Made by a program: the position numbers and the translations under genes
Notes under the pieces: model-generated
What the model saw: only the letters and a program-made list of their open reading frames with translations
Database searches by the model: none
What the model was told of the DNA's origin: nothing
Source of the DNA: Gammaproteobacteria bacterium
GTDB taxonomy: Bacteria; Pseudomonadota; Gammaproteobacteria; Burkholderiales; Rhodocyclaceae
DNA: 64,000 nt
Assembly: GCA_018825305.1 (NCBI GenBank)
Contig: JAHJEO010000018.1
Span: forward strand, 124,001-188,000
Reading direction: 5' to 3'
Part shown: positions 1 through 64,000 of the stretch, one piece after another
How the letters are laid out: the number at the start of each line of letters is the position of its first letter
Numbering within the stretch: position 1 is the first letter of the stretch

Positions 1-1
1 G

Positions 2-112
2 GGGCTGGAGCCTGGCGCCAAGCCCTTCCAGCTCGACCGCTGCCATGCGCTCGATACGGGTTCGGATACCGTGCGGCGCTACTATCCGCGCTGGTATCGC
101 GGCGAACCCTGA
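2..112 (+). CDS. C-terminal end of an upstream gene (possibly DUF2889 family)
   Basis: An open frame enters the window from the left and stops with TGA. The 36 visible residues end in PRWYRGEP and contain [10 protein letters not shown] and VRRYYPRWY. The RCHAL...YYPRWY pattern resembles the C-terminus of DUF2889 proteins as I remember them, but too little is visible to be sure. It is followed by a family B repeat and then sucC. No function is assigned. Confidence 0.45.
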
Positions 113-149
113 ACCCCAACAAGCTTCATCCCCACGAGGAAAGCAACAT

Positions 150-222
150 GACTCCCACGCTCACTTTGTTCGCTGCCCCCACAGGGGGCGCTGCCTCCCT
201 CGGGGCGGCCCTTCGGAAGGCA
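150..222 (+). repeat. Dispersed repeat family B, copy 1
   Basis: GC-rich intergenic block directly upstream of the sucC start. It contains CCCACGCTCACTTTGTTCGC, a CCCCC...GGGGG dyad and CTCGGGGCGGCCCTTCGG. It matches in order the blocks at 48930-49058 and, inverted, 39538-39622. Any effect on sucC translation or mRNA is unknown. Confidence 0.6.
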
Positions 223-227
223 TTCCC

Positions 228-1391
228 ATGAAGATCCACGAATATCAGGGCAAGGAAATCCTGCGGAAGTTCGGCGTGGCCACCCCGCGCGGCGTTCCGT
301 GTTTTTCGGTCGACGAGGCGGTCAAGGCTGCCGAAAGTCTTGGCGGCAAGGTCTGGGTGGTCAAGGCCCAGATCCATGCCGGCGGTCGCGGCAAGGGCGG
401 TGGCGTCAAGGTTGCCAAGTCGCTCGACGAAGTGAAGTCCTACGCCGGCCAGATCCTCGGCATGCAGCTCAAGACCCACCAGACCGGCCCCGAGGGGCAA
501 CAGGTGCGCCGCCTGCTGGTCGAGGAGGGTGCCGACATCAAGAAGGAGCTTTACGTCGGCATGGTTGTGGATCGTGTCACCCAGCGCGTTTGCCTGATGG
601 CGTCTTCCGAGGGCGGCATGGACATCGAGGAAGTGGCGGCGCACACGCCGGAGAAGATCCACAAGGTCTTCGTCGATCCGGTGGCCGGGCTGACCGACAC
701 CGAGGCCGACGCGACCTGCCGCCAGATCGGCGTTCCCGAGTCCGCCGTGATCCAGGGCCGTGCCGTGCTGCAGGGGCTCTACCAGGCCTTCTGGGACACC
801 GATGCCTCGCTGGCCGAGATCAACCCGCTGATCGTGACCGGCGATGGTCGCGTGGTGGCGCTCGACGCCAAGATGAATTTCGATTCCAATGCCCTGTTCC
901 GCCACGAGGACATCGTCGCCATGCGCGACCTCGACGAGGAGGATCCGGCCGAGGTCGAGGCCTCGAAGTTCGACCTGTCCTACATTTCGCTCGACGGCAA
1001 CATCGGCTGTCTGGTGAATGGCGCCGGCCTGGCGATGGCGACCATGGACACCATCAAGCTCTTCGGCGCCGAACCCGCCAACTTCCTCGACGTTGGCGGT
1101 GGCGCCACCACCGAGAAGGTGACCGAAGCTTTCAAACTGATGCTGGCCAATCCCAAGGTCAAGGGCATTTTGGTGAACATCTTCGGCGGCATCATGCGTT
1201 GCGACACCATCGCCGACGGCGTGGTCGCGGCCGCCCGGGAAACCCATCTCAGCGTGCCGCTGGTGGTGCGCATGCGCGGCACCAACGAGGACCTCGGCAA
1301 GCAGATCCTCAAGGACTCCGGCCTGCCCATCATCGCCGCCAGCGACATGGCGGACGCCGCGCAGAAAATCGTCGCCGCCGTGAACGGTTAA
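228..1391 (+). CDS. sucC: Succinyl-CoA synthetase (ADP-forming) beta subunit
   Basis: 387 residues, the usual SucC length. It pairs with SucD to interconvert succinyl-CoA and succinate with ATP or GTP formation in the TCA cycle. The N-terminal ATP-grasp domain starts [17 protein letters not shown]. The glycine-rich segment [13 protein letters not shown] and the C-terminal [15 protein letters not shown] are typical. The ORF track begins upstream at 45, but the family start is the ATG at 228, just after the repeat. sucD follows after 9 bases, so the two are co-transcribed. A malate-CoA ligase role (MtkA) is a less likely alternative because no other serine-cycle gene is nearby. Confidence 0.96.
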
Positions 1392-1400
1392 GGAAAAAAC

Positions 1401-2286
<886 letters not shown>

Positions 2287-2288
<2 letters not shown>

Positions 2289-2315
2289 AAAGTCGGCGCT
2301 GGCGGGACGGCGGCA
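2287..2315 (-). repeat. Dispersed repeat family A, copy 1
   Basis: On the minus strand it contains the 20-base core GTCCCGCCAGCGCCGACTTT followed by a T run. It begins at the sucD stop codon. It is identical over about 29 bases to the copy at 57031-57060, more than 50 kb away. Confidence 0.85.
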
Positions 2316-2332
2316 AGGGGCATCGGGCGTTG

Positions 2333-3286
2333 ATGGCACTCTACCTGGCCGAGGCGGAAGTCCGCCAGCTGCTGACCATGGACCTCGCCCTCGAGGCCGT
2401 CGAGGCGGCGCACCGGGCCCATGGCGCGGGCCGCGCCATCGACATCCCGCGCAATCGCAGTCGCACGCCGACCTCGGCCCTGCACATCCTGCAAGGCGCG
2501 TTGCTCGACGCGGGCGTGATGGGCTACAAGGCCTACGCCACGGCGCGAGAGGGCAATCGCTTTTTCGTCCATTTGTTCGACGCGGCCAGCGGCGCACCGT
2601 TGGCGGTGCTCGCCGCCGATGCACTGGGCATGATGCGCACCGGAGCGGCGGGTGGTCTCGCGGCTCGCTGCCTGTCGCGTCCGGAATCGGCGGTGATCGG
2701 GGTGTTCGGCGCCGGCTGGCAGGCGCAAAGCCAGATCGAGGCCCTGTGCCGGGTGCGGCCGATCCGCCGGGTCAAGCTCTATTGCCGCAACGAGGAGAAT
2801 CGCCGTGCCGGAGCCGCCGACTTTTCGCGCCGCTTCGGCGTCGAGGTGACGCCGGCCGACAGTCCGGAAGCCACCGTGCGCGGCAGCGACATCGTGGTGA
2901 CCATCACCAGCGCGGCCAAGCCTGTATTCGACGGCGACTGGCTCGAGGCAGGCGCCCATGTTACGGCAGCCGGTTCCAATTCATTGATTCGGCAGGAGGT
3001 CGACGAAAAGACGGTGCGCCGCGCCGGCCTTGTTTGCGTCGACAGCCGGGCCACGGCGCTGCGCGAAGCCGGCGACCTGCTACCGGCCCTGGAAAAGGGA
3101 CGGCTGCATGAGGGACAACTGGTGGAACTGGGGGAGGTGGTCGCCGGTTTCCGCCCCGGGCGGGCTGATCCGCAACAGATCACCCTGTTCGAATCGCAGG
3201 GCATGGCGATCCAGGACCTCGCCGTGGCGGTGCGCGTCGTGGCACTCGCCCGGCAGCGCGGCCTTGGAAACGAACTGCCATATTGA
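2333..3286 (+). CDS. Ornithine cyclodeaminase / mu-crystallin family protein
   Basis: 317 residues from the ATG at 2333; the track's longer form starts inside sucD. The family covers NAD(P)-dependent enzymes: ornithine cyclodeaminase, alanine dehydrogenase and ketimine reductases. The nucleotide-binding fold is visible as GVFGAGWQAQSQIEAL near residue 122. The segment VCVDSRATALREAGDL is conserved in the family. Exact substrate cannot be told from sequence. It lies 44 bases after sucD and may be read through from the sucCD transcript, with no obvious link to the TCA cycle. The 2811-2833 segment carries a weak resemblance to repeat A that I do not count as a copy. Confidence 0.85.
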   Translation: MALYLAEAEVRQLLTMDLALEAVEAAHRAHGAGRAIDIPRNRSRTPTSALHILQGALLDAGVMGYKAYATAREGNRFFVHLFDAASGAPLAVLAADALGMMRTGAAGGLAARCLSRPESAVIGVFGAGWQAQSQIEALCRVRPIRRVKLYCRNEENRRAGAADFSRRFGVEVTPADSPEATVRGSDIVVTITSAAKPVFDGDWLEAGAHVTAAGSNSLIRQEVDEKTVRRAGLVCVDSRATALREAGDLLPALEKGRLHEGQLVELGEVVAGFRPGRADPQQITLFESQGMAIQDLAVAVRVVALARQRGLGNELPY

Positions 3287-3376
3287 GGCTCCCGCACCCG
3301 GCCTGTGGGCTGGCCCGGCCCCACGCGGGGCGTTGCCGTCCGGGGAGGCCCCGGCACCGGCCATGTGAGAAATCCA

Positions 3377-3405
3377 TTGACGTAGTTGAGGTCTGGCTGT
3401 AAGAA
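3377..3405 (+). promoter_or_regulatory. Candidate sigma-70 promoter for the signalling operon
   Basis: TTGACG, a 17-base spacer, then TAAGAA, lying 85 bases before the preferred kinase start. The -35 is good and the -10 is weak. The preceding 3287-3370 stretch is very GC-rich with GCCCC...GGGGC dyads and holds no gene. If used, transcription would begin near 3412, which excludes the TTG at 3406 as the kinase start. Confidence 0.4.
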
Positions 3406-3489
3406 TTGGCACTATCGCCCTGTTTCTATGAGCAGTTGTTGAAAAAACAGGGGTGCGCAGACGCTGAATGGACAGGGGGAGTCCCGTCT

Positions 3490-6072
3490 TTGGGCAAGGC
3501 CAATTTCTGGAAGACTGACTGGTTTTTCGGGCTCGTCGTGAGCCTTGTCGTGCTGGGCTTGAGTGGCGGCGAACTGCTGCAGAGCCTGGAACGCAAGGCC
3601 TACGACCTGGGCATGGGCATGACATCGCGTGCGCCGTCCGACCGCATCGCCGTCATCGCCATCGACAAGCCGAGCCTGGACAACATCGGCCGCTGGCCGT
3701 GGCCGCGCAACGTGCTGGCCGACATGGTCGAGCAACTTGCAGCCGCCAAGGCCAAGGTCATCGGCACGACCATCCTCTTCTCCGAACCGCAGCTCGATCC
3801 CGGCCTGGCCTACATCAACAAGCTGACGGATCTTTACACCCGTGCCGGCGGCCTGCCGGCGACGGCGACGCCCGAGGAGCTCGCAGCGCAGAACCCGATG
3901 CTGGCGCAGATGTCCGAACTGCTGTTCGATGCCGACCGCAAGCTCAACACCGACCGTCGCCTGGCCGCCGCCATCGCCGGCGCGGGCAATGTGGCCCTGC
4001 CCATGCTGTTTCGCCTCGGTGAGCCGCAGGGTCGTCCTGACAAGGAATTGCCCGACTACCTCAAGAAGATGGCAGTGCGGCCGGGGCAGGGCGAGACGGC
4101 GCCGATCCCGACCTCGAACGCCGACGCGCTGGTGATCGAGCCCCTTGGCAATGCCGCCGCCGCCGTTGGCCACCTCAACAGCATTCCCGACGTCGATGGC
4201 GCGATTCGCACCGAACCGCTGGTGTTGACCCATTTCGACCAGACCTATCCCGCCCTGTCGCTGATGATCGCGGCGCGCAGCCTCAACCTGACGCCTGCCG
4301 ACATCCAGGTGCGTCCCGGCGAATCGGTCAAGCTCGGCAATTTGCGCATTGGAACCGACGGCGCCAGCCGCATGCTGAGCTTCTTCTACAGGGATCGGGA
4401 TGGCGGCCAGCCCGCCTTCCAGGTCGATTCATTCTTCGACGTCAAGAGTGGCAAGATTCCGCTCGCCAAGTATCGCGACAAAATCGTCCTGATCGGGCCG
4501 ACCGCGGCCGGGGTCGGCAGCATGTTCGTCACGCCGGTGTCGCCGCTGATGCCCTCCGTGTTGATGCAGGCGCACACCGTCTCGTCCATCCTCTCCGAGC
4601 ACTTCTTCGTTGTGCCGGGCTGGGCGATCTGGGCCGAGATGGGGGTGTTCCTGCTGGTTGCGCTGTATCTCGTGGTGCTGCTGCCGCGCTTGTCCGCCGG
4701 CATGGCGGCGGCTGCGACCCTGCTGCTGTTGGCAGTTCTGCTCGGCGCGCATTTCGGCCTGATGACGACGCAACTGCTGTGGCTGCAGCTGATGGTGCCG
4801 GCGACCCTGCTGCTGGTCGGCCACCTGCTGCTGACGGTCAAGCGCTTCGCCGTCACCGAGCGCGGCAAGGAGAAGTCCGACCTGGATTCGGCCGAGTCGA
4901 ACCGCATGCTCGGCCTCGCCTTCCAGGGCCAGGGTCAGCTCGACATGGCCTTCGACAAGTTCCGCAAGTGCCCGCTCGACGAACAGTTGATGGAGAACAT
5001 GTATAACCTGGCACTGGATTTCGAGCGCAAGCGCCAGTTCAACAAGGCCGAAGCGGTGTTCCGCTACATGGCCGGTTTCAATCCCAAGTTCAAGGACCTC
5101 GAACAACGCCTGACCCGCGCCAAGCAGATGTCGGAAACGGTGATCCTCGGTGGTGCCGGCGGCCACCCCGGTGGCACCATGATGATGGTCGAAGGTACCG
5201 AAAAGCCGATGCTGGGCCGCTACCAGATCGAGAAGGAGTTGGGCAAGGGCGCGATGGGTGTGGTCTATCTCGGTCGCGATCCCAAGATCAATCGCGTCGT
5301 CGCCATCAAGACCATGGCGTTGTCCCAGGAGTTCGACGAAGACGAACTGAAGGACGTCAAGGAGCGTTTTTTCCGCGAGGCCGAAACCGCGGGGCGCCTC
5401 AACCATCCGAACATCGTGCAGATGTACGACGCCGGCGAGGAGCACGACCTGGCCTACATCGCGATGGAGTTCCTCAAGGGCAAGGATCTCGTGGCCCATA
5501 CCAAGCCGGGCAGCCTGCTGCCGCTGCCCAAGGTGATGAACATCGTCATGCACGTGGCCGAGGCGCTGTCCTACGCCCATGCCAACAATGTCGTGCATCG
5601 CGACATCAAGCCCGCCAACTTCATGTACGAGGCCGAAACCGACCGGGTCAAGGTCACCGACTTCGGCATCGCCCGCATCACCGATTCGTCCAAGACCAAG
5701 ACCGGCATGGTGTTGGGCACGCCAAGCTACATGTCGCCGGAGCAACTGGCCGGCAAGAAGATCGACGGTCGCTCCGATCTTTTCTCGCTGGGTGTCACGC
5801 TCTACCAGATGTCCTGCGGCAAGCTGCCCTTCGAGGGCGAGTCGATGGCGCAACTGATGTTCAAGATCGCCAACAACCCCGCACCCGACATCCGCAGCTT
5901 CAACCCCGACCTGCCGGACTGCCTTGTCGCCATCATCGAACGCACCTTGGTCAAGGATCCGGAGCAGCGCTACCAGACCGGCGGCGAGATGGCCAAGGAT
6001 CTGCGCTCCTGCCTCGCCCTGGTTGGCGCCGGTGCCGGCGACGCCGCGGGCGGCGTCGATATTGCCATCTAG
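3490..6072 (+). CDS. CHASE2-sensor Ser/Thr protein kinase
   Basis: About 860 residues. I prefer the TTG at 3490 because AGGGGGAG sits 8 bases upstream; the track's TTG at 3406 has no ribosome site. Order: an N-terminal membrane segment (FFGLVVSLVVLGL); an extracytoplasmic CHASE2 domain (IAVIAIDKPSLDNIGRWPW onward); three membrane helices near residues 375-450; a short TPR-like helical stretch (LGLAFQGQGQLDMAFDKFRK); then a Hanks-type kinase. Catalytic features are intact: GKGAMG loop, VAIK lysine, HRDIKPAN, DFG and SPEQ. It probably senses an external signal and phosphorylates the FHA or other partners encoded downstream. The PP2C gene follows after 3 bases. Confidence 0.92.
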   Translation: MGKANFWKTDWFFGLVVSLVVLGLSGGELLQSLERKAYDLGMGMTSRAPSDRIAVIAIDKPSLDNIGRWPWPRNVLADMVEQLAAAKAKVIGTTILFSEPQLDPGLAYINKLTDLYTRAGGLPATATPEELAAQNPMLAQMSELLFDADRKLNTDRRLAAAIAGAGNVALPMLFRLGEPQGRPDKELPDYLKKMAVRPGQGETAPIPTSNADALVIEPLGNAAAAVGHLNSIPDVDGAIRTEPLVLTHFDQTYPALSLMIAARSLNLTPADIQVRPGESVKLGNLRIGTDGASRMLSFFYRDRDGGQPAFQVDSFFDVKSGKIPLAKYRDKIVLIGPTAAGVGSMFVTPVSPLMPSVLMQAHTVSSILSEHFFVVPGWAIWAEMGVFLLVALYLVVLLPRLSAGMAAAATLLLLAVLLGAHFGLMTTQLLWLQLMVPATLLLVGHLLLTVKRFAVTERGKEKSDLDSAESNRMLGLAFQGQGQLDMAFDKFRKCPLDEQLMENMYNLALDFERKRQFNKAEAVFRYMAGFNPKFKDLEQRLTRAKQMSETVILGGAGGHPGGTMMMVEGTEKPMLGRYQIEKELGKGAMGVVYLGRDPKINRVVAIKTMALSQEFDEDELKDVKERFFREAETAGRLNHPNIVQMYDAGEEHDLAYIAMEFLKGKDLVAHTKPGSLLPLPKVMNIVMHVAEALSYAHANNVVHRDIKPANFMYEAETDRVKVTDFGIARITDSSKTKTGMVLGTPSYMSPEQLAGKKIDGRSDLFSLGVTLYQMSCGKLPFEGESMAQLMFKIANNPAPDIRSFNPDLPDCLVAIIERTLVKDPEQRYQTGGEMAKDLRSCLALVGAGAGDAAGGVDIAI

Positions 6073-6075
6073 ACC

Positions 6076-6912
6076 ATGTCCATGAATGTCACCGAAGCCC
6101 TGAAGATAACCACCCGAACCGATCCGGGGATGGTGCGCTCGCAGAACGAGGACGCGGTGATGGCCAACCCGCTGTGCGGCTTCGTGGTGCTGGCCGATGG
6201 CATGGGCGGCTATAACGCCGGCGAAGTGGCGAGCGGCATGGCCACGACGCTGCTCGGCTCCGAACTGGAGAAGGCGTTTACGCAGCGTCCTCCGCAGAAT
6301 CGTGTCGACGGTGGCAAGCTGTGGGCGCACGTCGTGCTCGAAGGCGAGATCACCCGCGCCAATGCCGCCATCTATCAGGCGGCGCAGAGCCAGCCGCAGT
6401 ATTCGGGCATGGGCACGACGCTGGTGGCGGTGGTGTTTCACGATAACGCGCTCACCGTCGCGCATATCGGCGATTCCCGGCTTTACCGCCTGCGCGGTGA
6501 GGAGTTCCAGCAGATTACGCGCGACCACTCGTTGCTTCAGGAGCAGATCGACAGCGGCATGCTGACGCCGGAAGAGGCGCGACATTCGCAGAACAAGAAT
6601 CTGGTGACTCGTGCTCTGGGCGTCGACCCGACGGTTGAAGCGGAAATTCGGGATTACGAAGTGCAGGTCGGCGACGTCTACCTGCTTTGCTCGGACGGAC
6701 TGAACGACATGGTCGATGACGAGGAGATCGCGATGACGGTCTCCGCGCTCGCGGCCAACCTGGATCTCTGTGCCACGCAACTGATTCAAATGGCCAACGA
6801 TAATGGCGGCCGCGACAATGTTTCCGTTATCCTTGCCAAGGTTGTCGGGGATTTCGGTGTACAGCGCGGTTTCCGCTCCTGGCTTTCCCGGCTGCTGGCA
6901 TGGCTAAAATGA
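6076..6912 (+). CDS. PP2C-family Ser/Thr protein phosphatase
   Basis: 278 residues, the size of a stand-alone Stp/PrpC phosphatase. Metal-binding motifs are intact: RSQNEDA, VLADGMGGYNAGE, GTTLVAVV, HIGDSRLYRLR, SDGLNDM and GGRDNVSVIL. It removes phosphate from Ser/Thr in the cytoplasm and is the natural antagonist of the kinase 3 bases upstream. It carries no membrane segment. The short C-terminal tail ([13 protein letters not shown]) is basic and amphipathic and might associate with the membrane. Confidence 0.94.
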   Translation: MSMNVTEALKITTRTDPGMVRSQNEDAVMANPLCGFVVLADGMGGYNAGEVASGMATTLLGSELEKAFTQRPPQNRVDGGKLWAHVVLEGEITRANAAIYQAAQSQPQYSGMGTTLVAVVFHDNALTVAHIGDSRLYRLRGEEFQQITRDHSLLQEQIDSGMLTPEEARHSQNKNLVTRALGVDPTVEAEIRDYEVQVGDVYLLCSDGLNDMVDDEEIAMTVSALAANLDLCATQLIQMANDNGGRDNVSVILAKVVGDFGVQRGFRSWLSRLLAWLK

Positions 6913-6935
6913 TGGTGTCTTGAAGGAAGATCGCG

Positions 6936-7724
6936 ATGGATACGGCGAAACTCATACTCAGCATGGACGGACTGGTGCTCAAGGAAATTCAGCTCAGCAA
7001 GGAGCGAATGACCATTGGGCGCAAGCCGCACAACGACATCCAGATCGACAATCTCGCCATCTCGGGCGAGCATGCCGTCGTTGTCACCATCCTCAACGAT
7101 TCCTTCCTTGAGGATCTGGGCAGCACCAACGGCACCTTCGTCAATGGCCAGTCGGTGAAGAAGCACTTCCTGCAGAACGGCGACACCATCGAACTCGGCA
7201 AATACCGCCTCAAGTACATCAACGAGACGGCGCAGCAGACGCCGGCGGCCGACTTCGAGAAGACCATGATCATGCGCCCAGGCATGATGGCCAAGGCGGC
7301 CGAGCATGGCGGTGCCAAGGGCGCGGGCGATACGCAGGTTGGAATGAAGCCGGCGGTGCAGCCGAATGCCCATCCGCAAACAGCGCCGATGAACACGGCT
7401 GCGGCCGCTGCCGCTGCCGCGACCGTCGTGCCGGGAGCCCAGCCGGCGCCAGCCGCCTTGCCGCTGGGTTCGATCCAGGTGCTCACCGGCGCCAATACCG
7501 GCAAGGAGCTTGAGCTCACCAAGACGCTGACGACGCTGGGCAAGCCCGGCGTGCAGGTAGCGGTGATCGCCAGGCGGCCGCAGGGCTACTTCATCACCCA
7601 CGTCGAGGGGGCGAACTTCCCGATCGTCGACGGCAAAACCCTGGGTGCGGAAGCGCACAAGCTTGCCGACAATGACGTCATCGAACTGGCCGGCGTCAAG
7701 ATGCAGTTCTTCATCAAGAGCTGA
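6936..7724 (+). CDS. FHA-domain protein with a second degenerate FHA-like domain
   Basis: 262 residues. The first FHA domain (residues about 1-90) has the phosphothreonine-binding signature: TIGRKPHNDIQID, ISGEHAVV and LGSTNGTFVNG. A low-complexity linker with an eight-alanine run follows. A second FHA-like fold (IQVLTGANTGKELELTKTLT to the end) lacks the SxxH and N residues and may not bind phosphopeptide. FHA domains read out Ser/Thr phosphorylation, so this is the likely kinase target or adaptor. AAGGAAG precedes the start. Repeat A copy 2 begins at the stop codon. Confidence 0.9.
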   Translation: MDTAKLILSMDGLVLKEIQLSKERMTIGRKPHNDIQIDNLAISGEHAVVVTILNDSFLEDLGSTNGTFVNGQSVKKHFLQNGDTIELGKYRLKYINETAQQTPAADFEKTMIMRPGMMAKAAEHGGAKGAGDTQVGMKPAVQPNAHPQTAPMNTAAAAAAAATVVPGAQPAPAALPLGSIQVLTGANTGKELELTKTLTTLGKPGVQVAVIARRPQGYFITHVEGANFPIVDGKTLGAEAHKLADNDVIELAGVKMQFFIKS

Positions 7725-7726
7725 CG

Positions 7727-7755
7727 CCGCCGCCGTCCCGCCAGCGCCGACTTTT
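7727..7755 (+). repeat. Dispersed repeat family A, copy 2
   Basis: Plus-strand copy with the intact core GTCCCGCCAGCGCCGACTTT. It starts a few bases after the FHA gene stop and fills most of the 59-base gap before the adenylate cyclase gene. Confidence 0.85.
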
Positions 7756-7783
7756 CGCGGCTTCCGAACGGAACGATTCCGTC

Positions 7784-10009
7784 ATGAAACAGCATCTGCC
7801 CCGTTTCCTGCTGGGATTGCTGGTGCTGGCCGTGCTGCTCGGCCACGCCGCCGGCCTCTATCGCATCGGTTTCATCGAGCGTTTCGACGCCATCATCTAC
7901 GACACCAAGGTGCGGCTGACCATGCCGCGCAACGTCGACGAGCGCCTGGTCATCCTCGATATCGACGAGAAGTCCCTGGCCGAAGTCGGACGCTGGCCGT
8001 GGAACCGCGAGCGCATGGCGACGCTGATGAACAAGCTGTTCGACCGCAACGGAGTCGCACTGCTCGGCTTCGACATCGTCTTCGCCGAGCCGGATGCCAG
8101 TTCCGGCCTGCCGGTGCTCGAATCGCTGGCGAAGAAGGATGGTCGCGAGGCCGGTGTCATCCAGTCGTTGCTGCCTGACTTGCGTCACTCGCTCGACTAC
8201 GATGCGCTGTTCGCCGCCTCGCTGAAGAACCGCCCCGTCGTCCTTGGTTACTACCTGTCGAGCAAGGTGGATGGCACCAGTTCCGGCGCCTTGCCGCCAC
8301 CGACGCTGCCGGCGGGAACTTTCACGGGCCGCAACATCGCCTTTACCAGCTGGCCGAATTTCGGCGGCAATCTGCCGGCATTCCAGAAGAATGCGGCGGG
8401 TGGGGGCCACTTCAATCCCCTGGTCGATTTCGACGGCATTTCGCGGCGGGTGCCGATGCTGGCCGAGCACAAGGGCGCCTACTACGATTCGCTATCGCTG
8501 GCGATGGTGCGGGCGCTGCTGGGTTCCCCGCCCTTGGTGCCGGGTTACGCCGATGGCAGCGGCGGCTCTGGCTACGCCGGGCTCGAATGGCTCGACCTGC
8601 CCACCGCACGCGGCAACCTGCGCATCCCGGTGGACGAGAACGTCGCGGCGCTGGTGCCGTATCGCGGCTTCCAGGGCAGCTACACCTATATTTCGGCTGC
8701 CGACGTGCTTGCCGACCGCATTTCCGCCGAGCAGCTCAAGGGCAAGATCGTGCTGATGGGAACCACGGCACCGGGCCTGATGGACCTGCGCGCGACCCCC
8801 GTCGGCAGCACCTATCCCGGGGTGGAGGTGCACGCCAACCTCATATCCGGCATGCTCGACGGCGCCATCAAGTACCGTCCGGCCTACGTCCTCGGCGCCG
8901 ACGTGCTGCTGGTGCTGATCGCCGGCGGCGTGATGGTCTTCCTGCTGCCACTGCTCTCGCCCTTCCGCGCCAGCATCGTCGCGCTGATCGTGCTGGTGTT
9001 CCTGCTGACGGTCAATCTCTCGTTCTGGCACGCCGGCAACATGGTGCTGCCGCTCGCCGCCGGCTTCCTGCTGGTGACGCTGCTCTACGCCCTGAACATG
9101 TCCTGGGGCTATTTCGTCGAGTCGAAGGCCAAACGGCAGTTCACCGAACTGTTCGGCCAGTACGTGCCGCCCGAACTGGTCGACGAAATGGCGAAGAACC
9201 CCGAGGGCTACACCATGGATGGCCGCAAGGCCGAACTGACGGTGCTGTTCTCCGACATCCGCGGCTTCACCACCATCTCGGAGGGTCTGCAGCCGGACCA
9301 GCTGGCGACGTTGATGAACCTCTACCTCGGCTCGATGACCGAGGTCGTGCGCAAGCACCGCGGCACCCTCGACAAGTACATCGGCGACGCCATCATGGCA
9401 TTCTGGGGCGCGCCGGTCAGCGATGCCGAGCATGCGCGAAACGCGGTGATCACGGCGCTGGACATGCAGGAGGCGCTTCACGGACTTAACGTGGACCTGC
9501 AGGCCAAGGGCTGGCCCGAACTCAAGATCGGCGTCGGCATCAACACCGGCACCATGACGGTCGGCGACATGGGATCAAAGGTGCGCAAGGCCTACACCGT
9601 GATGGGCGACGCGGTCAACCTCGGCTCGCGTCTGGAGGGCATTACCAAGCAGTACGGCGTCGGCATCATCGTTGGCGACGGCACGCGCGACCTGACCAAA
9701 AAGGATTTCGTCTATCGCGAGCTCGACCGGGTACGGGTCAAGGGCAAGGCCGAGCCGGTCGGCATCTACGAGCCGCTGGGGCAGGAGGGGCAGGTGACGA
9801 AGGAGGACCTGGAGGAGCTCAAGCTCTGGAATCAGGCCCTGCGATCCTACCGCGCCCAGGACTGGGATCAGGCCGAGGTGATGCTGCTCAACCTGTCGCG
9901 CATCCGAAGCCGTTACCTGTATGATCTCTACGCCAAGCGTATCGCCCATTGCCGCCAGGAACCACCGGGCGAGGGCTGGGACGGCGTGACGACATTCGAG
10001 ACCAAGTGA
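7784..10009 (+). CDS. CHASE2-sensor class III adenylate cyclase
   Basis: 741 residues. An N-terminal anchor (LPRFLLGLLVLAVLLG), an extracytoplasmic CHASE2 domain (LVILDIDEKSLAEVGRWPW onward), three membrane helices near residues 365-440, and a C-terminal cyclase domain. Metal aspartates lie in LFSDIRGFTT and IGDAIMAFWG. The lysine of LDKYIGD and the aspartate of VMGDAVNLGSR are the usual ATP-specifying pair, so cAMP is the expected product. Its CHASE2 domain parallels that of the kinase at 3490, so one external cue could feed both protein phosphorylation and cAMP. The next gene encodes a cyclic-nucleotide phosphodiesterase. Confidence 0.93.
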   Translation: MKQHLPRFLLGLLVLAVLLGHAAGLYRIGFIERFDAIIYDTKVRLTMPRNVDERLVILDIDEKSLAEVGRWPWNRERMATLMNKLFDRNGVALLGFDIVFAEPDASSGLPVLESLAKKDGREAGVIQSLLPDLRHSLDYDALFAASLKNRPVVLGYYLSSKVDGTSSGALPPPTLPAGTFTGRNIAFTSWPNFGGNLPAFQKNAAGGGHFNPLVDFDGISRRVPMLAEHKGAYYDSLSLAMVRALLGSPPLVPGYADGSGGSGYAGLEWLDLPTARGNLRIPVDENVAALVPYRGFQGSYTYISAADVLADRISAEQLKGKIVLMGTTAPGLMDLRATPVGSTYPGVEVHANLISGMLDGAIKYRPAYVLGADVLLVLIAGGVMVFLLPLLSPFRASIVALIVLVFLLTVNLSFWHAGNMVLPLAAGFLLVTLLYALNMSWGYFVESKAKRQFTELFGQYVPPELVDEMAKNPEGYTMDGRKAELTVLFSDIRGFTTISEGLQPDQLATLMNLYLGSMTEVVRKHRGTLDKYIGDAIMAFWGAPVSDAEHARNAVITALDMQEALHGLNVDLQAKGWPELKIGVGINTGTMTVGDMGSKVRKAYTVMGDAVNLGSRLEGITKQYGVGIIVGDGTRDLTKKDFVYRELDRVRVKGKAEPVGIYEPLGQEGQVTKEDLEELKLWNQALRSYRAQDWDQAEVMLLNLSRIRSRYLYDLYAKRIAHCRQEPPGEGWDGVTTFETK

Positions 10010-10037
10010 GGGAAGGCAATCGCATGAGGACGGGGGC

Positions 10038-10805
10038 ATGAAGGTCCGCATCCTTGGGTGCAGCGGCGGCATCGGTGGCCGCCACCTGCGCACGACCTCG
10101 ATGCTGATCGACAACGACATCCTGATCGATGCCGGCACCGGCGTGGCGGACCTGTCGATCGCCGAGCTGGCGCAGATCGACCATGTGTTCCTGACGCACA
10201 CGCACATGGACCACATCGCCTGCCTGCCGCTGCTGATCGATACCGTCGGCGACATGCGCAGCCGGCCGCTGACGGTCTATGCGACCGATGCCACCATCGA
10301 GATCATGCGCGCCCACATCTTCAACTGGGCGGTATGGCCGGACTTCTGCGAGATTCCGAACTCCAAGAAGCCCTTCATGCGCTACGAGAACCTCGCCCTC
10401 GGCGAGACCGTCGATCTCGAAGGCCGCCGCATCACCCCGCTGCCGGCCAACCATACCGTCCCGGCGGTCGGCTACCAGATGGACTCGGGTGACGCCAGCC
10501 TGGTCTTCTCGGGCGACACCGGGCCGTGTCCGGAGTTCTGGGCCGCGGTCAACAAGATAGACAACCTGCGCCACCTGATCATCGAAACCGCCTTTTCCAA
10601 CCGCGAACGGCGGCTGGCGATGATCTCCAAGCACCTGTGTCCGAGCATGCTGGTCGAGGAACTGGCGCACCTGCAGCGCGACGCGGATATCTACATCACC
10701 CACCTCAAGCCGGGGCAAATCGAACTCACCATGCAGGAGATCGAGGACGGCATCGGCGAACTGCGGCCGCGCATGCTGCAGAACAACCAGGTCTTCGATC
10801 TTTAG
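10038..10805 (+). CDS. Metallo-beta-lactamase-fold 3',5'-cyclic-nucleotide phosphodiesterase
   Basis: 255 residues, with the class II phosphodiesterase look. Metal ligands are visible in FLTHTHMDHIACLP (HxHxDH), in LPANHTVPAVGY, FSGDTGP and YITHLKPGQ. No signal peptide, so it acts in the cytoplasm. Position directly between an adenylate cyclase and a cyclic-nucleotide-binding protein makes cAMP the likely substrate. Other hydrolase activities of this fold (tRNase Z-like, arylsulfatase) are possible but less fitting. The next start codon is 2 bases after its stop. Confidence 0.85.
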   Translation: MKVRILGCSGGIGGRHLRTTSMLIDNDILIDAGTGVADLSIAELAQIDHVFLTHTHMDHIACLPLLIDTVGDMRSRPLTVYATDATIEIMRAHIFNWAVWPDFCEIPNSKKPFMRYENLALGETVDLEGRRITPLPANHTVPAVGYQMDSGDASLVFSGDTGPCPEFWAAVNKIDNLRHLIIETAFSNRERRLAMISKHLCPSMLVEELAHLQRDADIYITHLKPGQIELTMQEIEDGIGELRPRMLQNNQVFDL

Positions 10806-10807
10806 CC

Positions 10808-11899
10808 ATGGCTGCGAACGGCATTGACACCGTGGTACCCACCCTGACCCGGCTGCAGCCGCTGGCGGCTCTGGGCGTGGACAGCCTGCGTGAGTTGGCG
10901 CCGCATTGCCACCGCGAGCGCGTGACACGCAACCTCGACCCGTTTCAACTGCGCGACTGGCAGGGCCAGGTCGTTTATCTGGTCAAGGGCGAACTCAAGC
11001 TTGAATTCGAAGACGGCATGATTCAGGTCATCGTCGGCGGCTGGGGTGATGCGCTGTATCCCATCGGCCGTGGCCGGCTGGCGCCGACGCTGACCAAGGC
11101 CATCACCGATGTCGAAATGCTGCGCTTCGACGAGGATCTGGTCGACATCATGATGACCTGGGACCAGATCGCCGCGCGGGGCCAGGAAACCGAGACGGAC
11201 AGCGATGCCACCGACTGGCGCACCATGTCCGGCATGTTCACGGTGCAAAGCCTGACTCAGGGTGTGTTTGCGTCGATGCCGCCCGCCAATATCGAGCAAT
11301 TGCTTGGCCATTTCCAGCGAGTCCCGGTCAAGCGCGGCGAACAGGTTATCCGCCAGGGCGACCCCGGCGACTACTACTACCTGATAGAACGCGGCCGTTG
11401 CGCCGTGACGCGCGAAGTGGCGGGCGCGACGGTCGAGTTGGCCGAGTTGCGCGAGGGCGATTCGTTCGGCGAGGAGGCCCTGGTCGCCGACATGGCGCGG
11501 AATGCCACGGTGACCATGAAGACTGATGGCATGCTGCTGCGGCTGAACAAGACCGATTTCATGGACCTGTTGCGCGAGCCCTTGCTGCAACGTTTGCCGC
11601 CCGCCGAGGCGCAGAAAAGAATTGCCGGTGGCGCCCAGTGGATCGATGTGCGTTTCCCGGCCGAGTATCAGTGCGACGGCCTGCCGGGCGCCCTCAATAT
11701 CCCGGTCAACGAGATCCGCCATGCCATCGCCGGACTCGATCCGGACCGGGAATACATAGTCTATTGCCAGACGGGCCGTCGCAGTTCGGCCGCCGCCTTC
11801 CTGCTGTCGCAGCGCGGATTGCATGCGCATCTGCTGGATGGGGGTCTCAAGGCCCTGCTTGCCGCTGGCGCGACCAACCAGAACAAGGGTTTGAAATGA
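10808..11899 (+). CDS. Cyclic-nucleotide-binding / rhodanese fusion protein
   Basis: 363 residues from the ATG at 10808. Residues about 15-110 form a diverged cyclic-nucleotide-binding-like domain. Residues about 155-265 form a clear one, with FGEEALVADMARNATV as the phosphate-binding cassette including its arginine. Residues about 270-355 form a rhodanese domain with the active-site loop CQTGRRS. There is no helix-turn-helix, so it is a cAMP effector rather than a Crp-type regulator. The rhodanese cysteine could carry sulfur or act as a redox or protein-binding site; this is unproven. Its stop overlaps the next start (ATGA). Confidence 0.88.
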   Translation: MAANGIDTVVPTLTRLQPLAALGVDSLRELAPHCHRERVTRNLDPFQLRDWQGQVVYLVKGELKLEFEDGMIQVIVGGWGDALYPIGRGRLAPTLTKAITDVEMLRFDEDLVDIMMTWDQIAARGQETETDSDATDWRTMSGMFTVQSLTQGVFASMPPANIEQLLGHFQRVPVKRGEQVIRQGDPGDYYYLIERGRCAVTREVAGATVELAELREGDSFGEEALVADMARNATVTMKTDGMLLRLNKTDFMDLLREPLLQRLPPAEAQKRIAGGAQWIDVRFPAEYQCDGLPGALNIPVNEIRHAIAGLDPDREYIVYCQTGRRSSAAAFLLSQRGLHAHLLDGGLKALLAAGATNQNKGLK

Positions 11900-14277
11900 G
11901 TACCGCTATGTCTTCGCCACAGGATCCGGGAGGTTTGTCCGATGTCGGCAGCCGGCTGGCATTCTTCAAGAATCTCCAGACCGTCACCAACAAGATCCAT
12001 GCGACCTCGAACATCGACGAGATCATGCTGGAGTTGTCGCAGGACGTCTGCAGCCTGTTCAATGCCGATCGCCTGACGATCTATTCCATCGGCGAGGACA
12101 AGGCCTCGATCGTTTCCAAGGTCAAGACCGGCCTCAACTCCTTCAAGGACCTGCGGCTGCCGATCGCCGACCAAAGCATCGCCGGCCACGTCGCCCTGGC
12201 CCGCAAGATCGTCAGCATCCGCGATGTCTATGACGAAGGCGAACTGAAGTCGATCCATCCGCAGCTGCGCTTCCTTCAGGAAGTCGACAAGCGTACCGGT
12301 TACCGCACCAAGCAGATGCTGGTGGCACCTGTCGTCGATGCCCAGAACAACGATCTGATGGGCGTTGTCCAGATCATCAACAACAAGGCTGGTGTGCCCT
12401 TCGCCGCTGTGGCGGAGGAGGGCGTCAAGGGGCTTTGCGAAACCCTGGCCATTGCCTTTAACCAGCGCAACAAGCCGGCCCAGGTCGCCAAGTCCAAGTA
12501 CGACCACCTCGTACTCGATGCAATCATCGCCGCCCAGGAACTCGAACTGGCGACCCGCACCGCACGCCGCAAGAACGTCGATGTCGAGGAAATCCTGATC
12601 GCCGATATGCAGGTGACGACCGAGAAGATCGGTGCCGCGCTGTCCAAGTTCTTCGGCGTGCCGTACGAGGGATTCCGCAGCGACCGCATCAAGCCGGTCG
12701 ACCTGATGAAGAACCTGCGCCGCGAGTACGTCGAGCAGAACCAGTGGGTTCCTGTCGAGGAGACATCCGAAGGCATCCTGGTGCTGTGCATGGACCCGGA
12801 ACAGGTCAAGGGTTCGCGCGTCGTGAACAACGTATTCTCCCGTGCCAAGATCGTTTATCGAGTCACCACGGTGCGCGAGTTCAAGAAGACGGTCGATCTC
12901 TTCTTCGGTGGCAGCTCAGACGCGCCCTACATGGATGATTCATCGGTCGGCGACCTTTTGTCGACCCTCGATTCGGGCGAAGGCGAAGCCGAGAGCATGA
13001 CCGAAGACGTGTCGGCCGCCGCAGACAACGAACTGGTCAAACTGGTGAACAAGGTCATCGTCGATGCCTACCAGCAGGGAGCTTCCGACATCCACATCGA
13101 GCCGGGCATTGGCAAGGACAAGGTTTCGATCCGCTTCCGCAAGGACGGCTCGCTGGGCAAGTACATCGAGATTCCTGCCAGTTACCGACCGGCCATCGCC
13201 GCGCGCATCAAGATCATGTGCGACCTCGACATCGCGGAGCGCCGCAAGCCGCAGGACGGCAAGATCAAGTTCAAGAAGTACGGCCCGCTCGACATCGAAC
13301 TGCGTGTTGCCACCATTCCGACCACCGGCGGCGTCGAAGACATCGTGATGCGTATCCTTGCCGCCGGCGAGCCGATACCGATCGACAAACTGGGCGTGCT
13401 GCCGACCAATCTGGCCAAGCTCAAGGAATGCGTGTCCAAGCCCTACGGTCTGTTCTTCGTCTGTGGCCCGACCGGCTCCGGCAAGACCACCACGCTACAC
13501 TCCGTGCTCGGCTACCTCAACAAGCCGGACACCAAGATCTGGACGGCAGAGGATCCGGTCGAAATCACCCAGAAGGGCTTGCGCCAGGTACAGGTGAACA
13601 AGAAGGCCGGCCTCGATTTCCCGATGGTAATGAAGGCATTCCTGAGGGCCGACCCGGACATCATCATGGTCGGCGAGATGCGCGATGCCGAAACCACCGG
13701 CATCGGCATTGAGGCCTCGCTTACCGGCCACCTGGTGTTCGCCACCCTGCATACCAACAGCGCGCCGGAATCCATTATTCGCCTGCTCGACATGGGCATG
13801 GACCCCTTCAACTTCGCCGATGCCCTGCTCGGCATCCTCGCCCAGCGACTGGCCAAGCGCCTGTGCAAGTGCAAGGAGGCTTACACGCCGGATGCGGAAG
13901 AGGTGAAGCAGTTCATGACCGAGTATTGCGGCGAACTGGTTAATACCGAAACCTTCAAGAAGGATCAGAAGGCCGCGCTGGAAGCCACCTACCAGCGGCT
14001 GCTCAAGGACTACGGCAAGGACGGCAAGTTGCAGTTCCACCGCGCCAAGGGTTGCGATGCCTGCAACAAGACTGGCTACAAGGGCCGACTCGGCCTGCAC
14101 GAGCTGATGGTCGGAACCGATATCACCAAAAAACTGATCCAGGAACATGCGCGGGTCGCCCAGCTTGTCGCGCAGGCGCTGGAAGACGGCATGCTGACAC
14201 TGAAGATGGACGGTATGGAAAAGGTCTGCCAGGGCGTGACCGACATGAAGCAGGTTCGCACGGTCTGCATCAAGTGA
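11896..14277 (+). CDS. GAF-domain fused GspE/PilB-type secretion ATPase
   Basis: 793 residues from the ATG at 11896, overlapping the previous stop. A GAF domain occupies residues about 35-190. A shortened MshEN/T2SSE-N-like domain follows (KIGAALSKFFGVPYEGF). The ATPase core has ASDIHIEP, Walker A GPTGSGKTT, the Asp box AEDPVEI, Walker B IIMVGEMRDAETT and the His box. A four-cysteine zinc site is present (CKCKEAY and GCDACNKTGYKGR). Such ATPases power type IV pilus or type II secretion assembly. No PilC, PilM-Q or secretin gene is in the window, so its machine must be encoded elsewhere. The GAF domain suggests ligand control. Confidence 0.92.
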   Translation: MSTAMSSPQDPGGLSDVGSRLAFFKNLQTVTNKIHATSNIDEIMLELSQDVCSLFNADRLTIYSIGEDKASIVSKVKTGLNSFKDLRLPIADQSIAGHVALARKIVSIRDVYDEGELKSIHPQLRFLQEVDKRTGYRTKQMLVAPVVDAQNNDLMGVVQIINNKAGVPFAAVAEEGVKGLCETLAIAFNQRNKPAQVAKSKYDHLVLDAIIAAQELELATRTARRKNVDVEEILIADMQVTTEKIGAALSKFFGVPYEGFRSDRIKPVDLMKNLRREYVEQNQWVPVEETSEGILVLCMDPEQVKGSRVVNNVFSRAKIVYRVTTVREFKKTVDLFFGGSSDAPYMDDSSVGDLLSTLDSGEGEAESMTEDVSAAADNELVKLVNKVIVDAYQQGASDIHIEPGIGKDKVSIRFRKDGSLGKYIEIPASYRPAIAARIKIMCDLDIAERRKPQDGKIKFKKYGPLDIELRVATIPTTGGVEDIVMRILAAGEPIPIDKLGVLPTNLAKLKECVSKPYGLFFVCGPTGSGKTTTLHSVLGYLNKPDTKIWTAEDPVEITQKGLRQVQVNKKAGLDFPMVMKAFLRADPDIIMVGEMRDAETTGIGIEASLTGHLVFATLHTNSAPESIIRLLDMGMDPFNFADALLGILAQRLAKRLCKCKEAYTPDAEEVKQFMTEYCGELVNTETFKKDQKAALEATYQRLLKDYGKDGKLQFHRAKGCDACNKTGYKGRLGLHELMVGTDITKKLIQEHARVAQLVAQALEDGMLTLKMDGMEKVCQGVTDMKQVRTVCIK

Positions 14278-14282
14278 GGCCC

Positions 14283-14317
14283 GCCTCCCCCAGCCCCTCC
14301 TTCGCAGTAGGGGAGGC
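14283..14317 (+). other. Stem-loop after the GspE-like gene
   Basis: GCCTCCCC (14283-14290) and GGGGAGGC (14310-14317) form a perfect 8-bp stem with a 19-base loop, 5 bases after the stop codon. No T run follows, so it is not a classical terminator. It may be an mRNA end or processing structure. The rest of 14318-14461 shows nothing else I can name. Confidence 0.45.
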
Positions 14318-14461
14318 TTGCGGCTCGCTGCGACCGAAGGAAGTGCAAGGCCGCTCGATCGTCACGGGGGGCTTCGTGGCTGGGGCGGAGCAGTTTTCGG
14401 CTTCGCCGCGTGCCGTTCAGGCTCGGGGCGGCCCGTCGCCTGAACTACAGGGAGAAGCGTC

Positions 14462-16066
14462 ATGGACTCCGTAGAAGACCTGTTCCGCCGGCTTGAGCAA
14501 CTCAATGCCATCGGCGCCGCGCTCTCGAAGGAGCGCGACATCAACCGGCTGCTGGAAAACATCCTGCTCGCCGCCAAGGCCATCACCCACGCCGATGGCG
14601 GCACGCTCTACCGCATGACCGAGGATCGCCAGGCGCTGCGCTTCGAGATTCTCCGCACCGATTCGCTGCATATCGCGCTGGGCGGCACCACCGGCAACCC
14701 GATCACCTTCCCCGACCTGTCGCTGCATGACGCGGCTGGCAAGCCCAACAACTCCCTGGTCGCCGCCTACGCCGCGCTGCACGATGAGACGGTGAATATC
14801 GCCGACGCCTACACCGAGGCCGGCTTCGACTTTTCCGGCACCCGCAAGTTCGACGAGCATACCGGCTACCGCTCGCAGTCCTTCTTGACCGTGCCGATGA
14901 AGAACCACGAGAACGAGATCATCGGCGTGCTCCAGCTCATTAACGCCAAACACCCCGAAAGCGGCGCGGTCGGTCCCTTTTCGGCTTCCGACCAACGGCT
15001 GGCCGAGTCGATGGCCTCGCAGGCAGCCATCGCGCTGACAAACCGCCAGCTGATTTCCCAGCTGGAAACACTGTTCGAGTCCTTCATCACCCTCATCAAC
15101 CTTGCCATTGACGAGAAATCACCCTACACGGGCGGTCACTGTCAGCGTGTTCCAGAGTTGACGATGATGATCGCGGAAGCCGTCAATGCGACGACCGACG
15201 GGCCGCTGGCGGACTTCGAGATGACCGACAAGGACCGCTACGAGCTCAAGATCGCCGGACTGCTGCATGATTGCGGCAAGGTCACCACGCCGGTGCATGT
15301 GGTGGACAAGGCCACCAAACTGCAAACCCTGTTCGATCGCATTCAGCTCGTCGATACCCGCTTCGAAGTGCTCAAGCGCGATGCCGAGAATAATGCCCTG
15401 CGCCAACAACTGGCCCTGCGCGACAGGCGTGATGCGGCGGCGGAGGACGCAATCTGGAACCGCTATCGGGCCGAGGTGGTGGCACTCGACGGCGAGCGCG
15501 AGTTCCTGCGCAAGGCCAACATCGGCGGCGAAGCGATGTCCGAAGCTGACCAGCAGCACGTGCGCTCCATCGGACAGAACCACAAATGGCGCAATGTCGA
15601 CGGCGTCGAGGCCGATTTCCTCAGCGCCGACGAGACCGAGAATCTCTCCATCCGCGCCGGCACGCTGACGCAGAAGGAACGCGAGATCATCAACTATCAC
15701 ATCGTGGCGACCATCAAGATGCTGGAGCAGTTGCCATGGCCCAAGCACCTTACGCGGGTGCCAGAATATGCTGGTGGTCATCATGAGCGCATGGATGGCA
15801 AGGGCTATCCCAAGGGCCTGACGCGCGAGCAGATGTCGCTGCAGGCCCGCATGATGGGCATCGCCGACATCTTCGAGGCGCTGACGGCGCGTGACCGGCC
15901 CTACAAGCACGGCATGAAGCTGTCGCAGGCGCTGTCGATCATGGAAAACTTCAGGAAGAATGGCCACATCGACCCGGATCTTTTCGATGTATTTATCCAG
16001 CAGAAAGTCTATCTGCAGTACGCCAAGCGGTTTCTGGACCAAGCGCAAATCGATGAGACTGATTGA
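14462..16066 (+). CDS. GAF / HD-GYP cyclic-di-GMP phosphodiesterase
   Basis: 534 residues. A GAF domain covers residues about 5-190, with FDEHTGYRSQSFLTVPM typical of GAF-HD-GYP proteins. The HD motif GLLHDCGKVTTPVHV lies at residues 266-280 and HHERMDGKGYPKGL at about 440-453. HD-GYP domains hydrolyse c-di-GMP. About 175 residues separate HD from GYP, far more than the roughly 60 in RpfG-type proteins. The extra part is charged and helical (LRQQLALRDRRDAAAEDAIW). A ribosome site (GGGAG) precedes the ATG. It is the last gene before the pilin promoter, and c-di-GMP commonly controls pili. Confidence 0.92.
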   Translation: MDSVEDLFRRLEQLNAIGAALSKERDINRLLENILLAAKAITHADGGTLYRMTEDRQALRFEILRTDSLHIALGGTTGNPITFPDLSLHDAAGKPNNSLVAAYAALHDETVNIADAYTEAGFDFSGTRKFDEHTGYRSQSFLTVPMKNHENEIIGVLQLINAKHPESGAVGPFSASDQRLAESMASQAAIALTNRQLISQLETLFESFITLINLAIDEKSPYTGGHCQRVPELTMMIAEAVNATTDGPLADFEMTDKDRYELKIAGLLHDCGKVTTPVHVVDKATKLQTLFDRIQLVDTRFEVLKRDAENNALRQQLALRDRRDAAAEDAIWNRYRAEVVALDGEREFLRKANIGGEAMSEADQQHVRSIGQNHKWRNVDGVEADFLSADETENLSIRAGTLTQKEREIINYHIVATIKMLEQLPWPKHLTRVPEYAGGHHERMDGKGYPKGLTREQMSLQARMMGIADIFEALTARDRPYKHGMKLSQALSIMENFRKNGHIDPDLFDVFIQQKVYLQYAKRFLDQAQIDETD

Positions 16067-16254
16067 GGAGGCTCCGGCCAACCGGTCGAACTACGCGATA
16101 GTGCCGGCCCCAATCTTCACAATTGCGCCCTAATCTGACGTTTTTTGTCAGTCTGGTTGCCTGCGGCGTGCTAGCCGCGCTCTGCCCATGTTCCATTCTG
16201 GGCTATCAAAGATAATTTCCCTGAAATCTCGAGCTTGTGAATAAAGTTGTTATG
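16067..16254. other. Intergenic region upstream of the pilin: no gene seen
   Basis: This is the distal half of the 422-base gap. It contains a small hairpin (CTGAC-GTTTTTT-GTCAG, 16134-16150) and is clearly richer in A and T than the genes to its left from about 16200 on. I find no ORF with a ribosome site. Distal activator sites for the sigma-54 promoter would be expected here but I cannot name one. Confidence 0.4.
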
Positions 16255-16267
16255 AATCAATGCGTTG
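16255..16267 (+). promoter_or_regulatory. Candidate IHF binding site
   Basis: AATCAATGCGTTG matches the IHF consensus WATCAANNNNTTR at every defined position. It lies about 170 bases upstream of the sigma-54 element. IHF commonly bends DNA between an activator and a sigma-54 promoter. The overlapping 14-mer TTGTTATGAATCAA also resembles an FNR box with one mismatch, so the call is not exclusive. Confidence 0.4.
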
Positions 16268-16384
16268 AGAATGTTCTTGAGCTCCCTCCCATATCCGATG
16301 AATCTGACCGTTCTGCAGGCGTAATGGCCCGGTTAGCGCACGGTTGGCCTTACGGCGGCAATTGCCGTCACGGGTGAGTTGCTA

Positions 16385-16393
16385 GGGGGGGGG
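16385..16393. repeat. Nine-G homopolymer tract upstream of the pilin promoter
   Basis: A run of nine G flanked by GTTGC and GCAAC, which can pair into a short stem. It lies about 30 bases upstream of the -24 element. Homopolymer tracts of this length can slip during replication and alter spacing to upstream sites; here this is only a possibility. The tract is also a common sequencing-error site. Confidence 0.6.
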
Positions 16394-16422
16394 CAACGAC
16401 CCAACTGGTATCCAGGCCGACT

Positions 16423-16438
16423 TGGCACTGTTTGTGCT
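16423..16438 (+). promoter_or_regulatory. Sigma-54 (RpoN) promoter of the pilin gene
   Basis: TGGCACTGTTTGTGCT matches the -24/-12 consensus TGGCACRNNNNTTGCW with the invariant GG and GC at correct spacing. It lies about 50 bases before the pilin ATG. Sigma-54 with PilSR-type activators drives major pilin genes in Pseudomonas and Geobacter, so the site supports the pilin assignment. Confidence 0.75.
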
Positions 16439-16488
16439 CTATGTCTTCTATCCAGGGCGTCCTTGGATTCTTTCGAAAGGAGAATTAA

Positions 16489-16668
16489 ATGAAATCGATT
16501 CAAAAGGGTTTCACCCTGATCGAGCTGATGATCGTCGTTGCGATTATCGGCATCCTCGCTGCCATTGCGATCCCGGCGTTTGCTGACTATCGTGCCAAGG
16601 CCAACGACACCACGGCAACGGCTGACGTGAAAAACGGGCTGACCGCGATCGTCGCCGCCCAAAAATAA
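16489..16668 (+). CDS. Truncated type IV pilin (short PilA-N / geopilin-like)
   Basis: 59 residues, too short for the ORF track. The leader MKSIQKG ends in glycine before F, giving a mature pilin of 52 residues. The N-terminal helix [20 protein letters not shown] is canonical, including E5. The mature protein ends soon after the helix ([13 protein letters not shown]), so it has no globular head. Geobacter conductive-type pilin is about 61 residues mature. F1, F24 and Y27 are kept here, but the later aromatic positions are absent (N at 32, sequence ends at 52). A strong AAGGAG and a sigma-54 promoter precede it. A secreted partner gene follows after 25 bases. This is a full-length short pilin, not a broken gene: both ends carry proper signals. 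Confidence 0.9.
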
Positions 16669-16693
16669 TCGCAGCTAATATAGGAGTAACGTC

Positions 16694-17185
16694 ATGAAAA
16701 AATCGATTATTGCAGGCGCCATCCTTGCCGTTTGTTCTGTTGGTGCCTCCGCTGCCCCCGAGTACTCCGTCGTGATTGGCTCAGGAACCTTCGTGATGGG
16801 TGACTGCCCCAACCATCTGGCGGACGACCCCAAGATTCTTGCTTCGACCGGTGTCATGCTGGCTGCTTCGTGCATTCAGGGTGCTCCGCGCATCGTGCTG
16901 GCAGGTTGCCATACGGCGGGCCTGATCAAGAAGCGTTCGGCCAAAGTCGCGTGCGACGATGATGTTACCAATGGCGTAACGCCCACCGTTCCCGCATGCG
17001 ACGGAACCGATCCGGCTACGCCGGCGGGCGCGCCGTCCGGCAGCAACGTGGTGGTCGGATTTGAAGGCGCCACGATCATGGTGGCGAATTCCGGTGGTGG
17101 CTCGCTTTCGGGTGCAACTGTAGCCAGTGGCACGACCTGCGATGCGGCTGGCGTCTCGGTAAAAGCCGTGGTGGATGCTTTTTGA
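16694..17185 (+). CDS. Secreted Cys-rich protein, possible pilin partner (PilA-C/Spc-like)
   Basis: 163 residues with a Sec signal peptide (MKKSIIAGAILAVCSVGASA, cleavage before APEYS). The mature part of about 143 residues contains six cysteines that could form three disulfides, and is rich in Gly, Ala, Val and Thr like a beta-rich pilin head. TAGGAG precedes the ATG. It sits 25 bases after the headless pilin and before a terminator, so the two form one transcript. By analogy with the Geobacter PilA-N / PilA-C (short pilin chaperone) pair it may stabilise or complete the pilin. I recognise no domain, so the role is inferred from position and secretion only. Confidence 0.6.
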   Translation: MKKSIIAGAILAVCSVGASAAPEYSVVIGSGTFVMGDCPNHLADDPKILASTGVMLAASCIQGAPRIVLAGCHTAGLIKKRSAKVACDDDVTNGVTPTVPACDGTDPATPAGAPSGSNVVVGFEGATIMVANSGGGSLSGATVASGTTCDAAGVSVKAVVDAF

Positions 17186-17232
17186 TTGATGTTTCCGGAA
17201 TTTGACGGCTAAGTCGTCCGGAAGTAGTCCTA

Positions 17233-17293
17233 GCCCCGTCCATTTTTCTGCAGCTTGCAAGCTGTTGCGGAAGTTGGGCGGGGCAGTTTTTTT
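17233..17293 (+). terminator. Rho-independent terminator of the pilin cassette
   Basis: GCCCCGTCCA (17233-17242) pairs with TGGGCGGGGC (17275-17284), followed by seven T. An inner perfect hairpin CAGCTTG/CAAGCTG lies in the loop. It ends the two-gene pilin transcript before the ABC genes. Confidence 0.75.
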
Positions 17294-17349
17294 GCTGCAT
17301 GGCGTGCGCGACCGAAGACCAACCGCATTTTCCAGAATATTCCGATTCC

Positions 17350-18159
17350 ATGAGTGTGTTTGCCGTTATTTCTAACTCGTTCCGCTTGACGGTGCGGGGC
17401 CGATATCTGTATTTTGTGTTCGCCATTCTGGTATTCATGGCCGGCGCAACCTTGATGGCTGCAGCATTCAGCGCCCGCCAGCCCGCGACCGTGGCCCTCG
17501 ACGTAGGTATCTCGGTTTTTCGGTTTTGCATACCAATTTTTGCCGCCGTTGTCGTGCAGGGCCTGGTTGCACACGAGTTTGAGCGGCGATATTTTCTCGC
17601 GAGCATGACCTATCCGCATTCGCGGACTGTCTGGCTGGTCGGGCGATACCTGACGGTCATTCTGCTGGTCGCCGCGGTATTGCTGGTTCATGCCTTGATC
17701 CTTCGTGAGTTGGTCGAGATGATAGGGCGGGGCTATAGTCAAGCGACCAAAACCGCATTGGGCCAGCAGTATTGGTGGGTTGTTGGTTTCGCGTTTGTGG
17801 ACTTTGTGGTGATCACATCAGTGGCCTTGTTGATTGCGGTATTCGCGACCACTCCCGGCCTTGTGGTTTTTGGCGCGATCGGATTCCTGCTGATCGCAAG
17901 ATCTTATTCGTCAATTCTGGCGTTGCTTGACGGCGCTACCGGTTTGGTGACGAACGAAAAAACCTACCGGGAGGGCATCGGCCTGCTGCATTACCTCGTG
18001 CCCGATCTCGGCGCGCTGGATATTCGCGCCACCGCTCTGTATGGACGAATGGACTTTCTGCCCGCCATCTGGCCGCAACAGGTTACAGGCGCCTTGTTGT
18101 ACATACTTGCAACGACGGCTTTGGCCATCTGGTTGTTCCAGCGCAAGCGATTCGTTTGA
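17350..18159 (+). CDS. ABC-2-type membrane permease
   Basis: 269 residues from the ATG at 17350; the track start at 17299 overlaps the terminator region and has no ribosome site. Six or so hydrophobic helices are visible (YFVFAILVFMAGATLMAAA, WWVVGFAFVDFVVITSVALL, VTGALLYILATTALAIWLF). The helices lie in a pattern typical of ABC-2 membrane subunits. It is likely the membrane partner of the ATPase at 19036. The gene has visibly lower GC than the signalling block to its left. Substrate unknown. The downstream gene starts at its stop codon. Confidence 0.65.
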   Translation: MSVFAVISNSFRLTVRGRYLYFVFAILVFMAGATLMAAAFSARQPATVALDVGISVFRFCIPIFAAVVVQGLVAHEFERRYFLASMTYPHSRTVWLVGRYLTVILLVAAVLLVHALILRELVEMIGRGYSQATKTALGQQYWWVVGFAFVDFVVITSVALLIAVFATTPGLVVFGAIGFLLIARSYSSILALLDGATGLVTNEKTYREGIGLLHYLVPDLGALDIRATALYGRMDFLPAIWPQQVTGALLYILATTALAIWLFQRKRFV

Positions 18160-18981
18160 ATGGTGGCGCGGATGAAGTGGCTGGGTATTGCGGCCGTTGC
18201 TTTGCTGGCATTCATTCTCAATGCAAATTGGACCAAGGGCCGCTGGCAGAATGTCGCTGTCGTTTTCGCCGATCGTGTTGTGGTGTCAGCCCCGGTTCAG
18301 GTGGTTCTCTATGGGGGAGACAGATTTCTTGCCGCCGATGTCGAGGCAATCCGGGCGAGTGTTACGGGTATGGATATCGGCACGGTAAACCTCGGCTATC
18401 TGTCGCGAGCACAGAACGTCGCTTCAGAACTCAACCCCTGCCATGAGGATAATTACTACACGGCAAATGCGCTACTGACGTTGGCTGGTGCCGACAGGCA
18501 AGCCGTTGGTATATTGGAGAGGGCTATCAGTTGCCGCTTTTGGGATGAAATGCCCCCCTTCTATCTTGGTTTCAATCAACATTTCTTTCATGGGAATTAC
18601 GCTGACGCCCAGCGTAACCTGCAACTTGCCGCATCACGATCAACCATCAGGACAACCAGTTTCACGAAGCTGGCCATCATGATCAAGGCCGAGTCTTTCA
18701 AGAACGAGCGCATGGCCCTTGAGTTTCTCACTGAGGAAAAAGACAAGACGCGCGATGCAAAATTGCGCGCCTTGCTCGAAGTTCGCGCCGATCGCATCAA
18801 AGGTCTGCTGCGGTTGAGGGACGCCCAGGCAATTTATGAAGCGCGCTTCGGCAAGAAACTGGAGAACCCCGGGCAATTGATGGAAAACGGCATAATTCAG
18901 GCCTTTCCGATTGATCCGATGAAAATAGGCTACCGTTTTAAGAACGGGGAGTTCCACTTGAATGAACTGGCTATGCAATGA
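18160..18981 (+). CDS. Membrane-anchored protein of unknown function in the pilin/ABC cluster
   Basis: 273 residues starting right after the permease stop; ATG 18172 is an alternative. A single N-terminal hydrophobic segment (WLGIAAVALLAFILNA) anchors or exports it. The rest has helical, TPR-like stretches (LLTLAGADRQAVGILERAI, FHGNYADAQRNLQLAAS). The C-terminal part (FGKKLENPGQLMENGIIQAF PIDP) resembles the pilin-like 'P.DP.G..Y' ending seen in some pseudopilin-associated proteins, a weak impression. I do not recognise the family. Its place between permease and ATPase suggests one complex. Confidence 0.6.
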   Translation: MVARMKWLGIAAVALLAFILNANWTKGRWQNVAVVFADRVVVSAPVQVVLYGGDRFLAADVEAIRASVTGMDIGTVNLGYLSRAQNVASELNPCHEDNYYTANALLTLAGADRQAVGILERAISCRFWDEMPPFYLGFNQHFFHGNYADAQRNLQLAASRSTIRTTSFTKLAIMIKAESFKNERMALEFLTEEKDKTRDAKLRALLEVRADRIKGLLRLRDAQAIYEARFGKKLENPGQLMENGIIQAFPIDPMKIGYRFKNGEFHLNELAMQ

Positions 18982-19035
18982 GCATGAGTCTGTGCGGTTC
19001 GGGCGGGGGCAGATATTCTTGCGGGGTAGGCAGCG

Positions 19036-19923
19036 TTGACTAGCGTTCTTGAATTCAAATCAGTAAGCAAGACCTTCCGCCGGTGGCGCAAGGAAATTCC
19101 CGCCTTGCGCAATGTTTCCCTGAATATCGGCGAAGGTGAGGTGTTCGGTTTCGTGGGGCCGAATGGTGCCGGCAAGTCGACCACGATCAAGATCATGCTT
19201 GACGTGATTCGAGATTATCAGGGCGAGGTCAGCATTTTTGGTGTTCCGGCACGCGAAGCTGCGGCCCGCAAGGGTGTTGCCTATGTCCCGGAGGCACCGG
19301 CTGTCTATGAGCAATTTACCCCGATCGAGGTATTGCGCATGGGGCTGGCCATGTACGGCGTCCGTCGCGAGGATGCGGAAAAATGGTGCATCGGCTGGTT
19401 GGAACGATTTTCCATCGCCCATGCGGCAAAACGTCGTGTGCGCGAGCTTTCCAAGGGTACCGTGCAGCGCGTGGTGCTGGCCCATGCCATGGCGGTGTCG
19501 CCACGCTTGCTCGTTCTGGACGAGCCGCTTTCAGGCCTGGATCCGATCGGGCGGAAGGACGTCGTGGAAATTCTTCTCGAATTCAAGCGGCAGGGCGGAG
19601 CGATCTTTTTTACTTCGCATGTTCTCCACGACGTCGAGCGCATCGCCGATCGATTTGGCTTGATCCACAATGGCGAACTGCGCGCGGTGCGTGCGCCTAG
19701 CGAACTCGTGGGCGAAGACGAGCGTGTCTTCGTTCGAAGCCAGGGGGCGACAGCGGTCGCCGGCATGACCCCGGAACCCGGAGGACGCTGGGTGCAGGAG
19801 GTGGCACGACCGGAGTTGTGGGCATTGCTTCGATCTTTGGAGACTGCCGGCCATGTGCTGGTTGAAATCAAGCCGGCTTTGTCGCTCGAGACAGCCTTCA
19901 TGCATGTGGTGAAGGGCGACTGA
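19036..19923 (+). CDS. ABC transporter ATP-binding protein
   Basis: 295 residues from a TTG start at 19036. Walker A GPNGAGKSTT, Q-loop region, signature ELSKGTVQRV (LSKGT instead of LSGGQ), Walker B LLVLDEPLSGLDP and the H-loop TSHVLHDVE are in order. It fits the ABC-2 exporter subfamily that pairs with permeases like the one at 17350. Role unknown; in Geobacter, genes of this type next to pilA belong to a surface-polysaccharide/anchoring locus, as I recall it. It closes the AT-richer segment. Confidence 0.85.
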   Translation: MTSVLEFKSVSKTFRRWRKEIPALRNVSLNIGEGEVFGFVGPNGAGKSTTIKIMLDVIRDYQGEVSIFGVPAREAAARKGVAYVPEAPAVYEQFTPIEVLRMGLAMYGVRREDAEKWCIGWLERFSIAHAAKRRVRELSKGTVQRVVLAHAMAVSPRLLVLDEPLSGLDPIGRKDVVEILLEFKRQGGAIFFTSHVLHDVERIADRFGLIHNGELRAVRAPSELVGEDERVFVRSQGATAVAGMTPEPGGRWVQEVARPELWALLRSLETAGHVLVEIKPALSLETAFMHVVKGD

Positions 19924-19967
19924 CAGGCCTGGGGTGTAAGGGCCGGATATCGCGCGTGCGATTCTGT

Positions 19968-21199
<1,232 letters not shown>

Positions 21200-21203
<4 letters not shown>

Positions 21204-21937
21204 GCGGCTACCTTGTCGAGTGCGGAAAAGTCGGCGCTGGCGTCACGGCGCTCGTTGCGTCGATCCTCGACCACCCGGCCGTCGCGAAAGCCGATGATGC
21301 GGTCGGCGTAGGCGGCGATGTCGTGCTCGTGGGTGACGAGCACGATGGTGATGCCCTCGCGATTGAGCGCCTGCAGCAGCACCATGATCTCGATGCCGGT
21401 GCGCGTGTCGAGTGCGCCGGTCGGCTCGTCGGCGAGGATCAGGGCCGGGTCGTTCACCAGTGCGCGGGCGATGGCGACGCGCTGCTGCTGGCCGCCCGAT
21501 AGTTGCGCGGGCTGATGATCCATGCGCTCGGCCAGCCCGACCTGGGCCAGTCGCCTTGTGGCCCGCAGCCGCGCTTCGGCAGTGGCGACATGGCCGTAGA
21601 GCAGCGGCAGGGCGACGTTGTCCAGCGCCGTGGTGCGCGGCAGCAGGTTGAAGTTCTGGAAGACGAAGCCGAGAGACCGGTTGCGCAGTGCGGCCAGTGC
21701 GTCGTCGGAGAAGCGCGAAACGGCTTGGCCGTCGAGCAGGTATTCGCCGCCGCTCGGGTGGTCGAGGCAGCCGAGCAGGTTCATGAAGGTGGACTTGCCC
21801 GAGCCGGACGGCCCCATCACGGCGATGAATTCGCCGCGCGCGATTTCCAGCGTGACGCCGCGCAGGGCCGGCACCACGGTGCTGCCCATGCGGTATTCCT
21901 TGGCGAGATCCTGCGTGCGGATCAGCGGCGGGGCCAA
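21200..21937 (-). CDS. MacB/LolD-type ABC transporter ATPase
   Basis: 245 residues. Walker [10 protein letters not shown], signature [15 protein letters not shown], Walker [14 protein letters not shown] and the H-loop VTHEHD are intact. It is the nucleotide-binding subunit for the adjacent MacB-type permease. The final residues ([14 protein letters not shown]) lie in repeat A copy 3, so the repeat supplies part of the C-terminus. Confidence 0.92.
21226..21250 (-). repeat. Dispersed repeat family A, copy 3 (inside an ABC ATPase C-terminus)
   Basis: Minus-strand CGCCAGCGCCGACTTTTC matches the 3' two thirds of the core; the 5' part has diverged (GTGAC for GTCCC). It is translated as SADF near the ATPase end. 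Confidence 0.6.
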
Positions 21938-21949
21938 AGGGGCTCCCGG

Positions 21950-23254
21950 TCAGAACATGCGCGGCATCGGCACGCCGGCCTTCGCGGCGCCCGGTTGGCC
22001 GACGATGACCTCAGCCCCTTCGGCGAGGCTGCCCTCGATGACCTCGACCATTTCGGTCATGCTGCCATCGCTGATGCCGGTCTTGACCCGGATTTCGACG
22101 GGTTTGCCATCCTGGCCGGCGACCCAGACGCGGCCGCTACTCTTGCCGGCCTTTTCGCCCTTGCCGGATTTGCCACCCGATCCGCCCGGCCCCTTGCCGG
22201 CTGCCGCGCCACTTTCCCTTTCCTTATCCTTCTGGTCGGCATCGAGTTGCGGCCGGAAGCGCAGCGCGGCGTTCGGCAGCTTCAGCACGTCGTCCTTCTG
22301 CGCGGTGACGATGCGGACGTTGGCCGTCATGCCCGGCAGCAGCATCAGGTCCGGGTTGGCGGCCGAGATCACCACGGTGTATGACACCACGTTGGAAACC
22401 ACCTGCGCCGATTTGCGCACCTGCTGCACGCTGCCGGAGAAACTGCGGCCGGGAAAGGCGTCGACCGTGAACGAGGCCTGCTGGCCGGCCTTCAGGCGGC
22501 CGACGTCGGCTTCGTCGATGGCCGTTTCCACCTGCATGTCGGTAAGGTTGCGGGCGATCACGAACAATTCGGGCGCCTGAAGGCTGACGGCCACCGTCTG
22601 CCCAGGCTCGACACTGCGCTTGATGACGATGCCGTCAACCGGTGCAACGATCCGGGTGCGACCGAGGTCGACCTGCGCCTGGCCGAGCTGTGCCTCGCGC
22701 TGCTTCACCAGTGCAGCGCTGTTCTTCGCCTGCGCCTCGACCACCTGCAGCTGCGCACGGGCCGCCTCCAGCACCGTGTAGGCCTTTTCGCGTTCGGCGG
22801 GGGAGATGAAGTTTTTATCCACCAGCATTTTCTTGCGGTCGTGGTCGCGCTCGGCGTCGGCGAGGTTGACGCGGGCACGGTAGATTTCCGCCTGCTGCAC
22901 CGCGACGTTGGCGCGTGCCGCCTCGAGGTCTGCCTCGGCCTGGTGTACGCGATGCTCGTAGGTTTCCGGCGCGATCTGGGCCACCAGCTGGCCGGCCTTC
23001 ACCTGACTATTGAAGTCTACGTGGATCTGGCGGATTTGCCCGGAAATCTGCGAGCTGACCTGCACCGACACCACCGGGTTGAGCGTGCCGGTGGCGGAGA
23101 CCGAGGCCGTCAGGCCGCCGCGCTCGATCCTGGCGAATTTGTAGTCCGGCGTGGCGCCGTTGCCGGCCAGCTGACGGAAGCCGAAATAGCCGCCGCCCAG
23201 CAGGGCGGCGGCAAGTGCGGCGAGAATGAACGGGCGCAGGGGAAGGCGCTTCAT
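21950..23254 (-). CDS. MacA-type periplasmic efflux adaptor (HlyD/RND family)
   Basis: 434 residues. N-terminal membrane anchor (LRPFILAALAAALLGGGYFGF), lipoyl/barrel-sandwich domain split around a long coiled coil (HRVHQAEADLEAARANVAVQ; VNLADAERDHDRKKMLV), then beta-barrel and membrane-proximal parts. A lysine/glycine-rich insertion (AAGKGPGGSGGKSGKGEKAG) near residues 345-370 is unusual and probably a flexible loop. It links the ABC permease to an outer-membrane exit duct. First gene of the three-gene operon. Confidence 0.9.
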   Translation of the reverse strand: MKRLPLRPFILAALAAALLGGGYFGFRQLAGNGATPDYKFARIERGGLTASVSATGTLNPVVSVQVSSQISGQIRQIHVDFNSQVKAGQLVAQIAPETYEHRVHQAEADLEAARANVAVQQAEIYRARVNLADAERDHDRKKMLVDKNFISPAEREKAYTVLEAARAQLQVVEAQAKNSAALVKQREAQLGQAQVDLGRTRIVAPVDGIVIKRSVEPGQTVAVSLQAPELFVIARNLTDMQVETAIDEADVGRLKAGQQASFTVDAFPGRSFSGSVQQVRKSAQVVSNVVSYTVVISAANPDLMLLPGMTANVRIVTAQKDDVLKLPNAALRFRPQLDADQKDKERESGAAAGKGPGGSGGKSGKGEKAGKSSGRVWVAGQDGKPVEIRVKTGISDGSMTEMVEVIEGSLAEGAEVIVGQPGAAKAGVPMPRMF

Positions 23255-23280
23255 GACGCGATTCTAGCCCGAAGGGCATG

Positions 23281-23308
23281 GCGGCGCCGTCCCGCCAGCG
23301 CCGACATT
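23281..23308 (+). repeat. Dispersed repeat family A, copy 4
   Basis: Contains GCCGTCCCGCCAGCGCCGAC followed by ATTTA instead of the T run. It lies in the 70-base gap between the macA-like gene start and the end of soxB, where I see nothing else. Confidence 0.8.
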
Positions 23309-23324
23309 TACAGGCTGTTACGAT

Positions 23325-25043
23325 TCAGGCGATGCCCGGGTTCTTCGCCATGCCGATCAGCTTGGGCTGGTTGAGGGTGCGCGGCGTGATGACCTTCTTG
23401 TCGCGTAGCCACTTGCCGACCACGTCCCAGATCGGCTCGCCGCTCACGCCCTCGCCAACCGGAGCCCAGCCTGCCACCTTGTATTTCCGGCTGGCGTCGA
23501 TCGGCTTGTCGCCCAGTCGCATGTCGCTGATGCGGCTGCCCATCTTGGCGTTCGGGTTGCACGTATAGCTCAGTCCGCCGACCCGCACCATGTCGCCGCC
23601 CTGCTGGTAGTAGGGATCGGGATTGAAGAGGTTGTCGCCGACGTCCTCGAGGACGGACTTGATCTGCTCGCCACTCATCTCGCTGAGTGTCGATGTCGGA
23701 TAGGTGATGGCGGTCTGGTCCATCAGGTGCTCGAAGGTGATGGCCTGCCCCGGCAGGATGGTGGTGCCCCAGCGGAAGCCCGGCGAGAAACCGATCTCGG
23801 CGCCGCGCACGTCCATCATGGCGTCGAGGATCAGCTGGTCCCACGCGCCGTTGAAGTTGCCGCGACGGTAGAGCAGGCCCTCGGAGACGGCGAGCTTCTC
23901 TTCCAGTTTCGCCGTGTAGGGCGCGCGCACCTTGTCGATATGGGCCGACATCTGGGCATCGGCCGGCAGCAGGTTGGCGAACACCGGCAGCAGGCGGTAT
24001 TTGAAGCCAGACACCTTGCCGCTCCTGACGTCGAAGTCGAGCACGCCGAGGAACTTGCCGTTGGAACCGGCGTTGGTGACCAGCGTGGTGCCGCCGGCGT
24101 TCTTGACCTTGACGGGTTGCGGCACGCCGTCATGGGTGTGGCCGCCCATGATGGCGTCGATGCCGGTGACGCGGCTGGCCATCTTGATATCGACGTCCAT
24201 GCCGTTGTGCGAGAGCACGACGACGACCTGGGCACCCTTGCCGCGGGCCTCGTTGACCACCTTCTGCATGCTTTCGTCCTGGATGCCGAAGGTCCAGTCG
24301 GGCACCATCCAGCGCGGGTTGGCGATTGGGGTATAGGGAAATGCCTGGCCGATGACGGCGACCTTGACCCCGTTCATCTCGCGCATCGAATACGGCGAGA
24401 ACACCTGGTCGCCGAAGTCGGTGGTCTTGATGTTCTGGGCGAGGAATTCGATCTTGCCCTTGAAGTCCTTCTCGACGATTTCCTTGACGCGCTCGTGGCC
24501 GAGGGTGAATTCCCAGTGCCCGGCCATCAGGTCGACGCCGAGCAGCTTGCAGGCGTCGACCATGTCCTGCCCCTTGGTCCACAGCGCGGTGGCCGAACCC
24601 TGCCAGGTATCGCCGCCGTCGAGCAGTAATGCGCCCGGACGACCTGCCCGCAGTTGCTTGACCAGCGTGGCGAGGTGGGCGAAGCCGCCGACCTTGCCGT
24701 AGGTCTTGGCGGCCTGCTGGAAGTCGAGATAGGTGAAGGCGTGCGCATCGGCGCTGCCCGGCTTGATGTTGAAGGCCTTGAGCAGATGTTCGCCGACGAG
24801 GTGCGGCGCCCGGCCGACCGCGCCGCCGAAGCCGAGATTGACATTGGGTTCGCGGAAATAGATCGGCAGCAGTTGCGCATGGCAGTCGGTGAAGTGCATG
24901 AAATGCACATTGCCGTAGCGCGGCAAATCGTAATATTTGTTGGCACCCTGGGCAGCGAGCAGGTCGCGCGAATTCAGCGCGAATCCCGTGGCCGAGGCTG
25001 CGGCGAGTATTTGCAGGAACTCGCGGCGGTTCATCGAAGACAT
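23325..25043 (-). CDS. soxB: SoxB, S-sulfosulfanyl-L-cysteine sulfohydrolase
   Basis: 572 residues. A Tat signal (NRREFLQILAAASATGFAL) exports it to the periplasm. The metallophosphatase-like core has the di-manganese motifs HFTDCHAQLLP, LDGGDTWQGSA, NIKTTDFG, LSHNGMDVD and GGHTHDG, the last two conserved in SoxB. It releases sulfate from SoxY-bound sulfonate. AAGGAG lies before the ATG. It is the last sox gene, but a strong terminator separates it from soxX. Confidence 0.96.
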   Translation of the reverse strand: MSSMNRREFLQILAAASATGFALNSRDLLAAQGANKYYDLPRYGNVHFMHFTDCHAQLLPIYFREPNVNLGFGGAVGRAPHLVGEHLLKAFNIKPGSADAHAFTYLDFQQAAKTYGKVGGFAHLATLVKQLRAGRPGALLLDGGDTWQGSATALWTKGQDMVDACKLLGVDLMAGHWEFTLGHERVKEIVEKDFKGKIEFLAQNIKTTDFGDQVFSPYSMREMNGVKVAVIGQAFPYTPIANPRWMVPDWTFGIQDESMQKVVNEARGKGAQVVVVLSHNGMDVDIKMASRVTGIDAIMGGHTHDGVPQPVKVKNAGGTTLVTNAGSNGKFLGVLDFDVRSGKVSGFKYRLLPVFANLLPADAQMSAHIDKVRAPYTAKLEEKLAVSEGLLYRRGNFNGAWDQLILDAMMDVRGAEIGFSPGFRWGTTILPGQAITFEHLMDQTAITYPTSTLSEMSGEQIKSVLEDVGDNLFNPDPYYQQGGDMVRVGGLSYTCNPNAKMGSRISDMRLGDKPIDASRKYKVAGWAPVGEGVSGEPIWDVVGKWLRDKKVITPRTLNQPKLIGMAKNPGIA

Positions 25044-25075
25044 GGTTCGTACTCCTTGGGGTCAAACTCGGGGTC

Positions 25076-25105
25076 AAAAAAAGCCTGGCCGCGGCCAGGC
25101 TTTTT
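25076..25105. terminator. Bidirectional terminator-like hairpin between soxX and soxB
   Basis: GCCTGGCC and GGCCAGGC form a perfect 8-bp stem with a 2-base loop, flanked by seven A and five T. It would terminate transcription in either direction. On the minus strand it lies after soxX and before soxB, so soxB expression should be reduced relative to soxYZAX or needs its own promoter. Confidence 0.8.
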
Positions 25106-25118
25106 GTCGTGGGACGAC

Positions 25119-25742
25119 TTATTTATTGACGGGCGATTCCGGATCGAGCAGCAGGGCTACCAGGTCCTTGATCTGCTTCTCGCCAAGCGCCCCGACATGG
25201 CCGAAACGCGGCATCTCGGAGCAGAGGTTGTAGGACTTGGCGTTGTAGATCTTGGAATAGACGTACTTCTGGTTTTCTGCCGTGTTGCCGCGCAGCTTGC
25301 CGAAATTGAACAGGCTGGGGCCCACCGTGCCGAAGGAGCTCTCGCTCGGCGCGATCTGGTGGCAGTTGTAGCAGTTGCCGCCGGCCGGGCTGCCCGGCGC
25401 GTCATTCCAGGTGAAGCCCCTGCCGCTCTGGGCCAGTTTTTCGCCGGCCTTCCAGTCGCCCATCAGCTTGCCGTCGGCCGGGTACTTGACCGTTGCCATC
25501 TGGTCGCCTTCGAGCTGTTTGGCGATTTTTTCGGGCGGGTGGTTACCGCTGCGGTTGCAGACCGCCTGCAGACCATCTTCGTAGATGCGGTCCGCCGTGG
25601 CCTGGCCCTTTGTCGTGAAATCCGCCTTCATCATCGTCATGGCCTTGGCGCGGTGGCTGCTGTCGGCGAAGGCGGGTGCGGCGGCGATAGCCGCGGTTGC
25701 GGCAATGGCGGCGAGGATCGAAAATTGGTGTCTTTTGTTCAT
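25119..25742 (-). CDS. soxX: SoxX, c-type cytochrome subunit
   Basis: 207 residues from the ATG at 25742; the longer track form overlaps soxA. Sec signal MNKRHQFSILAAIAATAAIAAAPAFA. One haem site CYNCH and a likely axial methionine in SEMPRFGHVG. With SoxA it forms the SoxXA cytochrome that couples thiosulfate to the SoxY cysteine in the periplasm. A 16-base gap follows soxA. Confidence 0.93.
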   Translation of the reverse strand: MNKRHQFSILAAIAATAAIAAAPAFADSSHRAKAMTMMKADFTTKGQATADRIYEDGLQAVCNRSGNHPPEKIAKQLEGDQMATVKYPADGKLMGDWKAGEKLAQSGRGFTWNDAPGSPAGGNCYNCHQIAPSESSFGTVGPSLFNFGKLRGNTAENQKYVYSKIYNAKSYNLCSEMPRFGHVGALGEKQIKDLVALLLDPESPVNK

Positions 25743-25758
25743 GTGGTTTCTCCCCCTG

Positions 25759-26646
25759 TTAGCGCTTGATGCCGGGACCGGTATAGGTCGAACCGTTGGC
25801 ATTGGCCGTCATGAAAGTGAGCAGGCTGGTGACGGTGTCGGAAGCGTAGCCCGGCTGCGGGAAGCGCTGCTGGCGGAAACAGTCGCCCATGCGCCACTGC
25901 AGGGTGAGCATCCGGTTACCGGTCATGCGGTAGCCGGGCCAGCCCAGCACCGCCGTCGTCGCACCGGCCTTGCTGGAGATATTGGGCAGTTGCTGCATGC
26001 GGATGCGCTTGCCGTCGACACCATGGCAGGTATTGCACGAGAAGTCATAGGGGCCGGCACGGTGATTGGCCACTTCCTTGCCGATCTCATAGACCTCCTT
26101 GACGTGCGGGTCCTTGAGCGGCACGGCGAATTTCATGTCGCGGGACAGTCCGGCGACGTAAGTGACCAGCGATGTTTGCTCCGGAGTGTAGGTTTCGGCG
26201 GCAAAGGGCTTCTTGGCCAGGTCAGCCGCCTTGAAGCCCTGCTTTTCGACCATGCACCAGACGATGCGGCGTTCGGCGTCCATCACTTTGCCGGCGTCGG
26301 CGAAGTAGCGCGGCATCTGGACATAGGTGCCCTTGACCACACCGAGGCCGAGGCCGAGATCACAAGTTTCGGCCAGCGACACGTTGTTCGGGCCACGCTT
26401 GGTCTTCCAAAGTTCTTCACCCTGGGCCTCGAACAGCTCGGCCGGGTTGCCGTCCTCGATCATCTTGGCGCGGAATTTCTCGAACTCGAGCGTTGCCGCG
26501 TCCTTCTCTTCGACTACGGCGGGCTTGGCCATTTTCTTGGCTGCCATTTTTGCGGCCGGCTTGGCGGCAGGCTTGTCCTGGGCGACGACCGGCTGCATGG
26601 CAAAGGCCAGGGCAATAGCCGTGGCCGCGATGAGTGTTTGTCTCAT
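25759..26646 (-). CDS. soxA: SoxA, diheme-family cytochrome c, here with one haem motif
   Basis: 295 residues. Signal peptide MRQTLIAATAIALAFAMQPVVA, followed by an Ala/Lys-rich linker (AKPAAKMAAKKMAKPA). Only one CXXCH is present (CNTCHG). The N-terminal domain has lone cysteines (ETCDLG and WCMVEK) as in single-haem SoxA proteins where they form a disulfide. The C-terminal MGDCFRQQRFPQP carries the candidate catalytic cysteine. It acts with SoxX in the periplasm. Confidence 0.94.
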   Translation of the reverse strand: MRQTLIAATAIALAFAMQPVVAQDKPAAKPAAKMAAKKMAKPAVVEEKDAATLEFEKFRAKMIEDGNPAELFEAQGEELWKTKRGPNNVSLAETCDLGLGLGVVKGTYVQMPRYFADAGKVMDAERRIVWCMVEKQGFKAADLAKKPFAAETYTPEQTSLVTYVAGLSRDMKFAVPLKDPHVKEVYEIGKEVANHRAGPYDFSCNTCHGVDGKRIRMQQLPNISSKAGATTAVLGWPGYRMTGNRMLTLQWRMGDCFRQQRFPQPGYASDTVTSLLTFMTANANGSTYTGPGIKR

Positions 26647-26736
26647 TCGTTCCTCCTTGGGGGCGAGATAGGCTTCCCGCCTGTATTTATTGTCAGGACG
26701 GAGCGGCGGGCTCCGTCCCTCGGTGTTGCAGGTGAA

Positions 26737-27051
26737 TCAGGAAACCGTGGCTTCGTCGGTGCGCGACTCGCCCTTGTTGTCCTGCCACTTGACGACGACC
26801 TTGTCGCCGGCCTTGGCACCCTTGACCTTGAAGCCAAAGACCGGATTGGTCGAGATCGCCGTGCCGGTCTCGCTCTGTACCACCAGCTTGCCGCCGACCT
26901 CGACGGTGAACTGCTGGATGAAATGGGCCGGGTAGGGCTGGTTGGTCTTGGGATCCTTGCGCTGACCCGTTTCCATCGGGTGGCTCATCAGGATCTTGAT
27001 GTCTGCATAATCGCCCTTTACCTGGGCGCGAACTTTCATCGGACTGCTCAT
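26737..27051 (-). CDS. soxZ: SoxZ, thiosulfate carrier partner subunit
   Basis: 104 residues, the normal SoxZ length, with no signal peptide; it is co-exported with SoxY. Motifs ILMSHPMETGQRKD and HFIQQFTVEVGGKLV are typical. The 90-base gap to soxA contains a GGAGG ribosome site for soxA. It forms the SoxYZ carrier of the pathway. Confidence 0.95.
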   Translation of the reverse strand: MSSPMKVRAQVKGDYADIKILMSHPMETGQRKDPKTNQPYPAHFIQQFTVEVGGKLVVQSETGTAISTNPVFGFKVKGAKAGDKVVVKWQDNKGESRTDEATVS

Positions 27052-27086
27052 ATGTTTGGTTTCCTTGTCGAGTTCGAAGGTTGTAC

Positions 27087-27560
27087 TTAGCCGCCGCAGC
27101 CGCCGGCGGTGACCTTGACTTCCTTGCTGGCGGTGTAGAACTTGCCGTCAGAAGTCTTGGCGACAGCTCGAACGATGGACGTCTGCCCCATCTTGAGGCG
27201 GACGGCAACATCGGCCATGGCGCCGTTGCTGAAGTTGAAGGCGGCGGCGAGCGGGTAGGGGTTCTTGTCGACGAACACCGCGATGGAAATAGTATTGGCG
27301 ATGCCGCTGCTGACATCGACCGGCACGACCGCGCCGTTTTCGGCGATATCGGGGGCCGTCAGCTTGAGGTCCTTGCTTTCGGCAGCAGAGGCGGCACCGA
27401 CGGCTTTCATCGCGGCCGGGGTGTCCTTGGCCTCGAAGGCCGCCTTGTTCCAGTCGAGCGCGAGCGCCTGAGTCGGCTTGAGCAGGCCGGCACCCAGTGC
27501 GGCTGCCAAAACGCCACTGGCGCTGGCGCCCTTGAGTACGGTTCTACGCAAAATATCCAT
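27087..27560 (-). CDS. soxY: SoxY, sulfur-carrying subunit
   Basis: 157 residues. Tat signal with RRTVLKGASASGVLAAALGAG. The C-terminus is KVTAGGCGG, the canonical SoxY swinging arm whose cysteine carries the sulfur substrate. It is the first gene of the soxYZAXB run, preceded by a good AGGAGGAAT ribosome site. Confidence 0.97.
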   Translation of the reverse strand: MDILRRTVLKGASASGVLAAALGAGLLKPTQALALDWNKAAFEAKDTPAAMKAVGAASAAESKDLKLTAPDIAENGAVVPVDVSSGIANTISIAVFVDKNPYPLAAAFNFSNGAMADVAVRLKMGQTSIVRAVAKTSDGKFYTASKEVKVTAGGCGG

Positions 27561-27579
27561 TATTCCTCCTCGGTTGAAA

Positions 27580-27593
27580 ATTCATTTATGAAT
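27580..27593. promoter_or_regulatory. Inverted repeat ATTCAT-TT-ATGAAT upstream of soxY
   Basis: A perfect 6-bp dyad 20 bases upstream of the soxY start. Its ATTC...GAAT ends resemble operators of ArsR-family sulfur regulators (SoxR, BigR, SqrR), though the spacing between ATTC and GAAT is 6 rather than 8. No regulator gene of that family is in the window. Confidence 0.35.
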
Positions 27594-27668
27594 GATATGG
27601 TTGTAACGTTAGACGCAGCAACTTGGAAGATTATTCCCTACGATATACAAAAAAAACCAGTCTGACGA

Positions 27669-28163
27669 TTAAAAGTCGGCGCTGGCGGCACGCCAATGGC
27701 CAGATTTTCCGCCCATCTTCTCCTGCAGGCGGACATTTTCGATGACCATGCCGCGATCAACTGCCTTGCACATGTCGTAGATGGTGAGCAAGGCGACGGA
27801 TACGGCGGTCAGCGCCTCCATTTCCACCCCGGTGCGACCTACGGTCTGGGCGGTGACGGTGCAAGTGACAATGCTTCCGGTGTCGTCGATGACGAATTCG
27901 GCAGCGACCCGCGTCAGCGGCAGCGGGTGACACAGCGGAATCAGTTCGGAGGTGCGTTTGGCGGCCTGGATCGCGGCAATCCGGGCGATGCCCAGCACGT
28001 CGCCCTTCTTGGCATCGCCGGCCTTGATCAGCGCCAGCGTGGCGGGTTGCATGCGGATGCTGCCGGCGGCACGAGCGAGCCGCTCGGTCTCCGATTTGGC
28101 TCCGACATCGACCATATGGGCTTGGCCGGCGCCGTCGAAATGGGTCAGTCCGTCCAGTGACAT
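27669..28163 (-). CDS. moaC: MoaC, cyclic pyranopterin monophosphate synthase
   Basis: 164 residues from the ATG at 28163, chosen because GAGGAA lies 10 bases upstream; the track's GTG start has none. Conserved segments: [52 protein letters not shown]. It makes the first stable pterin of the molybdenum cofactor, needed by SoeA in this window. The last residues RAASADF and the stop codon come from repeat A copy 5. Confidence 0.95.
27671..27694 (-). repeat. Dispersed repeat family A, copy 5 (forms the moaC stop)
   Basis: Minus-strand CCGCCAGCGCCGACTTTTAA; the final TTTTAA supplies the last Phe codon and the stop. The 5' half of the core has diverged. Confidence 0.7.
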
Positions 28164-28228
28164 TTTTTTGCAATTCCTCACGTGCGGGAGCCGGCGAACT
28201 CCCGGACCGAAACGCTATCATAGCCGCC

Positions 28229-29671
28229 ATGCGCCTTACAAGTTTGATTCCGCCGCTAGCTGCGGCATTTCTGGGGTTGGGCTCGCCCGCGATGGCCGAC
28301 GGCCTGCCCGATCTCGGCGAGTCTGCCCAGATCGACCTCTCGCCACTGGCGGAAAGACAGATCGGCAGTTCCATCTTCCGCGAGATACGGCTGCGCGAGC
28401 CGAGCTATCTCGATGACCCCGAAGTCTCCGGCTACCTCAATCGTCTTGGCATGCGCCTGGTGTCGCAGAGCGGCGAGGCGCGGCAGGATTTCGAATTCTT
28501 CGTGCTGCGCGACCCGACGCTCAACGCCTTCGCAATGCCCGGCGGCTTCATCGGCGTGCATACCGGGCTGATCACCGCGGCGCAATCGGAGTCGGAACTG
28601 GCCTCGGTGATCGCCCACGAAATCTCCCACGTCACCCAGCGCCATCTGGCCCGGATGATGGGCAAGCAAAGCCAGGCGCAACTGGTGTCCATGCTGGCAC
28701 TGGCCGTGGCGGTCATGGCGGCGCGCAACAACCCCGATGTCGCCACCGGCGCGATGATGGCCGGCCAGGCCGCGGGACTGCAGAGCCAGCTCAATTACTC
28801 GCGTGACTTCGAGCGCGAGGCCGACCGTCTGGGCATCAACCTGCTGGAAAAGTCCGGCTACGACATCCGCGACATGGGCACATTCTTCGAGCGCCTGCAG
28901 AATTTCGGGCGTCTCTACGAAAACAATGCCCCGGGCTATCTGCGCACCCACCCGCTGACCACCGAGCGTATTGCCGACATGGGCAACCGCATCGCGCAGC
29001 GCCCCTATCGCCAGGTGCCAGACTCGCTCGACTTCCTGCTGGTCCGGGCCAAGCTCCGTGCACAGGAGGGCGATGCGGCAGAAGCGGTGACTCACTTTGC
29101 CAATCTGGTGAAGGAGCGCAAGTTCGCCTCGGAGCCGGCGGCCCACTACGGCTACGCCGCTGCCCTGACCCGGGTAAAGGACTGGTCCGGAGCCGAGCGG
29201 GAGTTGGCGCAGGCGCGGCGCCTGAAGGCCGTCGCACCCATGATCGAGACCTCGGCCGCCGAATTGCGCCGTCAGCAGGGCGACCTCGAAGGCGCGCTGC
29301 GATTGCTGCGCGCCGCCAGTCAGCGCTACCCGCAGGAGCGGGCGGTAAGCTATGCGCTGGTGGACACCCTGCTGGCTGCCGGACGCCTCGATGACGCGCT
29401 GCAGATCGCAGCCGCCGACGTCACCGTTTATGTCACCGATGCCCGCATGCACGGGTTGCTGGCCAAAGCCTATGCCCTGATGGGCAAGCTGGCGCGGCAG
29501 CATCGCGCCCTGGCGGAAGTCTATGTCATCAACGGCCAGTTGCTCGCCGCAATCGAGCAACTGCAGTTGGCGCAGCAGGCGCGTGATGGAGACTTCTATG
29601 ACCAGGCGCAGATCGATGCGCGCCTGCGCGAACTCAAGCGCCAGCAGGCCGAGGAAATGCGCCGCCGCTAG
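28229..29671 (+). CDS. M48-family periplasmic metalloprotease with TPR tail (BepA-like)
   Basis: 480 residues from the ATG at 28229, which begins a signal peptide (MRLTSLIPPLAAAFLGLGSPAMA). The zinc site VIAHEISHVTQRH and the downstream glutamate in DFEREADRLGINLL define an M48 peptidase. The second half consists of TPR-like helical repeats (AVTHFANLVKERKFASE, LEGALRLLRAASQRYPQE). This is the BepA/YfgC design, a protease and chaperone for outer-membrane protein assembly. It is divergent from moaC with 65 bases between starts. Confidence 0.88.
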   Translation: MRLTSLIPPLAAAFLGLGSPAMADGLPDLGESAQIDLSPLAERQIGSSIFREIRLREPSYLDDPEVSGYLNRLGMRLVSQSGEARQDFEFFVLRDPTLNAFAMPGGFIGVHTGLITAAQSESELASVIAHEISHVTQRHLARMMGKQSQAQLVSMLALAVAVMAARNNPDVATGAMMAGQAAGLQSQLNYSRDFEREADRLGINLLEKSGYDIRDMGTFFERLQNFGRLYENNAPGYLRTHPLTTERIADMGNRIAQRPYRQVPDSLDFLLVRAKLRAQEGDAAEAVTHFANLVKERKFASEPAAHYGYAAALTRVKDWSGAERELAQARRLKAVAPMIETSAAELRRQQGDLEGALRLLRAASQRYPQERAVSYALVDTLLAAGRLDDALQIAAADVTVYVTDARMHGLLAKAYALMGKLARQHRALAEVYVINGQLLAAIEQLQLAQQARDGDFYDQAQIDARLRELKRQQAEEMRRR

Positions 29672-29684
29672 GTTCGTGCTGTGC

Positions 29685-29710
29685 CGGCTGCGGCGGGGAT
29701 GCCGCAGCCG
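29685..29710. terminator. Convergent-gene stem-loop
   Basis: CGGCTGCGGC and GCCGCAGCCG form a perfect 10-bp stem with a 6-base loop, between the ends of the BepA-like gene and sat. No T run follows on either side, so strength as an intrinsic terminator is uncertain. Confidence 0.5.
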
Positions 29711-29719
29711 ATATGCACC

Positions 29720-30925
29720 TTAGGCCTTATCCAGGCTCTGGTAGTAGTCCGAGAGGATTTTTGCAACCTCGGGACGGGAAAACTCCGGCGGCGGCGCTTC
29801 GCCGCGACCGAGCATTTCGCGCACCTTGGTGCCGGACAGCGTGATGAAGTCATCCTTGGTGTGGCCGGGTGCCTCGCGCATCATCACGACCTTGCCGAGT
29901 TTCTTCGACCAGGCGGTGTTGTCGGCCATGAACATCTCGATCAGCAGCGCGCCCTTGGGCACGTCGTCGAAAATGGTCTGCGCGTCGAAGGGGCCGTAGT
30001 AGTCGCCCACGCCGGCGTGGTCGCGGCCGATGATGAAGTGCGTGGCACCCATGTTCTGGCGGAACACGGCATGCAGCACGGCCTCGCGCGGCCCGGCATA
30101 GAGCATGTCGAAGCCGTAGCCGGTCACCATCGCGCTGTTTGGCTTGAAGTACAACTCGACCATCTTGCGGATGCAGGAATCGCGCACCGGCGCCGGGATA
30201 TCGCCTTTCTTCAGCTTGCCGAGCAGCATGTGGATGACCAGGCCATCGGTGCCAAGGCGATCCATGGCCATGTGGCAGAGCTCTTCGTGCGCGCGGTGCA
30301 TCGGGTTGCGGGTCTGGAACGCGACCACTTTTTTCCAGCCGCGCTCGGCGATCTCGTTGCGGATCTCGACCGCGGTGCGGAAGGTATCCGGGAATTCGGT
30401 TTGGAAATAGCTGAAGCTCAAGACCTTGATCGGGCCGGAAACAACGAAGCGGCCGGCGGAATTGAAGGCCGCCACGCCGGGGTGTTCCGGATCCGTCGTA
30501 CGATAGACCTTCTCGGTCATGAGGCGCATCTGTTCCTCGCTGGCCTCTTCGATCGATTCCACGTCCATGACCGCCAGGACCGGGTTCCCCTCGACGTTGG
30601 GGTCGCGCAACGCAATGTGCTTGTGGCCCTTGATGGCGCTGATGTCCTTGGTCAGATTCACTACCGGCACCGGCCAGAAGAGGCCGCTGGTGGTCTTCAT
30701 GTGTTCCGCGGTGCTGAGAGCATCGGCCAGATTCATGTAGCCGGTCAGCGGGTTGAAGTAACCGGACCCCATCATTACCGCGTTGGCGGCGGCGGCCGAC
30801 GACAGCATCATTGAGGGCAGCGACGCCGCCTTATGCGTCAGCGCCTGATGCTCGGCTACGTCATACACGAACAGCGGCTGCAGCTGATCGGAACCATGTG
30901 GCTTAATCACTGTTGATTCTCCCAT
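29720..30925 (-). CDS. sat: Sulfate adenylyltransferase (ATP sulfurylase)
   Basis: 401 residues, the homo-oligomeric dissimilatory type. Motifs: FQTRNPMHRAHEELCH (ATP-binding QxRNP and HxxH), VTGYGFDMLYAGPREA and GRDHAGVGDYYGPFDA. In a sulfur oxidiser it runs in reverse, making ATP and sulfate from APS and pyrophosphate. It is divergent from aprBA, sharing a 365-base regulatory gap. Confidence 0.96.
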   Translation of the reverse strand: MGESTVIKPHGSDQLQPLFVYDVAEHQALTHKAASLPSMMLSSAAAANAVMMGSGYFNPLTGYMNLADALSTAEHMKTTSGLFWPVPVVNLTKDISAIKGHKHIALRDPNVEGNPVLAVMDVESIEEASEEQMRLMTEKVYRTTDPEHPGVAAFNSAGRFVVSGPIKVLSFSYFQTEFPDTFRTAVEIRNEIAERGWKKVVAFQTRNPMHRAHEELCHMAMDRLGTDGLVIHMLLGKLKKGDIPAPVRDSCIRKMVELYFKPNSAMVTGYGFDMLYAGPREAVLHAVFRQNMGATHFIIGRDHAGVGDYYGPFDAQTIFDDVPKGALLIEMFMADNTAWSKKLGKVVMMREAPGHTKDDFITLSGTKVREMLGRGEAPPPEFSRPEVAKILSDYYQSLDKA

Positions 30926-31051
30926 TGATGTTTGGTTTCGGAGCCGGAAAAATACAACAAGCTGGATCGCGTTTCGATCAATTATTCTTCTTCGAACGTG
31001 TCAATGTCTAATTGGCCTTGTCAAGGGCAAAGTGCGGGAAAGACTGGCTGT

Positions 31052-31065
31052 TTGATCTCGATCAA
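31052..31065. promoter_or_regulatory. FNR/ANR/DNR-type box upstream of aprBA
   Basis: TTGATCTCGATCAA is a perfect match to TTGAT-N4-ATCAA, the CRP/FNR-family palindrome. It lies about 225 bases before aprB and about 125 before sat, so it may serve either. It matches the box at 45239 at all half-site positions. Confidence 0.7.
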
Positions 31066-31082
31066 GCATTTCGCACAAAACA

Positions 31083-31105
31083 ATTGGTGTGCCTTATTCA
31101 CCAAT
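31083..31105. promoter_or_regulatory. Inverted repeat upstream of aprB
   Basis: ATTGGTG and CACCAAT form 7-bp arms with a 9-base spacer, 18 bases downstream of the FNR box. It could be a second operator or a hairpin in the early transcript. No regulator can be named. Confidence 0.4.
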
Positions 31106-31290
31106 CAAAAATAGGGATTATCTTATTGCGAGTAAGGTGATAGCCTCGCTCTGTTTCATGATGTAGTTCAAACCACCGTTCCCGCCGGAAGCGGATTCGC
31201 GATACGCCGCCGGCCAAGGTTGGGTTCGGGTCTGAATGGACCGCTGATAACAAGTTACAGCGGATTGTTAGCTAGCAAGGAGAGTAAGTA

Positions 31291-31764
31291 ATGCCTACCT
31301 TTGTTCGTACCGAGAAGTGCGATGGCTGCAAGGGTCAAGACAAGACCGCCTGCATGTACATCTGCCCGCACGACCTGATGAAGCTCGACAAGGACGGTTC
31401 CGATACCGGCCACGCCATGAAGGCGTTCAACCAGGAGCCAGAGCAGTGCTGGGAGTGCTATTCCTGCGTCAAGATCTGCCCGCAGGGCGCCATCGAGTGC
31501 CGTCACTACGCTGACGTCGTGCCGCTGGGCGGCTCGGTGCAGCCGATGCGCGGTTCCGATTCCATCATGTGGACCATCAAATTCCGCAACGGCAACATCA
31601 AGCGCTTCAAGTTCCCGATCCGCACCACGCCCGAGGGTTCCATCGATCCGTTCGGCGGCAAGCCGATGCCCAAGCTGGCCGATATCGAGCAGACCGGTTC
31701 GTTTACCCGCGACATGATGGGCGGTTTCCGCGCTGGAAACCCCGCCGAACTGATCCGCAAGTAA
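31291..31764 (+). CDS. aprB: Adenylylsulfate (APS) reductase beta subunit
   Basis: 157 residues. Two [4Fe-4S] sites: CDGCKGQDKTACMYICP and CWECYSCVKICPQGAIEC. The C-terminal tail wraps AprA in known structures. In the oxidative direction AprBA converts sulfite and AMP to APS in the cytoplasm. AAGGAGAG precedes the ATG. aprA follows after 21 bases. Confidence 0.97.
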   Translation: MPTFVRTEKCDGCKGQDKTACMYICPHDLMKLDKDGSDTGHAMKAFNQEPEQCWECYSCVKICPQGAIECRHYADVVPLGGSVQPMRGSDSIMWTIKFRNGNIKRFKFPIRTTPEGSIDPFGGKPMPKLADIEQTGSFTRDMMGGFRAGNPAELIRK

Positions 31765-31785
31765 TCATTGAACGAGGAATAAAAA

Positions 31786-33813
31786 ATGGCTGGAACTTTT
31801 GACAAACCGGAAGTCGTCCAAGAAGAACTGGACATCCTGCTGGTCGGCGGCGGCATGGCCTGCTGCGGTACCGCTTACGAAATGATGCGCTGGGCCGAGG
31901 CCGTCAAGGCCGAGACCGGCAAAGACCTGAAAATCAAGCTGGTCGACAAGGCCGCGATGGACCGCTCCGGCGCCGTCGCGATGGGCCTGTCCGCCATCAA
32001 CACCTACATCGGCGACAAGCAGGACCCCGCCGACTACGCCCGCATGGTCTCCAACGACCTGATGGGTATCACCCGTGACGACCTGGCCTACGACCTGGGC
32101 CGCAACGTTGATGACTCCGTGCACATGTTCGAAGAGTGGGGCCTGCCCATTTGGAAAACCGATGCCGCCGGTGTGCGTCACGACGGTGCCGAAGCCATCA
32201 AGGAAGGCCTGCCCCTGCTGAAGGACGGCGGTCAGCCGGTCCGTTCGGGCAAGTGGCAGATCATGATCAACGGCGAATCCTACAAGTGGATCGTCGCTGA
32301 AGCCGCCAAGAAAGCCCTCGGCCTTGACCGCATCCAGGAGCGCGTCTTCATTGTGCACCTGATCAACGACAAGAACGATCCGGGCCGCATCGCCGGCGCC
32401 GCTGGTTTCTCCGTCCGCGAGAACAAGATCTACATCTACAAGGCCAAGGCCATCATGCTGGCCGCTGGTGGCTGCGTGAATATCTTCCGTCCGCGCTCCG
32501 TCGGTGAAGGTACCGGCCGTGCCTGGTACCCGGTGTGGAACGCCGGTTCGACCTACTCGATGGCGGCGGAAGCCGGTGCCGAGCTGACCATGATGGAAAA
32601 CCGCTTCGTGCCCGCCCGCTTCAAGGACGGTTACGGCCCGGTCGGCGCCTGGTTCCTCCTGTTCAAGGCTCGTGCAGCCAACGCCTACGGCGAAGACTAC
32701 ATGACCAAGAACAAGGACATGCTGAACGACTACCCGCCCTATGGCCAGGCCGCCGTTCCCGCTTCCTGCCTGCGCAACCACCTGATGCTCAAGGAGATGA
32801 AGGAAGGTCGCGGCCCGATCTACATGGACACCGTCACCGCGCTGGCCAAGCTGCGCGAGACCCTGTCGCCGAAAGAAGTCAAGCACCTCGAAGCCGAGGC
32901 CTGGGAAGACTTCCTCGACATGTGTATCGGTCAGTGCGGCGTCTGGGTTGGTGAGAACATCGAGCCCGAGAAGAAAATGTCCGAGCTGATGCCGACCGAG
33001 CCCTACCTGCTCGGCTCGCACTCCGGCTGCTGCGGCATCTGGGTGTCCGGTCCGACCGACTGCGGTGCGCCGACCAAGGAAGAGTACGACGGCATTCCTG
33101 CCCACCTGCCCTCGGGCTGGAACTGGGGCTACCGCTCGATGACCACCGTCAAGGGTCTGTTCACCGCCGGCGACGGCGTGGGCGCCTCCGGTCACAAGTT
33201 CTCCTCCGGTTCGCATGCCGAAGGTCGCATGGCCGCCAAGGCCATGGTCAAGTACTGCCTGGACAACGCCGACGTCAATGTCGAGCTCGACGAGACCCCC
33301 GAGCAGATCGCCGAGGCGATCTGGAAGCCGGTGCGCAACTTCCTCGAGTTCAAGGACTATTCGACCGCGATCGACGTCAACCCCAACTACATTACGCCCA
33401 AGATGCTGCAGTTCCGTCTGCAGAAGATCATGGACGAGTATGTTGCGGGCGTTGCGACCTACTACAACACCAACGACAAGATGTTGGCTGTTGCGGAAGA
33501 GAAGCTCGAGATGCTGAAGGAAGACTCGCAGAAGATGCGTGCGAAGGACCTGCACGAACTGCTGCGCGCCTGGGAAAACTACCATCGCATCCTGACGGCC
33601 GAAGCCCACATGAAGCACATCCAGTTCCGCGAAGAGAGCCGTTACCCCGGCTTCTACTACCGCACCGACAAGAACTTCGTCGATGAGGAGAACTGGCATT
33701 GCTTCGTGAACTCGATCTACGACAAGAAGTCCAAGAAGTGGACCTGCTTCAAGCGCAAGCACGTCGACCTGGTCGACAAGTCGAAGCTGTTCAAGGCCGC
33801 TGCGCCGCACTAA
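31786..33813 (+). CDS. aprA: Adenylylsulfate (APS) reductase alpha subunit
   Basis: 675 residues. FAD-binding Rossmann segment LDILLVGGGMACCGTAYEMM at the N-terminus; AGGCVNIFRPRSVGEGTGRAW and the SGCCGIWVSGP region are AprA hallmarks. It forms the catalytic flavoprotein with AprB. Electrons probably pass to the Qmo/Hdr proteins encoded at 38616-43803. No aprM-like membrane gene is adjacent. Confidence 0.97.
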   Translation: MAGTFDKPEVVQEELDILLVGGGMACCGTAYEMMRWAEAVKAETGKDLKIKLVDKAAMDRSGAVAMGLSAINTYIGDKQDPADYARMVSNDLMGITRDDLAYDLGRNVDDSVHMFEEWGLPIWKTDAAGVRHDGAEAIKEGLPLLKDGGQPVRSGKWQIMINGESYKWIVAEAAKKALGLDRIQERVFIVHLINDKNDPGRIAGAAGFSVRENKIYIYKAKAIMLAAGGCVNIFRPRSVGEGTGRAWYPVWNAGSTYSMAAEAGAELTMMENRFVPARFKDGYGPVGAWFLLFKARAANAYGEDYMTKNKDMLNDYPPYGQAAVPASCLRNHLMLKEMKEGRGPIYMDTVTALAKLRETLSPKEVKHLEAEAWEDFLDMCIGQCGVWVGENIEPEKKMSELMPTEPYLLGSHSGCCGIWVSGPTDCGAPTKEEYDGIPAHLPSGWNWGYRSMTTVKGLFTAGDGVGASGHKFSSGSHAEGRMAAKAMVKYCLDNADVNVELDETPEQIAEAIWKPVRNFLEFKDYSTAIDVNPNYITPKMLQFRLQKIMDEYVAGVATYYNTNDKMLAVAEEKLEMLKEDSQKMRAKDLHELLRAWENYHRILTAEAHMKHIQFREESRYPGFYYRTDKNFVDEENWHCFVNSIYDKKSKKWTCFKRKHVDLVDKSKLFKAAAPH

Positions 33814-33834
33814 GTTGTAACTGGCAGTCAATGG

Positions 33835-33867
33835 CCGGACGTCCCTTTACCGGGGCGTCCGGTTTTT
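33835..33867 (+). terminator. Rho-independent terminator after aprA
   Basis: CCGGACGTCCC (33835-33845) pairs with GGGGCGTCCGG (33852-33862) with one G-T wobble and a 6-base loop, followed by five T. It ends the aprBA transcript. Confidence 0.85.
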
Positions 33868-33969
33868 CTTTCGGGGTCGCTGTATCCCCGTTTTCAAAGG
33901 GGTCGCAAATTTCGACCTGCTCGCGTACCCTTTGACAACGTGTAATTGCAATTCCCATAGAGGTGTCCG

Positions 33970-34920
33970 ATGTCCAAACCCGATGTTCCGTTCCCGCAAA
34001 GCCCCGTCGTGCCCAACATGGTGGAAGGCGACCACCAGATCCAGTTTTCCTGCCACCAGGGCATTTCCTGCTGGAATGCCTGTTGCGCCAATATCGACAT
34101 TTCCCTGACGCCCTACGACATCGTCCGCCTGAAGAAGCACCTGGGTATCAGTTCCACGGAATTCCTGCGCGAATACACCGTTCCCTATGAAATGGAAAAG
34201 GACGGCCTGGCCGGCGTCAAACTGCGCCCGGTCGTGAACGGAACCGCCTGCCGCTTCATGAAGCCGGAAGGTTGCGGCGTTTACGCCGACCGCCCGACGG
34301 CCTGCCGCTACTACCCGGTGGCTTTGCTGTCGATGCGGCGCCAGGATGAATTCGTCGATCGCCAGTCCTACGCCATCGTCAAGGAAGACCACTGCAAGGG
34401 CCACGAAGTGGCACGCAACATCAGCATCGACGACTACCGCCAGGAACAGGGCATCCCCGAATACGACGAGCTGGCGCGCGGCTGGCGCCAACTGGTGCTC
34501 AAGAAAAAATCTTCGGGTCCGTCAATCGGCGCTCCCTCGCTCAAGAGTCGGCAGCTGTTCTTCATGGCCTGCTACGACATCGATACCTTCCACAGCTTCG
34601 TCGAGAGCGAGGCATTCGCCAAGCTTTTCGCGATGAGCGACGCAGAACGCACGCTGGTTCTCGCCGACGACGCGGAGCTGCTGCAGTTCTCCTTCCGCTT
34701 CCTCAAACAGGTGCTGTTCGGCGAGCAGAGCATCGCCATGAACGAAGATGCCGCCAAGGAGCGCCTCAAGAACTGGCAGGTGCGCCAGGTCGAAATCGAG
34801 CAAGAGGCCGCCGAAAAGCGAGCCAGGCTTGATGAGGAAATGGCCAGGGAGGGTTTCAACGAGGAAGACTCCGGCCTCGGTGTATGCGACGACGCGGGTG
34901 GCAGCTGCTCGCGCGATTGA
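33970..34920 (+). CDS. YkgJ-family cysteine cluster protein
   Basis: 316 residues. The N-terminal half has the Cys pattern of the YkgJ zinc/iron-chelating family: FSCHQGISCWNACC, then NGTACRFMKPEGCGVYADRP and TACRYYP. The rest is helical with a charged coiled tail (EIEQEAAEKRARLDEEMARE). Family function is not settled; metal-centre handling is often proposed. It lies between aprBA and the CbbQ/CbbO-like pair, with a 9-base gap to the latter, so it likely belongs to the same transcript. It may help metal-cofactor assembly; that is inference. Confidence 0.8.
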   Translation: MSKPDVPFPQSPVVPNMVEGDHQIQFSCHQGISCWNACCANIDISLTPYDIVRLKKHLGISSTEFLREYTVPYEMEKDGLAGVKLRPVVNGTACRFMKPEGCGVYADRPTACRYYPVALLSMRRQDEFVDRQSYAIVKEDHCKGHEVARNISIDDYRQEQGIPEYDELARGWRQLVLKKKSSGPSIGAPSLKSRQLFFMACYDIDTFHSFVESEAFAKLFAMSDAERTLVLADDAELLQFSFRFLKQVLFGEQSIAMNEDAAKERLKNWQVRQVEIEQEAAEKRARLDEEMAREGFNEEDSGLGVCDDAGGSCSRD

Positions 34921-34929
34921 GGTTGTTGC

Positions 34930-35745
34930 ATGCAGGATGTCGAACTGATCTCGCCCCAGTTGGCGATCGTAGACGCGGAGCCGTACTACCAAGTCGTCGG
35001 CGACGAAGTGTCGCTGTTCGAGTCGAGTTACCGCAATTGCCTGCCCGTGCTGCTCAAGGGGCCGACCGGTTGCGGCAAGACGCGCTTCGTCGAATACATG
35101 GCGTGGAAACTCAAGCGGCCGCTGGTCACGGTCGCCTGCCATGACGACCTGACCGCAGCCGACCTGGTCGGCCGCTACCTGATTGTTGGCGGCCAGACGG
35201 TATGGATGGACGGCCCGCTCGCGGCCGCCGTTCGCGCCGGCGCCATCTGCTACCTCGACGAGGTGGTCGAGGCGCGCAAGGACACGATGGTGGTGATCCA
35301 CCCGCTGGCGGACTCGCGGCGCGTGCTGCCGATCGAAAAGCGCGGCGAACTGGTGCATGCGCCGGAAGGCTTCATGCTGGTGATTTCCTACAACCCGGGC
35401 TACCAGAGCGTGCTGAAGGAACTCAAACAGAGCACGCGGCAGCGCTTCGTCGCCTTCGAGTTCGACTATCCGGATCCTGAGTTGGAGGCCGCCATTGTTG
35501 CCCGCGAGACCGGCATTGGGGCGGATCTCGCCGCGCGCCTGGTCAAGTTCGCCGCGATGACACGCAACCTCAAGGGCAGCGGTCTCGACGAAGGCGCCAG
35601 CACGCGCCTGCTGGTGCACGCCGGCAAACTCATAGCCGACGGCGTCACCCCGGTTGCCGCCTGCCGCGCCGCCATAGCCCAGGCTGTCACCGACGAGCCG
35701 GAGATGCTCGCGGCGATTCACGAATTGTCCTCATCGGTATTCTGA
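34930..35745 (+). CDS. MoxR-type AAA+ ATPase of the CbbQ/NirQ/NorQ group
   Basis: 271 residues. Walker [20 protein letters not shown], Walker [12 protein letters not shown], sensor region [20 protein letters not shown], all typical of CbbQ/NorQ. Such ATPases pair with a von Willebrand factor A protein to activate or insert cofactors into a target enzyme (Rubisco for CbbQO, NO reductase for NorQD). The next gene encodes that partner and overlaps by one base (TGATG). Neither Rubisco nor NO reductase is present here, so the target may be a sulfur enzyme nearby. Confidence 0.88.
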
Positions 35746-37862
35746 TGACGACGCCGGAAACGGCCGGCGAGATCGAGCAAAAGCTGGAGCGCTGGCTCGA
35801 AGCCGAATTCACCCGCCTGCCGATCGAGCCACTGGCGCTGGCCATCGCGGCCCTGCCCGCCACTGAGCGCAGCTTTGCCATGGACTGGGTGCGGCGCACG
35901 GCAACGGTCAATCCGCACGTGGCCTACATGGTCGCCCGCCATGTGCCGCAGATGCTGGAGCACACCGATTCGCGCACGGTCGAGGCGTGGATAATGCAGG
36001 CTGTCGATGCCTGCGACCGCGACGGCCTAAAGGCGGCGCTGGATGTGCTGCGCGACCCCCAGCGCTTCGTTCGCCTCGGCCGCGAGCGTGCGGCGGGCGC
36101 AGTGTTCGACGACATCGCCGGCATCCTGCGCAATTTCATTCGCGGACTTTCCGGGCGCGAATTGCGCCTCGAATCCGGTGACGTGGCGTGGACCGACGGA
36201 GAGACGCTCTACCTGCCCCCCGTAATTGCCGAAATGGAAAGTGCCGCCGACAACTTCGTGCTCGGCAAGCTGACCGTCACGCTGTTGTGGGCTCAAACCC
36301 GTTTTGGTACCTTCCGTGCCGATGTCGCCGAACAGTGTCGCCGCTACCCCGATCCGGAGCGGGCACAGCAATTGTTCCACGCCCTCGAAACCCTGCGCCT
36401 GGAAGCCTGCATCGGCCGCGAACTGCAGGGGCTGGCGCGCGAGATGGCACGGCTGCGAAAAGTCGGTGGTGGCGACACGGCGGACGAGCCGAGTTGGGCC
36501 GCCTTCGCTGCGACGCTCGCCGCTGCGGACGCTACCGTCGAGGATACGCTGCGCCTGCTCGATGCCGCCTATGCCGTGAGTGCGGCGGCGGAGATGCCGC
36601 CATGGGCCGGCGAGATGCGTCCGGAGCGCGTGGCGGAACGAATGGCGGCGCGCATCGCCCGCGAAAAAATGCTGCTCAAGGTCAAGCTTAACGACTTGCT
36701 AGAGGATCGTCAGCAGGCACCTCGGCCAGATGCGCTCCCGCCCGAAATCGAACTCCGAACGGTGGCGAGCGAAGTGATGGAACTGCCGCGCTTTGAAATC
36801 GCCATCGATGGCGCGCCGGTCCCGGTGCCGGAAAACGTTCGCCAGTTGCTGACTTCGATTCAGCTCGACCTCGGCGAGATTCCGCCGGATTATCTGCAGG
36901 CTGCCGGGCCGGGGGAATATGACCCGAAACTGATCAAGCCCGAGGGCAAGGATCCGGGGAATGTCTGGCAAGGCACTTATCACGAGGAGGGCGCGACCTT
37001 TTTTCCCGAGTGGGACTACGGTCGCAGCCACTATCGCAAGAACTGGTGCGTCATGCGCAGCCGCGAGGTGGCACCGGTGGATGACGATTTCGTCGCCGGG
37101 GTGCTGCGGCGCTATGCCGGCCATGCGCGGCAATTGCGGCGCACTTTCGAGGCCATGCGCGATGCCGATCGCCGCGACAAGCGCCAGGTCGAAGGCGACG
37201 ACGTCGATTTCGATGCGCTGGTTGAAAGCATCGCCGAGCACCATGCCGGACAGGAGTGGAACGACCGCGTGCTGACCCGCCTGCATCGCTCGGAACGCGA
37301 CATCGCGGCCCTGTTCTTGATCGACATGAGCGGCTCGACCCTGGGCTGGATCAACGAAGCCGAGCGCGCGGCACTGATCCTGCTGTGCGAAGCGTTCGAG
37401 GCGCTGGGCGATCGTTATGCCATCTACGGCTTTTCCGGCATGACGAGAAAGAAGTGCGAAATTTTCCGCATCAAACGTTTCGATGAGCCCTACGACGCGG
37501 CGGTGCGCGGACGTATTTCGGGTATCCGGCCGCAGGACTACACGCGCATGGGTTTCGCCATTCGCCATGCCACCGACCTGCTGCTCCAGATCGAAGCGAA
37601 GACGCGGCTGATGATCACGCTATCGGACGGAAAACCCGACGATTACAACGACAACTACCGCGGCCAGTATGGCATCGAGGATACGCGCCGGGCATTGCTC
37701 GAAGCCACCCGCGCCGGCATCCGTCCCTTCTGCATCACGCTGGACCTGGAGGCCCGCGACTATCTGCCCCACCTCTACGGTGCTGCACGCTACACGGTGG
37801 TGGATGACGTTGCCAAGCTGCCCTACAAGGTGGCCGACATCTATCGGCGTCTGACCATCTAA
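35745..37862 (+). CDS. VWA-domain protein, CbbO/NorD-like
   Basis: 705 residues. A long helical N-terminal part precedes a C-terminal VWA domain with an intact MIDAS motif (FLIDMSGSTLGW) near residue 525 and a later TLSDGKPDDY. This is the CbbO/NorD design. Its AAA partner is translationally coupled upstream. A degenerate repeat A copy lies in the coding sequence at 36458-36484 (RKVGGGDTADE). It ends 18 bases before repeat A copy 6. Confidence 0.88.
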   Translation: MTTPETAGEIEQKLERWLEAEFTRLPIEPLALAIAALPATERSFAMDWVRRTATVNPHVAYMVARHVPQMLEHTDSRTVEAWIMQAVDACDRDGLKAALDVLRDPQRFVRLGRERAAGAVFDDIAGILRNFIRGLSGRELRLESGDVAWTDGETLYLPPVIAEMESAADNFVLGKLTVTLLWAQTRFGTFRADVAEQCRRYPDPERAQQLFHALETLRLEACIGRELQGLAREMARLRKVGGGDTADEPSWAAFAATLAAADATVEDTLRLLDAAYAVSAAAEMPPWAGEMRPERVAERMAARIAREKMLLKVKLNDLLEDRQQAPRPDALPPEIELRTVASEVMELPRFEIAIDGAPVPVPENVRQLLTSIQLDLGEIPPDYLQAAGPGEYDPKLIKPEGKDPGNVWQGTYHEEGATFFPEWDYGRSHYRKNWCVMRSREVAPVDDDFVAGVLRRYAGHARQLRRTFEAMRDADRRDKRQVEGDDVDFDALVESIAEHHAGQEWNDRVLTRLHRSERDIAALFLIDMSGSTLGWINEAERAALILLCEAFEALGDRYAIYGFSGMTRKKCEIFRIKRFDEPYDAAVRGRISGIRPQDYTRMGFAIRHATDLLLQIEAKTRLMITLSDGKPDDYNDNYRGQYGIEDTRRALLEATRAGIRPFCITLDLEARDYLPHLYGAARYTVVDDVAKLPYKVADIYRRLTI
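36458..36484 (-). repeat. Possible degenerate family A copy inside the VWA gene
   Basis: Plus-strand AAAAGTCGGTGGTGGCGACA followed by CGGCGG differs from the inverted core at only a few positions. It lies inside an otherwise intact reading frame. Chance similarity in GC-rich coding DNA is possible. Confidence 0.35.
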
Positions 37863-37879
37863 GGCCGCACCCGAATCCC

Positions 37880-37906
37880 TCGCCGTCCCGCTACCGCCGA
37901 CTTTTT
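37880..37906 (+). repeat. Dispersed repeat family A, copy 6
   Basis: GCCGTCCCGCTACCGCCGAC followed by five T, 18 bases after the VWA gene stop. Two changes in the core (CCAG to CTAC). Confidence 0.75.
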
Positions 37907-37926
37907 GTGCGGCATGGCGGCAGGCG

Positions 37927-37950
37927 AAAAAATGGCGCCCGTGGGCGCCA
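37927..37950 (-). terminator. Rho-independent terminator of the qmo-hdr-CBS operon
   Basis: TGGCGCCC-GT-GGGCGCCA is a perfect 8-bp stem. On the minus strand it is followed by six T. It lies 24 bases beyond the CBS gene stop. Confidence 0.85.
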
Positions 37951-37973
37951 GATTCGATCAGCGTTGTCGTGCT

Positions 37974-38603
37974 TCAGCGCTGCGTTACCTGCTTGCCGAA
38001 ATCCCAGCGCTCCAGCCCCGAGTCGATGGCGGCGAAAGTGGTGCCTACCTCGAAGGTCTGGATCGAGATGCCAAGCTGGCGGGCGATCTGCGTGGCGGAG
38101 AACACTCCGCGTATCCGCTCCTCGCCGTTGATCGGGTTGTTGTCGATTACCAGCGCGTGCTGGCGTGCCGAATCGCGCAGGGTGGTGACGATGTGGCCGA
38201 CCATGGACTTGAGTACATTGGCCATTTCGATGCCCTCGATCCGGTCGCGCGGAGTCATCAGGTCGGCGACACGCAGATTATCGTGGCGCCCGCCCTTTTC
38301 TTCCAGCATCTTGACCGGCTTCTCGCCCATGGTGTCCCGGGCAGTAATGACACCCTCAACGTAGCCGGCGGCATCGACGACCAGCAGCAAACGCACGCCA
38401 CGGGCGATCATGGCCTGGCTGGCCTGGGCCGCCGTGGCATCGGAACGGATGGTCGCCGCCGGCACCTGGCAGAGGTCGGTCATGACGGCTACCGCCGGCG
38501 AGTCCATCTTGACGACACCGGGAACGCCGCCGCCAGGGGGCAGGTAACTCGTGCCCTCCTTGATGATCTTCATCGGCAGCGACTTGTAGGCGGACTTTTC
38601 CAT
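37974..38603 (-). CDS. CBS-domain pair protein
   Basis: 209 residues. Two CBS motifs are visible: VMTDLCQVPAATIRSDATAA to VEGVITARDTM, and VADLMTPRDRIEGIEM to IRGVFSATQIARQLG. CBS pairs bind adenine nucleotides such as AMP, ADP or ATP. It is the last gene of the qmoAB-hdrCB operon, 12 bases after hdrB. As AprBA uses AMP, a nucleotide-sensing role in APS metabolism is plausible but unproven. Confidence 0.85.
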   Translation of the reverse strand: MEKSAYKSLPMKIIKEGTSYLPPGGGVPGVVKMDSPAVAVMTDLCQVPAATIRSDATAAQASQAMIARGVRLLLVVDAAGYVEGVITARDTMGEKPVKMLEEKGGRHDNLRVADLMTPRDRIEGIEMANVLKSMVGHIVTTLRDSARQHALVIDNNPINGEERIRGVFSATQIARQLGISIQTFEVGTTFAAIDSGLERWDFGKQVTQR

Positions 38604-38615
38604 GGCGGCCTCTAC

Positions 38616-39515
38616 TTACCTGTTGGCGATCTTCTCGAGTGCCTCGGTGCGGATCAGCTGGCCGTCGAGGCCGGCTTCCTTGGCAGTGCTGCCGTAGGCG
38701 ACCGCCATCAGCTGCGAGTAATAGACCACGGGGACGGCGAAGTTGGTGCCCTGCTTGCGGTTGATCTCGGACTGGTAGACCTCGACGTTGGCCTGGCATA
38801 GCGGGCAGGGCGTGACGATCAGCTCGGCCTTGTGATCCAGCGCCGATTCGACAATGTCCTTGATCTGCTTCTGCGACTTCTCGGGCTCCGAGAAGGCCAG
38901 CGCACCGCCGCAGCAGGTGACTTTCTGCTCGTACTTTTCCAGCGGCTCGCCGCCCAGCACTTCGATGAACTTGTCCAGATACTTGGGGTTCTCGAACGAC
39001 TCGCCAACGATGCCGAAGGGGCGGTTGGTCTGGCAGCCGACGTAGCCGGCGATCTTGAGGCCGTCGAGCGACTTCACCACCGGTTGCTTGATGGCGTCGT
39101 AGCCGAGGTCTTCGATCAGCACTTCGACCATGTGCCGAATCTCGACCTTGCCCTGATAGTTGAGACCGGCGGCAGCCAGTGCCTCGTTGGTCTCCTTCAT
39201 CAGCTGCGAGGTGTGATCGAGGCGCTCCTTGGTCTCGCGCGCACCCAGCCAGCAGGCGGCACAAGTGGCGACGATGTCCTTGCCCGGCAGGTGCTGCTCG
39301 GCCAGCGCGAAGTTGCGGGCATTGATCGCCAACCGCGGCAGCTCGCCACCCTCGGCATAGCCGATGGAAGCGCCGCAGCAGTTCCAGTCGGGAATCTCGG
39401 TCAGTTTGATGTCGAGCTTGTCGCACATCGTGTTGACCGAGGTCAGGTAGTTGGCGGCGGAGGACTTGGCCTGCGACGAGCAACCGGGGTAGAACGCGTA
39501 TTCCTTTTTCGCCAT
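38616..39515 (-). CDS. hdrB: HdrB-like CCG-domain subunit
   Basis: 299 residues from the ATG at 39515 (GGAGAT ribosome site); the longer track form is wrong. Two cysteine-rich CCG domains: YPGCSSQAKSS with WNCCGASIGYAEGG, and GCQTNRP with VTCCGGALAFSEPEK and PCPLCQ. HdrB carries a non-cubane iron-sulfur site in heterodisulfide reductases. Here it accompanies QmoA/QmoB and HdrC in place of the membrane subunit QmoC. It is separated from hdrC by repeat B copy 2. Confidence 0.9.
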   Translation of the reverse strand: MAKKEYAFYPGCSSQAKSSAANYLTSVNTMCDKLDIKLTEIPDWNCCGASIGYAEGGELPRLAINARNFALAEQHLPGKDIVATCAACWLGARETKERLDHTSQLMKETNEALAAAGLNYQGKVEIRHMVEVLIEDLGYDAIKQPVVKSLDGLKIAGYVGCQTNRPFGIVGESFENPKYLDKFIEVLGGEPLEKYEQKVTCCGGALAFSEPEKSQKQIKDIVESALDHKAELIVTPCPLCQANVEVYQSEINRKQGTNFAVPVVYYSQLMAVAYGSTAKEAGLDGQLIRTEALEKIANR

Positions 39516-39537
39516 CTTTCTGATCTCCGTGAGGGGA

Positions 39538-39622
39538 TTACGCCGCCGTCGGGCCGCCCCAAGGCGGCGTACGCCCCCCCGTAGGGGGCAGCGAGCGGTT
39601 GTTGCGAGCGTGGGGGGCCATA
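39538..39622 (-). repeat. Dispersed repeat family B, copy 2, between hdrC and hdrB
   Basis: On the minus strand: TGGCCCCCCACGCTCGCAAC, then CGCTGCCCCCTACGGGGGG, then CGCCTTGGGGCGGCCCGACG. It starts one base after the hdrC stop codon and fills the gap inside the operon. Same block order as at 48930. Confidence 0.8.
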
Positions 39623-40246
39623 CTAGGCGGCAAAGCCCTTTTTGCGGTCTTCGATTTCCTTCGCCTTTGCCAGCACGGCATGGAAACCCTTGAGGTCCTT
39701 GACACTGTGGCCGCCGAAGATTTCCATCGGGTTCAGGCGTCCGGCCATCACCATGCCCAGGCCGATCTTCTGCATGTTCAGCGCCGTCTTGATGCCGGGA
39801 CCGATGCCATTGGCGAAGTAGTGGGCCAGGGTCAGCGTCAGCTCGTTGGTGCGGCCGCGCTTGATCAGGTTGTTCCAGAAGGTCTTGGCAAACTCGCGCG
39901 TCGGCTGGCCCTTGGGGGCGATGCCGAGTCGGTGTGCGTAGTTGGCGAGGCCATGCATGATGTGGGTGATCGGCAGCTGCCGCGGGCAGCGCACGATGCA
40001 GTTGTAGCATGAGGTGCACATCCACATGGAGTCGGACTGCAGAACCTCGTCGCGCTTGCCGGCGCGGATCATCATGAAGATCTTCTGCGGCGAATGTTCC
40101 CATGCGGAGCCGAGCGGGCAGGAGCCCGCGCAGACGCCGCACTGCATGCACATCTTGACCATGTCGCCTTCTTCGACGCGCTCTTCGACTTCCTTGAGGA
40201 AGTTGTTCTTGTAGCGCGCGACGGCTTGCTGGTTTGCGTTTGTCAT
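39623..40246 (-). CDS. hdrC: HdrC-like [4Fe-4S] subunit
   Basis: 207 residues. Two cubane cluster motifs: CMQCGVCAGSCP and CTSCYNCIVRCP. No membrane helices, unlike QmoC which fuses an HdrC part to a membrane domain. It should pass electrons between QmoAB and HdrB. It lies 18 bases after qmoB. Confidence 0.92.
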   Translation of the reverse strand: MTNANQQAVARYKNNFLKEVEERVEEGDMVKMCMQCGVCAGSCPLGSAWEHSPQKIFMMIRAGKRDEVLQSDSMWMCTSCYNCIVRCPRQLPITHIMHGLANYAHRLGIAPKGQPTREFAKTFWNNLIKRGRTNELTLTLAHYFANGIGPGIKTALNMQKIGLGMVMAGRLNPMEIFGGHSVKDLKGFHAVLAKAKEIEDRKKGFAA

Positions 40247-40264
40247 TTTGTCATCCGCTCCTTC

Positions 40265-42514
40265 TTAGCCGAAGCCCTTCATCGGCGAGGGACCCATTTC
40301 GTTGAGTTGTTCAACATAGTCGTTGATCAGCTTGGCCACACGCGCATTGTCGGTTATGGCAACCTCCTGCGTCTGCACGCGCTCGGGCTCCAGGCCCAAC
40401 TGCTTCAGGGTGTCGCCGATCTTGCTCATGCGGTAGTAGGCCATTTCCGAGCCCTTGACGAAGTGACACTGGTAGTCGTCACCCTTCTTGCAGCCCATCA
40501 TCATCACGCCATCGTAGCCGGCGTTCAGCGCATCGGTGATCCAGATGGTATTGACCGAGCCGAGGCAGCGCACCGGAATCGCCCGAACGTAGGCCGAGTA
40601 GCTGAGGCGCTGCACGCCAGCCATATCGAGCGCCGGGTAGGCGTCGTTTTCGCAGGCGAGGATCAGGATGCGCGGCTTCTCTTCGTCCTCGTCCGGCACG
40701 TTGACCGCCTTGATCTGGCTGCCGACGGTGTCGCAGGAGTAGTTCTCGAAGGAGATGACGCGTACCGGGCAGGCGCCCATGCAGGTACCGCAGCGGCGGC
40801 AGCGCTGTTCGTTGAAGACCGGGAAGCGCTTCTCGTCTTCGTCGATGGCGCCGAAGGGGCATTCCACCGTACAGCGCTTGCACTGGGTGCAGCCCTCGAG
40901 GCGGGCGGACGGGAACGACAGATCCCAGGCGCGCGGATGGGCGGCACGACCCTGCGAAGCGTTCTCGACGGCCTGGATGGCCTTCAGCGCCGCGCCGGTG
41001 GCGTCTTCGGTTGCCTGCAGCATGTCCATCGGCCGGCGGGTCGGGCCGGCGGCGTAGATACCGGTGCGACGCGTCTCGTAGGGGAAACAGATGAAGTGCG
41101 AGTCGGCGAACCCGTACTTGAACTGCGGCATGTCCGGGCCCTGGCGGTAGTTGAGGTTGAGGACGGAAATCGTCTTCATCTCGGTGCGCTGGGTCTTGGC
41201 CGCCTCATCGCCGCCTTCGGCCTTGGTGTTCACCTCGGTCCAGTCGTCGAGATTGACGCCGGCGTTGGCGACCTGGCCAGTGGCGAGCACCACCAGGTCG
41301 GCATCGGTCGAGGTCTCTTCATCAAGGATCAGGTCCTTGAATTCGACCTTGCAGGCATCACCGCCGCTGACTTTGGAGGCCTTGCCCTTGGTGAAGATCA
41401 CACCCTTCTGCTGGGCGCTGCGATAGAAGTCCTCGCCCATGCCCGGCACGCGCAGGTCGGTGTACATGACCACGGTGTCGACATCGGGGTTGGCGTCCTT
41501 GAAATACATTGCCTGCTTGATGCTGGTGGCGCAGCAATGGCCGGAGCAGTAGGGCAGGTGGGTGCCGCTGTCGTCGCGCTGGCCGGCGCACTGCACGAAC
41601 ACCACGGATTTCACTTCCTTGCCGTCGGCGCGCTTGATGGCGCTGCCGTTGGCGGACTTGGCCAGGGCTTCGAGCCCGGCCTGGTCGACCACGTTGGCCT
41701 GGCCGCCGCCGAGTTCGGGCAGCTTGGCCATGTCGTAGGGGGTGAAGCCGCTGGCCTGGACGATGGCGCCGACGCTTTCCTCGCTGACGCTGCCGGATTC
41801 CTGCGCCAGATTGATCTTGAAGCGACCGGGAGAGCCGGCGGTCTCGGTGACCGTCGTGTTCAGGTGAACCTTGATCTTCGGGTTGCCCGTGACCTTGGCA
41901 ACCATTTCCTCGACGCCGGTGGCCTGGGGTTCGGCGTAGGGGCTGCTGAACGGCACGCGCTTCCAAAGCTTGGAAGCGAAACCGCCGAGCGCGCCGGTCT
42001 TCTCGACCAGAACGGCTTCGTAGCCGGCGTCTGCCGCGGCCAGCGCCGCCGTCATGCCGGACATGCCGCCGCCGACCACCAGGATGCGCTTGTTCTGCGC
42101 GTCGCCCTTGTTCGGGTTGCCCTCGGGCAGCTTCATCTTCTTGACTTCGGCGCAGCCCATGCGGACGTAGTCCTCGGCCATTTCCTGGCGGATCTCGTCA
42201 TGGTCGGCGCCCTCGGCCACCGCCCAGAGCACGCCTTCGCGCAGATTGGCGCGGGAAACGGCGGCAGTGGGGAAGGCGAAGGCCTCGGCCTTGGCGCGGC
42301 GGGAGCAGGCGGCGATGCAGAGGTGGGTGACGCCCTCGTTGGCGATGTCGTCCCTGATCATCTGCACGCCTTCGGCATTGCAGAGGAAGGGGTGGTTCTT
42401 GACCACCGTCATCTTGCCTTCACGGGTGGCGATCTTCTCCAGGCCGGCGACGTCCATCGTGTCGCCGATGCCGCAACCGGAGCATATGTAAGCAGCGAAT
42501 TTGTTGTCGGCCAT
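40265..42514 (-). CDS. qmoB: QmoB-like HdrA/MvhD flavo-iron-sulfur protein
   Basis: 749 residues. N-terminal cysteine segment (AAYICSGCGIGD), an HdrA-type FAD domain (ILVVGGGMSGMTAALAAADA near residue 130), two ferredoxin clusters (CTQCKRCTVECPFGAI and CRRCGTCMGACPVRVI), and a C-terminal MvhD-like domain (MMMGCKKGDDYQCHF). This is QmoB architecture. QmoAB interacts with AprBA. In an oxidiser it likely receives electrons from sulfite-to-APS oxidation. Confidence 0.93.
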   Translation of the reverse strand: MADNKFAAYICSGCGIGDTMDVAGLEKIATREGKMTVVKNHPFLCNAEGVQMIRDDIANEGVTHLCIAACSRRAKAEAFAFPTAAVSRANLREGVLWAVAEGADHDEIRQEMAEDYVRMGCAEVKKMKLPEGNPNKGDAQNKRILVVGGGMSGMTAALAAADAGYEAVLVEKTGALGGFASKLWKRVPFSSPYAEPQATGVEEMVAKVTGNPKIKVHLNTTVTETAGSPGRFKINLAQESGSVSEESVGAIVQASGFTPYDMAKLPELGGGQANVVDQAGLEALAKSANGSAIKRADGKEVKSVVFVQCAGQRDDSGTHLPYCSGHCCATSIKQAMYFKDANPDVDTVVMYTDLRVPGMGEDFYRSAQQKGVIFTKGKASKVSGGDACKVEFKDLILDEETSTDADLVVLATGQVANAGVNLDDWTEVNTKAEGGDEAAKTQRTEMKTISVLNLNYRQGPDMPQFKYGFADSHFICFPYETRRTGIYAAGPTRRPMDMLQATEDATGAALKAIQAVENASQGRAAHPRAWDLSFPSARLEGCTQCKRCTVECPFGAIDEDEKRFPVFNEQRCRRCGTCMGACPVRVISFENYSCDTVGSQIKAVNVPDEDEEKPRILILACENDAYPALDMAGVQRLSYSAYVRAIPVRCLGSVNTIWITDALNAGYDGVMMMGCKKGDDYQCHFVKGSEMAYYRMSKIGDTLKQLGLEPERVQTQEVAITDNARVAKLINDYVEQLNEMGPSPMKGFG

Positions 42515-42516
42515 GG

Positions 42517-43803
42517 TTACGCGGCCTCCGTCGAAGCAGTTTTGTGGATCACTTGGATTGCCTTCAGGCTGGCCGCCGTGGCGCTTTGCACCGCGCGGTT
42601 GACGTCGAGCGGGCTGGATGCCGCGCCGGCGCCGATCATGCCGCCGTCCTTGGAACCCTCGATGAAATTCGAGGAATCAAGGATGATGTCGTCGGGCAGC
42701 TTGACGCCGGTGACTTCCGGCTCCATGCCGACGGCGAGGACGACGAGGTCGTGCTCGGTGGCGTAGCGGTGGTAGCCCTCGGTATCGACGCCGTGGAGCA
42801 CCGGGTTGCCGTTGGCCGCGTTCTCGGCGATGCGGGCGACCTTGGACTTGACGAAGCTGACGGTCGCGTCCTTCTGCACCATCTGGTAGAAGTCCTCGAA
42901 GCGGTCGATGGCGCGGATGTCGATGTAATACACCGTCGACTTGCCCTCGTCGCCCCAGGCTTCGCGCACGTATTGTGTCTGCTTGAGCGAGGCCATGCAG
43001 CAGATGCGCGAGCAGTGGCGCAGGTGGTTCTCGTCACGCGAGCCGGCGCACTGGATGAAGGCGATGTTCTTCGCTTCCTTGCCGTCGCCCGGGCGCAAAA
43101 TCTTGCCGCCGGTGGGGCCATGCGGATCGGCCAGGCGCTCGAATTCGACGCTGGTGATCACGTTGGCGTAGCGGTCGTAGCCGTAGGGCTGAATCTTGTT
43201 GGCGTCATACGGCCGCCAGCCGGTGGCCCAGACCACGGCGCCGACGGTAAGCTGGACTGACTCTTCCTTCATGCCGAGATCGATGGCGTCGTACTTGCAG
43301 GCCGCCTTGGCGGCTTCGCCCTCGGCGGTTCCGGCAATCGACGGGTCGATGACGTAGCGCTGCGGGTAGGCCATCGGGTGCGGCAGGTAAGCTGCCTTGA
43401 CCTTGCCCAGGCCGTAGTTGTAGTCGTCCGCGATCTCGCTGGCCACCGCCTTGCCGCAGTCGCCGCAGGCGGTGCAGTTTTCGTTGACGTGGCGTGGCGC
43501 AACCTTGAGCGTGACGGCATAGTTGCCGCGCGAACCGGTTACCTCGGTGACTTCCGTCATGGTCATCACGCGCACATTGGGGTTGCCCTTGATGCGCTTG
43601 AGGTTGATCTCCATCCCGCAGGTGGGATGGCACATCTTGGGGAAGTAGCGATAGAGCTGGGCAGTGCGGCCGCCGAGCGTTGGGGTCTTTTCGACCAGGA
43701 TCACCTGTTTGCCGCATTCAGCGGCCTCCAGGGCAGCGGTCATGCCTGAGATTCCGCCGCCAACGACAAGGATCGTCTGGCCAGTAGCAATTGAAGCCGT
43801 CAC
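42517..43803 (-). CDS. qmoA: QmoA-like HdrA flavoprotein
   Basis: 428 residues. FAD-binding TILVVGGGISGMTAALEAAE at the N-terminus, the HdrA cysteine pattern (FPKMCHPTCGMEIN; CTACGDCGK; CAGSRDENHLRHCSRICC). First gene of the qmoA-qmoB-hdrC-hdrB-CBS operon, 2 bases before qmoB. GGAGGCTCG lies before the ATG. Confidence 0.94.
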   Translation of the reverse strand: MTASIATGQTILVVGGGISGMTAALEAAECGKQVILVEKTPTLGGRTAQLYRYFPKMCHPTCGMEINLKRIKGNPNVRVMTMTEVTEVTGSRGNYAVTLKVAPRHVNENCTACGDCGKAVASEIADDYNYGLGKVKAAYLPHPMAYPQRYVIDPSIAGTAEGEAAKAACKYDAIDLGMKEESVQLTVGAVVWATGWRPYDANKIQPYGYDRYANVITSVEFERLADPHGPTGGKILRPGDGKEAKNIAFIQCAGSRDENHLRHCSRICCMASLKQTQYVREAWGDEGKSTVYYIDIRAIDRFEDFYQMVQKDATVSFVKSKVARIAENAANGNPVLHGVDTEGYHRYATEHDLVVLAVGMEPEVTGVKLPDDIILDSSNFIEGSKDGGMIGAGAASSPLDVNRAVQSATAASLKAIQVIHKTASTEAA

Positions 43804-43981
43804 ATCGAGCCTCCGATGAAGAGTGTTCGGGTGTTCAGGATGAACGCGTCGATTCTACTCTCGGGCTTCTGCGGCCAAACCGGCCAAAATCAAGAATTTG
43901 ATAAAAAAAATCCTATTGACCAATAGGCCTCGTAAATTTGAGTGAATTGGCGGGTTGCAGTTTGCGGCGTCATTTTGCGTT
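43804..43981 (-). promoter_or_regulatory. qmoA upstream region with palindrome CCTATTG-AC-CAATAGG
   Basis: The AT-rich 43880-43945 stretch lies about 110 bases upstream of qmoA. It holds a 7-bp perfect inverted repeat (43912-43927) followed on the minus strand by an eight-T run. The dyad plus T run could act as a terminator for anything entering from the right, or as an operator. No FNR box is seen here. Confidence 0.45.
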
Positions 43982-44009
43982 GGCGCCGTATCGCTAGCGC
44001 CGACTTTTT
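43982..44009 (+). repeat. Dispersed repeat family A, copy 7
   Basis: GGCGCCGTATCGCTAGCGCC followed by GACTTTTT. It lies 11 bases beyond the stop of the phosphoesterase gene and has several changes in the 5' half. Confidence 0.7.
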
Positions 44010-44019
44010 GCTGGGTGAA

Positions 44020-44535
44020 TCAGGTCGGTGTCCGGCGCAGTTCGAAAGTCATGGTGTCGAGGTCGCCGAGAATCCAGGTTGCCGGTGCGCCGGCGATGCC
44101 GGCAACGGTGCCCGGGTTTACCAGCCAGGTCTTGCCGCCGAGGATGTTGGCTTCCTGGGTGATCAGCGCTTCGTGGCTGTGGCCACAACACACTACGTCG
44201 TAGTCGCCGGTGCAGGCCATGCCGCGGCCCAGATGCGGATAGTGGGTGATGAAGACGCGACGCCCGCCGAGGGTGATGCCGGCATCGTGGCCGTGATAGT
44301 GCAGCAGCGAATTGGAGTTGCAGGCGAGTCGGCCGATGGCCACCGGGTCGCCGAGATTGTTGCCGTGGACCACATGCATCGGTAGTTCCAGCTTGAGCGT
44401 GGCGCGCAAGGTGTTGCCGCCGATGATGTCGCCGCAATGAATCACGGCTTCGGCGCCCTGGGCCTTGGCTTCGGTGACGGCGGCCGAAAGATGCTGGGCG
44501 CGGTCGTGGCTGTCGGAGACGATGCAGATTTTCAT
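44020..44535 (-). CDS. YfcE/MJ0936-type calcineurin-like phosphoesterase
   Basis: 171 residues. Metallophosphoesterase motifs in order: VSDSHDR, IHCGDIIGG, VHGNNLGD, ITHYPHLGRG, CCGHSHEA and VNPGTVAG. Dinuclear-metal site intact (GNN in place of GNCD). Family members hydrolyse phosphodiesters in vitro; natural substrates are unknown. Its start overlaps the stop of the 68-residue gene (ATGA), so they are translationally coupled. Confidence 0.88.
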   Translation of the reverse strand: MKICIVSDSHDRAQHLSAAVTEAKAQGAEAVIHCGDIIGGNTLRATLKLELPMHVVHGNNLGDPVAIGRLACNSNSLLHYHGHDAGITLGGRRVFITHYPHLGRGMACTGDYDVVCCGHSHEALITQEANILGGKTWLVNPGTVAGIAGAPATWILGDLDTMTFELRRTPT

Positions 44536-44738
44536 TTCTTTCCCGGGGTCGTGAAGTGTTCGCCGATGGCAAAGCCGAACACGCTATCGAGTTTCAACTC
44601 GGCGATGAGTGTGTCGACCGCTGCCTGGCCATGCTCATGCGCCACCTCGGCCAGAACCAGGCGGGCGCCGTTGCGCTGGTAGCCGCCGCCGAAGCTAAGC
44701 TGGCGGGAGAGAAGCTCGCGGGCGCGGTCGAGGGTCAT
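44532..44738 (-). CDS. Small conserved-looking protein of unknown function (68 aa)
   Basis: 68 residues, beginning MTLDRARELLSRQLSFGGGY. No cysteines, no membrane segment, predicted mostly helical. It is coupled to the phosphoesterase gene by a 4-base overlap and lies 10 bases after the 138-residue gene. The coupling argues it is real. I do not recognise the family. Confidence 0.65.
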   Translation of the reverse strand: MTLDRARELLSRQLSFGGGYQRNGARLVLAEVAHEHGQAAVDTLIAELKLDSVFGFAIGEHFTTPGKK

Positions 44739-44748
44739 GGCGTGTGGT

Positions 44749-45165
44749 CTAGATGATCAGCGGCCCGTAGTACTCTTCGCCGTCGTTGGCTTTGCTGAAA
44801 TCGACGGCATTCATGCCGGACTTGATGCCCTTGCGCGTCAGTTCATGGTCGGCCTGCACCTGCAGCAGGGTGATGATACAGTCGCCGATGTTGTCGTATT
44901 CATCCTTGCCGGTACCGAACTGTTCGGTCGCGATGTAGTAGAACTGACAGCGGAAGCGGTTGTCGCCGGTCTTGATGACGACGAAATTGGCATCGCGCTC
45001 CTGCCAGGTCAGCGACGGGCAGGTGTCCAGGGCTTCTGTCAGCTGGTCGAGCATGATCTCCGCCTCGGCGGATTCGATGGGCACGTCCATGCCGTAGCGT
45101 TCGCGCAGCGTCTGGGCGACGAGTTTGCGCTCGCGTGGAGTAAAGTCGGGGAAGTTGGTAGTCAT
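44749..45165 (-). CDS. Protein of unknown function next to soeA (138 aa)
   Basis: 138 residues, acidic, soluble. It starts MTTNFPDFTPRERKLVAQTL and contains a FRCQFYYIATEQFGTGKDEY segment and an end of ANDGEEYYGPLII. I do not recognise a domain. It heads the three-gene minus-strand operon (this gene, 68 aa, YfcE-like) and is divergent from soeA across 136 bases that contain the FNR box, so it may be co-regulated with sulfite oxidation. Confidence 0.7.
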   Translation of the reverse strand: MTTNFPDFTPRERKLVAQTLRERYGMDVPIESAEAEIMLDQLTEALDTCPSLTWQERDANFVVIKTGDNRFRCQFYYIATEQFGTGKDEYDNIGDCIITLLQVQADHELTRKGIKSGMNAVDFSKANDGEEYYGPLII

Positions 45166-45238
45166 GGTGTTTGGATCACTTTCCTTGCCGTTAGCAGGGG
45201 ATTGGGGAGTTTATTCGGAAATAAAAACTTTCCGCTTG

Positions 45239-45252
45239 TTGATCTGGATCAA
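45239..45252. promoter_or_regulatory. FNR/ANR/DNR-type box of the soeA promoter
   Basis: TTGATCTGGATCAA is a perfect TTGAT-N4-ATCAA palindrome. A -10 element TCTAAT lies at 45276-45281, placing the box centre near -42 relative to a start at about 45288: the class II activator position. The resulting 5' leader of soeA would be only about 14 bases with no ribosome site. Confidence 0.75.
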
Positions 45253-45301
45253 ATTTTGTCAGAATATCGATAAGTTCTAATTTACTGTTTGCCCGCCGCC
45301 C

Positions 45302-48199
45302 ATGCAAGCCACTTCCGCTTCTGCTCCGGTTACGGAGATAAAGAACACCACCTGCTACATGTGTGCGTGCCGTTGCGGCATTCGAGTGCACTTGCGCGAC
45401 GGTCAGGTGCGTTACATCGATGGCAACCCCAACCACCCGCTCAACAAGGGTGTGATCTGCGCCAAGGGCAGCTCGGGCATCATGAAGCAGTACTCGCCGG
45501 CGCGCCTGACCCGGCCGCTGCGGCGCAAGCCCGGTGCCGAGCGAGGTGCCGGAGAATTCGAGCCGATCAGCTGGGAAGAGGCGTTTACGATTCTTTCCGA
45601 GCGCCTGGCGAAGATTCGCGCCACCGATCCGAAGAAGTTCGCCCTCTTCACCGGCCGCGACCAGATGCAGGCGTTGACGGGTTTGTTCGCTCGTCAGTTC
45701 GGCACGCCGAACTACGCGGCGCACGGCGGCTTCTGCTCGGTAAACATGGCCGCCGGCATGATCTACACCATCGGCGGATCGTTCTGGGAGTTCGGCGGCC
45801 CCGACCTTGACCGCTCCAAACTGTTCGTCATGATCGGCACCGCCGAGGACCATCACTCCAACCCGCTGAAGATGGCGCTGGGCAAGTTCAAGCGTGACGG
45901 CGGCCGCTTCATTTCCATCAATCCGGTGCGCACCGGTTATTCGGCGATTGCCGACGAGTGGGTGCCGATTCGTCCCGGCACCGACGGCGCCCTGCTGCTC
46001 GCATTCATCCACGAGATCATCGCGCTTGGACTCTATGATCGCGAGTTCCTGGTCAAGTATTCCAATGCCGGCCAGTTGATCAACGTCGATGAAAACAGCG
46101 ACGAGTTCGGCATGTTTCTGCGCACCGAAGTGCCGGAAGAAGAGGCCTGCTACGACCCGCAGGACAAGCTGTGGTGGGACCGCAATACCAACAAGGCGGT
46201 GGTGACCCATACCGCGGGCGCCGATCCCAAGCTGCTCGGCGAATTCGAGTTGCGCGACGGCACGCCGGTAAAGCCCTCGTTCCAGTTGCTCAAGGAACGC
46301 GTCGAGAGTTACACGCCGGAATGGGCCGCAGGCATCACCGGCATTCCCGCCGATACCATCCGCCGCATTGCCCGCGAAATGGGGGTCACGGCGCGCGACC
46401 AGCGCATCGAGTTGCCGATCAGTTGGACCGACTCCTGGGGCGTTGATCACGACACGGTCACCGGCAATCCCGTGTCCTTCCACGCCATGCGTGGCCTGGC
46501 CGCACATTCCAACGGTTTCCAGACCATCCGGGCACTCGCCATCCTGATGTCGCTGCTGGGCACCATCGACCGTCCGGGCGGCTTCCGCCACAAGGTGCCG
46601 TTCCCGCGGCCGATTCCGCCTTGCGCGCGCACGCCGAACACGCCGCTGGCGATCAAGCCGAATCATCCGCTCGACGGCATGGCGCTGGGCTGGCCGTCGG
46701 ATCCGGACGACCTTTTTGTCAACGAAGACGGCACGCCAGTGCGCATCGACAAGGGCTTCTCCTGGGAGTATCCGCTATCGGTGCATGGCCTGATGCACAA
46801 CGTCATCACCAATGCCTGGCGCGGTGATCCGTATACCATCGACACCCTGCTGATCTTCATGGCCAACATGTCGTGGAACTCGACCATGAACGCGGTCGAA
46901 GTGCGCAATATGTTGAACGACAAGAACACAGACGGGCCAATGAGTGGCGAATACAAGATTCCCTTCATCGTCGTCTGCGATGCGTTCCAGTCGGAGATGA
47001 CGGCCTTCGCCGATCTGGTGCTGCCGGATACGACCTACCTTGAGCGCCACGATGTCATGTCCATTCTTGACCGGCCGATTTCGGAGTTCGACGGCCCGGT
47101 CGATTCCGTGCGCATCCCCGTGGTGCCACCGATGGGCGAGTGCAAGCCGTTCCAGGAAGTACTGATCGAAATCGGCACCCGACTCAAGCTGCCGGTATTC
47201 GTGAACAAGGACGGTACGCGCAAGTATCGCGACTATCCGGACTTCATCGTCAATTACGAAACCGAGCCGGGCTCGGGTATCGGCTTCCTGTCCGGCTGGC
47301 GCGGCCGTGGCGGCGAGAAGTTCATGCGCGGCGAACCCAATCCCAACCAGTGGGAGATGTACGCCAAGAATGATTGTGTCTTCCATTACGAGTTGCCCAA
47401 GAGCTACCAGTACATGCGCAACTGGAACAAGGGCTATCTCGAATGGTCGCAGCGCAGCCGCATCACGCGCTATGCCGAGCCGATCCTGATTCACATCTAT
47501 TCCGAAGTGCTGCAGAAGTTCCGTACCGCCGCGCAGGGCAAGGGCCTGACGCGCAAGCCGCCAGAGCACCTGCGGAAGCGCGTCGAAACTTATTTTGACC
47601 CGTTGCCGTTCTATTACGAGACACTGGAATCGCAGACCTCGGACAAGCACAAGTACCCGCTGTGCGCGGTGACGCAGCGGCCGATGGCGATGTACCACTC
47701 ATGGGATTCGCAGAACGCCTGGCTGCGCCAGATCCATACCCACAACTACCTCTACGTCAACACCCATACCGCGCGCGTCGCCGGCATCGACGACGGCGAC
47801 TGGATCTGGGTCGAGTCGCAGTGGGGCAAGGTGCGTTGCATGGCCAAGCATTCCGAGGCGGTGGAGCCGGGCACGGTATGGACCTGGAACGCCATCGGCA
47901 AGGCCGCCGGCGCCTGGAATCTGACGCCGGACGCCAACGAGTCGCAGCAGGGCTTCCTGCTCAATCACCTGATATCCGAGGAACTGCCAGCCAGCGTCGA
48001 CAAGGCTGGCCCCGGCAAGCTCTCCAACTCCGACCCGATCACGGGCCAGGCCGCGTGGTACGACGTGCGCGTGCGCATCTACAAGGCCGAGGCGGGTGAG
48101 CCCGAACAGACCTCGCCGCAATTCGACGTCTTGAAGCCCTATCCCGGTCAGCCCGAGCGCAAGAGCATCTGGAACTTCTTCGCGGGGAAAAACAAATGA
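45302..48199 (+). CDS. soeA: SoeA, molybdopterin subunit of sulfite-oxidising enzyme
   Basis: 965 residues, close to Allochromatium SoeA. N-terminal [4Fe-4S] pattern CYMCACRCGI with a later ICAKGSSG, then Mo-bis-MGD domains and a C-terminal dinucleotide-binding part. There is no Tat signal, so it is cytoplasmic, which distinguishes SoeA from exported Psr/Phs/Ttr relatives. It oxidises sulfite to sulfate directly. Start ATG at 45302; no clear ribosome site. It overlaps soeB by 4 bases (ATGA). Confidence 0.9.
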   Translation: MQATSASAPVTEIKNTTCYMCACRCGIRVHLRDGQVRYIDGNPNHPLNKGVICAKGSSGIMKQYSPARLTRPLRRKPGAERGAGEFEPISWEEAFTILSERLAKIRATDPKKFALFTGRDQMQALTGLFARQFGTPNYAAHGGFCSVNMAAGMIYTIGGSFWEFGGPDLDRSKLFVMIGTAEDHHSNPLKMALGKFKRDGGRFISINPVRTGYSAIADEWVPIRPGTDGALLLAFIHEIIALGLYDREFLVKYSNAGQLINVDENSDEFGMFLRTEVPEEEACYDPQDKLWWDRNTNKAVVTHTAGADPKLLGEFELRDGTPVKPSFQLLKERVESYTPEWAAGITGIPADTIRRIAREMGVTARDQRIELPISWTDSWGVDHDTVTGNPVSFHAMRGLAAHSNGFQTIRALAILMSLLGTIDRPGGFRHKVPFPRPIPPCARTPNTPLAIKPNHPLDGMALGWPSDPDDLFVNEDGTPVRIDKGFSWEYPLSVHGLMHNVITNAWRGDPYTIDTLLIFMANMSWNSTMNAVEVRNMLNDKNTDGPMSGEYKIPFIVVCDAFQSEMTAFADLVLPDTTYLERHDVMSILDRPISEFDGPVDSVRIPVVPPMGECKPFQEVLIEIGTRLKLPVFVNKDGTRKYRDYPDFIVNYETEPGSGIGFLSGWRGRGGEKFMRGEPNPNQWEMYAKNDCVFHYELPKSYQYMRNWNKGYLEWSQRSRITRYAEPILIHIYSEVLQKFRTAAQGKGLTRKPPEHLRKRVETYFDPLPFYYETLESQTSDKHKYPLCAVTQRPMAMYHSWDSQNAWLRQIHTHNYLYVNTHTARVAGIDDGDWIWVESQWGKVRCMAKHSEAVEPGTVWTWNAIGKAAGAWNLTPDANESQQGFLLNHLISEELPASVDKAGPGKLSNSDPITGQAAWYDVRVRIYKAEAGEPEQTSPQFDVLKPYPGQPERKSIWNFFAGKNK

Positions 48200-48927
48200 C
48201 GCAGCTGGCTCTTGTAATCGACTTGAACGTCTGCGTCGGCTGCCAGGCCTGCGTGACCAACTGCAAGGAGTGGAACACCTCGGGCGAGGCCGGCCCCATG
48301 GTCGACCAGAATCCCTACGGCAAGGATCCGACGGGCACCTTCTTCAATCGGGTGCAGACTTTCGAGGTCGGCGAGTTTCCGAACACCGAAACCGTCCACT
48401 TCCCGAAGTCCTGCCTGCATTGCGAAGACCCGCCCTGCGTGCCGGTGTGCCCGACTGGCGCCTCGTACAAGCGCAAGGAGGATGGCATCGTCCTCGTCGA
48501 TTACGACAAGTGCATCGGCTGCAAGTACTGTTCATGGGCCTGCCCCTACGGCGTTCGTGAATTCGACGAAAAGCAGAAGGTGATGAAGAAATGCACCCTC
48601 TGCGTCGATCGCCTCTACGATCCGGCGATGACGGAAGAAGAACGTCGCCCCGCCTGCGTGCGCGCCTGCCCGACCAGCGCCCGTCTCTATGGTGACATCC
48701 ATGACCCCGAATCCGAGGTCAGCCATGCCATCCGCGAATCCGGCGGCTACCAGCTGATGCCGGAATGGGGCACCAGCCCGGCCAACCATTACCTGCCGCG
48801 GCGCAAGACCAAGCTGCGCCTGCGCCACGATGAGATCGAGCGCGCCGACAATCCGCTCAAGGTCGATGGCCTGCTGCCCAAACCCGGCAAGTCCGAGCCC
48901 TCGCTCGACGACGTTACTTCCTGGTAA
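48196..48927 (+). CDS. soeB: SoeB, four-cluster iron-sulfur subunit
   Basis: 243 residues. Four [4Fe-4S] motifs: CVGCQACVTNCKEW; CLHCEDPPCVPVCP; CIGCKYCSWACPYG; CTLCVDRLYD with CVRACP. It carries electrons from SoeA to SoeC. 4-base overlap with soeA indicates tight coupling. A DmsB/PsrB-like label is the structural alternative, but SoeA lacking a Tat signal supports Soe. Confidence 0.92.
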   Translation: MTQLALVIDLNVCVGCQACVTNCKEWNTSGEAGPMVDQNPYGKDPTGTFFNRVQTFEVGEFPNTETVHFPKSCLHCEDPPCVPVCPTGASYKRKEDGIVLVDYDKCIGCKYCSWACPYGVREFDEKQKVMKKCTLCVDRLYDPAMTEEERRPACVRACPTSARLYGDIHDPESEVSHAIRESGGYQLMPEWGTSPANHYLPRRKTKLRLRHDEIERADNPLKVDGLLPKPGKSEPSLDDVTSW

Positions 48928-48929
48928 TA

Positions 48930-49058
48930 ATGGCCCCCCACGCTCGCAATCCCGGCTTATGTCCCCCGCTCAGCCGGGGACGGTATCCCTCGCGGACGCT
49001 GCCCCCTCACGGGGGGCTGCTGCCGCCTTGGGGCGGCCCGGCGGCGGCACAATCCGAG
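48930..49058 (+). repeat. Dispersed repeat family B, copy 3, between soeB and soeC
   Basis: Begins ATGGCCCCCCACGCTCGCAA right after the soeB stop, then CGCTGCCCCCTCACGGGG and CGCCTTGGGGCGGCCCGG. An extra middle part (TGTCCCCCGCTCAGCCGGGG) makes it longer than copy 2. It fills the 140-base gap within the operon. Confidence 0.85.
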
Positions 49059-49067
49059 AAATAGACT

Positions 49068-50051
49068 ATGCATCCCGCGTTCTCCGTAATTTTTCTCACC
49101 ACGCTCATCGGCGCAGGCCAGGGCCTTTTCCTGGCCCTGTTTACCGCCCAGTCCTACGCCCTGTTCGATCTGCTGCCGAAGCAGGACAGCCACGCCTTCT
49201 ACGCCCACGGCAGCCTCATTGCCCTGCTGTTTCTGATCGGCGGGCTCATCGCCTCGTTCTTCCATCTCGGCCGGCCGGAGCGGGCCTGGCGTTCGGCGAC
49301 GCAGTGGCGCACGTCATGGCTGTCGCGCGAGGTGATCGTGCTGCCGGCGTTCATGGGCACGGTATTTCTCTATGGCATGGCGCACCTGCTCGACTTCAAG
49401 CCGGTGCTGGCAACATTGCCCGGCAACATCGCCATTGATCTGACGATGGTGCTCGGTGTTGTCGGCTGGGTGCTCGCCTTCGCGCTCTATGTCTGCACTG
49501 GCATGATCTACGCCTGCCTGCGCTTCCTGCGCGAGTGGCATTCGCCGCTGACGGTCATCAACTACATCCTGCTTGGCGGCGCCTCTGGTTTTACGCTGGC
49601 CACAGTGTTCGCAGCCTTCGCCGCGCCGGATCTGGTGCGCTTCTTTGCCGGCTGGGCTGTCGTCATCACGCTGCTTGGGCTGGTCAGTCGCGTCGCCTCG
49701 CTGATTCGCAATGCACGTCTCAAGCCGAAATCCACGCTACAGACGGCTATCGGCATCAAGCACCCCAGGATCGTTCAGAAGTCGCAGGGCTTCATGGGTG
49801 GTTCGTTCAATACCCGCGAGTTCTTCCACGGCAAGAGCGCCGGATTCCTGCGGTCGCTGAAATGGATATTCCTGCTGCTGGCCTTCGTTATTCCCGCCAT
49901 GTTGCTGGCGAGGGCACTAACCGGCCAAGGCGCGATGGAACTCATGCTGCTTGCCTTCATCGTGCAGTATCTTGGCCTGATGGCCGAGCGCTGGTTCTTT
50001 TTCGCCCAGGCCAATCATCCGCAAAACCTTTACTATCAGGCCATAGGGTAG
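49068..50051 (+). CDS. soeC: SoeC, DmsC/NrfD-like membrane anchor
   Basis: 327 residues, as in known SoeC. Eight or so membrane helices, for example FLTTLIGAGQGLFLALF, SLIALLFLIGGLIASFFHLG, INYILLGGASGFTLATVFAA and WIFLLLAFVIPAMLLARAL. It transfers electrons from SoeB to quinone. Upstream GAGAAATAG is a weak ribosome site placed just beyond repeat B. Confidence 0.92.
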   Translation: MHPAFSVIFLTTLIGAGQGLFLALFTAQSYALFDLLPKQDSHAFYAHGSLIALLFLIGGLIASFFHLGRPERAWRSATQWRTSWLSREVIVLPAFMGTVFLYGMAHLLDFKPVLATLPGNIAIDLTMVLGVVGWVLAFALYVCTGMIYACLRFLREWHSPLTVINYILLGGASGFTLATVFAAFAAPDLVRFFAGWAVVITLLGLVSRVASLIRNARLKPKSTLQTAIGIKHPRIVQKSQGFMGGSFNTREFFHGKSAGFLRSLKWIFLLLAFVIPAMLLARALTGQGAMELMLLAFIVQYLGLMAERWFFFAQANHPQNLYYQAIG

Positions 50052-50130
50052 AAATGCTGCTGCATCGCAACAGCGATGATGGTTGCGAGGCAGGCAACCT
50101 AGGAATATCATCACACTCTTAAATTCGCCG

Positions 50131-50157
50131 GCGCCGGCCAACTGTGCTGGCGCTTTT
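50131..50157 (+). terminator. Rho-independent terminator after soeC
   Basis: GCGCCGGC and GCTGGCGC form an 8-bp stem with one G-T pair and a 7-base loop, followed by four T. It ends soeABC before tusA. Confidence 0.65.
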
Positions 50158-50208
50158 CATACCGATTCGTACCACCTTCACCCACAACACACTCTGCGAG
50201 GAAACGAA

Positions 50209-50436
50209 ATGAATTTCGACAAAGAACTCGACGCCCGCGGCCTCAACTGCCCGCTGCCCATCCTGCGCGCCAAGAAGGCCCTGGCTGAACTGACCGCCGG
50301 TCAGACCCTGCGCATCCTGGCCACCGACCCGGGCTCAGTGAAAGACTTCCAGGCTTTCGCCAAGCAGACCGGCAACGAACTGCTGTCCAGCGCCGAGAAG
50401 AACAAGGAATTCGAGTTCTTCATCAAGCGCAAGTGA
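50209..50436 (+). CDS. tusA: TusA-family sulfurtransferase
   Basis: 75 residues. The catalytic motif LNCPLPILRAKKAL holds the sulfane-sulfur cysteine. TusA carries persulfide sulfur in the cytoplasm, in sulfur oxidisers feeding the rDsr or sHdr pathway. GAGGAAACG precedes the ATG. A DsrE2-like gene follows, the common partner in rhodanese-TusA-DsrE2 clusters; the rhodanese is not adjacent here. Confidence 0.93.
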   Translation: MNFDKELDARGLNCPLPILRAKKALAELTAGQTLRILATDPGSVKDFQAFAKQTGNELLSSAEKNKEFEFFIKRK

Positions 50437-50442
50437 TTTTCC

Positions 50443-50474
50443 CGCAGGCGGGACGCGATTGTGCTCCGCCTGCG
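50443..50474 (+). other. Stem-loop after tusA
   Basis: CGCAGGCGG and CCGCCTGCG form a perfect 9-bp stem with a 14-base loop, 6 bases after the stop. No T run. Probably a transcript 3' structure that could stabilise tusA mRNA. Confidence 0.45.
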
Positions 50475-50543
50475 TTGCTTCAAGTTCCGGACACAACAAC
50501 AACTCGCCGGATGCATCAATGCAATTGGCTTGACGATTTTCCG

Positions 50544-50557
50544 ATCATGTCGATCAA
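50544..50557. promoter_or_regulatory. Weak FNR-like site upstream of the DsrE2-like gene
   Basis: ATCATGTCGATCAA has a perfect right half (ATCAA) and a left half with two changes. It lies about 65 bases before the start. Listed because it recurs in the same gene set as the two perfect boxes. Confidence 0.25.
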
Positions 50558-50622
50558 GCAATAATTCGTGACGGGCGACTGCCACATCAGCCGCGTCAAT
50601 CTGAATGTCTAAGGAGGACACC

Positions 50623-51225
50623 ATGGGCGCCACCCCCGAAATCGCCGTCATCGATGACCTGATCCGCCAGCGTCTCGACGAGATCCTGCCGCAGAAGTTG
50701 CAGGAAATCCAGGAATCCAAGACTCCCTCGATGGCCATCATCGCCACCAAGGGCACGCTGGACTGGGCCTACCCGCCCTTCATCCTCGCCTCGACCGCCG
50801 CGGCGCTGGGCTGGGACGTCACCATCTTCTTCACCTTCTACGGCCTGCAACTGGTCAAGAAGGACGTTTCCGACCTCAAGGTCAGCCCGCTCGGCAACCC
50901 CGGCATGCCGATGAAAATGCCTTTTGGCCCCGACTGGTTCAAGAGCATCAACTGGAACATCCCCAACGTCATCCAGGCCGGCATTCCCGGCTTCGAGACC
51001 GTGGCCACCAAGCTGATGCAGCAAACCATCGCCAACAACGGCGTGGCCAAGATCGAGGAACTGCGCGAACTGAGCCAGGAGGCGGGCGTCAAGTTCGTCG
51101 TCTGCCAGATGACCGTCGAACTCTTCGGCTTCAACCATGAGGACTTCGTCGACGGCATGGACTACGTCGGCGCGGCCTCCTTCCTGCCGGTTGCCCAGAC
51201 GGCCGACGTCACGCTCTTCATTTGA
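50623..51225 (+). CDS. DsrE2-like DsrE/DsrF-family protein
   Basis: 200 residues from the ATG at 50623 (AAGGAGG 8 bases upstream). Two hydrophobic stretches (AYPPFILASTAAALGWDVT IFFTF) and the cysteine in VVCQMTVELFGF match the DsrE2/peroxiredoxin-like group. DsrE2 proteins pass sulfur to or from TusA and are often membrane-associated. Paired with tusA 186 bases upstream, probably as a separate transcript. Confidence 0.85.
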   Translation: MGATPEIAVIDDLIRQRLDEILPQKLQEIQESKTPSMAIIATKGTLDWAYPPFILASTAAALGWDVTIFFTFYGLQLVKKDVSDLKVSPLGNPGMPMKMPFGPDWFKSINWNIPNVIQAGIPGFETVATKLMQQTIANNGVAKIEELRELSQEAGVKFVVCQMTVELFGFNHEDFVDGMDYVGAASFLPVAQTADVTLFI

Positions 51226-51253
51226 TGTTGTTAATTTGCAACATGAACAATGA

Positions 51254-51276
51254 GCGCCCCGCGATGGGGCGCTTTT
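51254..51276 (+). terminator. Rho-independent terminator after the DsrE2-like gene
   Basis: GCGCCCC-GCGAT-GGGGCGC is a perfect 7-bp stem followed by four T, 28 bases after the stop codon. Confidence 0.8.
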
Positions 51277-51411
51277 CTGTTGCGGGCGATGCGTCCGCCC
51301 CACTATAGTTCGGACAGTCCCTCAGTCCAGAACACGGGGCTGAGTCGCAAGTTCAGGTTTGGTTTGTAACCCATTGATCCAACGTACCCTGCGTCGCGGG
51401 AGGAGAAATAA

Positions 51412-52707
51412 ATGAAGCTCAAGAAGATCGCTGCACTGCTTGCCGTTGCCGGCCTTTCGGCCCCGGCCTTTGCCACCAACGGCATGAACCTTCCGGGCTA
51501 CGGCCCGGTCGCCGCCGGCATGGGCGGTGCCTCGATGGCTTACGACAACGGCAACGCCGGCCTGATCAACAACCCCGCCACGCTCGGCCTGCGTGCCAGC
51601 GGCACCAGCCGTGTCGATATCGCGGTCGGCGGTCTTCATCCCGACGTTAGCGCCACCTCGACGGCCGGGGCAGGAAGTATTGCTTCCAGCGCCAAAGAGT
51701 TCTACATGCCTGCCATGGGCTATGTGCGCAAGGATGGCAAGGTCACTTGGGGTATCGGCATGATGTCGCAAGGCGGCATGGGCACGGACTTCGGTCGCAA
51801 CTCTTGGATGAGCGGTGGTAGCGGCCTTCCCCTGCGCACCGAGCTCGGTGTCGGACGCGTCTTGTTCCCGCTGGTCTTCAGCGTGACCGATACTTTGACT
51901 GTCGGCGGTACGTTCGACTACGTTTGGGGTGGCTTGGATATGCAGTCTATGCTGTCTGCGGCTCAGTTCGGCGGAATGGGCGGAACAACAACAGGCGGCC
52001 TTAACTCGATTGGTCTTGTTCACTTTGATTTCAACAAGGGTACCGACAAGTTCTCCCAGGCGCTTACGACCAGTGGTACGGCGGTAAATCTTGGCTTCAC
52101 TTGGGCGGCGACACCCCAACTGTCCATCGGCGGCGTGTATCACTCCAAGACTTCGCTGGGGGATATGTCAGGTAACGGCACTTATACCAGCGGCACAACC
52201 CTTGCCACTGGCGGAACCCGCGGCACTTTCAAGCTGATTGATTTTCAGTGGCCGGAAACCTACGGTCTGGGTATTTCGTACCAAGCGACCGATCGCCTCC
52301 AGCTTGTCCTCGACTACAAGGACATCGCTTGGGACAAGGCGATGGATTTCATGCGTGTCCGCTTTACATCGGCCGCGGGAACCGCGTCGATCAACATGCC
52401 TTTGAACTGGCAACGGCAGCAGGTGGTGCAACTGGGCATGTCCTACAAGATGGACGACAACATCACGCTGCGCGCCGGATATAACGCCGGAAAGAACCCG
52501 ATCCCGTCTGGCAATCTCAACCCGCTTTTTCCTGCCATCGTCGACACCCACGTGACTTTGGGCTTTGGCTACGTCATCAACAAGAAAATGTCGGCTGATT
52601 TTTCTTATGCGTACTCTCCGAAGGTTTCTCAGACTAATGCCGGCATGGGCGCCACTGCGAGCCATGAGCAGCAAAGCTGGCAGGCGATGTTCAGCAACCG
52701 CTTCTAA
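51412..52707 (+). CDS. OmpP1/FadL/TodX-type outer-membrane porin
   Basis: 431 residues. Signal peptide MKLKKIAALLAVAGLSAPAFA, then TNGMNLPGYGPVAAGMGGAS and NNPATLGL, the N-terminal hatch pattern of FadL. The C-terminus ends with aromatic F (MFSNRF), as in beta-barrels. These porins let hydrophobic compounds cross the outer membrane. In this setting it might admit hydrophobic sulfur or organic substrates; no direct evidence. GGGAGGAG precedes the ATG. A strong terminator follows. Confidence 0.9.
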   Translation: MKLKKIAALLAVAGLSAPAFATNGMNLPGYGPVAAGMGGASMAYDNGNAGLINNPATLGLRASGTSRVDIAVGGLHPDVSATSTAGAGSIASSAKEFYMPAMGYVRKDGKVTWGIGMMSQGGMGTDFGRNSWMSGGSGLPLRTELGVGRVLFPLVFSVTDTLTVGGTFDYVWGGLDMQSMLSAAQFGGMGGTTTGGLNSIGLVHFDFNKGTDKFSQALTTSGTAVNLGFTWAATPQLSIGGVYHSKTSLGDMSGNGTYTSGTTLATGGTRGTFKLIDFQWPETYGLGISYQATDRLQLVLDYKDIAWDKAMDFMRVRFTSAAGTASINMPLNWQRQQVVQLGMSYKMDDNITLRAGYNAGKNPIPSGNLNPLFPAIVDTHVTLGFGYVINKKMSADFSYAYSPKVSQTNAGMGATASHEQQSWQAMFSNRF

Positions 52708-52731
52708 TCCGGGTGCTGTAATTCAGGCTAG

Positions 52732-52766
52732 AATCGGCGACGCATATTGCGTCGCCGATTTTTTTT
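52732..52766 (+). terminator. Rho-independent terminator after the FadL-type gene
   Basis: AATCGGCGACGCA and TGCGTCGCCGATT form a perfect 13-bp stem with a 3-base loop, followed by an eight-T run. The strongest terminator in the window. Confidence 0.93.
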
Positions 52767-52817
52767 CGGCCTTCGTTTCATAAAAAATTATCACCCACCA
52801 AAACAAAAGGAGACTCC

Positions 52818-53690
52818 ATGAAACGCATTCTCACGGGTGCTGCCCTGATGCTTGCCGCCGTGTCCGCCTGGGCGCTGCAACCCTTTGTTCATGCCGATGC
52901 CAAGGTTGCCGGTGGCGGTGTCAAGGCCGCAATGGCGGCCGCCGAGCAGAAACTTACCGGCGCGGGTTTCACCGTGGTCGGCAAGCATCAGCCGCAGGGC
53001 ATCCCAAGCCATGGAGTTATCGTCGTGACCGACAACGGCCTGACCGACGCGCTCAAGGCGGTGGGTGGTACTGCTGTCGTCGGAGTTCCCATCCGCGTCG
53101 GCGTCAAGTCCGATGGTACGGTGTCCTACGTCAACCCGGAATACTGGGGCCGCGCCTACCTGCGCAAGAACTATGGCAAGGCCGAAGGCGCCTACAAGGC
53201 AGTCGCTGGCAAGTTGCAGACCGCTTTCGGTGCTGGCAAGCCCTTCGGTGGCGAAGTCGATACCGACGACCTGTCGAGCTACCGATACATGTTCGGCATG
53301 GAGCGGTTCGATGACCGCGCCACCATCAAGGACTGGGGTAACTTCGATGCCGCCGTCAAGGCGGTTCACGATAATCTGGGCAAGGGTGTTGCCGGTTTGA
53401 GCAAGGTGTATGAGATCGTCTATGCCGACAAGAAGCTGGCCGTCTTCGGCGTGGCGATGAACGATCCGAAAGCCGGTGAAGGCTATTGGATGGGCAAGAT
53501 CAACGGCGCCGAGCACATAGCCGCGCTGCCGTGGGAGGTGTTCGTGGTTGATGGCAAGGTGATGGCGCTGCACGGCCGCTTCCGCACCGCGCTGGCCTTC
53601 CCGTCGCTGACCATGGGCCAGTTCATGGCGATCGGCGACCATCCTGATTCCACGCTGAAAATGATGGAAGACGTTGCCGGGGTCAAGTAA
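52818..53690 (+). CDS. Exported protein of unknown function
   Basis: 290 residues with a Sec signal (MKRILTGAALMLAAVSAWA). The mature part has an alternating pattern around GFTVVGKHQPQGIPSHGVIV that resembles DUF302-like proteins, but I am not certain. No cysteine or haem motif. AAAGGAG precedes the ATG. It has its own transcription unit between the FadL terminator and the convergent valS. Periplasmic; role unknown. Confidence 0.65.
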   Translation: MKRILTGAALMLAAVSAWALQPFVHADAKVAGGGVKAAMAAAEQKLTGAGFTVVGKHQPQGIPSHGVIVVTDNGLTDALKAVGGTAVVGVPIRVGVKSDGTVSYVNPEYWGRAYLRKNYGKAEGAYKAVAGKLQTAFGAGKPFGGEVDTDDLSSYRYMFGMERFDDRATIKDWGNFDAAVKAVHDNLGKGVAGLSKVYEIVYADKKLAVFGVAMNDPKAGEGYWMGKINGAEHIAALPWEVFVVDGKVMALHGRFRTALAFPSLTMGQFMAIGDHPDSTLKMMEDVAGVK

Positions 53691-53725
53691 CACCGGCTCG
53701 ATCCGCGCGCCCGCCGCTTACTACC

Positions 53726-53754
53726 GCGGCGTGGCGCCAGCACCGACTTTTCCG
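53726..53754 (+). repeat. Dispersed repeat family A, copy 8
   Basis: GCGGCGTGGCGCCAGCACCG followed by ACTTTTCC, in the gap between two convergent genes, 3 bases beyond the valS stop. Several changes from the core. Confidence 0.65.
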
Positions 53755-53757
53755 GCT

Positions 53758-56559
53758 TTACCCGAGGCGCTGCAACTGTAGCGCCAGCTTCTCGCGCAAT
53801 GCGTTGAAGCTGACCAGGCGCTCGCGCTCCTGCGCCACGACCGCTGCTGGCGCACGCTCGACAAAGCTTGGCGTTTCCAGTTTTTTCCCGGTCTTGGCTA
53901 TCTCGCCTTCTATGCGCGCAAGCTCTTTGCCCAGGCGTAGCTTCTCGGCCGCAACGTCGATCTCGACCTTTAGCATCAGTCGGAACTGGCCGACGATCTG
54001 CACCGGTGCGTCCGAGTCAGGCAACGCGTCCGCGACCACAACCTCCGACAGTCGGGCCAGGGCCGCCAGATAGGGCGCAAGTGATTCAAGCCTGGCGGTA
54101 TCGTCGCTGTTGGCACCCGCACCAACTAGCGGCACCTTCAGCGCCGGCGAGATGTTCATTTCACCGCGCAGGCTGCGGCATGCCGTGACCATCTCTTTCA
54201 GTAAGGCGATTTTGTTTTCGGCAGAGACATCGATGCGTGCGGGTTCGCTTGCCGGGTAGGCCTGCAGCATGATCGATTCGCCTTCGCGACCGGTCAGACC
54301 CTTCAGCGACTGCCAAAGCTCTTCGGTGATGAAGGGGATCAAGGGATGCGCCAGCCGCAGGGTGGCTTCGAGCACACGCACCAATGTGCGCCGGGTGGCG
54401 CGCTGTGCAGCGGCGCTTTCTGATTGCAGGGCAACCTTGGCGAGTTCCAGATACCAGTCGCAGTATTCGTCCCAGACGAATTCGTAAATGGCGCGTGCCA
54501 GCAGGTCGAAACGGTAGTCGGCAAAATGCCTGGCAACCTCGGCCTCGGTACGTTGCAGGCGCGAGACGATCCAGCGGTCGGCATCGCTGTAATCGAAATC
54601 GGCAGCGTCGTCGAGGCCAACATCGTGGCCGTCGCAATTCATCAGCACATAGCGCGTGGCGTTCCACAGCTTGTTGCAGAAGTTGCGGTAGCCCTCGCAG
54701 CGGTTCAGGTCGAACTTGATGTCGCGTCCGGGGCTGGCGAGCGAAAGGAAGGTGAAGCGCAAGGCGTCGGTGCCGAAGGCCGGAATGCCGTCCGGGAATT
54801 CCTTGCGGGTGCGCTTCTCGATCTTGGCGGCGTCCCTCGGATTCATCAGGCCGGTGGTGCGCTTCTTCACCAGTTCGTCGATGCCGATGCCGTCGATTAG
54901 GTCGATGGGGTCGAGCACGTTGCCCTTGGACTTCGACATTTTCTGGCCCTCGGCATCGCGGATCAGGCCGTGGACATAGACGTGCTTGAAGGGAATCCTG
55001 CCGGTGATGTGCTTGGTCATCATGACCATGCGCGCCACCCAGAAGAAGATGATGTCGAAGCCGGTGACCAGCACTGTCGAGGGCAGGTAGAGGTCTAGCG
55101 CGGGATTCGACTTGGCTGGCCACTCGGGTGTCCAGTCCAGGGTCGAAAAGGGCCAGAGTGCCGATGAATACCAGGTGTCGAGTACGTCCGGATCGCGCTC
55201 CAGGCCACCGTCGTAGCCGTCGATTTTCGCCTGTGCGTAGGCTTCCGCTTCGTCGTGGGCGACATAGACCCGGCCGTCGTCCGAATACCATGCCGGGATC
55301 TGGTGGCCCCACCACAGCTGGCGCGAAATGCACCAGTCCTGGATGTTGTTGAGCCACTGGTTGTAGGTGTTGACCCATTGCTCCGGGACGAACTTGATCT
55401 CGCCGCTCGCGACACATTCCAACGCCTTGGCGGCGATGCTCTTGCCGTCGTCGCCCGGCTTGCTCATGGCGACGAACCATTGGTCCGTAAGCATCGGCTC
55501 GATGACCACGCCGGTGCGGTCGCCGCGGGGAACCATCAGTTTGTGCGGCTTGGTCGAGACGAGCAGGCCTTGGGCCTCGAGGTCGGCGACGATGGCCTTG
55601 CGCGCATCGTAGCGGTCCATGCCGCGATACTTTTCGGGGCCGTGCTCGTTGATGCGGGCATCGAGGGTGAGGATGGATATCGGTGCGAGGCCGTGACGAT
55701 GACCAACCTGCCAGTCGTTGAAGTCGTGCGCCGGGGTGATCTTGACGCAGCCGGTGCCGAATTCCTTGTCGACGTAGGCATCCGAAATCACCGGAATGCT
55801 GCGGTCGCACAGGGGCAGGCGGACATGCTTGCCGATGAGGTGGGCGTAGCGCTCGTCCTCGGGGTTAACGGCCACGGCGACGTCGCCGAGCAGTGTTTCC
55901 GGGCGTGTGGTGGCGACCGTCAGGGACCCGTTGCCGCAGTCGAACGGGTAGCTGATTTCCCACATGAATCCGTCTTCCTCTTCGCTGACGACTTCGAGGT
56001 CGGAGACGGCGGTGAGCAGCTTCGGGTCCCAGTTGACGAGGCGCTTGCCACGGTAGATCAGGCCTTCCTTGTGGAGGCGCACGAAGGTCTCGGTGACGAT
56101 CTTGGACAGGCCCGCATCCATGGTGAAGCGTTCGCGGCTCCAGTCGGGGCTGGTGCCGAGTCGGCGCATCTGGCGGGTGATGCTGCCGCCCGAGTATTCC
56201 TTCCACTCCCACACTTTTTCGAGAAACTTCTCTCGGCCGAGGTCGTGGCGCGAAACGCCCTGAGCATCGAGCTGGCGTTCGACCACGATCTGGGTGGCGA
56301 TGCCGGCATGGTCGGTGCCGGGCTGCCACAGCGTGTTGGCGCCGCGCATGCGGTGGTAGCGCGTTAGCGAATCCATGATGGCCTGGTTGAAACCGTGGCC
56401 CATATGCAGCGTGCCCGTCACGTTAGGTGGCGGCAGCAGGATGCAGAAATTGTCCGATTTCGTGGTGTCGAGGCCGGCGGCGAAATAGCCGTGCGCCTCC
56501 CATTCGGGGTACCAGCGGCGCTCGATGGCGGCGGGCTCGAAGCTCTTGGCGAGTTCCAT
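53758..56559 (-). CDS. valS: Valyl-tRNA synthetase
   Basis: 933 residues from the ATG at 56559; the track adds 12 residues upstream. Class I signature [17 protein letters not shown] and KMSKSKGN are both present. A coiled-coil arm closes the C-terminus ([20 protein letters not shown]). It charges tRNA-Val in the cytoplasm. Last gene of the pepA-holC-162aa-valS run. Confidence 0.97.
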
Positions 56560-56647
56560 GACTTGGGGCTGGGAGAGGGGCGGATAAGCCCGCAATTATA
56601 AGCGCCGCACAGCCCGCGACAGGCGGTCGCGGCAGTTGCCGCCACTC

Positions 56648-57136
56648 TCAGTCGGCGGGCGGCGGCGCTTCCGTGTCGACTTCGAGTGCGGCGTGCAGCC
56701 TGGGCAACAGCGTCATGCGGGCCTGGGTGTTGATCTGCGCCACTAGCTGGTCGGTGACGCCGTCGAGGACGCGCATCAGCAGTGGTGGCAACTGCTCGTC
56801 GAGCCAGAGCGCGAGCTCCCGCCGCAGGATTTCACGCTGATGCGGCAGGGCTGTCGTCAGTCGCGAACGCAGCATTGCTTCGATGTCGTCACTGGTGATC
56901 GCTGCCGGTTGGACGATTTCCTCGGACTCGGTCACAACTTCGGTGAGGACGGGGATGTCCTCCGCCTCCGGGACTTCGGTAATGGTCTCGGCAGCCGGCT
57001 CGGCCACAACGTCCGTTTCCGCCGCTGGCGAAAAAGTCGGCGCTGGCGGGACGGCGGCAACGGGAGGTTCGCCTGCGACGAAGGCGCGGTGGCGGCGCAT
57101 CAGCGAGTCGGCCTTGTCTAAGATGTCGTCTGTCAT
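56648..57136 (-). CDS. Acidic protein of unknown function between holC and valS
   Basis: 162 residues from the ATG at 57136. N-terminus MTDDILDKADSLMRRHRAFV; an acidic, Pro/Val-rich middle; a helical C-terminal half (LRSRLTTALPHQREILRREL). Similar hypothetical proteins lie beside holC and valS in many betaproteobacteria. Repeat A copy 9 is inside the gene and encodes AAVPPAPTF in the disordered stretch, in frame. Function unknown. Confidence 0.8.
   Translation of the reverse strand: MTDDILDKADSLMRRHRAFVAGEPPVAAVPPAPTFSPAAETDVVAEPAAETITEVPEAEDIPVLTEVVTESEEIVQPAAITSDDIEAMLRSRLTTALPHQREILRRELALWLDEQLPPLLMRVLDGVTDQLVAQINTQARMTLLPRLHAALEVDTEAPPPAD
57031..57060 (-). repeat. Dispersed repeat family A, copy 9 (in-frame insertion in a coding gene)
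   Basis: Minus-strand TTGCCGCCGTCCCGCCAGCG followed by CCGACTTTTT, identical to copy 1. Translated as AAVPPAPTFS in the 162-residue protein. Confidence 0.85.
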
Positions 57137-57149
57137 GGCATCAGTGCGG

Positions 57150-57569
57150 CTAGGTGCCCACCTCCCGGGATTCAGGGGCGTAGCCGCGTTCGCGGTAGAA
57201 CTTGAAGCGCTCACGGGCGGGCAGGCGAACGGCGTCGTCACTACTAATCAGTTCGATCAGTTCCTCGAAGCGGGAAAACCCCGACGGCAGTTCGTCACCG
57301 AGGTTCAGCAAGGCCTTGTCGTGGGGGATGGCATCGAGGCGATCGGTGATGACGATAGGTGACTCGGCCGCGAGCGGTGACCCGGCAAGGGCGTGCGGAA
57401 CAAAACCGGTCGCTACCTGGGTCCACAGCAGGCGGTCGAGCTGGGTGGCGGCATCCGCCTGTGGGACATAGACCAGCACCTTGCGTTTTGCTGCTGCAGC
57501 CTCGTTCAGCCAGCGTGCCGCGGCTGCCAGGCGGTCGCTTGCACCATGGAGGAAGAGGATGCGCGTCAT
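57150..57569 (-). CDS. holC: DNA polymerase III chi subunit
   Basis: 139 residues from the ATG at 57569; the track's 260-residue form overlaps pepA wrongly. Starts MTRILFLHGASDRLAAAARWL; SPIVITDRLDAIPHDKALLNLG is typical of HolC. It bridges the clamp loader to single-strand binding protein. It begins 5 bases after the pepA stop and 13 bases before the next gene. Confidence 0.9.
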   Translation of the reverse strand: MTRILFLHGASDRLAAAARWLNEAAAAKRKVLVYVPQADAATQLDRLLWTQVATGFVPHALAGSPLAAESPIVITDRLDAIPHDKALLNLGDELPSGFSRFEELIELISSDDAVRLPARERFKFYRERGYAPESREVGT

Positions 57570-57574
57570 CGCGA

Positions 57575-59071
57575 TCAGTCGGCGATGCCGGCGCGTGCCA
57601 TAAGAAAGTGGGCGAGCAGCGGTAGCGGGCGCCCGGTCGATCCCTTCTTCTTGCCGCCATGCCAGGCGGTGCCGGCGATATCGAGGTGGGCCCAGTCGTA
57701 CTTCTTGGCGAAGCGCGACAGGAAGCAGGCCGCGGTGATCGATCCACCGGGGCGTCCGCCGATGTTCGCCATATCGGCAAAATTGCTTTTCAGTTGCTCC
57801 TGATAATCTTCCCACAGCGGCAACTGCCAAGCCCGGTCGTGGGCTTCGCGGCCGGCATCGAGAAGTTCTCTGGCAAGGCCATCGTCGTTGGCGAAGAGGC
57901 CGCTGACGACGTGGCCGAGCGCGATGACGCATGCGCCGGTCAGGGTCGCGACGTCAACCACGCAAGCGGGGTCGAAGCGCTCGCTGTAGGTCAGTGCATC
58001 GCAGAGGATCAGTCGACCCTCGGCGTCGGTGTTGAGAATCTCGATGGTCTGGCCGGACATCGAGGTGACCACGTCGCCGGGCCGGGTGGCCTGGCCGCCC
58101 GGCATGTTCTCGGTGGCCGGCACGACGGCGATGACGTTGAGCGGCAGTTTCATCAGAGCGGCCGCCTTGATCGCTCCGATCACGCTGGCGGCGCCCGACA
58201 TGTCGTATTTCATCTCGTCCATCTCGGGCGCCGGTTTCAACGAAATGCCACCGGTGTCGAAGGTGACTCCCTTGCCGACCAGTACCACCGGCTTGTCGGC
58301 AGATTTTCCACCGTTGTAGTGCAGAACGATGAACTTGGGCGGCTGGTGCGAGCCGCGTGAAACCGACAGCAGGCTGTGCATGCCAAGCTTGTCCATGTCC
58401 TCGCGTTCGAGCACCTCCGCTTTCAGACCGAGTTCTCCGGCCAGTACCAGTGACTGTTCGGCGAGGTAGGTCGGCGTGCAGAAATTGGCTGGCAGGTTGG
58501 CCAGGTCTTTCATCAGCGATTGACCTGCGGCGATGGCCTCGCCCTGAATCAGCGCGGCCTCGGCGGCGGCGAGTTCGGAGCGTCGTTCGACGCAGAAGGT
58601 CACCTTGCGCAGCGGGCGGCGGACGTCGTCCTTCTTCGACTTGAGGCGGTCGAAGCGGTAGAGCGTTTCGTGGGCGACCATCGCGGCCTGACGTACCCGC
58701 CAGGAAACCCCGCGCTTTTTCACCGGTAGTTCGGTCAGGAATACCGTGCCGTCGAAACCACCGGTTTCGTTTAGTGTCTTGATCGCCGTGGCGATGGCAT
58801 CGCGGTATTCCTTCTCGCGGAATTCCTTTTCCTTGCCCAGGCCGACCAGCAGAACCCGGTCGGCCTCGGTGCCGGGGACGTTGTGCAGCAGCAGGGTCGA
58901 GCCTGCCTTGCCTTCCATGTCGCCACGCCGCAGCAGGTCGGACAGGTGCTGGCGGGCGGCGTTGTCGATGAGTTCTGCTGGGACGGAGAGCTTGCGCGGC
59001 TCGAACACGCCGACGACAACGCAGGCACTGCGCTGCTTCTCGGGGCTGCCGCTTTTTATGCTAAATTCCAC
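57575..59071 (-). CDS. pepA: Cytosol (leucyl) aminopeptidase
   Basis: 498 residues. M17 family: [31 protein letters not shown] and [15 protein letters not shown] carry the metal and catalytic residues. Removes N-terminal residues from peptides in the cytoplasm; in enterobacteria it also binds DNA. It heads the pepA-holC-valS operon and is divergent from lptF across 111 bases. Confidence 0.96.
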
Positions 59072-59182
59072 GGGCTATTTCCTCGCTGGGGTGGTCTCGA
59101 ATTTCGAGAAATCGTCATCTTCCGGGGCGTGATCGCCTCGGGGCCATTATCTCCGGTTTTTTTGCAAAACGTCAAAGCCCGC

Positions 59183-60262
59183 ATGATCTTCCGGCGCGCC
59201 GCCCAGCGCGAATTTACCCAGAACGCCGTCGCGGTATTTGTCGCGCTCTTTGCGATTCTGCTGACCACCCAGCTGATTCGCCTGTTAGGCGATGCGGCCG
59301 GCGGCGGCATCGCCCCCGAGGCGGTGGCGGCGCTGCTGGGTTTCAATGCGCTCAATTACCTGTCCATCCTCCTTTCGCTGACTTTGTTCATCTCGGTGCT
59401 GCTCGCCCTGTCGCGCGCCTATCGGGATTCGGAAATGGCGGTGTGGCTTTCGAGCGGTGTTTCCCTTGTGACCTGGGTCAATCCGGTGCTGCGCTTCGCG
59501 CTGCCACTGGTGGCGGTGATAGCGACGTTTTCCCTGTTCCTGGCCCCCTGGGCCCTCAACAAGAGCGCTGAGTATCGCAATCGCATGGATCAGCGCGATG
59601 ATGCCTCGCGCGTGTCGCCCGGGTCGTTCAAGGAATCCGGCAATGCCGAAAGGGTGTTTTTTGTCGAGGCCGGTGCTGGCGCCGATGGGCGAGTCAAGAA
59701 CATTTTCATCAGTTCGGTGCAGCATGGTCGCCTCGGCGTGATGGCGGCCGCCGAGGGTTTCAGTGAAGTCCATGCCAATGGCGACCGCTTTCTGGTGCTC
59801 GGCCAAGGGCGACGTTACGAGGGCACGCCGGGCACCACGGAATACCGGGTGATGGAATTCGACCGCTACGCCATCCGCACCGAATCGCGCGAGATGCGCG
59901 GGGTCGAGAAATCACCCAAGCACATGTCTACACTCGACTTGATGAAGGATCCGCGGCCCGACTTTCTCGGCGAACTGGTCTGGCGCATCGGCATTCCCTT
60001 GTCCGCCCTGACTCTGGCCTTGCTGGCGATTCCCTTGTCATTTGCCAATCCGCGTGGCGGGCGCACCAATAACCTGGTGTTCGCGTTGCTGACCTACATG
60101 ATCTACAGCAATCTCCTGAGCGTGAGCCAGGCTTGGGTGATCCAGGGCAAGGTGAGCTTTGCCGTCGGTGTCTGGGCGGTGCATGTCGTCATGTTCTTCG
60201 GCCTGCTGTTGTTGTTCTCGCGGCGCCTTGTGGTGTTTTCGTGGGGACGGCTATGGCGTTGA
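59183..60262 (+). CDS. lptF: LptF, LPS export permease
   Basis: 359 residues from the ATG at 59183 (the track start lies inside pepA). YjgP/YjgQ family: MIFRRAAQREFTQNAVAVFV at the N-terminus, a periplasmic beta-jellyroll, then three C-terminal helices (IPLSALTLALLAIPLSFANP). With LptG and LptB it extracts LPS from the inner membrane. Overlaps lptG by 10 bases. Confidence 0.95.
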   Translation: MIFRRAAQREFTQNAVAVFVALFAILLTTQLIRLLGDAAGGGIAPEAVAALLGFNALNYLSILLSLTLFISVLLALSRAYRDSEMAVWLSSGVSLVTWVNPVLRFALPLVAVIATFSLFLAPWALNKSAEYRNRMDQRDDASRVSPGSFKESGNAERVFFVEAGAGADGRVKNIFISSVQHGRLGVMAAAEGFSEVHANGDRFLVLGQGRRYEGTPGTTEYRVMEFDRYAIRTESREMRGVEKSPKHMSTLDLMKDPRPDFLGELVWRIGIPLSALTLALLAIPLSFANPRGGRTNNLVFALLTYMIYSNLLSVSQAWVIQGKVSFAVGVWAVHVVMFFGLLLLFSRRLVVFSWGRLWR

Positions 60263-61347
60263 CACTGCGCTTCAAAGTGTTCGAGCGCTATCTGGCGCGC
60301 GAGATCTACGCCTCGACCGCGTTGATCCTGGCGGCATTTTTGGCCCTCTTCGGATTCTTCGACGTCATCCACGAATTGCCCAATGTCGGTCGTGGCGGCT
60401 ACACCATGGGACACGTCGCAGCTTATGTTGCGCTGACCATGCCGGTGCGCGTGTATGAGTTGATGCCCATTGCCGTGCTGATCGGTACTCTTTACGCGCT
60501 GACGCTGCTGGCCCGGCATTCCGAAATCACGGTTCTGCGCGCGTCGGGACTGTCGACACGTGGCCTGCTGCAGGCGCTGGCCAAGATCGGTGCCGTGATG
60601 GCAATTGTGACGTTTGCCTTCGGCGAGTTCGTCGCGCCGCCGGCCGAGCGTCAGGCACAGCAGTTGCGCCTGCAGGCGCTGTCGTCCGTGGTGGCGCAGG
60701 AGTTTCGTTCCGGCCTTTGGGTCAAGGACGAACTGTCCTTCGTCAACGTGCGCGAGGTGCTGCCGGATGCCAGCTTGCGTGGCGTGCGGATTTACGAATT
60801 CGATTCCAGCTTCCAGTTGCGCGCGATCAGCGAGGCGGAAGCCGGGCGCTATGTTGGGCCCAATCTTTGGCACCTGACCTCGGTGGTACAGACTTTGTTC
60901 GAGGGAGGTCGCGCGCGCGCGGTGCGCGCGACCGAGCAGCAATGGCGGTCTTCGCTGACGCCCGAAATCCTGACCGTGCTGATGGTGATGTTTCCAGAGC
61001 GCATGTCGATCGCCAGCCTTTATTCCTACATCCGCCACCTTGGCGACAACCAGCAGAAGACCGACCGTTACGAGATTGCGCTATGGAAGAAGCTGACCTA
61101 TCCGCTGGCCGTGCTGGTGATGATGGCGTTGGCGCTACCGTTTGCCTACATGCAGGACCGCATGGGCGCGGTAAGCGTGAAGGTGTTTGCCGGCATCATG
61201 CTCGGCATTACCTTTCATCTGCTGAATGGCTTGTTTTCCAGCCTTGGCGTCATCAACGGCTGGATTCCTATCGTCGCCGCCACCACTCCGAGTGCGCTGT
61301 TCCTGCTGATGGCGTGGGCGATGATCTGGTGGGTAGAGCGGCGCTGA
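60253..61347 (+). CDS. lptG: LptG, LPS export permease
   Basis: 364 residues from the ATG at 60253. Same family as LptF: FERYLAREIYASTALILAAF start, MPVRVYELMPIAVLIGTLYA, C-terminal helices (VLVMMALALPFAYMQDRMGA). Partner of LptF in the LptB2FG exporter. Its stop codon directly abuts the stop of the convergent RDD gene. Confidence 0.95.
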   Translation: MALTLRFKVFERYLAREIYASTALILAAFLALFGFFDVIHELPNVGRGGYTMGHVAAYVALTMPVRVYELMPIAVLIGTLYALTLLARHSEITVLRASGLSTRGLLQALAKIGAVMAIVTFAFGEFVAPPAERQAQQLRLQALSSVVAQEFRSGLWVKDELSFVNVREVLPDASLRGVRIYEFDSSFQLRAISEAEAGRYVGPNLWHLTSVVQTLFEGGRARAVRATEQQWRSSLTPEILTVLMVMFPERMSIASLYSYIRHLGDNQQKTDRYEIALWKKLTYPLAVLVMMALALPFAYMQDRMGAVSVKVFAGIMLGITFHLLNGLFSSLGVINGWIPIVAATTPSALFLLMAWAMIWWVERR

Positions 61348-61767
61348 CTATGGCTTGAACGCGATCCGCGTGCCGGCAAGCCGGTCGTGGAGAAACTGGC
61401 GATCGCGGTCGAACAGTGCCCAGAGCAGACCAATGCCACCAAGCAGCAGGCTGGGCCAGGCCAGTGCGTAGCGCAGCAACAGGCGTGGTAGCGGCGGCTT
61501 GTAGCCGTCGGCCATCAGCAACTGAAGCTTCCAGGTCTGCATGGCCAGCGTCTGGCCGCCGTGGCTCCAGTACCAGATGAAATAGGCACCGAAAACCGCG
61601 ACGACATGGAGGATCAGCACGGGACCCGGCAGGGTCACGCCGAAGGCCATGCCCAGCGCAAGGTGCGGCAGCATGAAGGTGGCGGCCCAGACCCCGAGCA
61701 GCAGCAGCGATTCGTAGAGCAGGCTGGCGAGGCGCCGGCGAATGCCCGGAAACTCGGCCACGATCAC
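61348..61767 (-). CDS. RDD-family membrane protein
   Basis: 139 residues. IRRRLASLLYESLLLLGVW at the start, then hydrophobic helices (HVVAVFGAYFIWYWSHGGQT; LLLRYALAWPSLLLGGIGLL) and the final DRDRQFLHDRLAGTRI, the usual RDD ending. Function of the family is mostly unknown. Last gene of the sigma-DUF3619-DUF3106-RDD cluster. Confidence 0.88.
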   Translation of the reverse strand: MIVAEFPGIRRRLASLLYESLLLLGVWAATFMLPHLALGMAFGVTLPGPVLILHVVAVFGAYFIWYWSHGGQTLAMQTWKLQLLMADGYKPPLPRLLLRYALAWPSLLLGGIGLLWALFDRDRQFLHDRLAGTRIAFKP

Positions 61768-61786
61768 GAGCTGGCAGTGCGCCGGA

Positions 61787-62326
61787 TCACTGCGCGGGCG
61801 ATTTCGGAACGGAGGTCGGCGATGCCGGGGAGGGCGTTCCCGTCGCCGGACGAGGTGGAACTATCGGCACCAGAGGCTTTGCTGCACCGCTCTTTGGCAC
61901 GGGCTTGGTAGCTGCCTGGGCCTTGAGACGCTTTCTCTCGTCTTCGGGCAAGTCCTTGTATTCCTGCCATTTCTTCTTGAGCACTTCCTTCTGTTCGGGC
62001 GTTGCCTTGCGGACGTCCTTGTACTGTTCGCGCACATCCTTGCGCTGGTCAGGCGTCAGTTTTGCCCAGTCCTGCATGCGGCGCTGGACGCGATCCTGTT
62101 CCTCGGGATTCATGGCGTGGTAGCGCTGGGCTATGCCGATCCACTTTTTTCGGCGCCAGGGTTCAAGCTTGTCCCACTCTCCGGCGAGCGGGGTCAGGAT
62201 TTTCTTTTGCTGGGGAGTCAGTTCGACCCACGAAGGCTGGGTCAGCGGCGGGACGACCGCAAATGCCGATGGTTGCAGCAACAGGCCAAACGTTACTGCG
62301 ACGAGTGCGAGGAGTGCTCTAGCCAT
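61787..62326 (-). CDS. DUF3106 exported protein
   Basis: 179 residues. Signal peptide (ALLALVAVTFGLLLQPSAFA), then tryptophan-rich helical repeats (WVELTPQQKKILTPLAGEW; RRKKWIGIAQRYHAM; WAKLTPDQRKDVREQY) that define DUF3106, and a Pro/Ala/Ser-rich tail. Probably periplasmic; function unknown, possibly a stress sensor tied to the sigma factor. Overlaps the DUF3619 gene by 34 bases. Confidence 0.88.
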   Translation of the reverse strand: MARALLALVAVTFGLLLQPSAFAVVPPLTQPSWVELTPQQKKILTPLAGEWDKLEPWRRKKWIGIAQRYHAMNPEEQDRVQRRMQDWAKLTPDQRKDVREQYKDVRKATPEQKEVLKKKWQEYKDLPEDERKRLKAQAATKPVPKSGAAKPLVPIVPPRPATGTPSPASPTSVPKSPAQ

Positions 62327-62676
62327 ACATGAAATCCACGGTCGAGGTAGACGGCAGGCGGGAGTTCGTCGGCGAGCAGGGCCGTATCCACCTCTTCGAA
62401 TTCTGCGGCCTGTTCGAATTGTTGCCAGAGATAGGTGCCGCTTACCCCGATAATTAGGGCAACGGTCGCAAGTACCGTACGACCATGGCCAAACACCGCA
62501 TCCGCGAAATGGTGTCCCAGCCCAGCCAGTTGCATTCCCCGCACAGCCACACGCCGATGTTCCAGCGCCTCCTGTCGGGACGCGTGGAGGCGCTTCGCCA
62601 TGCCGCTGTCGAAGTGTTCGGTGCCATGGTTAAGAATCTGGCGGAGCTTGTAGCCGAATTCGGTTTCCTGGTCCAT
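62293..62676 (-). CDS. DUF3619 membrane protein, putative anti-sigma partner
   Basis: 127 residues. Soluble N-terminal part (TEFGYKLRQILNHGTEHFDS), one membrane helix (VLATVALIIGVSGTYLWQQF), short C-terminal part. This arrangement, directly after a sigma-factor gene (11-base gap), fits an anti-sigma factor; that is inference. DUF3619 is a recognisable betaproteobacterial family. Confidence 0.85.
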   Translation of the reverse strand: MDQETEFGYKLRQILNHGTEHFDSGMAKRLHASRQEALEHRRVAVRGMQLAGLGHHFADAVFGHGRTVLATVALIIGVSGTYLWQQFEQAAEFEEVDTALLADELPPAVYLDRGFHVWLEHSSHSSQ

Positions 62677-62687
62677 GGTGTATGCCC

Positions 62688-63251
62688 CTATATGGTGACG
62701 CCTTTAACCTTGAGTGCTGCCGCCAAGGCATGCGTCGCCCGGGAACAGTGCGTCTTGACACTGCCTTCCGAGCATCCCATTGCCGCGGCCGTTTCGGCGA
62801 TATCCATTTCCTCCCAATAACGCATCAGGAAGGCCTCGCGTTGACGTGGCGGCAGCTTTTCGATTTCTTTCTCAATCAGTTCAAGCAGTTGAGTTTGCTC
62901 AAGGCGCCCGTGCGGGGTTTCCTTCGCTCGCGCACCTTCTTCGTTCTGCAGGGTCTCCAGCGGGTCGGCAGTTTCGTCGTCCGCCGGTACCAGCGAGGAA
63001 AACAGGGTGGTCCAGGTCGTCCGTACTTTCCGCCAGCGATAATAATCGCGAATCGTGTTCTGCAGAATGCGCTGGAACAGCATCGGCAGTTCTACCGTGG
63101 GCTTGTCACCGTATTTCGACGCCAGCTTGATCATGGCGTCCTGCACGATGTCGAGGGCGGCATCCTCGTCACGAACGGCATAGAGTGCCTGCTTGAAGGC
63201 GCGTCGCTCGACTTCGGCGAGAAAATCGGAGAGTTCGGTGCGGGAGGCCAG
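62688..63251 (-). CDS. ECF-like RNA polymerase sigma factor with probable CTG start
   Basis: About 187 residues. The track form begins at an internal GTG (63146) and lacks most of region 2. The frame stays open upstream and reads LASRTELSDFLAEVERRAFK, matching the expected N-terminus. No ATG, GTG or TTG lies at the right place; a CTG at 63251 has GAGGA 9 bases upstream. Region 4 is clear (LPPRQREAFLMRYWEEMDIA; GCSEGSVKTHCSRATHAL). It should direct RNA polymerase to stress or envelope genes, controlled by the downstream DUF3619 protein. Confidence 0.82.
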   Translation of the reverse strand: MASRTELSDFLAEVERRAFKQALYAVRDEDAALDIVQDAMIKLASKYGDKPTVELPMLFQRILQNTIRDYYRWRKVRTTWTTLFSSLVPADDETADPLETLQNEEGARAKETPHGRLEQTQLLELIEKEIEKLPPRQREAFLMRYWEEMDIAETAAAMGCSEGSVKTHCSRATHALAAALKVKGVTI

Positions 63252-63361
63252 CGGTGAAAGTCCTCGATTCGTTAAGGGCTTACGCCCGCCTTACGCGCTG
63301 TGAACGCCTTGACCTGAGGCGGTCGAGCCAGTATTGTTACGCGTTTTCGGGCTCAGCCCGT

Positions 63362-63376
63362 GTTATTGGAAATAAC
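63362..63376 (+). promoter_or_regulatory. Inverted repeat at the ilvB/ilvI ribosome site
   Basis: GTTATT-GGA-AATAAC is a perfect 6-bp dyad ending one base before the ATG. The only GGA near the start is in its loop. Another stem, CGGGC-TCA-GCCCG, lies just upstream. No leader peptide with branched-chain codons is evident in 63252-63361. Confidence 0.35.
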
Positions 63377-63377
63377 C

Positions 63378-64000
63378 ATGCAGTTGACTGGCGCAGAAAT
63401 TGTAATCAGGTGCCTCCAGGAAGAAAAGGTCGAATACGTATTTGGCTATCCCGGTGGCTCGGTGTTGTTCATCTACGACGAGTTGTTCAAACAGGACCAA
63501 TTCAAGCACATTCTGGTTCGCCATGAGCAAGCTGCGGTCCATGCGGCCGATGCCTACTCGCGCTCCTCGCAGAAAATCGGCGTGTGCATGGTCACCTCCG
63601 GCCCCGGGGTCACCAATGCCGTGACAGGCATTGCGACTGCCTACATGGATTCGATTCCGTTGGTGGTGATCACCGGGCAGGTGCCGACTGCCTACATCGG
63701 ACAGGACGCCTTCCAGGAAGCGGATACCGTTGGCATCACGCGCCCCTGCGTCAAGCACAATTTCCTCGTCAAGGACGTCAAGGACCTCGCCGTCACCATC
63801 AAGAAGGCCTTCTATCTGGCCAAGACCGGCCGGCCCGGCCCGGTACTTGTGGATATTCCAAAGGACATCACCACCCAGAAGTGCGACTTCCATTATCCGA
63901 AGTCCATTTCGATGCGCTCCTACAACCCCGTGGTGAAGGGGCATTCGGGGCAGATCAAGAAGGCGGCGCAACTCCTGCTCGAAGCCAAGCGGCCAATGAT
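63378..64000 (+). CDS. ilvB: Acetolactate synthase large subunit (5' part)
   Basis: The first 207 residues, cut by the window edge. ThDP-enzyme N-terminus: [16 protein letters not shown], the catalytic glutamate in [17 protein letters not shown], and [20 protein letters not shown]. It makes acetolactate for branched-chain amino acid synthesis. ilvI is the alternative symbol. Starts at the ATG at 63378, divergent from the sigma-factor gene. Confidence 0.93.

Follow-up and report, generated by a model that had tools for sequence, protein, structure and literature searches.

Genes and transcription signals at the locus

The window, by which we mean the whole 64,000-nucleotide stretch of DNA that was analysed, carries on its forward strand a pilA-N-like gene for a short prepilin of 59 amino acids (16489..16668; stop codon at 16666-16668). 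It is followed on the same strand by a pilA-C-like gene for a predicted exported protein of 163 amino acids (ORF 16694..17185), hereafter called the head protein. The two genes are 25 bases apart, counted from the pilin stop to the start of the head gene, which agrees with the preliminary description of this DNA. Both genes have a good ribosome-binding site; that of the head gene, read from the sequence, is AGGAG at 16682..16686 (+).

A sigma-54-type promoter element, TGGCACTGTTTGTGCT (GG-N10-GC, of the -24/-12 type), lies upstream of the pilin gene at 16423..16438 (+). This pattern has one exact match in the window, which by itself is no better than chance (a mean of 1.1 matches was expected). 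Of the related loci described below, 21 of 32 had such a site (score at least 10 out of 12) ahead of the pilin, compared with 2.2% of shuffled upstream sequences. On the 3′ side of the gene pair, folding energies indicate an intrinsic terminator, with a hairpin at 17233..17284 (+) and a T run after it. The hairpin has a dG of -35.3 kcal/mol (z -4.5), and none of 200 shuffled sequences was equally stable. The promoter-type site and the terminator hairpin thus bracket the two genes, and the earlier proposal that both are expressed from one short transcript is plausible.

The terminator stands between the gene pair and a downstream cassette of three genes on the same strand. The cassette encodes an ABC-2 type permease (17299..18159, with an alternative start at 17350; PF12679 below the cut-off, E 0.0035), a TPR-like protein (18160..18981; no Pfam match, TPR read from the sequence) and an ABC ATPase (19036..19923; PF00005, E 2.5e-27). 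The permease occupies the same slot in relatives, and the ATPase is 39-80% identical in all 34 loci compared.

Upstream of the short pilin, the window encodes a GAF-MshEN-T2SSE (PilB-like) ATPase (11749-14277) and a GAF-HD-GYP protein (14462-16066). About half of the relatives examined carry both at the corresponding position, mostly with 63-86% identity, which suggests a linked motor and c-di-GMP control. At 7784-10009 and 10038-11899, the translations resemble a CHASE2 adenylate cyclase, a metallo-hydrolase and a cyclic-nucleotide-binding protein with a rhodanese domain.

The short pilin

The pilin has a single Pfam match, PF07963 N_methyl (E 1.4e-10), and the protein stops after its helix. 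Hence, the preliminary description was right that it lacks a globular domain. The top PDB matches were PilA-N chains of Geobacter (7tgg_A, E 1.9e-15; 9egp_A, E 2.1e-15), while the top NCBIfam match was PilA_Myxo, below the cut-off. The mature helix extends no further than residue 53, and its only aromatic residues are F1, F24 and Y27. Judged by its length and database matches, the window pilin is a class III prepilin that lacks everything beyond the helix, as in the split pilin of the Geobacter type.

The same genome encodes the PilQ secretin. Its other pilin-like genes that were read out resemble MSHA, minor or type II pilins, and no second PilA-like major pilin was found among the pilin matches read out, part of them in full. 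Among these matches, the pilin and its head form the only PilA candidate found in the genome.

The head protein

The head protein starts with MKKSIIAGAILAVCSVGASA followed by APEY, which looks like a Sec signal peptide (16694-16753) preceding the mature protein (16754-17182). A lipobox reading is disfavoured because the residue before the cysteine is a valine. Six cysteines (in GDC, ASC, AGC, VAC, PAC and TTC) were read in the mature part, in line with the earlier description of an exported six-cysteine protein. That description had also called the protein beta-rich-looking, which we can endorse with moderate confidence: the AlphaFold2 (AF2) model of the mature protein has nine strands plus a short helix and a C-terminal helix, at a pLDDT of 72.

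Searches with the head protein as a single sequence gave nothing useful in Pfam, NCBIfam or the PDB, and scanning the genome contigs with it revealed no relative. In 200 related genomes, BLAST-level comparison yielded one full-length relative (27% identity, E 6.8e-5), which also adjoins a short pilin.

A family of head proteins paired with short pilins

Because library and single-sequence searches of the head said almost nothing, we used the downstream TPR-like protein as bait among the 200 related genomes. It was present in 35 of them, and nearly all carriers had a short pilin (53-56 amino acids from the GFTLIE motif) followed by a small exported protein. The ABC-2 permease, the TPR-like protein and the ABC ATPase were near this pair in most of 34 relatives. 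The exported proteins could be aligned on the motif CSANV ... S-x-KG-xxx-F-x-G-x-S-x-GG-x-V and form a head family that is not named by Pfam or NCBIfam.

With a profile of these proteins, we then searched genomes at three taxonomic levels: 399 from the order, 369 from the class and 200 from the taxonomic family. In total, about 60 genomes, mostly of the same order, have a short pilin followed by a head-family protein, usually near the ABC-2 permease, the TPR protein and the ABC ATPase. The pairing was tested only on loci that had not fed the first head profile. The head profile alone led to 29 independent loci, and in every one of them the gene immediately upstream, in the same orientation, encoded a pilin of 52-56 amino acids; in at least 16 of them the permease motif followed within 1.6 kb 3′. 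Two weak profile matches without a pilin (L097, L098) were taken as false.

The arrangement of the pair varies among loci. The head gene is present in tandem copies in some of them (L066, L083, L086, L094), and short pilins occur in tandem in L066, L086, L062, L069, L068 and L073, some with a head gene of their own and some without. Locus L044 contains a second insert-type head-like gene after the first, without its own pilin (10356-10823, minus strand), and L105 encodes an ordinary long pilin (153 amino acids from the motif) near the split pilin on the opposite strand (minus strand, 2319-2967 of the reverse complement). A sigma-54 activator gene of the PilR-like type lies just 5′ of the split pilin in L042 and L071. 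We also sought natural fusions of pilin and head and found none; the candidate long frames, in L105 and L106, are separate genes. A one-chain product by read-through of the pilin stop, considered for loci with both genes in one frame, was dropped since the signal peptide would intervene.

Within the family, the window head is an outlying six-cysteine subtype. Its insertion of about 45 residues, which contains cysteines, was placed by alignment at approximately 16925..17065 (+); it is common to L041, L042 and L044 and absent from typical members. A core-family profile built without the window head and its subtype did not retrieve the window head, and hhalign of the window head alone against the core family scored at chance level, so that a direct link to the core profile was dropped. 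A profile of L041, L042 and L044 only did find the window head among the window ORFs (E 2.2e-6), and L042 in turn matches the core family at E 6e-12. Membership of the window head in the family is well supported by gene position together with this chain of similarity, not directly.

Loci L042 and L071 represent one genus and one locus, with 84% DNA identity upstream. The same slot holds an insert-type head in L042 and a typical head in L071; therefore, two head types fill one slot.

Similarity to PilA-C of Geobacter

Among 177,635 PDB sequences, the best match of the family profile was 9egp_B, PilA-C of Geobacter metallireducens, with each of three different family alignments. The E-values were modest (0.0046, 0.014 and 0.03); as a yardstick, 9egp_B itself finds PilA-C of G. 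sulfurreducens at E 0.016 only. Antibody matches in these profile searches were discarded as noise from an ASTKG-like stretch. Comparison by hhalign of the family with the two Geobacter PilA-C proteins gave P-values of 4.5e-5 and 4.6e-5, and of 2.5e-6 against both together. The single scores were 28.8 and 28.3, against at most 16.0 and 16.9, respectively, for shuffled sequences; in neither comparison did any of the 200 shuffles come up to the true score. The common core of family and PilA-C runs from an S-x-N-V strand through a K/S-G turn to an F/Y strand. A scan of the genome contigs with a Geobacter PilA-C sequence retrieved no relative. On these profile comparisons, the head family is a distant homologue of PilA-C, seen only with a profile. 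The preliminary description had suggested a functional PilA-C of unrelated sequence; the word "unrelated" was wrong, as the family profile matches both Geobacter proteins far above shuffled sequences.

Structural models point the same way for typical family members. The AF2 model of a typical member has a pLDDT of 89.6 and a pTM of 0.79, and among 350,542 PDB chains its Foldseek ranks 1-3 are the PilA-C chains 9egp_B, 7tgg_a and 6vk9, with probabilities of 0.94, 0.92 and 0.82 and weak E-values (0.2-1). Rank 4 is the Thermus pilin PilA4. According to this model, the typical member has the PilA-C fold. The expected likeness to PilA-C was thus borne out for the typical member, but not for the window head, whose own model (pLDDT 72) gave only noise and no match in the PDB.

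Interpretation of the gene pair

Obligate pairing, profile similarity and the fold of a typical member are three largely independent lines of evidence for the split-pilin idea put forward in the preliminary description. We consider it probable (roughly 0.83) that the gene pair specifies a single major type IV pilin composed of two chains, of the PilA-N/PilA-C type; that head and pilin assemble together is what we infer from homology. The 59-amino-acid prepilin would be cleaved and its helix would form the filament core, in the role of PilA-N. The 163-amino-acid protein would be exported by Sec and fold in the periplasm into a small beta domain, presumably disulfide-bonded. Either ahead of assembly or in the course of it, this domain would dock onto the C-terminal half that the pilin helix exposes, much as PilA-C does in the filaments of G. 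sulfurreducens (PMC11046646, PMC12954529). It would then form the outer surface of the pilus at a ratio to the pilin of probably about 1:1, in the role of PilA-C. Transcription of the pair would run from the sigma-54 promoter to the pair's own terminator. The downstream ABC transporter and TPR-like protein may serve as a dedicated accessory, by analogy with PilGHI of Myxococcus. A point against the two-chain reading is that, according to a different school in the literature, PilA of Geobacter is able to make filaments in the absence of PilA-C (PMC9207759).

Several other roles of the head protein were weighed against this reading. A chaperone or stabiliser role has been proposed for PilA-C of Geobacter, and the head might likewise assist the short pilin in the periplasm as a dedicated chaperone or stabiliser and be absent from the finished filament. 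Pairing and cotranscription would suit a chaperone as well as a head, and PMC5174107 quotes a report that PilA is no longer expressed when GSU1497 is lost. Cryo-EM of Geobacter filaments nevertheless shows PilA-C and PilA-N in equal parts (PMC12954529, PMC11046646), and it is the PilA-C chains of those filaments that the family fold matches, which makes the chaperone role unlikely. The head could also be a secreted accessory, for example an adhesin or a protein of the matrix, whose only tie to the pilin is the shared operon. It is exported, low in complexity and highly variable, its sequence drift resembles that of surface-exposed proteins, and L066, L083, L086 and L094 carry tandem copies. 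Such a protein would hardly be expected beside a truncated pilin in 29 of 29 loci or to resemble PilA-C specifically in both sequence and fold, and we regard this possibility as very unlikely.

Every one of the 34 loci retrieved through the TPR protein had the permease, TPR-like protein and ATPase close by, as would be expected if the head were exported by the neighbouring ABC transporter as its substrate (a secreted peptide, for instance) and had nothing to do with pili. Yet the head has an ordinary Sec signal, a terminator separates it from the permease, and in L046, L053, L062 and L063 the TPR and ATPase genes are kilobases away while pilin and head are still adjacent; a transporter substrate is therefore highly improbable. 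Equally improbable is a conductive e-pilus made of the short pilin alone, with a dispensable head. In favour of it, the pilin is of the PilA-N type. Against it, two of the three tyrosines that were mutated in PilA of G. sulfurreducens (PMC4974642), Y32 and Y57, have no counterpart in the window pilin, and pairing with a head was universal in the loci tested (29/29).

The two-chain pilin might in addition be modular: a fixed short-pilin locus with a near-constant helix and a dedicated ABC set, in which the head gene is both swapped and diversified by recombination. This extension, exemplified by the different head types of L042 and L071, is tentative and in our view rather doubtful. If it were true, the bacterium could change the coat of its pilus and leave the core unchanged.

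Split pilins have been discussed almost only for Geobacter, where filament formation by the short pilin alone is disputed. In the open-licence literature, we found no discussion of PilA-C beyond Geobacter and its relatives, and the only match for "PilA-C" together with "Betaproteobacteria" concerned pili of Myxococcus. With the same gene pair in dozens of related bacteria, the two-piece pilin seems much more widespread than that literature describes. That a divergent PilA-C family accompanies short pilins in another phylum speaks for the head being a structural component of these pili. The family also offers many organisms other than Geobacter for testing the role of the head, probably including Azoarcus BH72, and provides a family model for proteins without a Pfam or NCBIfam name.

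Comparison with known systems

In G. sulfurreducens, the pilin subunit consists of two chains (PMC11046646). Like the Geobacter PilA-N/PilA-C pairs (6vk9, 7tgg, 9egp), the window has a short class III prepilin that ends after the helix, with a small exported beta protein encoded by the next gene. The head family shares with PilA-C the S-x-N-V / G / F-or-Y core and, in the typical member, the fold found at Foldseek ranks 1-3. It differs in that its sequence is detectable only by profile, in the six cysteines and insertion of the window subtype, and in its taxonomic range, which covers the order of the window and further orders of the same class rather than the Desulfuromonadales. By locus number, the ABC-type exporter gene xapD (GSU1501) of G. 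sulfurreducens is also near pilA-N/pilA-C (GSU1496/1497) (PMC4974642).

Azoarcus BH72 has cotranscribed pilA, encoding a short prepilin, and pilB genes that are both required for pili, with an RpoN promoter (PMC3262810). The window resembles this system in its short prepilin, second gene and sigma-54-type site, and the PilR-like sigma-54 activator gene before the pilin in L042 and L071 is a further likeness. Unlike Azoarcus, the window has no pilSR directly upstream. PilB of Azoarcus BH72 likely belongs to the head family.

In Myxococcus xanthus, an ABC transporter set likewise adjoins the major pilin gene (pilA-pilGHI), and PilGHI has been described as essential for pilin translocation (PMC3724824). 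Its PilA, in contrast, is a single long chain. The gene content at our locus, with a permease, an ATPase and a third protein adjoining the pilin, is that of a PilGHI-type accessory, and the ABC transporter of the cassette may act like PilGHI of Myxococcus.
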